A stretch of 40,136 nt of DNA from a virus. The DNA lies in the IMG/VR virus record IMGVR_UViG_3300043445_000051, positions 1 to 40,136 of that record; one strand, written 5' to 3'. Positions 1 to 40,136 of this stretch are shown piece after piece (the stretch's first letter is position 1; each line of letters begins with the position of its first letter). The notes below the pieces were generated by a model that ran no database searches, was not told the origin of the DNA, and saw nothing but the letters and a program-made list of their open reading frames with translations. The position numbers were made by a program, and so were the translations under genes.

Positions 1-127
1 CACGCCGGTAGAGGCCGGGATAGTTCCCAGCGGGGCGCACCCCCGGCGCCATCGGCCCGGGCTGACCCGTTCGCACTCGGGGGCCGCCGCTGCACCGGCC
101 TCGACTCCCACCCGAGGCAGCCGCAGG
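1..127. other. Left flanking DNA, no gene seen
   Basis: This is sequence outside the phage terminus. No open frame is long or well enough biased to call. A short inverted repeat (GCCTCG at about 98-103 and CGAGGC at about 113-118) is present, with no T-tract. It cannot be linked to the right flank because the expected short target duplication is not seen. Confidence 0.5.
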
Positions 128-177
128 TGTACGGACGCGCGCGCTTTGACGAACATTTGCACTGCTTTTGCAAAACG
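128..177 (-). repeat. Prophage right end (attR-side terminal repeats)
   Basis: The end starts TGTACGGACGCGCGCGC at 128. A second element at 155-177 reads ATTTGCAC, five bases, then TTGCAAAACG. The same two-part element occurs inverted at 38748-38770 near the other end, and a TTTGACGAA block at 145-153 is also mirrored there (38790-38798). Such paired end sites are what a MuA-type transposase binds. The last phage gene stops only 60 bp inside. The exact first base is inferred from the match to the opposite end. Confidence 0.7.
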
Positions 178-236
178 CGCGCCGCCATGGTGTTATCACG
201 CTCTACAGCGTTACATCGCTGCCCGATGCCCCACTA

Positions 237-713
237 TTAACGGCTGCTCGGCGGATCCGGCCACACCATGTCCATGGGAAACCCGGCCTGCTCCGTGACA
301 TCACGCAAAGCCGCCCGGTATGTGCGCCACACCTCGGGCACAGGCTCACCGCTATCGGCTGCCCTGGCAACCACCCAGTCACACGCCGCCAGGCGACGCG
401 CCCGCTCCTCGCGCACCGCTGCAGCATGCGCTGCCAGCGTGGGCTCGGCCACCCAGCGCTCGGCCATCGCATCCCAGCGCCAGGTCGAAAGCTCGGTGTC
501 GGCGGGCTTCTGGGGCCGCCAGGGCACCAACGAATGGTAGGAATCCCCGTAGTCATCAGTGCGCCATTCGACGCGCCAGCGCGTCGGATCGTGCTGCCAC
601 GGCATGGCAATGCATCCGGTCGGTGTGTTGAGCCCCAGCAAGCCGGCCGGCCCGGAAAATGATCGCCCGGCATAGTCCCCTGTCGCCAAGTCATAAAACG
701 CCCATGTGCTCAT
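237..713 (-). CDS. Tail fibre assembly / tail assembly chaperone-like protein
   Basis: This 158-residue protein is the last gene of the phage. The C-terminal half has the pattern of phage tail-assembly chaperones of the Phage_tail_APC type: charged helix RRLAACDWVVARAAD, then PEVWRTYRAALRDV and a closing P-x-VWP. The N-terminal part is rich in Trp and Asp and may contact a tail protein. Its ATG overlaps the stop of the tip-protein gene (ATGA, 710-713), so the two are translationally coupled. Proteins of this family usually help fold or attach fibres. That role is inferred from the family and the position directly after the J-like gene. Confidence 0.75.
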   Translation of the reverse strand: MSTWAFYDLATGDYAGRSFSGPAGLLGLNTPTGCIAMPWQHDPTRWRVEWRTDDYGDSYHSLVPWRPQKPADTELSTWRWDAMAERWVAEPTLAAHAAAVREERARRLAACDWVVARAADSGEPVPEVWRTYRAALRDVTEQAGFPMDMVWPDPPSSR

Positions 714-3700
714 CGTTTGATGATCTCCGCGCGCATTTCTGCAACGCTGATTGAATACGAGTTTGAACCGGAGCCTGTAGCCCTACCCATCAACTCGACA
801 AATGCGACTGAACCAGCGGTAAGGCCGAATCTGTTTGACAAAACCAACTGCCTTGAATCCGTCACGGCGAACTGCCCGCTGGCGCCTGATTGCCCGGAAA
901 TTGGGATGCCCGCCTCAGTCAGCCTGAAAAACATGCTGACATCCGCGGCGCCTGTCACGAGCGTCACAGATACCACGCACGATAGAGTAATAACAACATC
1001 GCCAGAGACCTCGGCAGTGCCGAGTGACAATGTCATCAGCGACGTAAAACCGGTATTGCTAACAGGTACGTTTGATGCTGTTGCGGTCAGCACGGTCGTC
1101 GCCGCCCCCGGCGCTATCTGAACCGTCGCCACCGACCCGGGCAGCGACGTCAGCGACACCTGTCCCGCTCCCGCGCCGCTCAGCGTGCCATTCGCGTTCA
1201 CGGTGATCGCCGTGTTCTTGATCGCCGCATCACCCAGGGTCGTGCCGCCGCTGTCCTTGAGATTCACGCCGGCCTGCGCGCCGACCGTCGCGTTGTCGGC
1301 CGGCTTGCCGGTGCCGCTCACGCCGGACCAAGTCGACGTCGTGCTGGCCAGATCGATATCAGCGCTGCTCGGGCTCCATGCGACCAGGGTATCGCCTTCT
1401 GTCACCGCAACGTCGTCGATATGCAGCTCGTCTCCCGATGCCGTGCTGCCGATGACGTTGATATAAACGCCGCCACCGGTCTCGACACTCGCGCCCCACG
1501 TGATCCGAACGGCGTATCGCTGCCACGTGCTGCTCAGCACCGGATTGAGCAGCGCAGTCGAACTTGCCGGAGCTGCGTTCCACTCAAGGCGCATCCCGCC
1601 CGTCCATCCAGCGCCGCCCGCCACCCCCCGTGCCCACCACGACACGACGTAAGTGCGGCCAGGCTGCCACCCGCCGCGCACGCCGCCCGTGATGCCACCG
1701 CCGGGGTTTATGCCCGACCCGGTCAAAACGCCGAATGTGTTGGTCGTTGCGGCATTGGCCCGCAACCCGAACGCCAGGCCGCCGGTGCGGCCCGCCGGGG
1801 CGGTGTAGGTCGTCGAGATCGCGGCGTTGTTGTACTGCAGGAACCCCCAGGGGATCCCGGCGACCTGCTTTTCCATGCTGCTGTTTGCCAGCAGGTTCTC
1901 GCCGCCGATCTGCCCGGCGAAGTTGCCAGCGCCGATCATGATGCTGCCGTCCACCGTGACGGCCACGCTGGCCGGCGCAGCACTCACGTTGCCAGAGGTG
2001 TCGACGTGCGCCGCCCAGACCGTGTAGCTGCCGCTGGCCGGCCAGGCCCACAAGTAGCTGCTGCCCGTGATGCGCGTGGGCTTGCTCGCCGCCGCGCTGC
2101 CGTCCATCGCCACGCCGGCCGCCCAGCTGGCGCCGCGGCGCAGCTCGGTGTAGGCGTAGTCGGCCTCGGCGCTCGCGTTCCAGGCGATCTGGATCGCCCC
2201 AGGCGCCACCGTCGCCGCCAGCCCGGACACGTTTGCCGGCGCCGCGCTCTTGCCGACCGGCGTGTGCGCGATGTAGGACCAGGGCCCGGCCACGCCAACG
2301 CCGGTGACGGCGCGCACCGCGAACACGGCCACGTAGCCCTCTTCCAGCGGGCCGACCACGGTGCTTGTGGCATCGCCGGCAACGGCCGGGGCCTGCGCCC
2401 ACGTCACGCCATCGGCGCGGCCGTGGCGCACCTCGATGCGCCCGCCGCGCAGCACCTGCACGTCAGCAGTCTGCGCCCACGACACGCGGGCCCGACACTG
2501 GATCGTGCCGTCTCCCATGCGCTGCAGCCAGCTCGTGCCGGAGACCACGACCAGACCGGCCAGCGCGCCAGGCCGGGCGTAGGCGTTGGGCAAGCTGGTG
2601 TTGGGCGTCAGGTCGACCGCCGTGGCGGCACCGAAGGCCCAGTCCCACACCGCCGCGGCCGTCTCGCGCAGCGTCAGAGCCACCGTGCCGGCGCCGAAGT
2701 CGTGCGACCGCTCAACCACCGTGAACAGCTTGCCGGACCAGCCGTAGCGGGTGATCGTCAGCGCCACCACGCTGCCCGGCACCACGTCGTACGCACGCAG
2801 GTTGCAGGTGAGCTGCACACGCATGCCCTGCCGGTTGCGCTCCAGCATGATCTTGGCCAGGCGCTGCGCGCGCATGGCGCCGGTCACCATGTCCAGCGTC
2901 ACGTCAGACGGCAGATCCAGCCCGCCGTCGTCGCTCACGTAGGTGGCATTGGTGACGGGCGGGGCCTCGATGGTCGTCCAGGCCTTGGCCGGCTCGATGT
3001 ACTTGGCGATCACGCGGTTGATCAGCTCGGTGCGCTGCGCAGCCGGCTGGATCGTGATCGCGCCGCCAGCCAGCATGTCCTCGGTGATGGTCATCTCGGG
3101 CGACAGGTGCCGCCCGGCGCGGATGGCGTAGCGCCCCTGAGCCCAGGCCACCGTGCCGGCCATTGCCTCGACCAGCGCATCCAGGTTGTCGCGCGGCGGC
3201 TGGTCGGTGCTCAGCACGCCGTTGCAGGTGTAGCGCTTCTCGGTCACGCCCGTGGCCACGGTCACGAGCTCTTCGCAGGCCAGCTCCTCGAAGAGCAGCT
3301 CGTTGTCCGGCACCTCGGTCGACGTGGCGCCCATGTAGGAGCGCAGGTAGTCGGCCACGCACAAGGCGGCGTTGTCGCTCCAGGCCGTGGACACCGTGAG
3401 CGGCGACCACACCTTGCGCCCGCGCACCACGGCCGAGACATCGGGCAGGCCGGTGGCGCCGAACACGTCCTGGTCGTACTCCAGCCGCACATAGAGGTAA
3501 CACAGGCCGCGCAGGCGGTGCGCGCTGGTCCACTTGCCGCCGCTGGCCGCGATCAGGCCGGCGTCAGCGGTCTGCGTGGCCGTGCCCAGGTAGCGCGTGA
3601 TCTGCACCAGCGGCGTGCTGCTGGCCTGGTAGGTGTAGGCGATGGTGATCAGCGTGCCGGCCGGTATGCCGGTCGTCGTGAGGGTGACCACGTTGCCCGC

Positions 3701-4255
3701 CAGGCTGGCCGCCACGGGTGATGACCCGGTGCCCTCGCCGTCAATCTGCACCGTCGCCACCAGCACGGCCAGGGCGGGCGTGCTGGCCAGCGTCACCACC
3801 GTCGTGGCCCCGCCGCTGGCGGCCACGGTCTGCGTGGTCTCGGCCGTGGTGACGCGGGCAAACCCGGCAGTGGTGACGTTGCCGGCGCCGTCCAGCGTCA
3901 GGGCGGTGTCGCCGAAATACACCGTTTCGATCGCATCGCACTCGTGCCCGGCTAGCAGCACCACCAGGTGCATGAACTCACCCTTGCTGCCCGTGCTCTG
4001 CGCGTAGGCGATGGGGCCCGACACCCGCGCGCGGCCGTACACGATCTTGTGCGGCGCGGTGGCGCTCTGCACCATCTGGTCGCGGTCGCGCTGCGCGTCG
4101 TTGAAGGCGCTGCGGGCCTTGTTGCGGGCGCTGCGCTTGGCGTCGCCGCCGGCCAGCCCGCCGACGACAAACGCCGCCGCCGCAGCGTAGTAGCTGCCGG
4201 TCTTGGCGAACGTGGCAATCGCAGCAGTGACGCCCGAGCCGAAGTCAAATGCCAT
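710..4255 (-). CDS. J-like tail tip (host specificity) protein
   Basis: This 1181-residue protein is of the lambda J / TipJ class, the central tip that contacts the host. The start is the ATG at 4255; the open frame upstream reads through the previous gene and has unnatural composition. The N-terminus has a Gly/Ala-rich segment, then the typical hub region with motifs such as LRGLCYLYVRLEYDQD and DNLDALVEAMAGTVAWAQGRYAIRAG in shortened form. Fibronectin-III-like segments follow, around GPWSYIAHTPV and SGLAATVAPGAIQIAW. A jelly-roll segment (from NLLANSSMEKQ to DELHIDDVAVTEGD) looks like a carbohydrate-binding module. The C-terminal 200 residues are Ser/Thr/Val-rich and probably trimeric fibre. 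The boundaries are approximate. Confidence 0.88.
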   Translation of the reverse strand: MAFDFGSGVTAAIATFAKTGSYYAAAAAFVVGGLAGGDAKRSARNKARSAFNDAQRDRDQMVQSATAPHKIVYGRARVSGPIAYAQSTGSKGEFMHLVVLLAGHECDAIETVYFGDTALTLDGAGNVTTAGFARVTTAETTQTVAASGGATTVVTLASTPALAVLVATVQIDGEGTGSSPVAASLAGNVVTLTTTGIPAGTLITIAYTYQASSTPLVQITRYLGTATQTADAGLIAASGGKWTSAHRLRGLCYLYVRLEYDQDVFGATGLPDVSAVVRGRKVWSPLTVSTAWSDNAALCVADYLRSYMGATSTEVPDNELLFEELACEELVTVATGVTEKRYTCNGVLSTDQPPRDNLDALVEAMAGTVAWAQGRYAIRAGRHLSPEMTITEDMLAGGAITIQPAAQRTELINRVIAKYIEPAKAWTTIEAPPVTNATYVSDDGGLDLPSDVTLDMVTGAMRAQRLAKIMLERNRQGMRVQLTCNLRAYDVVPGSVVALTITRYGWSGKLFTVVERSHDFGAGTVALTLRETAAAVWDWAFGAATAVDLTPNTSLPNAYARPGALAGLVVVSGTSWLQRMGDGTIQCRARVSWAQTADVQVLRGGRIEVRHGRADGVTWAQAPAVAGDATSTVVGPLEEGYVAVFAVRAVTGVGVAGPWSYIAHTPVGKSAAPANVSGLAATVAPGAIQIAWNASAEADYAYTELRRGASWAAGVAMDGSAAASKPTRITGSSYLWAWPASGSYTVWAAHVDTSGNVSAAPASVAVTVDGSIMIGAGNFAGQIGGENLLANSSMEKQVAGIPWGFLQYNNAAISTTYTAPAGRTGGLAFGLRANAATTNTFGVLTGSGINPGGGITGGVRGGWQPGRTYVVSWWARGVAGGAGWTGGMRLEWNAAPASSTALLNPVLSSTWQRYAVRITWGASVETGGGVYINVIGSTASGDELHIDDVAVTEGDTLVAWSPSSADIDLASTTSTWSGVSGTGKPADNATVGAQAGVNLKDSGGTTLGDAAIKNTAITVNANGTLSGAGAGQVSLTSLPGSVATVQIAPGAATTVLTATASNVPVSNTGFTSLMTLSLGTAEVSGDVVITLSCVVSVTLVTGAADVSMFFRLTEAGIPISGQSGASGQFAVTDSRQLVLSNRFGLTAGSVAFVELMGRATGSGSNSYSISVAEMRAEIIKR

Positions 4256-4268
4256 GCGTGTTGCCCCG

Positions 4269-4844
4269 CTACTGCTTGAAGAACTCGGCCCGGGGCCACA
4301 CGATGCGCTGCTGCTCCATCTGCGCGATGTACTGCAGCCCCAGGTCGCCCGGGAAGTCGGCCTGCAACTGGGCGTCGGTGTACCGCTTGGTGCGGGGCCG
4401 ATCCCACGTGGCCATGCGGTGCTCGGCGACCAGGGTGACGGTGGCCGAGCCGTTCGGGTCATCGCTGATCAGCGGCGCATCCATGAGCCCGCTCCAGCAG
4501 TTGATGTCGACCTGCAGGGCATTGGCGGCATCGAGCACGGCCATGCGCAGCGTCAGTGGCCGGCCCTGCATGCGCTCGCTCATCGCGCTGCCCAGCGAGG
4601 CCGACGTCACGCCGCTGATCGTGAGCTTGATCCCCTCGAAGCTCTCGGCCGTCTCGCGGATAGCCTCGATGTCGATCAGGCCCAGCGCCGGCTGATAGGT
4701 GTTGCCCGACCACGTGACCGGGAAGTCCAGCCCGCACAGGTACTGCGTGCCGCTGGCAAAGCCGATCTCGACGAGCGGGAACAGCCGCACGTGGTCGGCC
4801 TGCAGCGCCGCGGCGAAGGACACGCCCAGGTTGCGCGCGGTCAT
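4269..4844 (-). CDS. Tail hub/tip assembly protein, DUF2163-like
   Basis: The 191-residue protein begins at the ATG at 4844, overlapping the stop of the upstream gene by ATGA; the longer open frame upstream is a shadow. The segment with YLCGLDFPVTWSGNTY followed by EGIKLTISGV, then a region on Ser/Arg-specific replacement of values (RMQGRPLTLRMAVLD), matches the style of tail proteins of the DUF2163/BR0599 kind found between distal tail and tip proteins. It ends with a Trp/Arg-rich tail (WDRPRTKRYTDAQLQ). It lies between distal tail and J-like genes, as in other siphovirus-like transposable phages. The role in tip assembly is inferred from order. Confidence 0.65.
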   Translation of the reverse strand: MTARNLGVSFAAALQADHVRLFPLVEIGFASGTQYLCGLDFPVTWSGNTYQPALGLIDIEAIRETAESFEGIKLTISGVTSASLGSAMSERMQGRPLTLRMAVLDAANALQVDINCWSGLMDAPLISDDPNGSATVTLVAEHRMATWDRPRTKRYTDAQLQADFPGDLGLQYIAQMEQQRIVWPRAEFFKQ

Positions 4845-5959
4845 GAGAACTCCTCGACCAGATCGATGGACATCTCGGGACAGATGCCGCCGCTGTCGCG
4901 CTGGAATGCCACGCCATCGATGTCGGCGATGCGGTAGAGCGCGGCAGGCCGCACGATGGTGATGGCGGAGTTGTCGGCCACTGCGGCACGTAACGGGGGG
5001 CGGAACTCGACGCCCGAGAGGGTCTCGCCGGATGCCCCGGCAACCACCTGCACCAGCTGGTTTCCGCCACCCACCAGAGGCAACTGCAGCCAGTCGCCAG
5101 GCGTGGCCGCAGGTGGGCCGCTGTATCCTGGGTCGATCTGCGTGCCGCGCACGAACGTGCCGCCCCAGATGTGCACCACAGCCGTGGCGGACGTGCCCTG
5201 CGCGCCACGCAGGCGGATGGACGGGATGAAGACGGCACCGGTCACCGATGCGCCGTCGATGGCGATGACGCAGCGCTGCCATGTGGGCGTGATGGTGAAC
5301 ACGCCGCCGCCGATGCCGTTGAAGTCGATCCGCACCGCGTAGGTCGATGCGTCAGCCGACTTGAGCCAGATCGCGAACACCTGCGCCGTGCCCACCACCG
5401 ATGCGCAGTCCGTGGAGTTGGCGCTGACTGTCGACCGGTCGCCGGTCGTGGTGCCTGCGCCTATCGACAGCGTGACCTTGTCGGCCGTGGTGCTGCCATC
5501 CGGCGCAACGCCGTCGTTGGCAACGACCGCGGGCACCGTGCCCGTGCCGGTGGCAGTCTTGACCCACCAGGCATTGTCGATGTCCTGGCTGAACCGGACG
5601 CGGTTCTGGCCGGGGTAGATCACGCCATCCAGGGCCAGCGTGGTCGCGAACTGCGCCAGGGCGCCATTGACCAGTGGCGACCCGGACAGCTGCAGCGGCT
5701 CGGCGCGCGCCTGGTCCCAGAGCTGAGCGCGGTGCTCGACCCCGCTCAGACGATGGATGAAGGCTTCGACCCGCGCACGGTCGGCGTAGAACTGCCGGGG
5801 CAGGGTCACGGTGAGCGCCCAGCGGGCGCCGGGCAGCGAGATGCCTTGCCCGGCGCCGCTCAGCGGGCTGGTGTTGAACCGCGCGTTGTGCCGCAGGCGC
5901 ACAGTCATCTGCGCAGCGTCGAATGCTCGGTCTCCCGATGGCCAGGTGTAGGTGGTCAT
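4841..5959 (-). CDS. Distal tail-like protein with inserted carbohydrate-binding-like domain
   Basis: The 372-residue protein has an N-terminal beta-rich region (1-110) and C-terminal region (280-372) typical of a minor/distal tail protein. A roughly 160-residue insertion (about 115-275) starts NRVRFSQDIDNAWWVKT and runs through APDGSTTADKVTL and WQRCVIAIDGA. This pattern is characteristic of jelly-roll glycan-binding modules carried by phage baseplate proteins. It follows the tape measure by two bases and overlaps the next gene by ATGA. Distal tail proteins form the ring joining tube to tip. The inserted module would add a sugar contact at the tail end, which is inferred. Confidence 0.7.
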   Translation of the reverse strand: MTTYTWPSGDRAFDAAQMTVRLRHNARFNTSPLSGAGQGISLPGARWALTVTLPRQFYADRARVEAFIHRLSGVEHRAQLWDQARAEPLQLSGSPLVNGALAQFATTLALDGVIYPGQNRVRFSQDIDNAWWVKTATGTGTVPAVVANDGVAPDGSTTADKVTLSIGAGTTTGDRSTVSANSTDCASVVGTAQVFAIWLKSADASTYAVRIDFNGIGGGVFTITPTWQRCVIAIDGASVTGAVFIPSIRLRGAQGTSATAVVHIWGGTFVRGTQIDPGYSGPPAATPGDWLQLPLVGGGNQLVQVVAGASGETLSGVEFRPPLRAAVADNSAITIVRPAALYRIADIDGVAFQRDSGGICPEMSIDLVEEFS

Positions 5960-5961
5960 GA

Positions 5962-8900
5962 TCAGGTGCGGAAGGCAGAGCGGTTGCGCCGCATGGTGTC
6001 GAGCACGGCCGCCTGCGCCTGCTGCGCCGCCTGGGCCATGCCCTGCACGACGAGCTGGCGCACTTGGGCCGCGTCGGTGCGCGCGTCGATGTTGATGACG
6101 GGCGCCAGCGTGAGCTGCACGGGCGGCATGGCGTCGCGGCTTGCGCGCGGATCAGCCGCGCCGGCCAGGCGTTCGCCGCCCTGGCTGCCGAACGCGCCGC
6201 CGGTGGCGAAGTGCACCGCTGGCGCGCGCAGCCCGAACGCCGCGCCGGTGGCAAAGCGGCGCAGCATCTGGCCGGGCTTCGGGCCGTCCCGCCCGGTCGC
6301 CGCCAGGGCGCTGGCGGCATCGAGCACAGCCGACAGGCGCCCGCCGCGCCCGCGCGCCAGGCTCAGCGTGCCGACCTGGCGGCCGCTGGCATCCAGTGCC
6401 GCCACGCCCAGGCCGCCGCCCGGGGCGCGGTCAAGCGGCATCACGGCCTCGGGCCCGGCCTCGCCCATGAGCCCATTGCGCAGCGCGCCGCCGTCAGCGA
6501 AACGGAACGGCGTGGGCTGGTCGACGACCTGGTTCGTGAACGCGCCGCCGGTGGCGAAGCGATGGGCGGACCCGAACACATCGCCGAGGGCCTTTGGCAT
6601 GACCGGTCCCATGAAGCTGGCGTCACCCTCCACGGGACCATTGCCGCCAGACGCTGCCGAGAACAGCCCCATCAGGCCGCTGGCTGATGACGACGCCGAC
6701 TGCGCCGACAGGCTGGCCACGAAGCTCAGTACCGCCTGCACTGCGCCGAACAGACCGTTGCCCAGCTTGCCCAGGCCGTCGCCCGCCGTGCCGGCCTGCG
6801 TGCCCAGGGCAGAACTGGCGTCAGCCGCGCCGCGCATGCGCGCGCCGGCTGCGGTGGCTGCATCGCCCAGATCCTGCAGCGGGCCCATGAAGCTGGCGTC
6901 ACCCTCCTGGCCGCTGTAGCCCTTGGTCGACGTCGCGGCCTGCGGGCGCAGGAATGCGCTCACAGCGCCTAGCACGCCCTGGCCGCTGTCGCTGCCCAGC
7001 ATCTGGCGGAACTGCAGCCGCAGCATCTGGTTGATCGCGTCGTCGACCAGGCTCTTCACGTTGAGCTTGCCCGTGCGGGCGAACTGCACGAAGGCGTCCT
7101 CTCCGTTCTTGACGATGCCCTGCATCAGCTCGTCATGGCCCTGGCGCATGAGGCGGTTCACATCCGCCCAGCCGTCCACCAACTTCCGCCACCCGGGCTT
7201 GAACTGCTCGGCCAGCTGCGCATTGCGGTCGACCAGCCAGGCCGCCAGCTCGTCCTCGAGGGCCTTGCGGTCATCGGCGCCCAGGGCATCCAGGTCGAGC
7301 TGCTCGCGCAGGCGGCGCTGCTCGATGGCCAGCTCGGCGCGGGCGCGCTGCTCGTCGTCGCGGATCATGGCCACGCTCAGCTGCTCGCGGCTGGCCCTGA
7401 GCTGCTCGCCGGCCTGCAGTGCGGCCTTCCAGCGGGCGTCCTCGCGCGCCGCCAGAGCGTCGTCGCCCTTGCGCATGGCGTCGCCCAGGGGGTCGAAATC
7501 CGGGGCATCGCTCTGCAAGCTCTGCGACGCCAGCGCCTTGTCGGGCGCCTGGCGGATCTGCCGCGTCACATCAGCCAGCTGGGCGCGCAGCGTGACAAGC
7601 CGGCCCTCCTGCTGCCGTGCGGCGGCGGCATCGCCCGGGGCCGTCTGGCGCAGCGCCTCCAGCTCGATTTCCTTGGCCACCAGGCGGGCCTTGACGGTCA
7701 GCCGGTCCTGCTCGATGCGCAGGCTCTCGTCAGCGGCCAGCCGCTCGCCGACCTGCCCGGCCTGGCGCGCCTGGGCCAGCGCGGTTTCGCGGTCATCCAG
7801 CGCCGCCAGCTCGGCATCGGTGCCGGCCTTGAACTGCGCCAGGGTCAGGCCGGCCTGGGCGTCCGCCAGCGCGCGCGCCTTGGCGCTCTGCCCTGCGGCC
7901 AGGGCTGCCAGCTTGTCATTGGTGGCTCGCTGACCCTCGATCAGGCGCTGATCGCGCTCGCGTGTGAGCTGCGCCACGCGTTCGGGGTCGCCCTGCGCCA
8001 GCTCGATGGCCTGGCTGTACTGTTTGGACAACTCGGCCGCATCCTTGACCCACTGGCGCTTGATGTCGACATCGAGCTGCGCGGTCTTGCCTGCGTCGGC
8101 GACCAGCTTGTCGCCCGCCTCGCGCGCCTTGTCGCCGGCCAGCTCGGACGCCTTGGTGTAGCGCACATAGGCCTCGGCCACCTGGCGGGTGAGTGCACCC
8201 ACGAGCGCCTCGCGCGCCGCCTGGCCCATGCCGGCAAACTCGCCATCGCCCTTCATGGCCGCCTGGCGCTGCGCCTCCAGCCGGGCGTACTCGGCGCCGG
8301 CCAGTTCGGCACTCCTGTCCTTGAGTGCGGGCACGCCCTCGGCAGCCTTCCGGTTGCGCTCCTCGACGGCTTTGATCTGCGCGTCGATGCGCGCCATGAT
8401 CTCCGCGTGAGACTCCGTGACCTGCGCCTGGACGGCCTTCTCGCTGCTGGTGCCGGCCACCTTCCAGGCGGTCCAGGCGGTCACGCCCAGGGTCAGCAGC
8501 GTGGCGATGGCGCTCACAGGGCCGCCCAGGAAGGCCAGGCCGGCACGCAAGGCAGTGGTGGCCGTCGCCGCTGCCACCGTGCTCGTGCGCAGCACCAGCA
8601 GGCCGGCGCCCAGGGCCGCGGTGCCGCCCAGGGCCAGCCCCATGTTCTCGGCCAGCCCCTGGATGGCGCCGGCCGCCTTCTGGCTCACTCCACCGGCCTG
8701 GTCCAGCAGCCCGATGGTCTGCAGGAACGAGTTGCCCAGTTGCGTGAAGGCGCCGCCGATGGTCGCGGGCAGCTTGGCAAACTCTGCATCGATCTTGCCG
8801 GCGCTGCCCGCCAGCGCGCCGACGATCAGGTCAGAGGTCAGCCGGCCTTGCTCGGCCAGGCCGCGCAGGGCGCCGATGGGCACGCCCAGCGCATCGGCCA

Positions 8901-9441
8901 GGATCTTGGCCAGCCCAGGCGCCTGCTCCATCACCGAGTTGAACTCGTCGCCGCGCAGCGCGCCCGTGCCCAGCGCCTGGCCGAGCTGCAGCAGCGCTGC
9001 CTGCTGGCCCTGCGCGCTGCCGCCGCCCAGGGCCATGGCCTTGGACAGCGTCTCGGTGGTGCGGATCACGTCCTGCTGGCTCAGGCCCAGCTCCTTGCCA
9101 ACGCTGGCAAGCTTGCCGTATCCGTCGGCCACCGCCTCGAGCGGCTGGCGGGTGCGCTGCGCCACCTCGAACAGGGCGGCCTGCGCGGTGGTGGCGCTGC
9201 CCAGGCCGTCGCTGGCGATGGCGATGCGTGCGCTCAAGCCGGCGTAGGCATCGGCCGCCTTGGCCGCGCCCGACACCAGGGCCGCCACCTGCGGCACCAC
9301 CAGGCCCAGGCCGACGCCGTAGTGCGCCACCTTGGACAGCGCGCCGCTGAGCCGGTCCATGGCCGCCTGCGCCTGGTTGGCGCCGTTGACGGCGCCGCTG
9401 GCGTCGACGCCTACCTTGATCTTGAGGTCAGTGGTGGCCAT
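5962..9441 (-). CDS. Tail tape measure protein
   Basis: The 1159-residue protein sets tail length. The N-terminal 250 residues carry the tape-measure domain (GDEFNSVMEQAPGLAKILAD, then the LTSDLIVGAL stretch). Long Ala/Gln/Arg-rich coiled coils fill about 370-760. A hydrophobic patch at about 280-330 could insert in the host membrane. The C-terminal third carries repeated FATGGAF / FADGGAL boxes and MGEAGPEAVMPL, the usual closing motif of these proteins. A 24-bp exact direct repeat within the gene (6608-6631 and 6884-6907) encodes the twice-used peptide EGDASFMGP. The gene follows the chaperone frames, as expected. Confidence 0.93.
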   Translation of the reverse strand: MATTDLKIKVGVDASGAVNGANQAQAAMDRLSGALSKVAHYGVGLGLVVPQVAALVSGAAKAADAYAGLSARIAIASDGLGSATTAQAALFEVAQRTRQPLEAVADGYGKLASVGKELGLSQQDVIRTTETLSKAMALGGGSAQGQQAALLQLGQALGTGALRGDEFNSVMEQAPGLAKILADALGVPIGALRGLAEQGRLTSDLIVGALAGSAGKIDAEFAKLPATIGGAFTQLGNSFLQTIGLLDQAGGVSQKAAGAIQGLAENMGLALGGTAALGAGLLVLRTSTVAAATATTALRAGLAFLGGPVSAIATLLTLGVTAWTAWKVAGTSSEKAVQAQVTESHAEIMARIDAQIKAVEERNRKAAEGVPALKDRSAELAGAEYARLEAQRQAAMKGDGEFAGMGQAAREALVGALTRQVAEAYVRYTKASELAGDKAREAGDKLVADAGKTAQLDVDIKRQWVKDAAELSKQYSQAIELAQGDPERVAQLTRERDQRLIEGQRATNDKLAALAAGQSAKARALADAQAGLTLAQFKAGTDAELAALDDRETALAQARQAGQVGERLAADESLRIEQDRLTVKARLVAKEIELEALRQTAPGDAAAARQQEGRLVTLRAQLADVTRQIRQAPDKALASQSLQSDAPDFDPLGDAMRKGDDALAAREDARWKAALQAGEQLRASREQLSVAMIRDDEQRARAELAIEQRRLREQLDLDALGADDRKALEDELAAWLVDRNAQLAEQFKPGWRKLVDGWADVNRLMRQGHDELMQGIVKNGEDAFVQFARTGKLNVKSLVDDAINQMLRLQFRQMLGSDSGQGVLGAVSAFLRPQAATSTKGYSGQEGDASFMGPLQDLGDAATAAGARMRGAADASSALGTQAGTAGDGLGKLGNGLFGAVQAVLSFVASLSAQSASSSASGLMGLFSAASGGNGPVEGDASFMGPVMPKALGDVFGSAHRFATGGAFTNQVVDQPTPFRFADGGALRNGLMGEAGPEAVMPLDRAPGGGLGVAALDASGRQVGTLSLARGRGGRLSAVLDAASALAATGRDGPKPGQMLRRFATGAAFGLRAPAVHFATGGAFGSQGGERLAGAADPRASRDAMPPVQLTLAPVINIDARTDAAQVRQLVVQGMAQAAQQAQAAVLDTMRRNRSAFRT
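6608..6907 (-). repeat. 24-bp direct repeat inside the tape measure gene
   Basis: Positions 6608-6631 and 6884-6907 are identical over 24 bases and lie 276 bp apart (92 codons, so in frame). They encode the shared GDASFMGP peptide. Recombination between them would delete 92 codons without a frameshift and so change tape length. Confidence 0.85.
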
Positions 9442-9452
9442 AAACTTGCGGC

Positions 9453-9614
9453 ATGAAATCCGTGTTGCTCGACGTGTTCGCCTGGGTGGTCGGCCTGCCG
9501 ACGCTGGCCCTGGCGGCGTTCTGGCTGCTGGACTGGTGGTGCGTGCCGCTGGCCGCGCTGGCCTGGCTGGTGCATGCGCTGGTCACGTTCGACCGGGCCC
9601 ACCCGCGCGACTGA
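9453..9614 (+). CDS. Small membrane protein on the opposite strand
   Basis: This 53-residue ORF reads MKSVLLDVFAWVVGL at its start and is strongly hydrophobic and Trp-rich, with two likely membrane segments (about 5-25 and 28-47) and a charged tail DRAHPRD. Nearly every codon ends in G or C, matching real genes here; the minus-strand frames over the same bases are Gln/His/Arg-rich and look like shadows. It fills the gap between the chaperone end and the tape-measure start, facing the other way. No clear Shine-Dalgarno is seen. A holin-like or superinfection-exclusion role is possible but unsupported. Confidence 0.55.
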   Translation: MKSVLLDVFAWVVGLPTLALAAFWLLDWWCVPLAALAWLVHALVTFDRAHPRD

Positions 9615-9635
9615 CGGCGGCGCGCGTTACTCGCG

Positions 9636-10345
9636 TCACTCGCGCACCAGGCCGAAGGCGGCCAGGGCCTTGTCGATCTCGTCCTCGTCCTGCCTGGCGC
9701 GCTGGCGCTGTGCCCCGGGGCCCTGCAGCGCCTCCCTGAACTCGCGGTAGGCGCCGGCATCGGCATGTGCGGCCATGCGCTGCGCGTCCATGTCGGCCAG
9801 GCGGCGCAGGGCGTCGACCCGGGCATGGGCGTTGGCGTAGCCACGCAGCTGCGCCAGGCTGTAGCCCAGCACGTCGGCATGACGGTGGCCACAGCTCACC
9901 AGCCGGGCGGCTAGGTCGAACCAGCCGCTGGCGCCGCCGGGGTCGGTGTCGGGGTCGCCGTCGGGGCCGCCCCCTGGCGCAGGCGCATCACCAGCGCCAG
10001 GGTGCCCCCGAAAAAATCCTGGTTCATTTCGATCACCTGCGCGGCCAGGCCGATGAAGTCGACCGCGTCCAGGTCCAGCACCCAGTCCAGCGGGCGGGCG
10101 CAGGCCACGGCCACCGCCTGGGCCACGTGCTCGCCATGCTCAGCCACCAGGGCCGACACGTCCACCACGGGCCCGCCCTGCGCGGCCAGGGCGCCCAGCG
10201 CGCCCATGAGCGGCGCCAGGGCGCGCGCGAAAGCCGGCAACTGGCGCACCTTGAGCGCAGCCAGCTCGACACGCTCGCCGCTCGACGCGACGAACACGAC
10301 GGGTTCGGCCACCAGGGCGGCCAGGTCGTCGGGTGCGGCGCTCAT
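9636..10345 (-). CDS. Tail assembly chaperone GT-type frameshift fusion
   Basis: A -1 shift at the T TTT TTC heptamer (10016-10010) joins the first chaperone to a downstream frame that stays open to 9636, giving about 236 residues. The shifted frame reads through GASGWFDLAARLVSCGHRHADVL in two pieces, the usual start of the second chaperone domain, which has no good start codon of its own (only GTG at 9899). Lambda G/GT and many long-tailed phages use the same scheme to coat the tape measure before tube assembly. Both frames lie immediately upstream of the tape measure gene, as expected. The shift itself is inferred from sequence. Confidence 0.75.
9911..10345 (-). CDS. Tail assembly chaperone, G-like
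   Basis: The 144-residue unshifted product starts at the ATG at 10345, overlapping the tube-protein stop by one base; a GTG one codon earlier is a weaker choice. The body is an Ala/Val/Leu-rich helical protein with the conserved ELAALKVRQLPAFARAL and LDWVLDLDAVDFIGLA type motifs seen in tail chaperones of Mu-like siphophages. The C-terminus runs out in a low-complexity Pro/Thr/Ala tail, as is common when a second product is made by frameshifting. It should bind the tape measure during assembly and be absent from the virion. Confidence 0.78.
   Translation of the reverse strand: MSAAPDDLAALVAEPVVFVASSGERVELAALKVRQLPAFARALAPLMGALGALAAQGGPVVDVSALVAEHGEHVAQAVAVACARPLDWVLDLDAVDFIGLAAQVIEMNQDFFGGTLALVMRLRQGAAPTATPTPTPAAPAAGST
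10010..10016 (-). other. -1 ribosomal frameshift slippery site
   Basis: Read on the minus strand the bases are T TTT TTC, in phase with codons GAT-TTT-TTC of the G-like gene. It fits the X XXY YYZ rule for tandem -1 slippage. The following sequence is GC-rich and could slow the ribosome. The -1 frame has no stop for 124 codons. Confidence 0.75.
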
Positions 10346-11310
10346 CACAGCATCACCAGGCGGACTTCGTCGTTGCCCGACACGGGCAGCGCGCGGAAGT
10401 CGAAGCCGATCAGGCGCCGGCCGTTCTTGTCCACCTTCTTGGGGTTGATCAGCTGCACGCTGGGCAGGAACACCAGCGCCTGATTGCCGGCGGTGGTGCC
10501 GTGCAGCAGGCTCATGCTCTGCAGCGTGTTGGCGATGACGGTGCCCATGAAGGTGACCTCCTGCGCCGCCGTCAGGTCCAGCTCCAGCGAGCCCGTCACC
10601 TCACGCGCGCTGAGCTGCACCGAGTCGCCGCCCAGCAGCGGCTCGAACGCCACCTGGTTGCCGAACTTCAGCGACTGGATGCCGCTGCTGGGGTAGGCTG
10701 TGCCGCCGGTGACAGCGCCGGTGGCATACACGCCCCCAAGGGTGACGTCCCCGCTGTTGCCGTCGGTGATGACCTGAGGCTGTTTCCAGGCCGTGAGCGT
10801 GGGCGCGGCGTTGGCCACGGCCGTGACACCGCCGTACTCGGCCACGAAACTGAGCTTGATTTGCGGGATGTCACCCACGGGCATGGTGAATTCGACCTCA
10901 CCCATGGCCGACAGCAGCTTGTGCAGCGCGCCGTCATCGTGGATGTAGATCGTGGCGGTCTTGAGCGCGGCGCTGATCGGGTTGTACTCGTAGCGCGATG
11001 GTGTGGCCGCCGTGGCGCCGGCGACGCCGCAGACCTGCAGCAGCGCATCCCAGGCCGGCGCGGTGCCGGCGGTGCCGGATCCGGCCAGTTCGACCGTCAT
11101 CTCAACCTTGACGCTCAGCGCCCCGACCAGCTGCTCGCTGCCGCCCAGGAAGGGCCGGATCAGCGCCCGGTCGACGTTGGTGGCTTCGAGCGGCGTCAGG
11201 GTGACGTTGCGCACCAGCACCGCGTTGGCGGCACCGGTCGGGACGGCATCGACGCCGATGGTGGTCTCGATCTTGGCGAGAACGACGGTATTGCGGATGT
11301 AACGCGGCAT
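10345..11310 (-). CDS. Major tail tube protein
   Basis: The 321-residue protein is beta-rich, with alternating short hydrophobic strands, no signal peptide and no catalytic motif. The N-terminus (MPRYIRNTVVLAKIET) and the phrases EVTGSLELDLTAAQEV and TIYIHDDGALHKLLSAMG are in the style of tube proteins from transposable siphophages, which are larger than lambda V. It lies after the gp37-type gene and before the chaperones, the fixed place of the tube gene. Its stop overlaps the chaperone ATG, so the two are coupled. It should polymerise as stacked rings around the tape measure. Confidence 0.8.
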   Translation of the reverse strand: MPRYIRNTVVLAKIETTIGVDAVPTGAANAVLVRNVTLTPLEATNVDRALIRPFLGGSEQLVGALSVKVEMTVELAGSGTAGTAPAWDALLQVCGVAGATAATPSRYEYNPISAALKTATIYIHDDGALHKLLSAMGEVEFTMPVGDIPQIKLSFVAEYGGVTAVANAAPTLTAWKQPQVITDGNSGDVTLGGVYATGAVTGGTAYPSSGIQSLKFGNQVAFEPLLGGDSVQLSAREVTGSLELDLTAAQEVTFMGTVIANTLQSMSLLHGTTAGNQALVFLPSVQLINPKKVDKNGRRLIGFDFRALPVSGNDEVRLVML

Positions 11311-11322
11311 GGCGGGCGCTCC

Positions 11323-11556
11323 TTATTCCTGGTCCGCCGGGGTGGCGGTGGCAGTGGCTGCAGTGGCGGCACGGGCGCGGCGGGCGCCCCTCGGGTCCAT
11401 CGGGTCGACGCTGGCCGCCGGCCAGTCCAGGCCGGCGCCGATGGCCGTGGCCTCGTCCAGCGGGCGCAGGCCGCCGTCGGCGTCGCGCGCCCAGCTGCCG
11501 CCGGACTGGGGCAGCGGCTCGGGCTGCTGCTCGGTGGGTTCGATGCGGGTGTTCAT
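11323..11556 (-). CDS. Small hypothetical tail-region protein
   Basis: A 77-residue acidic, Pro/Gln/Ala-rich protein with little predicted structure. It contains WARDADGGLRPLDEATA, then a low-complexity Ala/Thr tail. It sits 12 bases upstream of the tube gene in the same direction, a place where Mu-like phages often encode a small DUF2635-type protein. I cannot confirm that family. Codon third positions are G/C-rich in this frame, which supports translation. No function is assigned. Confidence 0.55.
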   Translation of the reverse strand: MNTRIEPTEQQPEPLPQSGGSWARDADGGLRPLDEATAIGAGLDWPAASVDPMDPRGARRARAATAATATATPADQE

Positions 11557-11726
11557 GCACGCATGTTCTGCGCGCGCGCGCGTACACGCGAGGGAGCGCC
11601 ATCACGGTGGGATGGCAGGCGCCTGCCCTGCGAACGAGGGCGGCGCGTGGGGTGTGCCCGGGCGAGCGGCCGCGGCCGCGGCCGCGGCCGCTCAGGGTCA
11701 GGTCTGGGTCTGGGCCTGGGTCTGGG
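11557..11726. repeat. Low-complexity gap: CG run, GCGGCC tandem repeats, CCCAGA repeats
   Basis: The 170-bp gap between the gp37-like gene and the small gene holds no ORF. It contains an alternating GC run near 11567-11576, a self-complementary stretch of about four GCGGCC units at about 11667-11692, and several TCTGGG-type units at about 11700-11727. On the minus strand the GCGGCC block could form a very stable hairpin. No T-tract follows it. Confidence 0.6.
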
Positions 11727-12149
11727 TCAGGCCGAGCGCCACAGCGTGGCCACCTGCCACTCGTCGCTCCACCACAGGCGCCCGTCGTCCCACTTGAGCA
11801 GGCGCCCGCCCACGTAGGCGCAGGGCTCGCCCTCGGCCGGCACGGGCACGAAGCCCATGAGCGCGGCGCGCACCTGCCCGCGCAGCGCCTTGAGGTCGAC
11901 CAGGCTGGCCGCGCCGGTGGCGTCGCGCCGGTTGGCCACCACCAGCAGGGTGCCGAAGGTCTGGTCGATCTGCTGCTGGTGCGGGCCCAGCCGCTCGGGC
12001 GGCAAGGCGCGCTCGGCCAGCGGCACCACGTACACCGCCGGCACCGCCGGGGTGTTGTCCAGCGCGGCGCCCAGTTCGGCCGCGCCGCCCACGCTCTTCA
12101 CGTTGGCCAGCTGCGCGCGCAGGCGGGTGATGATGGGGTCCAGGTCCAT
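11727..12149 (-). CDS. Mu gp37-like protein (tail terminator / head completion type)
   Basis: The 140-residue protein starts MDLDPIITRLRAQL and has AVYVVPLAERALPPE and the Gln/Thr-rich QIDQTFGTLLVVANR, patterns seen in the gp37 group of Mu-like phages. It lies directly after the gp36 (DUF1320) gene, as in Mu. Proteins in this position cap the tail or join head and tail. The C-terminus GGRLLKWDDGRLWWSDEW forms a strand-rich end. The gene ends in the CCCAGA repeats of the following gap. The assignment rests on order plus these motifs. Confidence 0.7.
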   Translation of the reverse strand: MDLDPIITRLRAQLANVKSVGGAAELGAALDNTPAVPAVYVVPLAERALPPERLGPHQQQIDQTFGTLLVVANRRDATGAASLVDLKALRGQVRAALMGFVPVPAEGEPCAYVGGRLLKWDDGRLWWSDEWQVATLWRSA

Positions 12150-12167
12150 GCCGGCGGGCCTGCCTGC

Positions 12168-12605
12168 CTACACGCGCCCGAAGCTGTCGAGCGTGTCGCT
12201 GTCGAAGATGCGGCTGCGCGTGCCCACCCGCACCGTCACGGCACTGGCGGCGGCCTCTGGCACCGGCAGCGCCGCCGCCAGGCCCAGGGTCACGCTGCCG
12301 GCGCTCAGGTTCTTGAGCAGCGCCACCGCGCTGGTGTAACGCGCGCGCACCGCGTCATTCGCGCGGTCGTCGAAGAGGTAGTAACGCGCGATGTCGCACG
12401 CCAGGCGCTCCAGCAGCGCCGGCACCGTGGCCAGCGGCAGGGCGTAGCGCACGCCCAGATAGCCGTCGATCTCGGCGTCGGCATCCGCCAGCGCCTGCGC
12501 CACCTTGGCCGCGTCGATGGCCTGGCCGGCCGCCTCGTCGGTCAGCTGCGCCAGTTCGACGGCGCCGAAGCGGTCGATCAGGTCCTGCTGGGTGGCGTAG
12601 GTCAT
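12168..12605 (-). CDS. Mu gp36-like head-tail connector protein (DUF1320)
   Basis: The 145-residue protein opens MTYATQQDLIDRFG, the usual start of DUF1320 proteins, followed by a helical body with DADAEIDGYLGVRYALPL and LACDIARYYLFDD, both hallmarks of this family. Such proteins are thought to sit at the head-tail junction, similar in fold to gp6-type connectors. The gene is between a small head gene and the gp37-like gene, as in Mu. It has 18-bp gaps on both sides, so it belongs to the same late operon. Confidence 0.88.
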   Translation of the reverse strand: MTYATQQDLIDRFGAVELAQLTDEAAGQAIDAAKVAQALADADAEIDGYLGVRYALPLATVPALLERLACDIARYYLFDDRANDAVRARYTSAVALLKNLSAGSVTLGLAAALPVPEAAASAVTVRVGTRSRIFDSDTLDSFGRV

Positions 12606-12623
12606 GAGGGGTCAGCCAGGCTG

Positions 12624-12836
12624 TCAGGCCTTGGCCGGCTTGCGGGCGGGTGGCTCGGTCGACTCGGCCGAGTCGGGCTTGGCCGGCTCATCGGGCACCG
12701 CCACGGCGGCGCCGATGTCCAGCAGCCAGGCGATTTCCTTGTCCGGCAGGCCGTAGGTCGCCGGGTCGAAGCGGTCGCCCTCGCGGGTGAGGACGTCCGG
12801 GGCCAGCTTGATGGGGGTGGTGGCTTGCAGCAGCAT
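12624..12836 (-). CDS. Small head-region hypothetical protein
   Basis: A 70-residue protein starting at the ATG at 12836 (MLLQATTPIKLAPD); the longer upstream frame overlaps the capsid gene and is not used. It has a short strand region, the phrase PATYGLPDKEIAWLLDIGAA, and a Pro/Glu/Lys-rich tail. Many Mu-like siphophages have a short gene here between the major capsid and gp36 genes. I do not recognise a named domain. It lies 14 bp after the capsid stop, in the same direction. Confidence 0.62.
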   Translation of the reverse strand: MLLQATTPIKLAPDVLTREGDRFDPATYGLPDKEIAWLLDIGAAVAVPDEPAKPDSAESTEPPARKPAKA

Positions 12837-12850
12837 GGTGTGCCAGGCGA

Positions 12851-13798
12851 TCAGGCCGGGTTGCTGATCAGGTAGCCCGCGGCGATGCCGCTGAGCACCG
12901 GGGCGCGCTCGAAGGTCACGCCGTACACCCAGCTCTTGGACGGCGCGTCCCAATAGGGCGGCTCCACCAGCGGATTGCCTTCCAGGGTGTAGGTGTAGCC
13001 GTAGCTGGGCTCTTCCAGGCTGAGGTCGGCGCTGGTCTGGGGCACATAGGCCAGCACCGCGGCATTGCCCCAGATGTCCACGGCCGTGTTGGCGTCGTTC
13101 CAGTACACGCCCGCGCCCACCACCACCTCCTTCACGTTGAACAGGCCGGCCAGCATCTGCGGCGTGATCTGGCTGGCATCCGTGCCGGCCTGGCCGTTGT
13201 ACTGGAAGCGCTGCACGACGTTGGGGTTGTTCTTGCACGCGTTGAAGGCCAGGGCGGACAGCAGCATCACGTTCGGATACACGCCGCACTGCTGGCGGAT
13301 GGCCTCGCGCGCGGTGTCCACGTCGGTCAGCGGCACGCCGGTCGAGACACTCCACTTGGTGGCGCCGGCCAGCGTCACCTTGTTGGTGGCTGCGTAGTTG
13401 GCGGCGTTGGTGGCCAGGGCGGCCTGGTCGACCTCCAGGCTCAGGCCCATGTTGCGCATGCCCACGTTCACCGCGCGGCGGCCCAGGTCGATGCCGGGGG
13501 TGATGGCGGCGTCCTGCATGTGCTCGCGCGGCAGCGGCACCTCGATGGCGTCCTGCAGCAGCGCGAAGGGCTTGCCGGCGTAGCCGAACTGGATGCGCGC
13601 GGTGCGGCCGCCCGGCGCGCGCTTGCTGGCATACAAGCGGAAGGCGTCGCGGCCGAACTCGATGATCTGGCCGCCGCGCACCTTGACCGGCACACGCGGA
13701 AAGAGCTTGCCGCCCACGAAGTCCAGGATCTGGTAACCCTGGGCGACCGAACTGAGGACGGGGTCGACGACGCGAACGCCGGAATTGGACTGAGGCAT
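12851..13798 (-). CDS. Major capsid protein
   Basis: The 315-residue protein follows the capsid cement gene. It reads MPQSNSGVRVVDPVLSSVAQ, then VGGKLFPRVPVKVRGGQIIEFG, a start typical of the capsid proteins of B3-like and related phages. Later it has the extended helix-rich centre (DVDTAREAIRQQCGVYPNVML) and a closing beta region ending GYLISNPA. The fold is presumed HK97-like. No separate long delta domain is visible; scaffolding is supplied by the protease/scaffold protein upstream. Length and location fit a major head protein well. Confidence 0.9.
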   Translation of the reverse strand: MPQSNSGVRVVDPVLSSVAQGYQILDFVGGKLFPRVPVKVRGGQIIEFGRDAFRLYASKRAPGGRTARIQFGYAGKPFALLQDAIEVPLPREHMQDAAITPGIDLGRRAVNVGMRNMGLSLEVDQAALATNAANYAATNKVTLAGATKWSVSTGVPLTDVDTAREAIRQQCGVYPNVMLLSALAFNACKNNPNVVQRFQYNGQAGTDASQITPQMLAGLFNVKEVVVGAGVYWNDANTAVDIWGNAAVLAYVPQTSADLSLEEPSYGYTYTLEGNPLVEPPYWDAPSKSWVYGVTFERAPVLSGIAAGYLISNPA

Positions 13799-13850
13799 GG
13801 GGTGGGTCCTTGACGGGGAAAGTCAGTGAGGGGCGGTGGCCAGGCGGGGA

Positions 13851-14297
13851 TCAGTTGCCGATCAGCACTTCGATCAGGTCGCCGGCCGCGGCGGCCGCCT
13901 GAAGCGCGGTGCCGAAGACGAATTGCGGCGCGTCGCCGCCGGCCATCGTGCCGGCGCCGTTGGCCGCCGCCGACGTCACCGCCACGGCGCCCGCGGCGAT
14001 CGTCAGTGCGGTGGCCGTGATGACACGGCCGACGGAGTCCACCGCCACGCGCGCGCCGACGGTGATGGCCGCGCCTGCCTCGCACACGGCCGTGCCGAAG
14101 GCGGTGGCGTCGAACATCTCGCCGCTGACGGCCGAGCGCCGGGCAATGCCGACGATCTTCTGGCCCGCCACCGTGGCCTGGGCGGCCGTGTAGGCGCCGC
14201 TCGTGGTGGGGGCGATGATGTTGACGGCGCGCGCGTAGGTCACGGCACCGCTGGCGACGAAGGACAACTCGAAGACGGAACGGGCTTGCTGGCTCAT
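13851..14297 (-). CDS. Capsid decoration protein, DUF2190
   Basis: The 148-residue protein is Ala/Gly/Val/Thr-rich and beta-rich. It has AGQKIVGIARRSAVSGEMFDA and AAITVGARVAVDSVGRVITA in the pattern of DUF2190 capsid cement proteins, which bind the outer capsid lattice as trimers. It lies between the protease/scaffold gene and the major capsid gene, which is the normal place. A 52-bp gap follows and a 77-bp gap precedes it. Codon usage matches the neighbours. Confidence 0.85.
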   Translation of the reverse strand: MSQQARSVFELSFVASGAVTYARAVNIIAPTTSGAYTAAQATVAGQKIVGIARRSAVSGEMFDATAFGTAVCEAGAAITVGARVAVDSVGRVITATALTIAAGAVAVTSAAANGAGTMAGGDAPQFVFGTALQAAAAAGDLIEVLIGN

Positions 14298-14374
14298 GGT
14301 GGCGTGGGGCTCGCGTTAGAAAGTGGGGGCCAAGGGGCGATCAGGCCGGGTGTTGAACGCGTCTCGGTCGGCGC

Positions 14375-15580
14375 TCAGGCCGCACCGGCCTGCACGGCGG
14401 TCAGGGCGGCGTCGTAGCTCGTGCCGGGGTGGCTGGCCTGGTAGGCCTTGACGCGGCGGTGCAGGGCGGCGCTGCCGCCGTCGACCGTGTAGCCCTGCGG
14501 GGCCGCGAAATCGATGTGGCCGGCGCCGCTGCCGCTGCCGGCCTGGGGGTCGGCGCGCTGGGTGGTGGCCAGCTCGGCGAACTCCACGCGCACCGGCAGC
14601 GCGGCGAGCTGCTCGCGCAGCGCGTCCAGCAGCGGGCGCTGCGTGGCGCCTTCGCCGAAGTGCACCGGCGTGTCGGCCGTGGCCACGTTGCCGAGTTCGA
14701 GCGCCCACACGGCGGCGCCATCGGCGCTGAGGCGGCCCTCGGTGACCAGGCGCTCGCAGAACGCGGTCTGCTCGGCGCGCAAGGCGGTGTGGCGGGCCTT
14801 GCGCTGGGCCGCGGTGGCGGCGTCCAGCTCGGCCTTCAGGCGGGCGTTTTCGGCCTGCAGGGCCTGGGCTTCTTGAGGGGTCACGGTGGGCTCCTGGGGG
14901 GCTGAGAAGGAAACAGGGGTGGCGGTGGCCACGTCGGTGCTGGCCTCGCGCAGCTCGTCGCGCGCGGCGTTCTCCAGGCTGGCGACATCCCAGCTCGGCA
15001 CCACGGCGTCGGCGGTGGCCAGGTCGAACTTGCCGATCAGCCACTCGCGCAGGCGGCGCCACAGGCCGGCGTTGGTCACGTCGTCCCATTCGGCGAACTC
15101 GACCACGCCGGCCTCGCCGTCGGCGAAGCTGGGCGCGCGCAGGCCCTTCACGGCCGGCGCCATGGCGCCCAGGAAACCCACGTGGCGCAGGTAATAGACA
15201 CCCGGCACCGGGTTGTTCGGGGCGTCCGGGGCGTAGAAGCTCGCGCTGATCTTCTTGTAGCGCCCGGCCTTCACCAGCTCGGCGAAGGCGGCGTCGACCT
15301 GGTGGGGCTGCGCTTCGAGCGCACCGCCCACGTGGCGCACGCTGCTGACCCAGCCATAGGCCGGGCCGTCGGCGCTCGGGTGGCCGATCACGATGGGGGC
15401 CTCGTGCAGCGCCGGGCTGTAGGCCTGGGCGGTGGCGGCCAGGTCAGCCTCGCTGAAGGCCAGCGTGTCGCCGCTCATGGCGATGTGGCGCCCGGGGCGA
15501 AAGACCTGCAGCGACTGGCTCAGGTCGACGGCCGCAGCGGGGGCGGCGGTGGGTGGAGTGGCGCGGGGCATGCGCCGCAC
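14375..15580 (-). CDS. Head maturation protease with scaffold domain (Mu I/Z-like)
   Basis: This 401-residue protein matches the Mu I group. The N-terminal two-fifths are the protease: FRPGRHIAMSGDTLAFSEAD, APIVIGHPSADGPAYGWVSS (catalytic-type His and the following Asp) and KKISASFYAPD with the Ser-containing loop. The C-terminal part (about 225-401) is a coiled-coil scaffold region rich in Ala/Glu/Leu (TPQEAQALQAENARLKAEL). In Mu the scaffold is also made separately from an internal start. I see no strong internal start here. It is separated from gpG by six fibre-type genes, unlike Mu. Confidence 0.85.
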   Translation of the reverse strand: MRRMPRATPPTAAPAAAVDLSQSLQVFRPGRHIAMSGDTLAFSEADLAATAQAYSPALHEAPIVIGHPSADGPAYGWVSSVRHVGGALEAQPHQVDAAFAELVKAGRYKKISASFYAPDAPNNPVPGVYYLRHVGFLGAMAPAVKGLRAPSFADGEAGVVEFAEWDDVTNAGLWRRLREWLIGKFDLATADAVVPSWDVASLENAARDELREASTDVATATPVSFSAPQEPTVTPQEAQALQAENARLKAELDAATAAQRKARHTALRAEQTAFCERLVTEGRLSADGAAVWALELGNVATADTPVHFGEGATQRPLLDALREQLAALPVRVEFAELATTQRADPQAGSGSGAGHIDFAAPQGYTVDGGSAALHRRVKAYQASHPGTSYDAALTAVQAGAA

Positions 15581-15640
15581 TGTGCCCAGCCAGGGGCCGG
15601 CGCAGAACCATGCGCCGCCACGGTGGGCAGGCCGGGGGGA

Positions 15641-15943
15641 TCAGCCGGCGGCGCGCACCAACAACATCAGCACCTCGACATAGCGCGAGGAATCCGGGGC
15701 ATTGACCTGCACCCTGATGCGGTAGTTGCAGCCTGCCACACCGCCGACCACACGCTGCAGCACCAGCGAGCCGCTGACCTGCGGCCCGCCCGAAAGTATC
15801 GCCTGCGGATCAGCATCCGCCGGGCCGCTGTCGCGCTCCACCGTCACGACGGGTGTGCTGGGCGACGCCGTCAGCGCGGCAAAGTCCAGCCCCACCGTGA
15901 TGATTTCGGCCGGGTCCTTGGTGTCTCGAAGCATGTAGATCAC
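15641..15943 (-). CDS. Fibre-tail adaptor-like protein
   Basis: A 100-residue beta protein with an N-terminal RDTKDPAEIITVGLDFAAL and a closing CNYRIRVQVNAPDSSRYVE. This pattern (a KDP-x-E start, then an immunoglobulin-like strand series ending in a glycine-linked YRI segment) is found in small phage proteins encoded with fibre genes and thought to connect the fibre to the tail. It overlaps the repeat-protein gene by ATGA. The call is by pattern and neighbourhood only. Confidence 0.6.
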   Translation of the reverse strand: MIYMLRDTKDPAEIITVGLDFAALTASPSTPVVTVERDSGPADADPQAILSGGPQVSGSLVLQRVVGGVAGCNYRIRVQVNAPDSSRYVEVLMLLVRAAG

Positions 15944-16581
15944 GCTGCTGCAACCTTCGCCGTGTAGTCGCGAGCCCGTGCCGCGCTGGTGTAGTCGCGC
16001 TCACGCGCTGGGCTGATGAACGTGCGGCTGCGCACGCGCACGGTGTAACGCGCATCAGGCATGAGGGCGACGGTGGATCCGGCGGCCTGCTGGCTCACGG
16101 CGCCGAGCTGCTGCGCAGCAACGCCGCGCACGAGGATGCCACCCGCGCCGGCCTGGGTGATGGGGGGCAGCACCTGGGCTGCCGCGCCACGCACGGCCAC
16201 GGTGGCCGCTGACGCCTGCACCACGGCGCCCAGCGTGGCGGCACCGGCACCAGAGACCAGCACCTGCGCCGTGGCCACCTGGCTGACGGGGGCGAGCACC
16301 ACGGCGCCCGCACCCGTGACAGGCACCGCCCCCACCACGCCGGCCGCGACCTGGGTGATGGCCGGCAGCGCCTGCGCCGCAGTGCCAGCGACAGGCACAG
16401 TGCCGGCAGCCACCTGCGTGACCGAGCCAAGCTGCGCAGCTTGTGCGCCCGCCACAGCCACCTGAGCCGCAGCCGACTGAGTGATGGGGCCGAGGGTCGC
16501 ATCCCCCGCGCCAGTAATCGGCGTGATGCCGGACGCGAGGGCGGCGGCACCTGGAAGCAGCGGGGTGAACCACATGCTCAA
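15940..16581 (-). CDS. Repeat protein with seven 21-residue units (fibre shaft-like)
   Basis: The 213-residue protein is built from about seven units of about 21 residues, with consensus V-x-V-x-G-A-x-A-x-x-L-x-x-V/I-T-Q-x-A-A-x-x (for example VAVAGAQAAQLGSVTQVAAG). Regular Val/Leu/Gln spacing suggests a beta-solenoid or a fibrous shaft. After the repeats comes a basic tail, about 40 residues, rich in Arg and Tyr (RYTVRVRSRTFISPARERDY). There is no signal peptide. The gene is coupled to genes on both sides by ATGA overlaps. It probably forms a rod in a virion fibre; no named family is recognised. Confidence 0.65.
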   Translation of the reverse strand: MSMWFTPLLPGAAALASGITPITGAGDATLGPITQSAAAQVAVAGAQAAQLGSVTQVAAGTVPVAGTAAQALPAITQVAAGVVGAVPVTGAGAVVLAPVSQVATAQVLVSGAGAATLGAVVQASAATVAVRGAAAQVLPPITQAGAGGILVRGVAAQQLGAVSQQAAGSTVALMPDARYTVRVRSRTFISPARERDYTSAARARDYTAKVAAA

Positions 16582-16931
16582 GCCACCTTACGGACGGACC
16601 ACGAGAAGGCCCGGTCAGTGCCCGCCAACTTGTCCATCGTGATGTCCCAGCCCACGCCGAGCAGCAGGGATGGGAGCACGAGGATGGGCTCGGCCTGGGC
16701 ACCGTTGATCGGCTTGCGGCGGACGAGGTGCTTGGTGCCGCCGGCCACGGCTGTTTCATAGATCCGCAGCTCGTAGGCCTCGGTCGCCGTCATGTTGGCG
16801 CAGTCGAGCACGAGCTCATAGATGCCCGCGGTCGTGCTGGTCTGCAGCGTGGTGGTGCCGCTGATCAGGCTCAGTTCGGTCGTGCTGATCGTGACGGCAG
16901 AGCCAGTGGCAAACGTGAGGTCGATGGCCAT
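16578..16931 (-). CDS. Virion fibre-associated beta protein
   Basis: The 117-residue protein has a strand-rich start (MAIDLTFATGSAVTISTTELSL) and the phrases TSTTAGIYELVLDCANM, EAYELRIYE and GWDITMDKLAGTDRAFSWSVRKV. I recall this pattern from small phage proteins encoded next to fibre genes, where the last phrase is the most conserved part. It has no signal peptide or membrane segment. It overlaps the polyglycine gene's stop by one base and the repeat gene by four. A structural role is inferred from context. Confidence 0.6.
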   Translation of the reverse strand: MAIDLTFATGSAVTISTTELSLISGTTTLQTSTTAGIYELVLDCANMTATEAYELRIYETAVAGGTKHLVRRKPINGAQAEPILVLPSLLLGVGWDITMDKLAGTDRAFSWSVRKVA

Positions 16932-17866
16932 CAGTCGGCACTCCAGTATGTGATGCGGATGTAGCCGGGGGCGCCCGCACCGCCGGCACGATTGCCGCCG
17001 CCCCCACCACCGCCTGCGCCGTAGTTCGTAGCCGTGGCACCGGCGGCGTTGCCAGCACCGCCAGCACCCCCAAGCCCGAACACACTGGGCGCACCGCGGC
17101 CGCCGCCACCGAACGACACGGTGCCACTGGTGTTACCAGACGCGCCCCCGGCAGTCAGTGACTGCCAGCGCAAAGCCGCCACGTCGCCGCTACCGCCAGC
17201 GCCACCCGCAACGGAGCCTGACGCGTTCCCTGCGCCGCCGCCGCCCCCTGCGGCAATCAGCGTGTACGCGCGGCCGAGGCCGAACCTCTCTGCGATGGTC
17301 CCGGTACTGCCTGCGCCACCCGCTGTGCCAGCCGTGCCAGACGTACCGTTGCCGCTAGAGCCTGCACCGCCTGATGCGGACGCTGACGCTGATGCAGCAC
17401 CGCCGGTGGCCCCGCCTATTGAAGACGCTGTGTTCAGCGTGATTGATCGGGCTGTGGTGCCCGTATTGCCGGCAATCGTGACGCTGGTGGCCCCGCCGGA
17501 CCCCCCGACGCCGCCAGCCCCAGACGTACCAGCTGCCCCAGCCGTGCCGCCAGCCCCTACTGTCACCGTCAGCACATCACCTGGATATACGACGAGCCCC
17601 CGATACCCCAGCATGCTGAGCGATGCGCCGCCGCCGCCGCCCCCACACGATATTGCGGTCCCGCTGATAAGGCCGCCACCGCCAGCACCCCCGCCGCCGC
17701 CGTTGGCCATATCGATCACAGGCACACCAGACAGTCCAGGCTGTGCGGTCCACGACCACGGCCCCGACGTCCCCTGACTCGCGTCTGCCACACCGTCCGT
17801 GACGATACCGACGCCGACGATGAACTCAACGACGTGCTGCCTCAGCCCGATTCCATCGAGTGCCAT
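16931..17866 (-). CDS. Glycine-rich receptor-binding tip (adhesin-like) protein
   Basis: The 311-residue protein is dominated by glycine from about residue 55, including runs such as GGGGGAGGGG and GAGGGGGGGNRAGG, broken by short hydrophobic strands (SLSMLGYRGLVVYPGDVLTVTVGA in two pieces; RAYTLIAAGGGG). This matches glycine-rich tip domains of phage adhesins, in which polyglycine-II helices pack under variable loops that touch the receptor. The C-terminus GAPGYIRITYW is the standard end of such domains. It begins at the ATG at 17866, one base before the upstream stop. Confidence 0.72.
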   Translation of the reverse strand: MALDGIGLRQHVVEFIVGVGIVTDGVADASQGTSGPWSWTAQPGLSGVPVIDMANGGGGGAGGGGLISGTAISCGGGGGGASLSMLGYRGLVVYPGDVLTVTVGAGGTAGAAGTSGAGGVGGSGGATSVTIAGNTGTTARSITLNTASSIGGATGGAASASASASGGAGSSGNGTSGTAGTAGGAGSTGTIAERFGLGRAYTLIAAGGGGGAGNASGSVAGGAGGSGDVAALRWQSLTAGGASGNTSGTVSFGGGGRGAPSVFGLGGAGGAGNAAGATATNYGAGGGGGGGNRAGGAGAPGYIRITYWSAD

Positions 17867-17867
17867 G

Positions 17868-18299
17868 TCAGCTCCCCACCAGGGCCACGGCCTGCTCGTC
17901 GGTGAGCAGGTGCAGCGAGCGCAGGTACATGACGAAGGCGACCGTGTCGGGGTCAGCCGGATCGACATCCTGCGCAGCGTCCAGCAGCGCCAAGGCATCG
18001 GCGATCACGGGATCAACCTGGGCTGTCGCGCGGATGTTGATGCGTGCGGCGGCCGGAATGCGCCGCATGAACTCCAGCCGACTCATGGGCGCTGGAGGTG
18101 GTGCAGGCACAGGCACAGGCGGTGGCGCTGTGAACTGCCCGGTCGCCGCGTCGTAGGTGTGGCCCGGGCCGACGTGCGCCAGCGCGGGCGTGCGTTCGAT
18201 GCACGTGTGGCCGGGATAGAAGGCGGCGGCACGCTCGGTCGAGTCCGCACAGATGCAGTTCTCGACCAGGCCGGCGGTGATGAGCAGCACGTCCATCAC
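17868..18299 (-). CDS. Fibre-linked connector-like protein
   Basis: The 143-residue protein has a cysteine pair near the start (ENCICAD), then HVGPGHTYDAATGQFTAPPPVPVP, the GPGxxYD-F-PPP hinge seen in many phage fibre connector proteins. The C-terminal domain is helical (SRLEFMRRIPAAARINIRA, then DPDTVAFVMYLRSLHLLT) and resembles the helical ends that follow the proline hinge. It overlaps the neighbouring gene by four bases. Likely part of the fibre; the exact role is not known. Confidence 0.6.
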   Translation of the reverse strand: MMDVLLITAGLVENCICADSTERAAAFYPGHTCIERTPALAHVGPGHTYDAATGQFTAPPPVPVPAPPPAPMSRLEFMRRIPAAARINIRATAQVDPVIADALALLDAAQDVDPADPDTVAFVMYLRSLHLLTDEQAVALVGS

Positions 18300-18700
18300 G
18301 CCCCCGGCGCCGTCTGCGTCTTGCTGGTGATCGACACGGCCTGCGCCGCGGCGATCGAGACGTTGTCGAGCGTGAGGTCACCGCCGCCGCCGGTGGCGGT
18401 CACGGTGCCTTGTTCGTGGCAGGTCGTGCCCGCGCTGTCGACGATGCGGTAATACCCGGCCGTGCCGGCCGCTGCGCCGGTGCCCGTCCAGCTGCCGGAC
18501 AGCGCCTTGGTGCCGCCGGATGCCGCGGCCATCCAATCGGCGGGCAGCGCCACCTCCACCAGCAGCGTGCCGGTCTGGGCTGCTGCGCAGTTGGCGGGCG
18601 GAGCGCCGGTCAGGATGCGCAGCTTGGCACTGGTGCCGATGGCGGTCTCGATGGCGTCCAGCAGGGCATTGCGCACTGCGGTGCTGAATTGGAGGGGCAT
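18296..18700 (-). CDS. Beta-structured virion-associated protein
   Basis: The 134-residue protein begins at the ATG at 18700, with a plain GGAG-type site (minus strand of GGAGGGG lies on the wrong side, so the ribosome site is unclear). It contains AVRNALLDAIETAIGTSAKLRILTG, then PADWMAAASGGTKALSG and AAGTAGYYRIVDSAGTT, a recurrent phage pattern with a helical start and beta body. It is the first gene of the fibre-like cassette, after a 276-bp gap that follows gpG. No enzymatic motif is visible. Confidence 0.6.
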   Translation of the reverse strand: MPLQFSTAVRNALLDAIETAIGTSAKLRILTGAPPANCAAAQTGTLLVEVALPADWMAAASGGTKALSGSWTGTGAAAGTAGYYRIVDSAGTTCHEQGTVTATGGGGDLTLDNVSIAAAQAVSITSKTQTAPGA

Positions 18701-18976
18701 GATGGGTGTCGTCCGGGCTGGGGCATGGCGGTTTGCCAATGCTCCCCCGGCCTCGCCCGCCTGCGCAGCGCGCGGCACTACGGTGGGCGGCGCCGCAGCC
18801 CGGATATCCCGGCCGTCTGGCGTTCTGGATGTCCCCCCGGCCGCTGAAGGGCTCAGGGAGCCGCGTTAACCGACGTAAAAATCGACGATCGCCCCCCGGG
18901 TGGTACGTGGGTAGCCACGCACCAGAAAAATCGCTCTACGGCCCGATTCTAGAAACAAGCCCGCGAAGGGGTCGCT
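18701..18976. other. 276-bp gap separating gpG from the fibre cassette
   Basis: No convincing gene is present. On the minus strand it includes a weak AATCG...CGATT hairpin followed by TTTC (about 18925-18950), and an A/T-richer patch (GTTAACCGACGTAAAAATCG at 18869-18888 on the plus strand). A promoter or processing site for the downstream fibre cassette could lie here, but I see no clear -35/-10 pair. Gaps of this size are rare in this otherwise tightly overlapped operon. Confidence 0.5.
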
Positions 18977-19573
18977 TCAGCGCCCGGCCGATACCGAGAA
19001 CAGGTAGTCGGCGAGCAGGTCCAGCACCTCGGCCCGGTCGGCCGGGTAAAGGCTGCCGTCCTGGCGGATGGGCAGGAAGGGCCGCGCCGGGATATCGCCC
19101 CACAGGTGCGGGAACTCGCTCTTCTTGCCGCCGAACTGCTGGATGGCGGCATACACCGGCGTGGCCACGATGGTGACGCTGTGGGCCGCGGCCCGGGCGA
19201 CGATCTGGCGTTCCAGGCTGTGGCTCTCGCCGACCAGCGGCTTCTTGCTGCCCACGGCGCGCAGGCCCTTGGCGTTGAGGTCGCCGCGGCGCACGAAGCG
19301 CTTGCCGTCGGCCGTCATCACGTCGCCCTTGGTGTTGCGGTTGCTCTTGCTCTGGCGCGCCTGCTCAATGATCTGCAGCAGCGTCGTCGCGCTGTTGGGC
19401 GCCCACTTCTTGCCGTCCGGCCCGGTGGAGGACTGGAAGCGCGCCTGCGCACGCTCCACGATGCCCTCGCCGATGTCCTGCAGCACCGGCTGCAGGTTGC
19501 CCACGCGCTGGGCCAGCTGCGCCAGCGCCTGGCGCACGGCGGCGTCGTCGACCTGGATGGAGAAGGTGGTCAT
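18977..19573 (-). CDS. Phage virion morphogenesis protein (Mu gpG-like)
   Basis: The 198-residue protein begins at the ATG at 19573, overlapping the membrane-protein stop by ATGA. It has the family pattern: MTTFSIQVDDAAVRQALAQL, QARFQSSTGPDGKKWAPNS, RDG-like loop (VRRGDLNAKGLRAVG) and the closing QFGGKKSEFPHLWGDIPARPFLP. Mu gpG is a head/tail joining protein made after F. The DLWG / ARPFL region is the best-conserved part of this family. Here the gene is separated from the MuF gene by an extra membrane protein. Confidence 0.88.
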   Translation of the reverse strand: MTTFSIQVDDAAVRQALAQLAQRVGNLQPVLQDIGEGIVERAQARFQSSTGPDGKKWAPNSATTLLQIIEQARQSKSNRNTKGDVMTADGKRFVRRGDLNAKGLRAVGSKKPLVGESHSLERQIVARAAAHSVTIVATPVYAAIQQFGGKKSEFPHLWGDIPARPFLPIRQDGSLYPADRAEVLDLLADYLFSVSAGR

Positions 19574-20130
19574 GCCATTCCCAGCGCCCGCGACGCCATG
19601 GCCAGCACAGTGAACACTGCCAGTGCAGCCAAACTGATGTTGAGCCAACGCGCGCGCCACGCCACGTCAGCCGCAGCGCTCTCCAGAACCACTTCCATGG
19701 TCGATAACCAGACCTCCAGGTTGTCGGTCGTGCTGGCGCGCATCTGGCGCCAGTCGTTGAACGTGCTGGCGCCGATGCCCAGGGGGGAGGCCTGGCGTGC
19801 CCGCTGGCCGTAGAGCGACAGTGCGAAGCCGCAGGCGTAGCACGCTGCCAGCCACCAAGCCGAGCGCATCGAGCCCAAGAGCCCGCCAGCAGCGAACAGT
19901 GCGGTGCCCGCCAGCCAGAGCTGCGACACCCTGAACATGCGCTCGATCAGCACGCGGTGCAGGTCAAGCAATTCCTTGCGTTGGCGAATCAGCTCCCCGA
20001 TCAGCTTGTCGAGGAATTCCGGGTCCGGGCTCTCGCGCTCGACCGTGAAACTGGTTCCCGATGCCGGATCGAACAGAAAGTCCACGGTTTCGGCCGACTG
20101 CGGCGATTGGGTCTTGTCTTCGGTGTTCAT
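19570..20130 (-). CDS. Three-helix membrane protein between MuF and gpG
   Basis: The 186-residue protein has an acidic N-terminus, an amphipathic helix at about 38-67 (LDKLIGELIRQRKELLDLHR), two close membrane segments (about 69-86 and 91-108), a cytoplasmic-type stretch (about 110-160) and a third membrane segment (about 162-180). I recognise no named domain. Mu has no gene here. It lies downstream of a MuF protein with a toxin-like C-terminus, so an immunity or exclusion role is conceivable. Its layout also recalls small membrane effectors of bacterial defence systems. Both ideas are inference. A 190-bp gap precedes it. Confidence 0.7.
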   Translation of the reverse strand: MNTEDKTQSPQSAETVDFLFDPASGTSFTVERESPDPEFLDKLIGELIRQRKELLDLHRVLIERMFRVSQLWLAGTALFAAGGLLGSMRSAWWLAACYACGFALSLYGQRARQASPLGIGASTFNDWRQMRASTTDNLEVWLSTMEVVLESAAADVAWRARWLNISLAALAVFTVLAMASRALGMA

Positions 20131-20320
20131 GGTTCAGTCCTTGGCGTTAAAGTTGAGGCTCAAGCTTCTGTGGCAAAAATCTCGCAGCGAACTGCCGCCC
20201 CGACGGTCAATACGGCGGGGTGACCCATACCCGGATGGGTCGGAGTGCAAACGACTGAGATGCGAGCCAGTCGCGCAGAAGACGCGGAGGTTTTCGGGTG
20301 CCCTCCACTCATTTCCATGG
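20131..20320. other. Gap with hairpin upstream of the membrane protein gene
   Basis: No gene is called; a 72-codon minus ORF here has Ser/Arg/Gly-rich composition without coding bias. A perfect 7-bp inverted repeat, GACCCAT (20222-20228) and ATGGGTC (20235-20241), forms a hairpin with a six-base loop and no T-tract. It could separate expression of the membrane gene from the head operon, or be a leader structure. Confidence 0.45.
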
Positions 20321-21595
20321 TCATCGCTCCCATCGGATGGCCTTGCCGGCACGGATCGATGCAGTCAGTTCTCGCTGGCTTGATCTGCGCATCGACACCA
20401 GGAATAGGTCGCTCCCGTCGGCCGCAGCCTTGATGACTGCGACGGCGACATCACCACCCTCGTGGTAGTAGACGAGCCGGGTATCCCCAGACGATTCGAC
20501 ATATTCGGCCTGATCCAGCACCTGCTGCAGCCGCACATATCCACCGACGGGCATCTGCTGCCCCTGCCGGTGCAGGGTCTGCTTGATGGCGGTGTCATCC
20601 GAGAGCCACACCGTGTGCGTCATGTGGCCTGATGCTGTTCCCCCTGCAGGGTCTGTGGGGATCTTCAGCGCCTTGAGCCCCCGGTCATCCAGCACCGCCA
20701 CCGGGATTCGCTCACCGGTCGACAGTGCTTTGCGCACCGCCATCGAAACGTCACCGGCTGGCATCTGGGTGTATTTCGGCAGCGCCTTCTCTTCGGTCGC
20801 GCGCTGTTCAATGTGCTGCATCCACCGCTCGAACACCCCATCCTTCAAGTTCTCCGCCACGACGGCGCGCGCCGTCTCGAATGGGTACTTGTCCAGGTTC
20901 GGGTGCCAGGTGGCCCCAGGCGCGTAGTCAAACCCCTTGTCGATGCCCATGGGCGCGCCGGTCTTGGGGTTGATCTGGTCCCAGCCGTCGGGCGGCGTGG
21001 TGGGCGCACCCGGCGGCACCTTGCGTTCGGGGCGCACCTTGCAGCCGCAGCCCCAGCCGTTGGGCGGAAAGTGGCTCTGCCAGAACGGGTGATCGAGGGG
21101 CAGGGTCAGGCCGTTCCAGGCCTCGTGCTGCGGGCGCGGGTGCAGCACGCTGTCGCGGTGCACGTAGCGCCAGAAGGGCAGGCCTTCGGCGGTGGCCGGG
21201 TCGGTGAGCTGGGCCCAGCGGCCGGCGGCAAAGCTGGTGGCCAGGTTGGTCTGATAGATGACCTTGGTGCGCCACGCGACGCCGGCCGCGCTGCCCTCGC
21301 CCGTCCAGCCGGTCCAGCCGCGGGCGGCGACGATGGTCTTGAACTGCTTGCGGAAGGCCTCCAGCCCCGTGCCCTTGGCGATGGCGTCGTCCACCGCGCC
21401 GCGCAGGTCGGCCAGCAGGTCGGCCTTGGCGGCGCCGGCCACGATGAAGGCGCGGTCATGCGCGCGGCGGGTGATGTCGTCCCAGTGCTCGGTGGGCAGG
21501 TCGAGCTTTTGCCGGAAGAAGGCCAGCTGCTGCTCGAACGGCGTGTTGAAGCCGAAGGCGGCCGCGGCCGCGGCGGCGGGGGCAGTCGTGGCCAC
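20321..21595 (-). CDS. MuF head morphogenesis protein with C-terminal nuclease-like toxin domain
   Basis: The 424-residue protein has a poly-Ala N-terminus and the MuF domain (about 15-215), with WRTKVIYQTNLATSFAAGR and the HPFWQSHFPPNGWGCGCKVRP zinc-like motif that ends it. MuF enters the procapsid in small numbers. The C-terminal part (about 290-424: GDVSMAVRKALSTGERIPV, HTVWLSDDTAIKQTLHR, YVRLQQVLDQAEYVE, LVYYHEGGDVAVAVIK) resembles the barnase/EndoU/colicin-D/RelE-like (PBECR) domains fused to MuF in many phages, which are predicted RNases. The catalytic residues cannot be assigned by eye. Confidence 0.82.
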   Translation of the reverse strand: MATTAPAAAAAAAFGFNTPFEQQLAFFRQKLDLPTEHWDDITRRAHDRAFIVAGAAKADLLADLRGAVDDAIAKGTGLEAFRKQFKTIVAARGWTGWTGEGSAAGVAWRTKVIYQTNLATSFAAGRWAQLTDPATAEGLPFWRYVHRDSVLHPRPQHEAWNGLTLPLDHPFWQSHFPPNGWGCGCKVRPERKVPPGAPTTPPDGWDQINPKTGAPMGIDKGFDYAPGATWHPNLDKYPFETARAVVAENLKDGVFERWMQHIEQRATEEKALPKYTQMPAGDVSMAVRKALSTGERIPVAVLDDRGLKALKIPTDPAGGTASGHMTHTVWLSDDTAIKQTLHRQGQQMPVGGYVRLQQVLDQAEYVESSGDTRLVYYHEGGDVAVAVIKAAADGSDLFLVSMRRSSQRELTASIRAGKAIRWER

Positions 21596-21598
21596 GGC

Positions 21599-21904
21599 TC
21601 AGGCGCCTGCCAGGCGCTGCAGCAGCGGCCCGGGCTCGGCGCGCGCCAGCTCACGCAGCACCCAGGGGCTGAGGATGCCGTCGTCGGGCAGGCCCAGCGC
21701 GAGCTGCAGCCGGGTGACGAAGGCGAACTCGCCCAGCCGCAGCGCCAGGTCGAACAGCACCGGGCGCAGGTCGGCGGGCATCTCGTCCAGCCGGTTCCAG
21801 GCCCAGCAGGCGCGGAGTTGCTCGCGCTGGTCGGCCCGGGCGTGCCCCAGTGCCAGCCGGCGGGAAAACACGGTGTCGAAGTCCATGACGGGGGTGGCGT
21901 TCAT
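21599..21904 (-). CDS. Orphan peptidoglycan-binding-like domain protein
   Basis: The 101-residue protein ends with RLGEFAFVTRLQLALGLPDD then GILSPWVLREL. This is the same layout as the C-terminal peptidoglycan-binding domain of GH108-type phage lysozymes (G-x5-LQ-x-A-LG-x-DG-x-x-GP-x-x-L). The N-terminal half is a Trp/Arg-rich helix and lacks the catalytic Glu motif. The gene lies between portal and MuF, overlapping the portal stop by ATGA. It may act on the cell wall during entry or be only a structural helper. The family link is an inference. Confidence 0.55.
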   Translation of the reverse strand: MNATPVMDFDTVFSRRLALGHARADQREQLRACWAWNRLDEMPADLRPVLFDLALRLGEFAFVTRLQLALGLPDDGILSPWVLRELARAEPGPLLQRLAGA

Positions 21905-23430
21905 CAGGCGGCCCCCTGCGCCTGGGTGCGGGCGTCGTCCAGGCCCTTCAGCTCGGCCAGGGCGAAGGCCGCGGCCATGAGCTTGACCAGGTCGGCGCTG
22001 TCCAGGCTGCCGTAGGCATGGGTCAGCGCGTCCTGCAGCTCGGCGAAGTTGGCGGCGCGGTCGACCAGCGCCTGCACCTGGGCGCCGAGCGTGGCCCAGG
22101 CCGGCGCGGCCGCGGCGCCCAGCTGCTGCAGCTCGGCGGTGGTGGGGTCGGCTTCGGCCGCCCCGCGGGCTTGCGCCAGCGCGGCCTCGGCAAACGCGGC
22201 GCCGGCTGAACTGGCCTTGCCGACCGGGCCGGCGAGCTGGCCAGGGCCAGGGCCTTGTCCGGGGCCCGCCTCGGGCAGCAGGTCGCCTTCCTGGTAGCCA
22301 TAGGCGCGCATGAAGTAGGCGTTAGAAAACCGCGCCCCGGCGTCGTGGTTGCTCTTGTCGCGCTGGGCCTGCAGATCGTCGCGCGCCTGCTGGTCCCACA
22401 AGCTGAACACGGGCGCGGCGCTGCCGGGCCAGTTGATGTCCACCATCCAGCGGATGAGCTGGTTGACGGCCGCGGCCACCACCTCGGCGTCGGCGTCGCG
22501 CAGGTCTTCGGCGACATCGAGGCCGGCGCTGGCGCTCGCCTTGTTGCTGCTGGCCTCCATCGTCTGGTTGGTGCCGGTCAGCACGATGCTGATCTCGCTG
22601 CGGCAGTGCAGCACCAGGCGCTCGTAGAGATCGGCGCTGGCGCTCTTGCCGGCGGATTCGATCAGCTCGACGCTGCCGTCGTCAGGGATGGTGCCCACGC
22701 CGTCCTGGATCAGGCCTTCCAGGCCGGCGAGCATGGCGGCCACCTCGGCGGGCTGGCTGCCGCGCGGCAGCTTGCCCAGTGCGAAGGCGGAGCCGAACTT
22801 CTCGGCGAAGGTCAGCCAGAAGCGCTTGCCGCCCTTCATGAAGATCACCGGCCAGTAGCACAGCGCCAGGTCGGGCTGGCCGTAGGGGTTCTGGTAGGTC
22901 GGATCCTGGCGCGGCAGCAGGAACTTGCGCTCGGGCAGCAGCTCGCCTTCCAGCGGCACGGCCTTGGTCTTCAGGCGCAGGCGGTTGTCGGGGTCGAAGC
23001 AGAACCACTCGGGCGGCTTGGCCTGCACGTCGGCCGGCAGCACGCCGCCGGGCTGGCCGCGCCAGGTGATTTCCAGGGGCTGGTAGCCGAACAGCACGGC
23101 TTCGAGCGCCTGGCCGATGATGCGCTCCAGGTCGAGCGCCGCCAGCGCGTCCTGCACCGCCTTGTGCACCCGGGCCGGCGCCTGGGCGCGGTCCAGCCCC
23201 CACTGCATGGCCTTCACGGCCGCCTTGCGCCGGCGAATGCAGGCGCCCACGTGGCTGTCTCGCGCGATGGTGCGATAGGTGCTGATGTCAATGCCCCGCT
23301 CCTTCAGGATCGGGTCGGGGTTGGGCAGCACCAGGCCGAAGGCCGAGAAGTCCAGGGCCCGCACGCGCGTGGCGAACTCGCCGTCGGCGGCCGCGCGGGT
23401 GCTGGCGGTGAAGGGGGCAGCAGTGGCCAT
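21904..23430 (-). CDS. Portal protein (Mu gp29-like, DUF935)
   Basis: This 508-residue protein is close in length to Mu gp29. It shows ILKERGIDISTYRTIARDSH, VGACIRRRKAAVKAMQW, the YQPLEITW segment, PEWFCFDPDNRLRLKT and GSAFALGKLPRG in the order expected for DUF935. Later it has SEISIVLTGTNQTMEASS. It forms the ring through which DNA enters and leaves the head. The last 110 residues are Ala/Gly/Pro-rich with a helix (LDSADLVKLMAAAFALAEL). It lies 36 bp after the terminase and overlaps the next gene by ATGA. Confidence 0.92.
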   Translation of the reverse strand: MATAAPFTASTRAAADGEFATRVRALDFSAFGLVLPNPDPILKERGIDISTYRTIARDSHVGACIRRRKAAVKAMQWGLDRAQAPARVHKAVQDALAALDLERIIGQALEAVLFGYQPLEITWRGQPGGVLPADVQAKPPEWFCFDPDNRLRLKTKAVPLEGELLPERKFLLPRQDPTYQNPYGQPDLALCYWPVIFMKGGKRFWLTFAEKFGSAFALGKLPRGSQPAEVAAMLAGLEGLIQDGVGTIPDDGSVELIESAGKSASADLYERLVLHCRSEISIVLTGTNQTMEASSNKASASAGLDVAEDLRDADAEVVAAAVNQLIRWMVDINWPGSAAPVFSLWDQQARDDLQAQRDKSNHDAGARFSNAYFMRAYGYQEGDLLPEAGPGQGPGPGQLAGPVGKASSAGAAFAEAALAQARGAAEADPTTAELQQLGAAAAPAWATLGAQVQALVDRAANFAELQDALTHAYGSLDSADLVKLMAAAFALAELKGLDDARTQAQGAA

Positions 23431-23466
23431 GATGATGAAGGGGGGGAGGTGATCCGGGTTCGGGGG

Positions 23467-25098
23467 TCAGTAGCCGCGCAGGTCGACCCGGCGGGCCGCG
23501 CGCAGGCCGGGGCGGCTCATCACCTGGGCGACGCCGCCCAGGCCGGTGGTGGCGGCCATCCACAGCATGTGCAGGGCGTCCGGGCCGTCGTCGTGGTCGG
23601 CCTTGGGGAAGTGGCGCAGTTGCTCGATGAGCGTGGCCTGGCTGGCGTGCAGGCGGATCAGGCCGTTCTTGACGTGCGGCTGCAGGGTCTCGATGCGCAG
23701 CAGTTTGTCGGCGATGGGCTGCACCGCGCGCGCCGGCACCGGCACACCGGCGGCGGCGCTGCGCTTGATCAGCTCGGTGCGCAGGAACTCCTGGAACTGC
23801 ACGGTCTCCACCACCCACAGCAGGCAGCGGTATTCGCGCTGCAGCTCGATCACGTCGCTGATGATGCGGTCGGGCAGGCGCTTCCTGATGCCGGCTTCCA
23901 CCACGTCGAGCACGCCGGTTTCGCGGTTGAAGCCGCCCACCAGCAGCGCCGAGGGGTCGCGGCTGGCGCCGGCCTTGCCCAGGCTGGGGTCGCACGCGCC
24001 GTAGAACTGCCACTGCGCCAGGCGGTTCACCCAGAACTGGATGACCCCGGAAAACGGCGCGTTCTCGCCCGCGGCGGGGTCGTTCTGGTACTCGCTGTCG
24101 AAGGCGTCGTGTCCGTCGCGGGCGCGGATCTTCATGAGCGCCAGCACCGGGCGGGCCAGCCAGCTCACCACGGCGCCGGCCTCCATCTCGGCCTGGTGCG
24201 CGGTGTGGAAGGCGTCGGCCGCGGCCTCGCCCTCGTTGCGCAGCAGCTCTTCCCAGCGGTCCCACAGGTCCATGCTGTCGGGCCACTGCAGCAGGGCCTT
24301 GAAGCGCGCGGCGCGCCACATGCGGTTGTCCAGCGTGCGGCTGAGCACCGAGTCGTGGTGCAGGATGGTGCCGATGTAGACCACGTCGAACTTGCCCACC
24401 GCGCCGCCCAGCGGCAGCACGGTCTTGGTCAGCCAGGCCTGCAGCTTGTCGCGCTGCTCGGGGTTGCGCACCTGCTCGTCGTTCTCGATGTCGTCGAGCA
24501 CGCACAGGTCCGGGCGGTTCGGGCCGTGGCGCAGGCCGCGCAGCTTCTTGCCCGAGCCGGCCACCTGCACCTTGGCGTCGCCGCGCGTCACGATGGTGCC
24601 GCTCTGCCACACCCGGCCCTGGCCGCAGGCCTCGGGGAAGTCCATGGCCAGGCGCGGATTGAACTCCAGCTCGGCCTTGATGGCTTCGAGCATGGGGTAG
24701 GCCTGGTCGATGCTGTCCATCACGATGACCGGGTACTTCTTGCGTCCGGTGACCAGGCACCACAGCACGAACAGCTGGCTGACCAGGGTGCTCTTGGCCT
24801 CGCCGCGCGGGGCGGCGATGGCGTCGGTCTCGCTCTTGCCGCTGCCGACGATCTCGACCAGGCGGCGGAACAGGTACTTGTGCAGCTCGCTCTTGTGCGG
24901 GCTGCGGATGTAGTGCGGAAAGTAGGTGTTGACGAAGGTGTCGAAGTCCGCGGTCGCCGCCTTGCGCCGCGCCGCACAGGCCAGCGGATCCGGGTCGAAG
25001 CCCGACACCTGCGCCTCGATGCGCTGGCGCAGCTGGGCGGCAAACGCCACCAGGTCGGCGGCGGCTTGCTTGGGCGTTAACTTGGTGTCGCGGACCAT
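23467..25098 (-). CDS. Large terminase subunit (Mu gp28-like)
   Basis: The 543-residue protein packages DNA. The start is the ATG at 25098; the longer frame upstream crosses the DUF1804 gene. The ATPase part has the Walker A-like APRGEAKST at 96-104, a Walker B-type CVLDDIEND and a coupling segment TILHHDSVL. The nuclease part has GACDPSLGK (first acidic residue), WVVETVQFQEFL and DDGPDALH (last acidic pair). These are the marks of terminase_6-type enzymes and fit Mu gp28 in length. In Mu-like phages packaging starts from integrated phage DNA and takes host DNA too. Confidence 0.93.
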   Translation of the reverse strand: MVRDTKLTPKQAAADLVAFAAQLRQRIEAQVSGFDPDPLACAARRKAATADFDTFVNTYFPHYIRSPHKSELHKYLFRRLVEIVGSGKSETDAIAAPRGEAKSTLVSQLFVLWCLVTGRKKYPVIVMDSIDQAYPMLEAIKAELEFNPRLAMDFPEACGQGRVWQSGTIVTRGDAKVQVAGSGKKLRGLRHGPNRPDLCVLDDIENDEQVRNPEQRDKLQAWLTKTVLPLGGAVGKFDVVYIGTILHHDSVLSRTLDNRMWRAARFKALLQWPDSMDLWDRWEELLRNEGEAAADAFHTAHQAEMEAGAVVSWLARPVLALMKIRARDGHDAFDSEYQNDPAAGENAPFSGVIQFWVNRLAQWQFYGACDPSLGKAGASRDPSALLVGGFNRETGVLDVVEAGIRKRLPDRIISDVIELQREYRCLLWVVETVQFQEFLRTELIKRSAAAGVPVPARAVQPIADKLLRIETLQPHVKNGLIRLHASQATLIEQLRHFPKADHDDGPDALHMLWMAATTGLGGVAQVMSRPGLRAARRVDLRGY

Positions 25099-25121
25099 CT
25101 TCTTGACGTCAGGAAAATGGC

Positions 25122-25610
25122 TCAGCGCTCGCCGCGGCTGTAGGCGTCCATCGCCGTCAGGGCCGCCTCGGCCGCGCCGGGCTGCAGGCGCACCAGCAGC
25201 TCGACGAAGGCCTTCACGGCGCCGGTCTCGATGGCCAGGCGGTCGCTCTCGGGCATCAGGCGCTTGGCGGCGGCCTGGGCCTTGCTCAGGGCGTCGGCCA
25301 GCACGGCGATGGACTTGGTGGCGTCGATCGGGTCGAGTTCGCGGTCGTCGGCCAGACGATCCATGATGGCCTCGCAGCGCAGGATGACACTGGCGGCCAC
25401 GCGGCCCATGGCCTGGTCGAAGCCGCCGCCGCTCACGATCAGGCTGGCGCGCTGGAACTTGTCCCAGTCGTCGCCGGCCGCGGCGGCCGCGGCCTTCCAG
25501 CGCCGGGCGCTGTCGAGCGACACGCCGTGCTTTTCGGCGGCCTGCTCGATGGGCAGGCCGCCCAGGTAGGCCGCGCGCACGGCCATGCGGGTGTCTTGCG
25601 GGTGGGCCAT
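25122..25610 (-). CDS. Small terminase-like protein (Mu gp27, DUF1804)
   Basis: The 162-residue protein starts MAHPQDTRMAVRAAYL, followed by the N-terminal helix-turn-helix GLPIEQAAEKHGVSLDSARRWK, then an Ala-rich helical body ending with a Glu/Leu-rich coil. This is the DUF1804 pattern of Mu gp27, which is thought to recognise the packaging site for the large subunit. The order wHTH - DUF1804 - TerL - portal is that of Mu. It is separated by 23 bp from TerL. Confidence 0.85.
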   Translation of the reverse strand: MAHPQDTRMAVRAAYLGGLPIEQAAEKHGVSLDSARRWKAAAAAAGDDWDKFQRASLIVSGGGFDQAMGRVAASVILRCEAIMDRLADDRELDPIDATKSIAVLADALSKAQAAAKRLMPESDRLAIETGAVKAFVELLVRLQPGAAEAALTAMDAYSRGER

Positions 25611-25618
25611 GGCAGCTC

Positions 25619-25891
25619 TCAGCCCCCGGACGCCGGCCAGGCGGCATCGCGGCGCGCCACGTCCTGGCCGCGCTCGGTGGCCTGCACCTGGTCGCCCTGC
25701 AGGCGCACCAGCTCCTGCTCGGCCAGCCAGGACAGATCGCCGCGCACCAGGTCGCGGCTCACGGCCAGGCTGTGCACCCGGCCCATCTCCTGGTGCAGCT
25801 CACGCACGGTGGCGGTGGCCGCCGGCATGAAGGCCAGCGAGCACAGCAGGGCGTAGCGGCGGGCGTCGGTGTCGGTCTTGGTCGGCATCAC
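25619..25891 (-). CDS. Small winged-helix late gene (Mu gp26-like)
   Basis: The 90-residue protein has ALLCSLAFMPAATATVRELHQEMGR and a recognition-type helix RDLVRGDLSWLAEQELVRL, followed by a short wing (LQGDQVQATERGQDVA). It is a winged helix with no ligand domain. In Mu-like phages a gene of this type precedes the terminase genes. It overlaps the DUF2730 stop by ATGA. Its DNA target is unknown. Confidence 0.75.
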   Translation of the reverse strand: MMPTKTDTDARRYALLCSLAFMPAATATVRELHQEMGRVHSLAVSRDLVRGDLSWLAEQELVRLQGDQVQATERGQDVARRDAAWPASGG

Positions 25892-26247
25892 AGGGTCTTC
25901 ATCAACTGGTTGAGCATCAGGCGCAGGTTGGCGTTCATCTGGTCCATCTCGCCGGCCAGGCGCTCCACCTGCTGGCGCGTGGCGTTGAGCTGGGTGTAGA
26001 TGGCGGCCAGGTCCTCGTGCTTGGGCGCGCTGGCGGCGTGCGAGTCCAGCCGCTCGATGCGCAGCGCCTGGTCATGCAGTCGCTGCTCGAAGCTGCTGTC
26101 AATCGCCTCGATGGCGTCCTTCAGGGCCGCGCCCATCTCGTCGACCTTGGTCGCGGCGGCCTTGCTGCGGTTGGACAGCATCACCGCCAGCGTGATCAAC
26201 AGATTGGTGGCGGCGATGGAGGCGATGAAGGTCTCGTAGGTCGTCAT
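25888..26247 (-). CDS. DUF2730 phage protein (membrane anchor plus coiled coil)
   Basis: The 119-residue protein has one N-terminal hydrophobic helix (about 5-26: FIASIAATNLLITLAVML) and then a long coiled coil (about 33-115, with EQRLHDQALRIERL and QVERLAGEMDQM). This is the DUF2730 pattern of Mu-like phages. It is the first gene of the late operon. It could be linked to lysis or head assembly; its function is unknown in Mu-like phages. The start at 26247 is the only ATG that keeps the hydrophobic helix. Confidence 0.8.
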   Translation of the reverse strand: MTTYETFIASIAATNLLITLAVMLSNRSKAAATKVDEMGAALKDAIEAIDSSFEQRLHDQALRIERLDSHAASAPKHEDLAAIYTQLNATRQQVERLAGEMDQMNANLRLMLNQLMKTL

Positions 26248-26486
26248 GGGTGGGCGGCGCTGGGGTGGGTGAGTGGGGGTGCCGGGTGGGGCAGACGGGG
26301 CGAATCATTCGCGCGCGCGCCCGCGCGCGCGAGGCTGCGGGGGTACGGTGGGAGACAGAGTCGGCGCGCCGTGCCGATCGCACGATCAGCGGCGTTGTAT
26401 CGGTACACCTACGGATGACCCGCGTTAATCGCTTGGGATAAAGTAGATGTCCATGCTGCGTTGCAGCAACAACCCCAAGCAATTCG
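26248..26486. promoter_or_regulatory. Divergent control region between late operon and plus-strand genes
   Basis: This 239-bp gap separates the late minus operon and the plus-strand pair. It contains an alternating CG run (26310-26331), which could form Z-DNA, a dyad GATCG-CA-CGATC (26376-26387), and on the minus strand a TACAAC-type -10 candidate near 26391-26396. In Mu, late promoters need an activator that binds a dyad just upstream. On the plus strand a TAAAGT -10-like hexamer lies at 26439-26444. None is decisive. Confidence 0.4.
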
Positions 26487-26717
26487 ATGCAACACCTGCT
26501 GAACCTGCTGGCTGGTCTGGGCGAATCGCTGGGCGCACTAGGCTCAGCCCCGCAATACCGGTATCCCAGGCTAGGTGACCGGCGTGCAGACCTTGATCAC
26601 CTGCGCTCCGACATGGGCCGCGTCGGGCAAGACCTCAGGAACACCGCAAAGCGGGCCCTGAGCAACGACTCTGGGAGGAGTCATGGCGCGATCGACAACA
26701 GCCCAAATCCGCGATAA
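26487..26717 (+). CDS. Small plus-strand protein upstream of DUF2335
   Basis: The 76-residue protein starts MQHLLNLLAGLGESLGAL, an amphipathic helix, then is Arg/Asp-rich (GDRRADLDHLRSDMGRVGQD). No domain is recognised. It overlaps the start of the DUF2335 gene by 35 bases, so the two probably form one unit. There is no clear ribosome site before the ATG. Its base composition is lower in GC than the surrounding operon, which suggests separate origin. Confidence 0.5.
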   Translation: MQHLLNLLAGLGESLGALGSAPQYRYPRLGDRRADLDHLRSDMGRVGQDLRNTAKRALSNDSGRSHGAIDNSPNPR

Positions 26718-27072
26718 GGACCGTCACATGACGGTGTCGGCGCACGAAAGCGATGCGCCGCTGTTGCCGATGTCCCAGATAGAGCGCCTGCATGAGCTTT
26801 GTCCGGATCGGGTGCCTTGGGTGTTCGATGAGACAACCAAGGAAAGCGATTTTCGACGTGCAGAAACCGCACGCATCAACACGCTCGTGTTCGCTGAGCG
26901 CATGGCCGGTATCGTCGCCGGTCTGGTGATTGCTTGTATCGCGCTGTTCGCCTCGTATCACTTGGCGCTCGCGGGGCACGATACGGTGGCCGCCATCATC
27001 GGTGGCACCACGGTCATCGGATTGGTCTCGGCCTTCGTGATTGGCGCGAAACGCAAGCCTGCCCAAGCGTAA
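26683..27072 (+). CDS. DUF2335-like membrane protein
   Basis: The 129-residue protein follows a strong ribosome site (GGGAGGAG at 26671-26678, close before the ATG at 26683). It has SQIERLHELCPDRVPWVF, then the basic/acidic segment ESDFRRAETARINTLVF, two membrane segments (about 74-93 and 97-120) and a KR tail. The order matches DUF2335 predicted membrane proteins. It faces against the phage operons, next to a terminator. A holin-like or exclusion role is possible; none is established for the family. Confidence 0.75.
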   Translation: MARSTTAQIRDKDRHMTVSAHESDAPLLPMSQIERLHELCPDRVPWVFDETTKESDFRRAETARINTLVFAERMAGIVAGLVIACIALFASYHLALAGHDTVAAIIGGTTVIGLVSAFVIGAKRKPAQA

Positions 27073-27082
27073 GCCCAGACGC

Positions 27083-27106
27083 AAAAAAGCCCGCACGCGG
27101 CGGGCT
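27083..27106 (-). terminator. Rho-independent terminator of the early operon
   Basis: On the minus strand the hairpin AGCCCGC-CGCGT-GCGGGCT (27106-27088) is followed by a run of T (27088-27083). It lies 33 bp after the DUF2786 gene stop and just beyond the DUF2335 gene end, so it also faces the plus-strand transcript, although that side has no T-tract. Confidence 0.85.
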
Positions 27107-27138
27107 GGTTCGTTCAGGGGCGGGTGGCCTCGAAGGCG

Positions 27139-27873
27139 CTACCGGGTCAGCCGCGGTGGAGCCAGGCCGATCTGCTTGGGCGCGCTGGTGCCCGTCACGG
27201 CGTGGTCCAGCTGCGCCTGAGCGCCGGCCCGATGGCCGTCCTGGTAGCTGGTGTCCTTGACGTTGCGACCCACGTCGCGCCGGACGGGATCGAATGTCTT
27301 CATGCCCGCGTGGCGCGCCTGCATGTACTGCTCGATCAGTGCTTGTTGCCGCTCGGCACCGGTCAGGCGCTCGACGAGCGGGCGCACGCCCAGCACCCAG
27401 CCCAGGGCGAAGGCGTCACCGCGGGCGGTCTTGGTGGCTGTCTTGCAGGACTTGGACTGAGCCTGGATGTGCGCCTTCCGGGCACGGTCGCACTGGCGGT
27501 GCAGCACGTCGAATGTGTAGCTGGCCACCTCGGCCCAGGGGGCTGGCGCCACGAAGATCACGCGGCTTTGCGTCAGTACCTTGAACGACGGGCCCAGCTT
27601 CCTGGAGGTGTTCCAGAACATCTCGGCGCCGAAAGCGTCACAGATCACGCGCCCCAGGCTGGCCTTCCATGCCGGGATCAGGCCGCCGCACACTGGCTGG
27701 CTGGGCGCCTCGCCGATGGACGACAGCTCGATGTCGGCATCGCTCAGGCCATGCTCCTGCATCAGCTTCTGGGCCTGGCGCAGTGCGGCCGCGGCCTCAT
27801 GCGGCTGGTTGCTCCTGGAAAGGGCCAGGCACTTCTTCACCTTGGCCAGCGCTTTGTCTCGGTCCATGGTCAT
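27139..27873 (-). CDS. DUF2786-domain protein
   Basis: The 244-residue protein has the DUF2786 start DRDKALAKVKKCLALSRS, then HEAAAALRQAQKLMQEHGLSDADIE (about 1-50), the usual N-terminal helical domain. The middle and C-terminus (about 65-200: LGRVICDAFGAEMFW, SYTFDVLHRQCDRARKAH, ALGWVLGVRP) resemble the companion region found in phage proteins of this type. The role is unknown; these genes occur in early regions of Mu-like phages. It overlaps the upstream gene by ATGA and is the last gene before the terminator. Confidence 0.82.
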   Translation of the reverse strand: MTMDRDKALAKVKKCLALSRSNQPHEAAAALRQAQKLMQEHGLSDADIELSSIGEAPSQPVCGGLIPAWKASLGRVICDAFGAEMFWNTSRKLGPSFKVLTQSRVIFVAPAPWAEVASYTFDVLHRQCDRARKAHIQAQSKSCKTATKTARGDAFALGWVLGVRPLVERLTGAERQQALIEQYMQARHAGMKTFDPVRRDVGRNVKDTSYQDGHRAGAQAQLDHAVTGTSAPKQIGLAPPRLTR

Positions 27874-28526
27874 GCTCCTTCAGTGGTGTCAGTCGGCGCG
27901 CCGCCGGTCTGGCGGGCCTTGATGGCGGCGATCTGGGCGCGCAGCTTCTGGCTGTAGCGGCTGGGGCCGGTCGGGGCGGGCACGGCGATGACCGGCGGCG
28001 CCGACGCAGCGGCGGCAGCGGGGCGGGGTGCGCCCTCGTCCAGGGCCTGGCCGGCGGCGGCGAGCAGGGCATCCATGTTGAGCGGGCCGCCCACGTGCGC
28101 CCGGCCGCGCAGGCTGGCTTCGCGCTCGCGCTCGGCCTGGCTCTCCACCTTGTCGACGATGCCCAGCAGCACCTCGTACAGATAGCCGTGGCCGCTCATG
28201 GGCAAGGTCAGGTTGCCCTTGTCCCGGGCGGCCAGCACCAGCTCGATGGCGGCCTGCCACTGCGCCGGGGTGGTGGGCCAGTCGCGGCCCTTCCTGGTGA
28301 TGGCGCCGCGCTGCAGGTCGGGCAGCAGCTCGGACAGCACGGCCAGGGTGCGGCTCATGGACAGCGCGCGCTTGGCCGGCCGGAACAGCGCCACATAGCG
28401 CAGCAGCAGTGCGCCCATGGGCACGCCCTGGCGCAGCAGGTCGGCCAGCACGTGGCGGCCTTCCTCGTGCGCCAGCAGGATGTCGAGGTCCATTTCCGCG
28501 TTACAACCGGGGCACTTCAGGCGCAT
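27870..28526 (-). CDS. Zinc-ribbon early protein
   Basis: The 218-residue protein opens MRLKCPGCNAEMDLDILLAHEEGR: a CxxC pair, which suggests a zinc ribbon with only one visible knuckle, followed by an acidic helix. The rest is helical (GALLLRYVALFRPAKRALSMSR) with a Trp/Pro region (RKGRDWPTTPAQWQAAIE). Similar proteins occur in early regions of B3-like phages, and I recall no function for them. A replication-related role is conceivable. The Ala/Pro-rich linker near 165-190 is disordered. It overlaps both neighbours. Confidence 0.65.
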   Translation of the reverse strand: MRLKCPGCNAEMDLDILLAHEEGRHVLADLLRQGVPMGALLLRYVALFRPAKRALSMSRTLAVLSELLPDLQRGAITRKGRDWPTTPAQWQAAIELVLAARDKGNLTLPMSGHGYLYEVLLGIVDKVESQAEREREASLRGRAHVGGPLNMDALLAAAGQALDEGAPRPAAAAASAPPVIAVPAPTGPSRYSQKLRAQIAAIKARQTGGAPTDTTEGA

Positions 28527-29041
28527 GGTGACGCCTCCTTGGCCTGGCCTTCACCTGGCCCCAGCGGGCGGGCCCAATACAGGACGATGCCGTTGACGCG
28601 GCCGCCGCTCTCGCACACGCGCCAGTCCTGGCCGTCGAACCAGGCGCACTCCCACTCCCCCGGGCTGTCGTGGCTGGCGAACCAGATCAGCACCCGCTCG
28701 TCCGCATCCGGCATGGCGTGCTCGGGCGGCTGCCAGGCCAGCGCGGTGGTGATGAGCGTGGGCGGGGCGACGACTTCGCGGATCTCCCAGACGCCACAGC
28801 CGGAGATGGCCGCGGCCGCGCCGGGGCGTGGTTCGTCCTGGTCGACCTGGTGCACGGTGACGGCCGCCGGGCCGGCGCCCAGGGCGGCCAGCTTGTGCGC
28901 CAGGCGGCGCACGGCGTGATCGGCGCCCGCCGTGGCGCTGGCAATGGTGCGCCGGCCCTGCGCACGGCTGGTGGCCAGGTAGGCGCCACCGCTGAACTGC
29001 ACCACGCAGGTGATGACGGGGCTGCGATCGGTGGTGCTCAT
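28517..29041 (-). CDS. DUF551-like protein
   Basis: The 174-residue protein has an N-terminal region with repeated Ala/Arg and a C-terminal segment (about 100-165) with WQPPEHAMPDADERVLIWF, the Trp pattern EWECAWFDGQDWR and a closing VNGIVLYWARPLGP. This is the layout of DUF551, a small domain common in phages, in which the last Trp-x-x-x-Pro is characteristic. Its function is unknown. It overlaps the genes on both sides (ATGA upstream, ten bases downstream). Confidence 0.7.
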   Translation of the reverse strand: MSTTDRSPVITCVVQFSGGAYLATSRAQGRRTIASATAGADHAVRRLAHKLAALGAGPAAVTVHQVDQDEPRPGAAAAISGCGVWEIREVVAPPTLITTALAWQPPEHAMPDADERVLIWFASHDSPGEWECAWFDGQDWRVCESGGRVNGIVLYWARPLGPGEGQAKEASPCA

Positions 29042-29265
29042 GAGGCATCCCCTCGGCGAAGTACTTCCTTGATGCGGATGGTGGCCAGGTCGCGCAGCTC
29101 GGCGGCGACCGCGGCACCGCGGATGTGGCTGACAACATCGATGTACTCATGGCGCTGCGCCGTGGTGGACAGGCGCGCCACGCGGCGGGCTTCGCACTCC
29201 AGCCGCCAGGCGTTGCTGTCGTCGCTCACTTCGGTGCCGTCGATCAGGGTGACGGTGCGGCTCAT
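29038..29265 (-). CDS. DUF7696-like small protein
   Basis: The 75-residue protein starts MSRTVTLIDGTEVSDDSNAWRLECEA, in the pattern of the DUF7696 family of Mu-like phages, followed by an Arg/Ala helix and IRIKEVLRRGDAS. Its start sequence CATGAGCCGCAC is repeated exactly at the end of the Gam gene (29809-29820), which shows that the two genes were once joined. It overlaps the DUF551 gene by ATGA. Confidence 0.7.
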   Translation of the reverse strand: MSRTVTLIDGTEVSDDSNAWRLECEARRVARLSTTAQRHEYIDVVSHIRGAAVAAELRDLATIRIKEVLRRGDAS

Positions 29266-29820
29266 GGTGCGTCACCTTGTTTCAGGGATACGCTGGGCGC
29301 CCCAAACAACCAGGCAGAGAGGTCACAGAATGTCCAGTACCACCCCACGTGCGCCCGAAGAAAGCCCGTGGTATCCGCTACATGTGTCAGCCCGAGCCGA
29401 CGAACTGATCGACGAGCTCGGCGAAGTGCAATGCCGGCGACTGTTCGATGCACTGCGTACCACCAGCGTGGCGCAGTGGCTGTGCTGGCTCGAAGATGCT
29501 CGGGCAGAGATCGGTGCATACGATGGGCTAACTGCGAAACAGCGAAAACGCCGCCTGCAAGATCCTGGCGATATCGACGCACTGCGGCTTCACCATGCAT
29601 GCGTCTTCGTTGAGTTGTGGCGCGCGCGGATGGAGCGGAACTATCGGCAGCTGCCGCCACGAGGGATGCCCCTCGACCGGCCTGAAGATCACCGGTCGAT
29701 GCTGCTGGATGCGATGGCGGCGCACAGCGCGTGGCAAGACCTCGATCTGTGGCCGTTTGAACGGCATCTGCAGGAGGAATGGCGACTGCCGTTCGATCCG
29801 GACTAGCAGTGCGGCTCATG
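29255..29820. repeat. 12-bp direct repeats bounding a plus-strand cargo gene
   Basis: GTGCGGCTCATG occurs at 29255-29266 and at 29809-29820. On the minus strand it is CATGAGCCGCAC. At the left copy it holds the start codon of the DUF7696-like gene; at the right copy it holds the Gam stop (GCATGA). With the segment between them removed, Gam and the DUF7696-like gene would overlap by ATGA like other genes here. Confidence 0.85.
29330..29806 (+). CDS. Plus-strand cargo (moron-like) protein of unknown function
   Basis: The 158-residue protein starts at the ATG at 29330, after AGAGAGG (29316-29322), a fair ribosome site; the longer plus frame upstream crosses other genes. It is mostly helical and rich in Arg, Asp, Trp and Leu, with RADELIDELGEVQCRRLFDAL, AQWLCWLEDARAEIGAYDG, KQRKRRLQDPGDIDALRL and a Trp-rich end (DLWPFERHLQEEWRLP). 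There is no signal or membrane segment. I recognise no family. It reads against the phage operon, between exact repeats, so it is probably expressed in the lysogen. A TTGTTT/AAACAA dyad (29277-29282 and 29304-29309) lies upstream. Confidence 0.7.
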   Translation: MSSTTPRAPEESPWYPLHVSARADELIDELGEVQCRRLFDALRTTSVAQWLCWLEDARAEIGAYDGLTAKQRKRRLQDPGDIDALRLHHACVFVELWRARMERNYRQLPPRGMPLDRPEDHRSMLLDAMAAHSAWQDLDLWPFERHLQEEWRLPFDPD

Positions 29821-30373
29821 CGGCACCCCCGGTCGTGGCCAGCGCGCCGGGCTCGGCCGTGGCTTCGAAGGGGATGACGAAGAAGTCCTCGACGCCGCTG
29901 ACGAGGGTGATGCCGGCCACGCCGCGCACCTGGTCGGGGTCGTTGAGGATGGCTTCCTTGTTCACTTCGAGCTTGGTGCGGATGAAGGGGTCCAGGTGCA
30001 GGCGCTGCAGGGTCTCGATGACGGCGTCGGCGCCGGTGACGCGCACGCTGGGCGGGCGCTGGCGCCAGCCCACTTCGCCGGTGACCAGGTTGGCGGTCTT
30101 GCCGAGCTTGTCGTTCTCGCCGCACAGGTCGACGCGGTGCGCCTCGCACCAGGTCTGCACGCCGGTCTGGATGGCCTGCATCTCGTCGGCCAGGGGCGCG
30201 AGGTGCTTCTGGTGCTCTTCGGTGATGGCGGCGATCTGGTCGTTCATGACGGTCTTGATCCGCTCGAACTGGCGCTTGATGTCGCCCAGGCGGCGGATGG
30301 CTTCGGCCACGGCGGTCTTGCTCTGCGGGACCGGGGTGGCAATGGCTTTGGTCTTGATGCGGGTGGTGGCCAT
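29816..30373 (-). CDS. Host-nuclease inhibitor Gam
   Basis: The 185-residue protein has two long helices (QSKTAVAEAIRRLGDIKRQF, and MNDQIAAITEEHQKHLAPLAD) and a conserved central part with WCEAHRVDLC, GKTANLVTGEVGWRQRPPSV and LDPFIRTKLEVNKEAIL. This matches Mu Gam, a dimer that coats DNA ends like Ku and protects incoming or exposed phage DNA from exonucleases. It lies after the Mor-like gene in the early operon. Its last codons carry the repeat that bounds the cargo insertion. Confidence 0.92.
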   Translation of the reverse strand: MATTRIKTKAIATPVPQSKTAVAEAIRRLGDIKRQFERIKTVMNDQIAAITEEHQKHLAPLADEMQAIQTGVQTWCEAHRVDLCGENDKLGKTANLVTGEVGWRQRPPSVRVTGADAVIETLQRLHLDPFIRTKLEVNKEAILNDPDQVRGVAGITLVSGVEDFFVIPFEATAEPGALATTGGAA

Positions 30374-30433
30374 GGTGGGCTCTGTGGTGGTGGTGGTTGG
30401 GGGGCGGTGGTGGTTGGGAGGGAAAGGACGGCT

Positions 30434-30982
30434 TCAGCCGCCGAACAGGTCGACCTGGCCGTCGGGCAGCTCGTCGCTGCGGTTGACGATGACTTGCACG
30501 TGGCGGAAGGTGAGCGGCTGGCCGGCGCTGGCCAGGGCCTCGCACAGTTCGCCCAGGGCGGCGTAGGAACTCAGGGCCGGGCCGCCGGGCGGGTGGACGC
30601 GGGTGAGTGCGTCGAAGCGCGCGCGCAGCCAGCGGTCGCGCACGGCGTCGAGCAGCTGGGCGCACACGGGCACGTCCAGCAGGGTGCCGCCCCAGTGCGC
30701 GGCCAGGGCCTGCATGGCGGGCTCGCCCAGCAGCTCGGCGTAGCGCGCCCAGCGCCGCGCGCCGTGGGCGTTGGCGTCCGGGTGCTTGGGGATGGGCAGC
30801 TGGGCGCCGGGCAGGCGGTTGAGCAGCAGCAGCGCCACCTCGTCGCCCAGGTGCCGGCGCAGGGCCAGCGCGCTGGGCGGCAGCAGGGCGGCGAAGTCCT
30901 GCAGGGCCTGGGCATCCAGCCGGCGCGGTGGCGGCAGGGCCGGCACGCTGGCGGACGACAGAGGGGGCAGCTGCGGGTGCAT
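30434..30982 (-). CDS. Mor-domain-like early protein
   Basis: The 182-residue protein shows two copies of a pattern seen in the N-terminal part of Mor-type activators: EVALLLLNRLPGAQLPIPK and EPAMQALAAHWGGTLLDVP (an Ala/Leu helix then a GG/PG turn and a strand). After that comes VRDRWLRARFDALTRV and a helical C-terminus. I do not see a clear Mor-type DNA-binding helix pair at the C-end, so it may be a non-activating relative. It overlaps the GemA stop by one base. It could be the missing middle-late activator. Confidence 0.5.
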   Translation of the reverse strand: MHPQLPPLSSASVPALPPPRRLDAQALQDFAALLPPSALALRRHLGDEVALLLLNRLPGAQLPIPKHPDANAHGARRWARYAELLGEPAMQALAAHWGGTLLDVPVCAQLLDAVRDRWLRARFDALTRVHPPGGPALSSYAALGELCEALASAGQPLTFRHVQVIVNRSDELPDGQVDLFGG

Positions 30983-31563
30983 CAGCGCTGCTCCGGCGCC
31001 TGCAGGGGGGCGGGCTCGGTGACGGCCAGGCTGGCGGCCTGGCGGTGGCGCAGGGTGCGCGCCAGGGCGCCGACCAGGCGGTGCAGCACGGGCGGGGTGC
31101 AGAAGTCCACCGCGTCGGCCCAGCCGTTGCGCTTGCAGATGGCGTCGGCATACGGCAGGCCGTGCGGCTGGCCGGTGACGCGGCCCAGCTCGCCCAGCAG
31201 GGCGTGCACCTTGGCCATGAGGTGGGCGCGGTCGCTGCTGGGCGTGGTGCGGCGCTTGCCGGCGTCGGGTGCGGCCGGGTTGGTGGCGCCCATGCGGCGC
31301 AGGTAGTTGAGCACCAGGGCGCCTTCGCGCACGTCCAGGTCGGCGGCGCTGCGCTTGCCGGGCTGGCCCGGGCGGCGGGTCTGGGCTTCGAGCATGGCGC
31401 GGTAGGTGTCGTCGTCCATGCCGAGCTGGCGCTGTGCGGCCTTGATGGCCTTGACCTGGCGCAGGTGCAGGGCCTGGGTGCCGGCCTTGAGGTCGGCCGC
31501 GGTGGCGGCGTCGACGATGGCACGGTGGTGCATGGCCGGGCGGGTGGTGGTGGCGGCGCTCAT
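30982..31563 (-). CDS. GemA-like regulatory protein (Mu gp16)
   Basis: The 193-residue protein has LRQVKAIKAAQRQLGMDDDTYRAML and later VREGALVLNYLRRMG, then RAHLMAKVHALLGELGRVTG with PYADAICKRNGWADAVDF. These four segments in this order mark the GemA/DUF1018 group. GemA changes host gene expression during Mu growth, including DNA supercoiling-linked functions. It has an ATGA overlap with the small membrane-protein gene and is in the normal early-operon place. Confidence 0.9.
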   Translation of the reverse strand: MSAATTTRPAMHHRAIVDAATAADLKAGTQALHLRQVKAIKAAQRQLGMDDDTYRAMLEAQTRRPGQPGKRSAADLDVREGALVLNYLRRMGATNPAAPDAGKRRTTPSSDRAHLMAKVHALLGELGRVTGQPHGLPYADAICKRNGWADAVDFCTPPVLHRLVGALARTLRHRQAASLAVTEPAPLQAPEQR

Positions 31564-31871
31564 GGGCGCACCTCGGCGGCGCGGTGGTGGGTGGCCGGGG
31601 GCACGATCTCGGGCGTGCTTTCCACGGGCCAGCTCAGCAGGGGCTGGCAGGCGCTGGCCCAGCGCTGGGCCTGGGCGGCCTGCAGGCGGGCTTCGGCGCG
31701 GGCGTGCTGCTGGCGGTCGATCAGGCCCATCAACAGGCCGACCAGGAGGCCGGTGACGAGGGGCATCAGCACCAGCAGGAGCAGGTGCATCTGCAGCCGG
31801 CGCAGCAGCTGGTGGGCGGTGCTGGCGTTCTCGGTGGCCGCGGCCAGGGCGGCGTTAAAGCGGGTGGTCAT
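31560..31871 (-). CDS. Small single-pass membrane protein
   Basis: The 103-residue protein starts at the ATG at 31871. Residues about 29-50 (LLLLVLMPLVTGLLVGLLMGLI) are one clear membrane segment, followed by a basic, Gln/Ala-rich helix and a Pro/Arg-rich end. It has no cleavable signal. The gene overlaps its neighbours by ATGA on both sides, in the early operon. Candidates: an exclusion protein or a minor lysis factor. No family is recognised. Confidence 0.65.
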   Translation of the reverse strand: MTTRFNAALAAATENASTAHQLLRRLQMHLLLLVLMPLVTGLLVGLLMGLIDRQQHARAEARLQAAQAQRWASACQPLLSWPVESTPEIVPPATHHRAAEVRP

Positions 31872-32206
31872 GCGCGGGCTCCTGACGCGTGCTGAAGGGG
31901 GGCGGCAGGGATGGCGGCAGGGGCGGCGACGGCGGCCGCTGCATCCGTGCCGGCCGGGGGGGTGCAGCGGGTGACGATGAAGACGGCGTGGCGACGGTCG
32001 GCGGTGGCCGGCCACTGCGGGTGGGTGGGGTGCAGGCGCTGGATTTCCTTGTCCAGCAGCAGCCGCTTGAGGGACGCGGTGGTGGTGACGCCGGAGCAGC
32101 CCAGCTTGGCGGTGATGTCGCCCGCGCTGATGGGGCCGTGCTCGTGGATGAGTTCGAACACGGCGTTGTCGGTGCGCTGGCTGCGGGTGTTCTGGTGGGT
32201 GTTCAT
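31868..32206 (-). CDS. Winged-helix early protein
   Basis: The 112-residue protein has an N-terminal winged helix (about 10-60): NAVFELIHEHGPISAGDITAKLG, CSGVTTTASLKRLLLDKEIQRL, then a short wing with HPQWPATADRRHAVFIV. The end is an Ala/Pro-rich tail. It is like small phage regulators that help choose between early transcription states. It overlaps both flanking genes by four bases. The target DNA is unknown. Confidence 0.72.
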   Translation of the reverse strand: MNTHQNTRSQRTDNAVFELIHEHGPISAGDITAKLGCSGVTTTASLKRLLLDKEIQRLHPTHPQWPATADRRHAVFIVTRCTPPAGTDAAAAVAAPAAIPAAPLQHASGARA

Positions 32207-32847
32207 GCGGTCACCTCGGGGGTGGATGGGGCGGGGGTGGAGGGGTCGGCGGGGGTGGCAGGGGCTGCGGCAGCTGTGGCGGTCAGCACGGGGACGGGCA
32301 CGGTCAGGCGGGCATCACCGCGGGGGCGCGGGCAGGCGGCGGCACGTTCGGCCGCGCGTTCGGCCGCACGCTGGGCGGCGCGTTCGGCGGCGTCGGGGCC
32401 GAAGCTGCTGGTGGGCTCGGGCATGGGCGGGGCCTTGACGGTGCAGCGCTGGCAGGCGCGCCAGTGCTCCACCTCGGCCGGGCCTTCGAGGGCCTTGTAG
32501 GCACGCTGGGCGTGGCTGCGGCACTGCGCCGGGGTGATCTCGCTGCGCAGGTGCGGGCAGGTGATGCGCTCATACCAGCCCAGCAGCCGGGCGATGAAGC
32601 GCGGCGACACGGGGTGGATGGCGCCGCTGGCCACGCGGCTGACGTAGACGCGGCTGACGCCGATCTTGTCGGCCACGCCCTTGCGGCCCAGGGGGTCGTT
32701 GGCGATGGCGTCATCCAGCACGCGGCGCCAGTCGGGCGGGGCGGCAGGCGCGGTGGCGGTGGGTGCGGCGGCGGGCACGATGGGGAACACGGCGGCCGGG
32801 CGGGCCGCGGCGGCGGCGGCGGCGGGGTGAGGGGCGGAGGGGGTCAT
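32203..32847 (-). CDS. HTH early protein with Ala/Arg repeat tail
   Basis: The 214-residue protein starts at the ATG at 32847 and has a 40-residue Ala/Pro-rich lead. The HTH part (about 50-100) reads NDPLGRKGVADKIGVSRVYVSRVASG, like the lambda-type HTH with a serine in the recognition helix. A region with cysteines follows (ITCPHLRSEITPAQCRSH and WRACQRC). Then a repeat of A-A-E-R-A (AAERAAQRAAERAAERAA) forms a helix. Related proteins occur in Mu-like phages; their role is not established. Confidence 0.65.
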   Translation of the reverse strand: MTPSAPHPAAAAAAARPAAVFPIVPAAAPTATAPAAPPDWRRVLDDAIANDPLGRKGVADKIGVSRVYVSRVASGAIHPVSPRFIARLLGWYERITCPHLRSEITPAQCRSHAQRAYKALEGPAEVEHWRACQRCTVKAPPMPEPTSSFGPDAAERAAQRAAERAAERAAACPRPRGDARLTVPVPVLTATAAAAPATPADPSTPAPSTPEVTA

Positions 32848-33311
32848 CACGCGTGAGGCTCCTGCTGGGTGGTGGCGGTGTGGGGGGCGGGTTGGTGGGC
32901 TGGCTGGGGGGCGGGCTGGGCGGGGGACTGGGCGGTGGTCTGGGCGGGCGACTGGATGGGCAGCACGGGGGCACGGCGGTTGCCGTCCCACACCTGGTGG
33001 TGGGGCTGGCGCCGGGCGACGGGGGCGATGGGGCCGAGGTCGCGCGCCAGGCGCCAGGCTGGCTGCTGGGCGAGGTGCTGCAGGCCGTGGGCACGCACCT
33101 GCACCAGCACAGCGACTTCTTCGAGGGCGCGGATGTAGGCGCGCAGGTTGTGCGCGGCGCAGCGTTCGCTGCCGTCGGCCACGGTGAAGAGCAGGTCCTG
33201 CAGGCTGAACACGGCGCTTTCGCGCATCACCCACCAGGCGCGCACGCGCAGCGGGCGGTGCGGCTGGGCGGCGGCCTGGTGGCGCGGCTTGCGGTGGCGG
33301 CGTGCGCTCAT
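32847..33311 (-). CDS. Winged-helix-type early phage protein
   Basis: The 154-residue protein starts at the ATG at 33311 and has the typical pattern LRVRAWWVMRESAVFSLQDLL, FTVADGSERCAAHNLRAYIRALE, then WRLARDLGPIAPV, found in several Mu-like phages. The first half looks like a winged helix, and the Gln/Pro-rich tail (QSPAQTTAQSPAQPAPQ) is disordered. The function is unknown; early regulation is likely. It overlaps the genes on both sides. Confidence 0.65.
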   Translation of the reverse strand: MSARRHRKPRHQAAAQPHRPLRVRAWWVMRESAVFSLQDLLFTVADGSERCAAHNLRAYIRALEEVAVLVQVRAHGLQHLAQQPAWRLARDLGPIAPVARRQPHHQVWDGNRRAPVLPIQSPAQTTAQSPAQPAPQPAHQPAPHTATTQQEPHA

Positions 33312-33760
33312 GGCAGGCTCCACTCGACGGCGGCGCTCAGCACGCTGGCGCCTTGCTTGGGGTGCCACTGCGGCAGCACCAGCAGGCGCAGCGCGGCGCG
33401 CTCGCCCAGGCGCAGGCGCACGCTGGGCGCCAGCAGGGGCACCACCGGGGCGGCGGGGTAGCCGGTCATGAGGGCGGCAGTGAAGGCCAGGCTGACGGGG
33501 CGCGCCTCGTCGCCCGACCAGGTCCAGCCCGCCAGCACGCTGGGGCGGTGCAGGCTGTTGCGCAGCAGGCCCACGGTGGCGCCGCCGTCCAGGCGCAGCG
33601 ACACGCCCGGGGTGCGGCTTTCGTAGGGCGCGCCGTTCTCCTGCGCCTGGTCGTGCCAGCTCAGGGTGTGCACGCCCAGCGTGGCGGCCCGCGCCGGTGT
33701 TGGACAGGTGACCAGCAGCGCCAGTACCAGCGCGGCAGCGACGGCGGTGGCGGGCTTCAT
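33308..33760 (-). CDS. Exported protein, possible small beta-barrel
   Basis: The 150-residue protein has a clear Sec signal peptide (MKPATAVAAALVLALLV, cleavage expected after ARA at residue 25). The mature part is strand-rich: TLGVHTLSWHDQ, RTPGVSLRLDGGATVGLLRNS, PSVLAGWTWSGDEARPVSLAF, ALMTGYP, LLAPSVRLRLG and a closing aromatic strand VEWSLP, with alternating residues like a small outer-membrane barrel. Such proteins recur in phage early regions and may block superinfection at the cell surface. That role is inferred. It overlaps both neighbours. Confidence 0.7.
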   Translation of the reverse strand: MKPATAVAAALVLALLVTCPTPARAATLGVHTLSWHDQAQENGAPYESRTPGVSLRLDGGATVGLLRNSLHRPSVLAGWTWSGDEARPVSLAFTAALMTGYPAAPVVPLLAPSVRLRLGERAALRLLVLPQWHPKQGASVLSAAVEWSLP

Positions 33761-34509
33761 CACGCAGCCCTCCCGGTGGTGGTGCGGCCGCCGCGCTCCA
33801 GGCCGGCCAGGCCGGCGCGGTAGTCGTCGCACAGCACCACCTGGCGCAGGTCGGCGGCGGCGACGGCGGTCTTGCCCAGCGTGCGGGCGGCGATCTCGAT
33901 GCGGCTGATCGCGTTGAGCACGCTGCGCATGCGGCCCTGGGTGTCGGTGTGGATGCGCTTGACCAGGTCGGGCGCGATGGCCACGTCGGACAGCTGCCGG
34001 CACACCTCGGTGATGTCGTCCAGCTCGGCGGGGCGGAACTCGACCCGGCAGGCAATGCGGCTGCTGATCTGCTCGCGCTGGCCCACGCGCCACAGGTCGC
34101 GCTCCATGAACACCAGCACGAAGGGCGTGCCGCTCTTGTCGGTGATGCTGCGCAGGCGCTCCAGGCAGGCCGCGCCGTCGGCCAGGGCGAACTGGGCTTC
34201 GTCCAGCAGCACGGGGGTCTGGTCGAGCGTCAAGCGCTCGCCGATGGCCTCGTCGATGTAACGCGTGGCGGGCAGGCCCAGGCGGTCGGCCAGGGCCTCG
34301 ACCAGGCGGCCCGGGCTCATGCCCTGGGTGCAGGTGACGAACACGGCGCCCAGGCGCGAGCCCAGGTTCTTCAGGTTGGTGGTCTTGCCGTCGCCGGGGC
34401 GGCCGGTGATGACCATGCCGCCGCTTTCGCGGCTGCCGCGCTGCTCAAGCACCGTCATGCCGGCCAGCAGGCGGGCGTAGTTCTGGGTCTGGACGAAATG
34501 GGTCTTCAT
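33760..34509 (-). CDS. Transposition protein B, AAA+ ATPase (MuB/TnsC-like)
   Basis: The 249-residue protein has Walker A GRPGDGKTT at 36-44, Walker B VLLDEAQ at about 100-106, and a sensor region VLVFMERDLWRVGQREQISSR. A C-terminal helical domain (QLSDVAIAPDLVKRIHTDTQG, then RMRSVLNAISRIE) follows. It lacks the N-terminal HTH of Mu B, so it matches the shorter B proteins of other transposable phages. It should form filaments on target DNA and stimulate transposase. It lies 83 bp after the transposase gene. Confidence 0.9.
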   Translation of the reverse strand: MKTHFVQTQNYARLLAGMTVLEQRGSRESGGMVITGRPGDGKTTNLKNLGSRLGAVFVTCTQGMSPGRLVEALADRLGLPATRYIDEAIGERLTLDQTPVLLDEAQFALADGAACLERLRSITDKSGTPFVLVFMERDLWRVGQREQISSRIACRVEFRPAELDDITEVCRQLSDVAIAPDLVKRIHTDTQGRMRSVLNAISRIEIAARTLGKTAVAAADLRQVVLCDDYRAGLAGLERGGRTTTGRAA

Positions 34510-34592
34510 GTCAGGGTTCTCCGTTCAGGGGGGCGGGGGAAAGGGCGCCGCAGCAGCGGCGGGTGAGACGCGGGGTGATCGGGCCCGCGCGC

Positions 34593-37220
34593 TCACCCGC
34601 CGGCCGCGGCGCGGTCAAAAACATCGGGGGTGTCGTCGTCGTCGGGCAGGGGCTGCCCGCTCGCCTCGGCCGCCAGGCGGGCCTTGTGCGCCTCGAAGGA
34701 CGCCTCCAGGGCGGCGTCCTGGGCGGCTTCCTTGGCGGCGCGGTCGGCGTCGTCGCGCGCCATGGCGTACTGCACGTAGTCCATGAAGGTCAGCCCGGGC
34801 GGGGCGGGCTTGCTCAGGTCGAGCGCCTGGCGGGCGGGTGCGGGTGCGGGGGCGGGGGCAGCCTCGGGCTGGCTGGCGGGCACGCTGAGGGGCACGCTGA
34901 GGGACAGGCCGAGGGGCTCGGCCGGCACGGGCAGCGGGTCGGGCAGCACGCGGAAGTCGCCTTCGATGGCCGCTGCGGCGCCGATCACGCCTTCGAGCGC
35001 GGCACCGGTCGGGGCGTAGTCGATGGCCGGGGGCGCCATCTCGCGCTCGATCTGGGCGATCTGCTGTTCCTTGTGGCGGATGCGGGCCTCGGCGCGCTTC
35101 CTCTTGGTGTGCTCGCGGGTGGTTTCCAGGCGCGCGCCCTTGGCGTCGACCAGGGTGGCGGTGGCGACCAGGCGGCCGTCCAGGTCCTTCACCCACACCA
35201 GGCGGGCGTCGTCCTCGTGCGGCACCACCATCACCTCGTGGCCTTCGCGGTCGGCCAGGCCGGGGGCGAAGTAGCGCTGGCCGTTGTGCAGGGTGACGGT
35301 GCCGCGGGTGATCTTCTTGCGCAGGTGGGTGCGGAAGGCGTCGGCCAGCGCGGCGTCGCTCAGCTGCACGGGCTGCCAGCCGGCGGCGCGCGCCGCGGCC
35401 AGGGCTTCGGCCGGGGTCATGCAGCGCATGCGGCCGGTGACGGTGTCGCGCAGGCGCGGCAGGCCGGTGTGCGGCGTGTGGTTGCGCTTGTGCGCCAGGC
35501 TCTGCAGCCAGTCGCGGGCCTCGGCTTCGCTGCCGAAGACGTGGCCCTTGGTGTCGCGCGCCAGTTGCTGGCGCAGCTGGGCGAGCTGCTCGGCGTCGCC
35601 CTGGGCGCGCTCCATGCGGTCCATGATCCGGCGCGCCAGCACGAAGGTGCGCTCGTCCATGCGGCGGGGGTTCATGTAGCTGGCCAGCACGCGGCTTTCG
35701 CGGTCCAGCCAGGTGTTGAAGTTCTCGGCGATGCCGTTGGCCTGGCTGTTGCCGGCCTGCTGCGGCGGGCTCCAGGTGATGCCCAGGCGGTCGGCCAGGC
35801 CCACGGCTTCATCCAGCACCGCGGCGTTCTTGACGCTGCTGGTGTGGTCGGTCTGCCAGCGCGCCGGGATGCCGCCCACGCGGATGCACTCGCGCAGGCC
35901 GGCCAGGATGACGTCGGTGCTTTCGCTGTAGCCGATGGCGAACGGCGTCACATACCGCGTGGCGGCGTCGTGGAAATGCCAGACCTCCAGGGTCTGCCAT
36001 TTGCCCGAGCCCTCGCGCGGCATCAGGAAGTGACTGCACCAGCCGTCGGCGTGCACTTCTTCGAAGGGCTCCAGGTCGGAGTAATCCCGGTGCTGGTAGA
36101 AGGTGCGCGCGCGCAGGGCGCTGCCGCTGTGGCGGCCCTTGAGTTTCTCGATCTCGCTGCGGCGCTTGTAGGCGCGCACGCAGGCGTCATAACTCGGCGG
36201 CGGGGCGCCGGCCGGGTCGGACCATTCAGGGCGCCAGGCGGCCAGCATCTGCTCGTGGCAGGCGGCCAGGGTGGGTTTCTGCTTGCGGTCGGTGAGGGCA
36301 AAGAACGGCGTGTGCCAGTTCTTGGGCGAAACATCGAGCGTGCTGCTCGGGGCCGGTATCAGCAGTTGCGCGGGGGTTTGATACCAGCGGCGCAGGCTGG
36401 CCACGGATACCAGTTCGCGGGTTTCGTCGGCCTTGCGGCCGCGGGCGTCGCGGGCGCGCTGCAATACCCCTTTCAGGGCGGGTTCGAGCTGGCCGGCGCG
36501 GGCTTCCTGCTGCAGGCGCACACAGGCGGCGTGCAGCGAGAGGTTTTCAGCGTTGATCAGTCTCTGGAGTGCACCAACGACAACCTGGCGGGCCGTGGCG
36601 GCTTCACGCTGGGCGGTGGTGGCGTAGGCGTCGGCGCTGACGACGGGGCCGGCGACGAGTTCTCCGCCGGGGTTTCCCGCTTCAGCGGCGGCAAGGCCAT
36701 GTCCAGCAGCAGCCGGACCAGGCTGAGCCCCTCGAACGACAGGCACACCATCACCCAGCCGGGGCGCGACTGCGGTGTGTGCGCGACCAGGCCGAGATGG
36801 AGCAGGAAGGTATCCAGCGCCTGTTCCGTGCTGCCCGGCAGGCTGGGTTGCGGCCCGGGCAGCAGGCACAGCAGGCGCGCCAGGTGGTGTATCGACAGCA
36901 TCAGCAGCTTTTCCGGCAAGGCCGGCCGCGCGTTGCTGGGTGGATGGGTTTGCGTGGGGGTGGTCATGGCGGGCAATCTCCTGGGGTTGAAACGGCAGCA
37001 GCACGGCGGCCAGCTGCGCACGGGTGGTTTGACGGTCGCGCTCGTCCAGAAAGGCGCGGGTTTGCTGGGGAAGGCTGTCGCGGTGGTATTCCTGGCCCTT
37101 GCCTCGCAACTTTTTGCGGGCTTGGGCCAAATTTTTTTGCAACACCAACCGAACGTTTTGTTCGGTCGATGGCATGCCGGGTAGACCGGCCAGCTCTTGT
37201 GCCGTGTACCAGGTCTTCAT
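34593..37220 (-). CDS. Transposase A (MuA/TnsB-like DDE recombinase)
   Basis: The 875-residue protein has an N-terminal Mu-type HTH (about 1-70: WYTAQELAGLPGMPSTEQNV, RKKLRGKGQEYHRDSLP), a second HTH region (about 215-282) and the DDE core: D392 in EVHADGW, D458 in WQTDHTSS and E499 in NGIAENFN. The spacings (66 and 41) suit a MuA-like enzyme. A beta-barrel (RYFAPGLADREGHEVMV) and a C-terminal helical tail that would contact B follow. Residues 85-187 are odd: their bases are biased as coding in another frame (see nested ORF). It overlaps the upstream gene by ATGA. Confidence 0.9.
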   Translation of the reverse strand: MKTWYTAQELAGLPGMPSTEQNVRLVLQKNLAQARKKLRGKGQEYHRDSLPQQTRAFLDERDRQTTRAQLAAVLLPFQPQEIARHDHPHANPSTQQRAAGLAGKAADAVDTPPGAPAVPAARAATQPAGQHGTGAGYLPAPSRPGRAHTAVAPRLGDGVPVVRGAQPGPAAAGHGLAAAEAGNPGGELVAGPVVSADAYATTAQREAATARQVVVGALQRLINAENLSLHAACVRLQQEARAGQLEPALKGVLQRARDARGRKADETRELVSVASLRRWYQTPAQLLIPAPSSTLDVSPKNWHTPFFALTDRKQKPTLAACHEQMLAAWRPEWSDPAGAPPPSYDACVRAYKRRSEIEKLKGRHSGSALRARTFYQHRDYSDLEPFEEVHADGWCSHFLMPREGSGKWQTLEVWHFHDAATRYVTPFAIGYSESTDVILAGLRECIRVGGIPARWQTDHTSSVKNAAVLDEAVGLADRLGITWSPPQQAGNSQANGIAENFNTWLDRESRVLASYMNPRRMDERTFVLARRIMDRMERAQGDAEQLAQLRQQLARDTKGHVFGSEAEARDWLQSLAHKRNHTPHTGLPRLRDTVTGRMRCMTPAEALAAARAAGWQPVQLSDAALADAFRTHLRKKITRGTVTLHNGQRYFAPGLADREGHEVMVVPHEDDARLVWVKDLDGRLVATATLVDAKGARLETTREHTKRKRAEARIRHKEQQIAQIEREMAPPAIDYAPTGAALEGVIGAAAAIEGDFRVLPDPLPVPAEPLGLSLSVPLSVPASQPEAAPAPAPAPARQALDLSKPAPPGLTFMDYVQYAMARDDADRAAKEAAQDAALEASFEAHKARLAAEASGQPLPDDDDTPDVFDRAAAGG
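36557..36967 (-). CDS. Nested ORF inside the transposase gene, second frame
   Basis: The 136-residue ORF starts at the ATG at 36967, with AGGAG ten bases upstream (36982-36978). From 36661 to 36900, 73 of 80 third positions in this frame are G/C against 36 of 80 in the transposase frame. The protein reads MTTPTQTHPPSNARPALPE, then helices with LLMLSIHHLARLLCLLPG, DTFLLHLGLVAHT and SFEGLSLVRLLLDMALPP, ending in a Pro/Ser tail. No family is recognised. Either it is a separate overlapping gene, or the transposase frame is a relic fusion around it. Confidence 0.65.
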   Translation of the reverse strand: MTTPTQTHPPSNARPALPEKLLMLSIHHLARLLCLLPGPQPSLPGSTEQALDTFLLHLGLVAHTPQSRPGWVMVCLSFEGLSLVRLLLDMALPPLKRETPAENSSPAPSSAPTPTPPPPSVKPPRPARLSLVHSRD

Positions 37221-37549
37221 GGCGCGACCTCAAGAAGGAGCTTCGTCAGGGCTGCCATCAGTAGCCGCTTGCGGGAAGTGAGTCGCCGCTCGGCTTCGAT
37301 GACTTTCTGCAACTCCTCGAACAGCTCACTTCCGCTCAAGTTTGAAACAGGGGAGCGAGTTGGATCGAGATGGTCTTGCGTCACTTCAGGAAGACCTGAC
37401 AGGGCGTATTCGCGCCCCTTGCCGAAGGACTTTCTGCGTGACGGAACGCCCGTTTTTCTCAGGCGTATCAAGACGCCGTGATCGGTCGTTGGCATTCCTG
37501 GAAGTCCTCGCAGTTGCTGGACCGTGAACCACTCTTGCTGGGTGGCCAT
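37217..37549 (-). CDS. Free-standing Mu-type HTH protein
   Basis: The 110-residue protein matches the transposase N-terminus: WFTVQQLRGLPGMPTTDHGV and KSFGKGREYALSGLPE, against WYTAQELAGLPGMPSTEQNV and LRGKGQEYHRDSLP. In Mu this domain lets transposase bind the internal enhancer. A helical C-terminus (SGSELFEELQKVIEAERRLTSRKR) may dimerise. The gene lies directly upstream of transposase with ATGA overlap. It could compete for the enhancer or regulate early transcription. That is inferred from the shared domain. Confidence 0.8.
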   Translation of the reverse strand: MATQQEWFTVQQLRGLPGMPTTDHGVLIRLRKTGVPSRRKSFGKGREYALSGLPEVTQDHLDPTRSPVSNLSGSELFEELQKVIEAERRLTSRKRLLMAALTKLLLEVAP

Positions 37550-37551
37550 GG

Positions 37552-37839
37552 TCAGACCTCCAGTTGGCCAGTTGGCCGCTGCTGCTCGGTGATGGTGACG
37601 GCCAGGTCGCGCAGGATGGACATCGTGATCCCGCCGTAGCAGGTTCGCGCTTTGCCATGACCAGGACGTCCCCAGGTGCGCACGGCGTAGTCGACCATCT
37701 TCCTGTCGTAGCCATGGGCAGCAGCCCAGGCCGACAAGCTCTTCCAGCCAAGGAGGGCCAGCCGGCCACGCACGGTTGTTGGGTCACCCAGGGCTTCCAC
37801 TCCGGGGCTCGGTTGGTCTGTGTTGTTAGGATCAGGCAT
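37552..37839 (-). CDS. Early HTH-type regulator (Ner-position protein)
   Basis: I chose the ATG at 37839 (95 residues); a TTG at 37857 would add six residues. The core is WKSLSAWAAAHGYDRKMVDYAVRT, a helix-turn-helix-like segment, then HGKARTCYGGITMSILRDLAVTI. Similar small proteins occupy the first early gene of Mu-like phages, where Ner turns down repressor and early promoters. It reads away from the repressor, with the operator repeats between the two. The next gene starts two bases after its stop. Confidence 0.68.
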   Translation of the reverse strand: MPDPNNTDQPSPGVEALGDPTTVRGRLALLGWKSLSAWAAAHGYDRKMVDYAVRTWGRPGHGKARTCYGGITMSILRDLAVTITEQQRPTGQLEV

Positions 37840-38030
37840 AAGCCAATCTTGCAGCAACTTCTTGCGGTCATCAAGCGATTTTTTGCGTTCGTTTCTTCAG
37901 ACCCCCTCATCCCGTGGCCTCGGCATGCCGATAGGCCGGAACTCATGACGAATCAACCACTTGCAGCGCGAACGAATGCGCCCGCAGAAACGAACGCTGA
38001 TCATTCGATTCCGATCGGTGAAACGAACGT
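37840..38030. promoter_or_regulatory. Operator / internal enhancer candidate with GAAACGAACG repeats
   Basis: GAAACGAACGC occurs at 37987-37997 and again as GAAACGAACG at 38020-38029, and inverted at 37885-37895 (GCGTTCGTTTC). A related GCGAACGAATGCG is at 37968-37980. Two direct copies are 33 bp apart, about three DNA turns. The block covers the repressor start and the divergent early promoter region, just where Mu has operators that double as the transposition enhancer. Binding by the repressor, the 110-residue HTH protein or the transposase N-terminus is inferred. Confidence 0.7.
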
Positions 38031-38472
38031 GGTCGAGCGCCTGCAGACCGTGATGAACGGGGACTCGATCGCTGCATTCGGTCGTCGATGCGGCATCCCG
38101 GAGTCGAACCTGCGGAGCTACATCAAGCGTGGCGTTAAACCGGGGTTGGATCACCTGGTTGCCATGGCCGACACGGCCGGCGTCACCGTCGAATGGCTCG
38201 CCACCGGCCGCCCGCCCAAGCTGCGCCGCGACCTGGTCGACGCCCTGAAGGCCCACACCGCCCAGGCCGAGCCCCCCGTGCAGCCGCTGGACCGCGCCCG
38301 CCTGGCGCAGGCCGTGCAAGGCGTGGAGGACGCCCTGCAGGCCGCCGCGCTGAGCCTGCCGCCCGACAAGCGCGCCGAGCTGTTCTGCGCGGCCTATGAC
38401 CTGATCGGCCAGATGGGCGCCACCGCCCAGGCCCGCGCCCTGCTGGCGCAGTTCGTCAAGTTGGCCCGCTGA
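37945..38472 (+). CDS. CI-like phage repressor
   Basis: I start at the ATG at 37945 (175 residues), since the plus frame upstream crosses the early genes. The HTH reads GDSIAAFGRRCGIPESNLRSYIKRG, then LDHLVAMADTAGVTVEWLATGR, as in phage repressors of the CI N-terminal-domain type. The C-terminus is helical, Ala-rich (ARLAQAVQGVEDALQAAALSLPP), with no peptidase domain, so it is probably not self-cleaving. It is the only early-region gene on the plus strand, facing the lytic operon, as Mu c does. Operator-like repeats lie inside its first 30 codons. Confidence 0.85.
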   Translation: MTNQPLAARTNAPAETNADHSIPIGETNVVERLQTVMNGDSIAAFGRRCGIPESNLRSYIKRGVKPGLDHLVAMADTAGVTVEWLATGRPPKLRRDLVDALKAHTAQAEPPVQPLDRARLAQAVQGVEDALQAAALSLPPDKRAELFCAAYDLIGQMGATAQARALLAQFVKLAR

Positions 38473-38514
38473 GCGGCCGATAGGCTGGGGGTCATCACAA
38501 ACCCCAGGGACCCC

Positions 38515-38709
38515 ATGCCACACGACGCGCACGACCCCGCCGAGGTCATCCGCCGCATCATCAGCCAGGCCGTGCAGGCCCGGCCCGTCAACACCGCCCC
38601 GCCACCCCCGCCGATTAACGCGGGCCCCATCATCGTGGTGCTGGGCAACGGCAATTTCATCGCCCCCCTGCCCCCGCCCCGGCCCCGCAGGCCCCGCCGC
38701 CAGCCCTGA
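38515..38709 (+). CDS. Small Pro-rich protein after the repressor
   Basis: The 64-residue protein has an N-terminal helix (HDPAEVIRRIISQAVQAR), a central Pro-rich hinge, a short hydrophobic strand (GPIIVVLGNGNFI) and a Pro/Arg tail. It follows the repressor by 42 bp with the start preceded by AGGGA (38506-38510). Third positions are mainly G/C. It may be co-transcribed with the repressor. No family is recognised. Confidence 0.5.
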   Translation: MPHDAHDPAEVIRRIISQAVQARPVNTAPPPPPINAGPIIVVLGNGNFIAPLPPPRPRRPRRQP

Positions 38710-38747
38710 GCCGCACCCTCAGGCAAGACGCCGCAGCATCTGGGCAT

Positions 38748-39003
38748 CGTTTTGCAATACGCGTGCAAATCGCCGCAGAAAAGCCGCTGTTTTCGTCAAA
38801 AGCGGTGCGACTCCATGGGGTCGCAGATTTGGGGTTTTTCCCTTCCCTGACAACAACTTAGCCGCGTTTTTTCGGCCACCCTTCATTATTCATTCTGCAT
38901 GCCTCCCCACACAGGCCGGTGCAGTGGCCTGCGGCACCCTGCGCAACGCATGTGCCTATCACAAACGCCCATCCATGTGGAGCTTTGCGAACACATGCGT
39001 ACA
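38748..39003 (-). repeat. Prophage left end (attL-side transposase-binding repeats)
   Basis: Reading inward from 39003 the end is TGTACGCATGTGTTCGC. Site one (38997-38983) is CATGTGTTCGCAAAG; site two (38952-38938) CATGCGTTGCGCAGG; site three (38770-38748) ATTTGCACGCGTATTGCAAAACG in two parts. The common core is CAYGYGTT-n-GCAAA. Site three and a TTTGACGAA block near 38790-38798 match the other end (155-177 and 145-153). A GCGAACACA copy also lies outside, at 39042-39050, so the exact end could be further right. Confidence 0.65.
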
Positions 39004-39062
39004 AAACAGTGAACCGTTTCCCCTGTAGCTTTTTTGGCCTGGCGAACACAGTCGAACCCCAA

Positions 39063-39084
39063 CGGATGACGCCCCTGTCATCCG
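39063..39084. promoter_or_regulatory. Perfect inverted repeat upstream of the AlpA-like gene
   Basis: CGGATGAC (39063-39070) and GTCATCCG (39077-39084) pair with a six-base loop, ending 18 bp before the ATG at 39103. It could be an operator, or a hairpin in the leader covering the ribosome site. There is no T-tract. It belongs to the flanking element, not to the Mu-like phage. Confidence 0.55.
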
Positions 39085-39102
39085 GCCACCGCTGGGGGTT
39101 GC

Positions 39103-39504
39103 ATGAAGGACACCGCTGCGCACAAGGCCGCCGCCAAACAGGCCGCCGCGCTGCAAGAGATCGAGCTGCAGGTGAAATCCGCTGCGGCCGATGGGCTCAC
39201 GCTGCTGAAGATCGAGGCCGTCAGCGCCATGACCGGCCTTGGCCGCACCACCCTGTTCGAGCGCACCCGCGCTGGCACCTTCTCGGCCCCGGTGCGCCTG
39301 GGCACGCGCTGCACCCGCTGGCGCGCCGCTGATGTGCAGGCCTGGCTGAAGGCGCAGCAGCCCGGCGAGCTGGCCAGCCCGGCCGGCCAGGCCGAAAGCC
39401 GCCCCGCCAAGCCCGCGAAGGCCGCCAGGGCTTCCCAGGGTGCCACCCGCCGGAAAAAAGCCGCTGGCGGGGCCGCCACGCCCGCCGCTGCGGCATCGGC
39501 GTGA
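39103..39504 (+). CDS. AlpA-like HTH regulator of the flanking element
   Basis: The 133-residue protein has LTLLKIEAVSAMTGLGRTTLFERTRAG and then FSAPVRLGTRCTRWRAADVQAWL: the AlpA/HTH_17 pattern, with recognition helix and the Trp-x-x-x-x-V-x-x-W end. Such proteins switch on integrase/excision genes of prophages, satellites and islands. The N-terminus is a charged Ala-rich helix and the C-terminus is Lys/Ala/Pro-rich and disordered. It starts 99 bp outside the phage end. A GGGGG run lies just before the ATG. Confidence 0.85.
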   Translation: MKDTAAHKAAAKQAAALQEIELQVKSAAADGLTLLKIEAVSAMTGLGRTTLFERTRAGTFSAPVRLGTRCTRWRAADVQAWLKAQQPGELASPAGQAESRPAKPAKAARASQGATRRKKAAGGAATPAAAASA

Positions 39505-39641
39505 AGGGGCCACCGACATGCACGGCATGAACAACGTTTTCGGGCTGGGAAGGCCTGCAGCGGGAATCCTGGCGCTGCAGGCTGGTGACGGGAAACACCG
39601 TGTGGCGAAAGCCACCCCAGCCCACCCATCCCCGCGCCGCG

Positions 39642-39673
39642 GGCTTGCGCAGCGCGCGCCGGCCGGGCTATCC
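39642..39673 (+). promoter_or_regulatory. Promoter candidate for the c4-like RNA
   Basis: TTGCGC and TATCCT lie with about 18 bases between them, followed closely by the first paired segment of the structured RNA. Start of transcription would be near 39680. The elements are moderate matches to sigma-70 hexamers; no stronger pair is seen in this gap. Confidence 0.45.
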
Positions 39674-39682
39674 TGCTGGCTA

Positions 39683-39824
39683 GGTGCTGAACACACCAAG
39701 GTAAAGCGTCCGGCCCCCACGTCAGCGGGGCTTCGTCACGTCTCAAGATTCCTCATGGTTTCAAGGGGCGGGGTGCGCACGTCCGCAAGGCGTGCGGCAT
39801 GGCTTTACCCATGTGTTCAACACC
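39683..39824 (+). ncRNA. c4-like antisense RNA leader
   Basis: GGTGCTGAACAC...GGTAAAGC (39683-39707) is complementary to GCTTTACCCATGTGTTCAACACC split in two (39802-39824), over about 20 of 23-25 positions, with about 94 bases between. The first part can also fold alone as GGTG-CTGAACA-CACC. In P1/P7 and P4, c4-type RNAs have two short segments that pair with targets in the leader of a downstream gene and stop its expression. The target here is 65 bp before the next start codon. Naming is by layout only. Confidence 0.55.
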
Positions 39825-39889
39825 CCGCCCACCCGTCGCCCTTGAACAGGCACGGCGGGTGGTTCCGACTCGTAAAGGAGCCCGAGACC

Positions 39890-40136
39890 ATGAAGACCAC
39901 CATCACCCTGTCGGTGAACACCGACAACCTGCGCAGCGTGGAAGACGCCCACCTGCACGCCCTGTGGCATGCCGCGCAGCTGAACCCGGCACCCTCGTGT
40001 GATGCCGACGCCTGCCGCCTGGTGCAGGACATCACGCAAGAGATCGTCCGCCGCTGGCTGGGACAAGCGCCGTCCGTCATGTTCGAGCACGTTCCAGGAC
40101 ACCAGTACTGGCACACCCTGGTGCAGCACGGCAGCT
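39890..40136 (+). CDS. Hypothetical protein, cut by the window end
   Basis: The gene starts at the ATG at 39890 after a strong AAAGGAG (39874-39880). The first 82 residues are MKTTITLSVNTDNLRSVEDA, LHALWHAAQLNPAP, DACRLVQDITQEIVRRWLG and HVPGHQYWHTLVQHG, a soluble helical protein. The frame is open to the edge. It lies just after the c4-like RNA, so it is the expected target of that control. I do not recognise the family; it is not like known antirepressors as far as can be seen. Confidence 0.75.
   Translation, partial: MKTTITLSVNTDNLRSVEDAHLHALWHAAQLNPAPSCDADACRLVQDITQEIVRRWLGQAPSVMFEHVPGHQYWHTLVQHGS

Follow-up and report, generated by a model that had tools for sequence, protein, structure and literature searches.

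How does a gene read in the opposite direction come to lie within an early operon in which several neighbours are joined by ATGA overlaps, and could the short repeat at its two edges be the footprint of its arrival? This question is posed by a 40-kb virus record (IMG/VR record IMGVR_UViG_3300043445_000051), analysed here over its whole length of 40,136 nucleotides, hereafter the window. The record represents a transposable phage of the Mu/D3112 type, with a Mu-type transposase, transposition protein B and gam all encoded on the minus strand, which is the direction of the early operon. In its structural half, the best DNA match is the terminase of Pseudomonas D3112-like phages; for the early half, megablast returned no DNA-level relative in the phage collection. 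The gam gene (29816-30373, minus strand) encodes a Mu Gam-like DNA end-protection protein (PF07352, phrog_491) scoring 128.7 bits against PF07352, above the curated cut-off of 28.3. After it come 550 bp and then a 75-residue DUF7696 gene (29038-29265, minus strand; PF24751, phrog_11642), which is itself ATGA-coupled to the next early gene (28517-29041, minus strand), of 174 residues and without a family.

At both edges of the gap between gam and the DUF7696 gene stands the same 12-mer, GTGCGGCTCATG – at 29255-29266 and at 29809-29820 – with 12 of 12 positions identical, the copies lying 554 bp apart start to start and their identity extending to neither side. Read on the minus strand as CATGAGCCGCAC, the left copy includes the DUF7696 ATG, and the right copy the gam stop, its TGA lying inside the word. 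The sequence, coordinates and register of the two copies are thus as the initial annotation had given them, as is their relation to the downstream start and to the gam stop. When the flanks are joined with one copy kept, the result reads ...GGTGCCGC-ATGA-GCCGCACC..., in which the gam end GCA TGA overlaps ATG AGC CGC; the claim that removing the block restores an ATGA overlap, resembling several other early junctions of the same phage, is thereby confirmed.

Two features had been overlooked: an open minus-strand frame through the block and a third exact copy of the 12-mer. The latter (28348-28359, minus strand) lies in frame, reading MSRT, within the LSMxR motif of a 218-residue gene (27870-28526), and matches the left copy, ~0.9 kb away, over 14 nt. 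As this motif is a conserved coding one, the third copy is an independent coincidence, and the word is able to arise by itself. We also asked whether the 12-mer might be a regulatory site present in several copies and rejected the idea, there being only three exact copies, one of them inside a conserved protein motif.

What lies between the two edge copies is a block of 542 bp (29267-29808), the previously reported 554 bp being the start-to-start spacing. Its G+C content is 62%, compared with 68–70% around it, and it contains a plus-strand ORF of 158 residues (29330-29806) preceded, six bases before its ATG, by the Shine–Dalgarno-like AGAGAGGT (29316-29323). The ORF has a G+C content of 62% (gam, 68%; window, 70%) and a GC3 of 0.67 against 0.83–0.97 in the neighbouring early genes. 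The block is foreign-looking, and in both G+C and GC3 the ORF differs from its neighbours in the manner by which morons – single horizontally acquired genes – are recognised.

The overlooked frame raises the possibility that there is no scar at all and that the block is an ordinary co-directional minus-strand gene of 185 residues, the 12-mer then being merely the starts of two MSRT genes. This frame (29262-29819, 185 codons, MSRTASPDRT...) is open from end to end and ATGA-coupled to both gam and the DUF7696 gene, a register with a chance of one in three, and similar-sized co-directional genes do follow gam in relatives. The frame stays open in only 8–18% of codon shuffles of the plus-strand gene, a proportion that can be counted in its favour, albeit one large enough to make its openness unremarkable. 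Against it, a codon model built from 67 homologous phage genes (55–67% G+C) favours the plus strand by 80 bits (72–80 bits over two models), and in a control all 81 gene pieces favoured their true strand, by at least 103 bits. Furthermore, the G+C contents of the minus frame by codon position (0.71/0.65/0.49) are unlike those of every native gene – the plus-strand ORF has 0.74/0.47/0.67 – and no homologue of the 185-residue product was found; a single-sequence fold bearing on this frame was uninformative. The plus frame is the best-scoring of the six and lies above the 95th percentile of shuffles, its lead over the runner-up, a frame interrupted by three stops, being small. We therefore judge the minus frame non-coding, regard the reading built on it as very unlikely, and take the plus-strand gene to be real, foreign and the block's one convincing gene, as had been proposed.

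That the 158-residue protein belongs to no known family is borne out in Pfam, PHROGs, NCBIfam and PADLOC, and no homologue was found in the genome, viral, phage and plasmid collections, nor in 399 Burkholderiales and 369 class-level genomes; matches below threshold look unreal, the one at locus L071 falling in an unrelated ORF. A single-sequence AlphaFold model is all-helical with a pLDDT of 51 (no confident fold), and the structure search that had been suggested, run with this model in Foldseek, gave nothing at E ≤1. The proposed anti-phage role thus finds support neither in a PADLOC model nor in a structural match. Nor is expression in the lysogen supported: it had been read from the strand only, and a consensus scan of 28900-30500 – weak evidence in itself – found no sigma-70-like promoter. 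Terminator-like sites are not positioned behind the gene; given the weakness of such a scan, we class it only as moron-like cargo. As a weak guess, its product may be an accessory, host-directed protein.

A second low-G+C stretch (26400-27130, 60–64%) lies between the early and later genes of the window, with plus-strand ORFs of 76 residues (26487-26717) and 129 residues (26683-27072), the latter apparently a small membrane protein without a Pfam match. Its end abuts a hairpin that resembles a terminator of the early operon and carries a T-run (about 27082-27106); the stretch is likely another accessory locus. It is bracketed, from inside both neighbouring genes, by a 16-bp exact direct repeat, TGCTTGGGCGCGCTGG (26018-26033 and 27173-27188), which is probably a product of codon bias.

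If the block is a late arrival, the junction that it entered may be sought in relatives. Across ~40 gam loci, drawn from IMG/VR and from beta- and gammaproteobacteria, the gene directly after gam is co-directional and mostly joined to it via an [AG]TGA overlap, and none of the loci has a clear opposite-strand insert at this point. The genes directly after gam vary greatly in identity, some being similar in size to the 185-residue frame. The position is very variable (loci L004, L014-L037 and L157-L170), often with the ATGA coupling kept, and has the look of a turnover hot spot. In a Burkholderiaceae MAG (L017), gam ends with GCATGAGCCGC in a single copy, without the block, and is followed by an unrelated gene starting MSRV. 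Of the expectation that relatives would lack the block and carry one 12-mer, these loci show the absence of the block and, in L017, this single related word, but the full 12-mer was not found in 748 kb of relatives, and none of them has gam next to DUF7696. Indeed, neither a single-protein search nor the subsequent alignment, covering 80 DUF7696 loci, revealed in the collections searched any locus that joins the two genes directly, so that the empty site, the ancestral gam–DUF7696 junction and the order of events are inferred.

Some indication of that order is given by the start of the DUF7696 protein. Its closest homologues mostly begin M-x-TVTL (MQTVTL, MNTVTL, MTTVTL or MPTVTL), as opposed to MSRTVTL here, and the first codons of the gene therefore look borrowed from a gam-type junction; against this, one homologue (L085, MTRDVTL) has a start equal in length to that in the window.

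The main competitor is chance: the gene would still be a moron, but the repeat would be a coincidence, arising from the ATGA start context at the gam end and a DUF7696 gene that independently begins MSRT, under strong codon bias. A bare 12-mer repeat is indeed unremarkable, since the window contains 97 pairs of exact direct repeats of at least 12 nt less than 1.5 kb apart, against 34.5 ± 6 expected from a third-order Markov model. The initial annotation had counted many unrelated repeats of this kind against its own reading, and this objection holds in part, yet the placement of this pair on start and stop codons is unusual. The early region (25.6–37.6 kb) has 31 repeat pairs, and no other of them has both copies so placed; the probability of such a coincidence anywhere in that region is 0.04 by circular shift and 0.017 in Markov sequence. 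As a placed repeat, it is probably more than chance.

Part of the match is nevertheless to be expected: in these phages, ATGAGC is the most frequent of the coupled start contexts (31 of 254), and ATGAGCCGC occurs in 4 of 254. Both L017 and L004, with unrelated downstream genes, have TGAGCCGC at gam; the third exact copy in the window arose independently; and 15 of 11,042 stop/start pairs share at least 12 nt, although these pairs are partly redundant and include the window's own. Moreover, the ATGA itself has to be duplicated anyway if both genes around an insertion into an ATGA overlap are to stay intact. On the other side, 12 nt are common to only 6 of 32,131 pairs of random coupled start contexts, and to none of 968 pairs within one locus; the placement statistics and the lack of the 12-mer in the relatives likewise speak against coincidence. 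Weighing the two sides, we consider chance unlikely, though with a share that has to be reckoned with.

The reading that we prefer, at a probability of roughly 0.58, is that a moron was gained in an ATGA-coupled gam junction and that its gain left the 12-bp direct repeat. The proposal of a precise insertion with duplication of the junction fares well as regards the foreign block, the direct junction in relatives and the better-than-chance placement; it is tempered by an empty site that is a reconstruction and by the share left to chance. It is probable, but not certain, that the 12-mer marks an insertion, and we infer that it was made by the gene gain. The DUF7696 gene would first have been joined to a gam-type start (MSR), so that, before the gain, the two genes would have overlapped as ATGA around CATGAGCCGCAC; the moron would have come later. 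Recombination bringing in the gene would then have left junction sequence on both sides, gam keeping its stop and the downstream gene its start, with the block providing the latter with a new Shine–Dalgarno sequence, possibly the AAGGTG at 29273-29278, which lies in the block.

A 7-bp inverted repeat, GGTGACG...CGTCACC (29248-29276), encloses the DUF7696 start and would cover this Shine–Dalgarno sequence; as a hairpin it was rejected, its folding being no better than that of shuffles (z = +1.25).

As for the route of entry, the best fit is illegitimate or short-homology recombination, in the course of replication or of co-infection, which can leave a direct repeat of the junction. Transposition is less likely, since the block has neither terminal inverted repeats nor a transposase. 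A compact one-gene block flanked by exact direct repeats is, admittedly, also what a non-autonomous transposable element with a target-site duplication would look like. However, no inverted match of at least 6 nt was found within 60 nt of either end, the block encodes no transposase or recombinase, no other copy of its protein turned up in any collection, and an element choosing its target at random would seldom hit an ATGA overlap. This makes a transposable element the least probable of the explanations considered.

Whether the same route has been used elsewhere was approached through a scan of the relatives' loci, in which ATGA-containing edge repeats of at least 12 nt occur around 2 of 345 consecutive coupled genes, both encoding RdgC. 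In one locus (L031), RdgC (PF04381; 6477-7409) directly follows gam and is flanked by a 16-mer, GGAGGTGGCGACATGA, of which exact copies stand at the stop of gam and at that of RdgC; L171 is the same element with the same repeat. In the other, a Comamonas prophage (L014), RdgC (2970-3884) belongs to a coupled operon and is flanked by GGTGCAGCATGA (12 nt), found at the junction of its start and again at that of its stop. Like the cargo gene of the window, these genes sit within an ATGA-coupled chain, with an edge repeat that includes the ATGA (16 and 12 nt); unlike it, they are co-directional, and their repeats lie on the stop/Shine–Dalgarno side, partly under functional constraint. As these repeats include a Shine–Dalgarno sequence and the protein ends EVAT/EVAT, they may be convergent. 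The idea that RdgC exemplifies junction duplication in general was rejected: among 80 viral RdgC loci, only L171 had the repeat, which adds no independent case and leaves the signal with two independent loci. That genes repeatedly enter the ATGA-coupled early operons of transposable phages by a route in which the coupling junction is duplicated, with ATGA-containing direct repeats of 12–16 bp left at both edges of the newcomers – the cargo gene of the window and RdgC in L031 and L014 – is an improbable reading.

The closest parallel for cargo between direct repeats comes from mycobacteriophage LRRHood, whose gene 43–46 segment lies between direct repeats of 29 bp that stand at gene ends and occur as a single copy in relatives (PMC3029335). 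The phage studied here likewise has exact short direct repeats at both edges of its cargo, at gene ends. The two differ in scale and in completeness: in LRRHood, 29-bp repeats surround 1.35 kb with four genes, including a stolen repressor, and related phages have a true empty site, whereas here 12 bp surround a single ORFan, and no true empty site was found. The cargo gene also differs from a classical moron, no promoter/terminator pair having been found in this phage. Another parallel is provided by the Pseudomonas D3112-like phages, which carry single accessory ORFs of lower G+C content between core genes, mostly in the left arm (PMC4378225); the cargo gene resembles these, among which an unknown function is usual. 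In the survey of that group, no recognisable flanking sequence was seen and the mechanism of acquisition was called mysterious (PMC4378225), whereas in the present phage a 12-bp repeat marks the edges. How single cargo genes enter without breaking tightly overlapped neighbours is, for Mu-like phages, called mysterious (PMC4378225). Traces at the flanks are seldom observed; the 12-bp junction duplication would, if verified, be one usable trace of such an entry. If it is true, the repeats around other newcomers in ATGA-coupled operons should follow the sequence of the junction at each site and not that of an invariant recombinase site.
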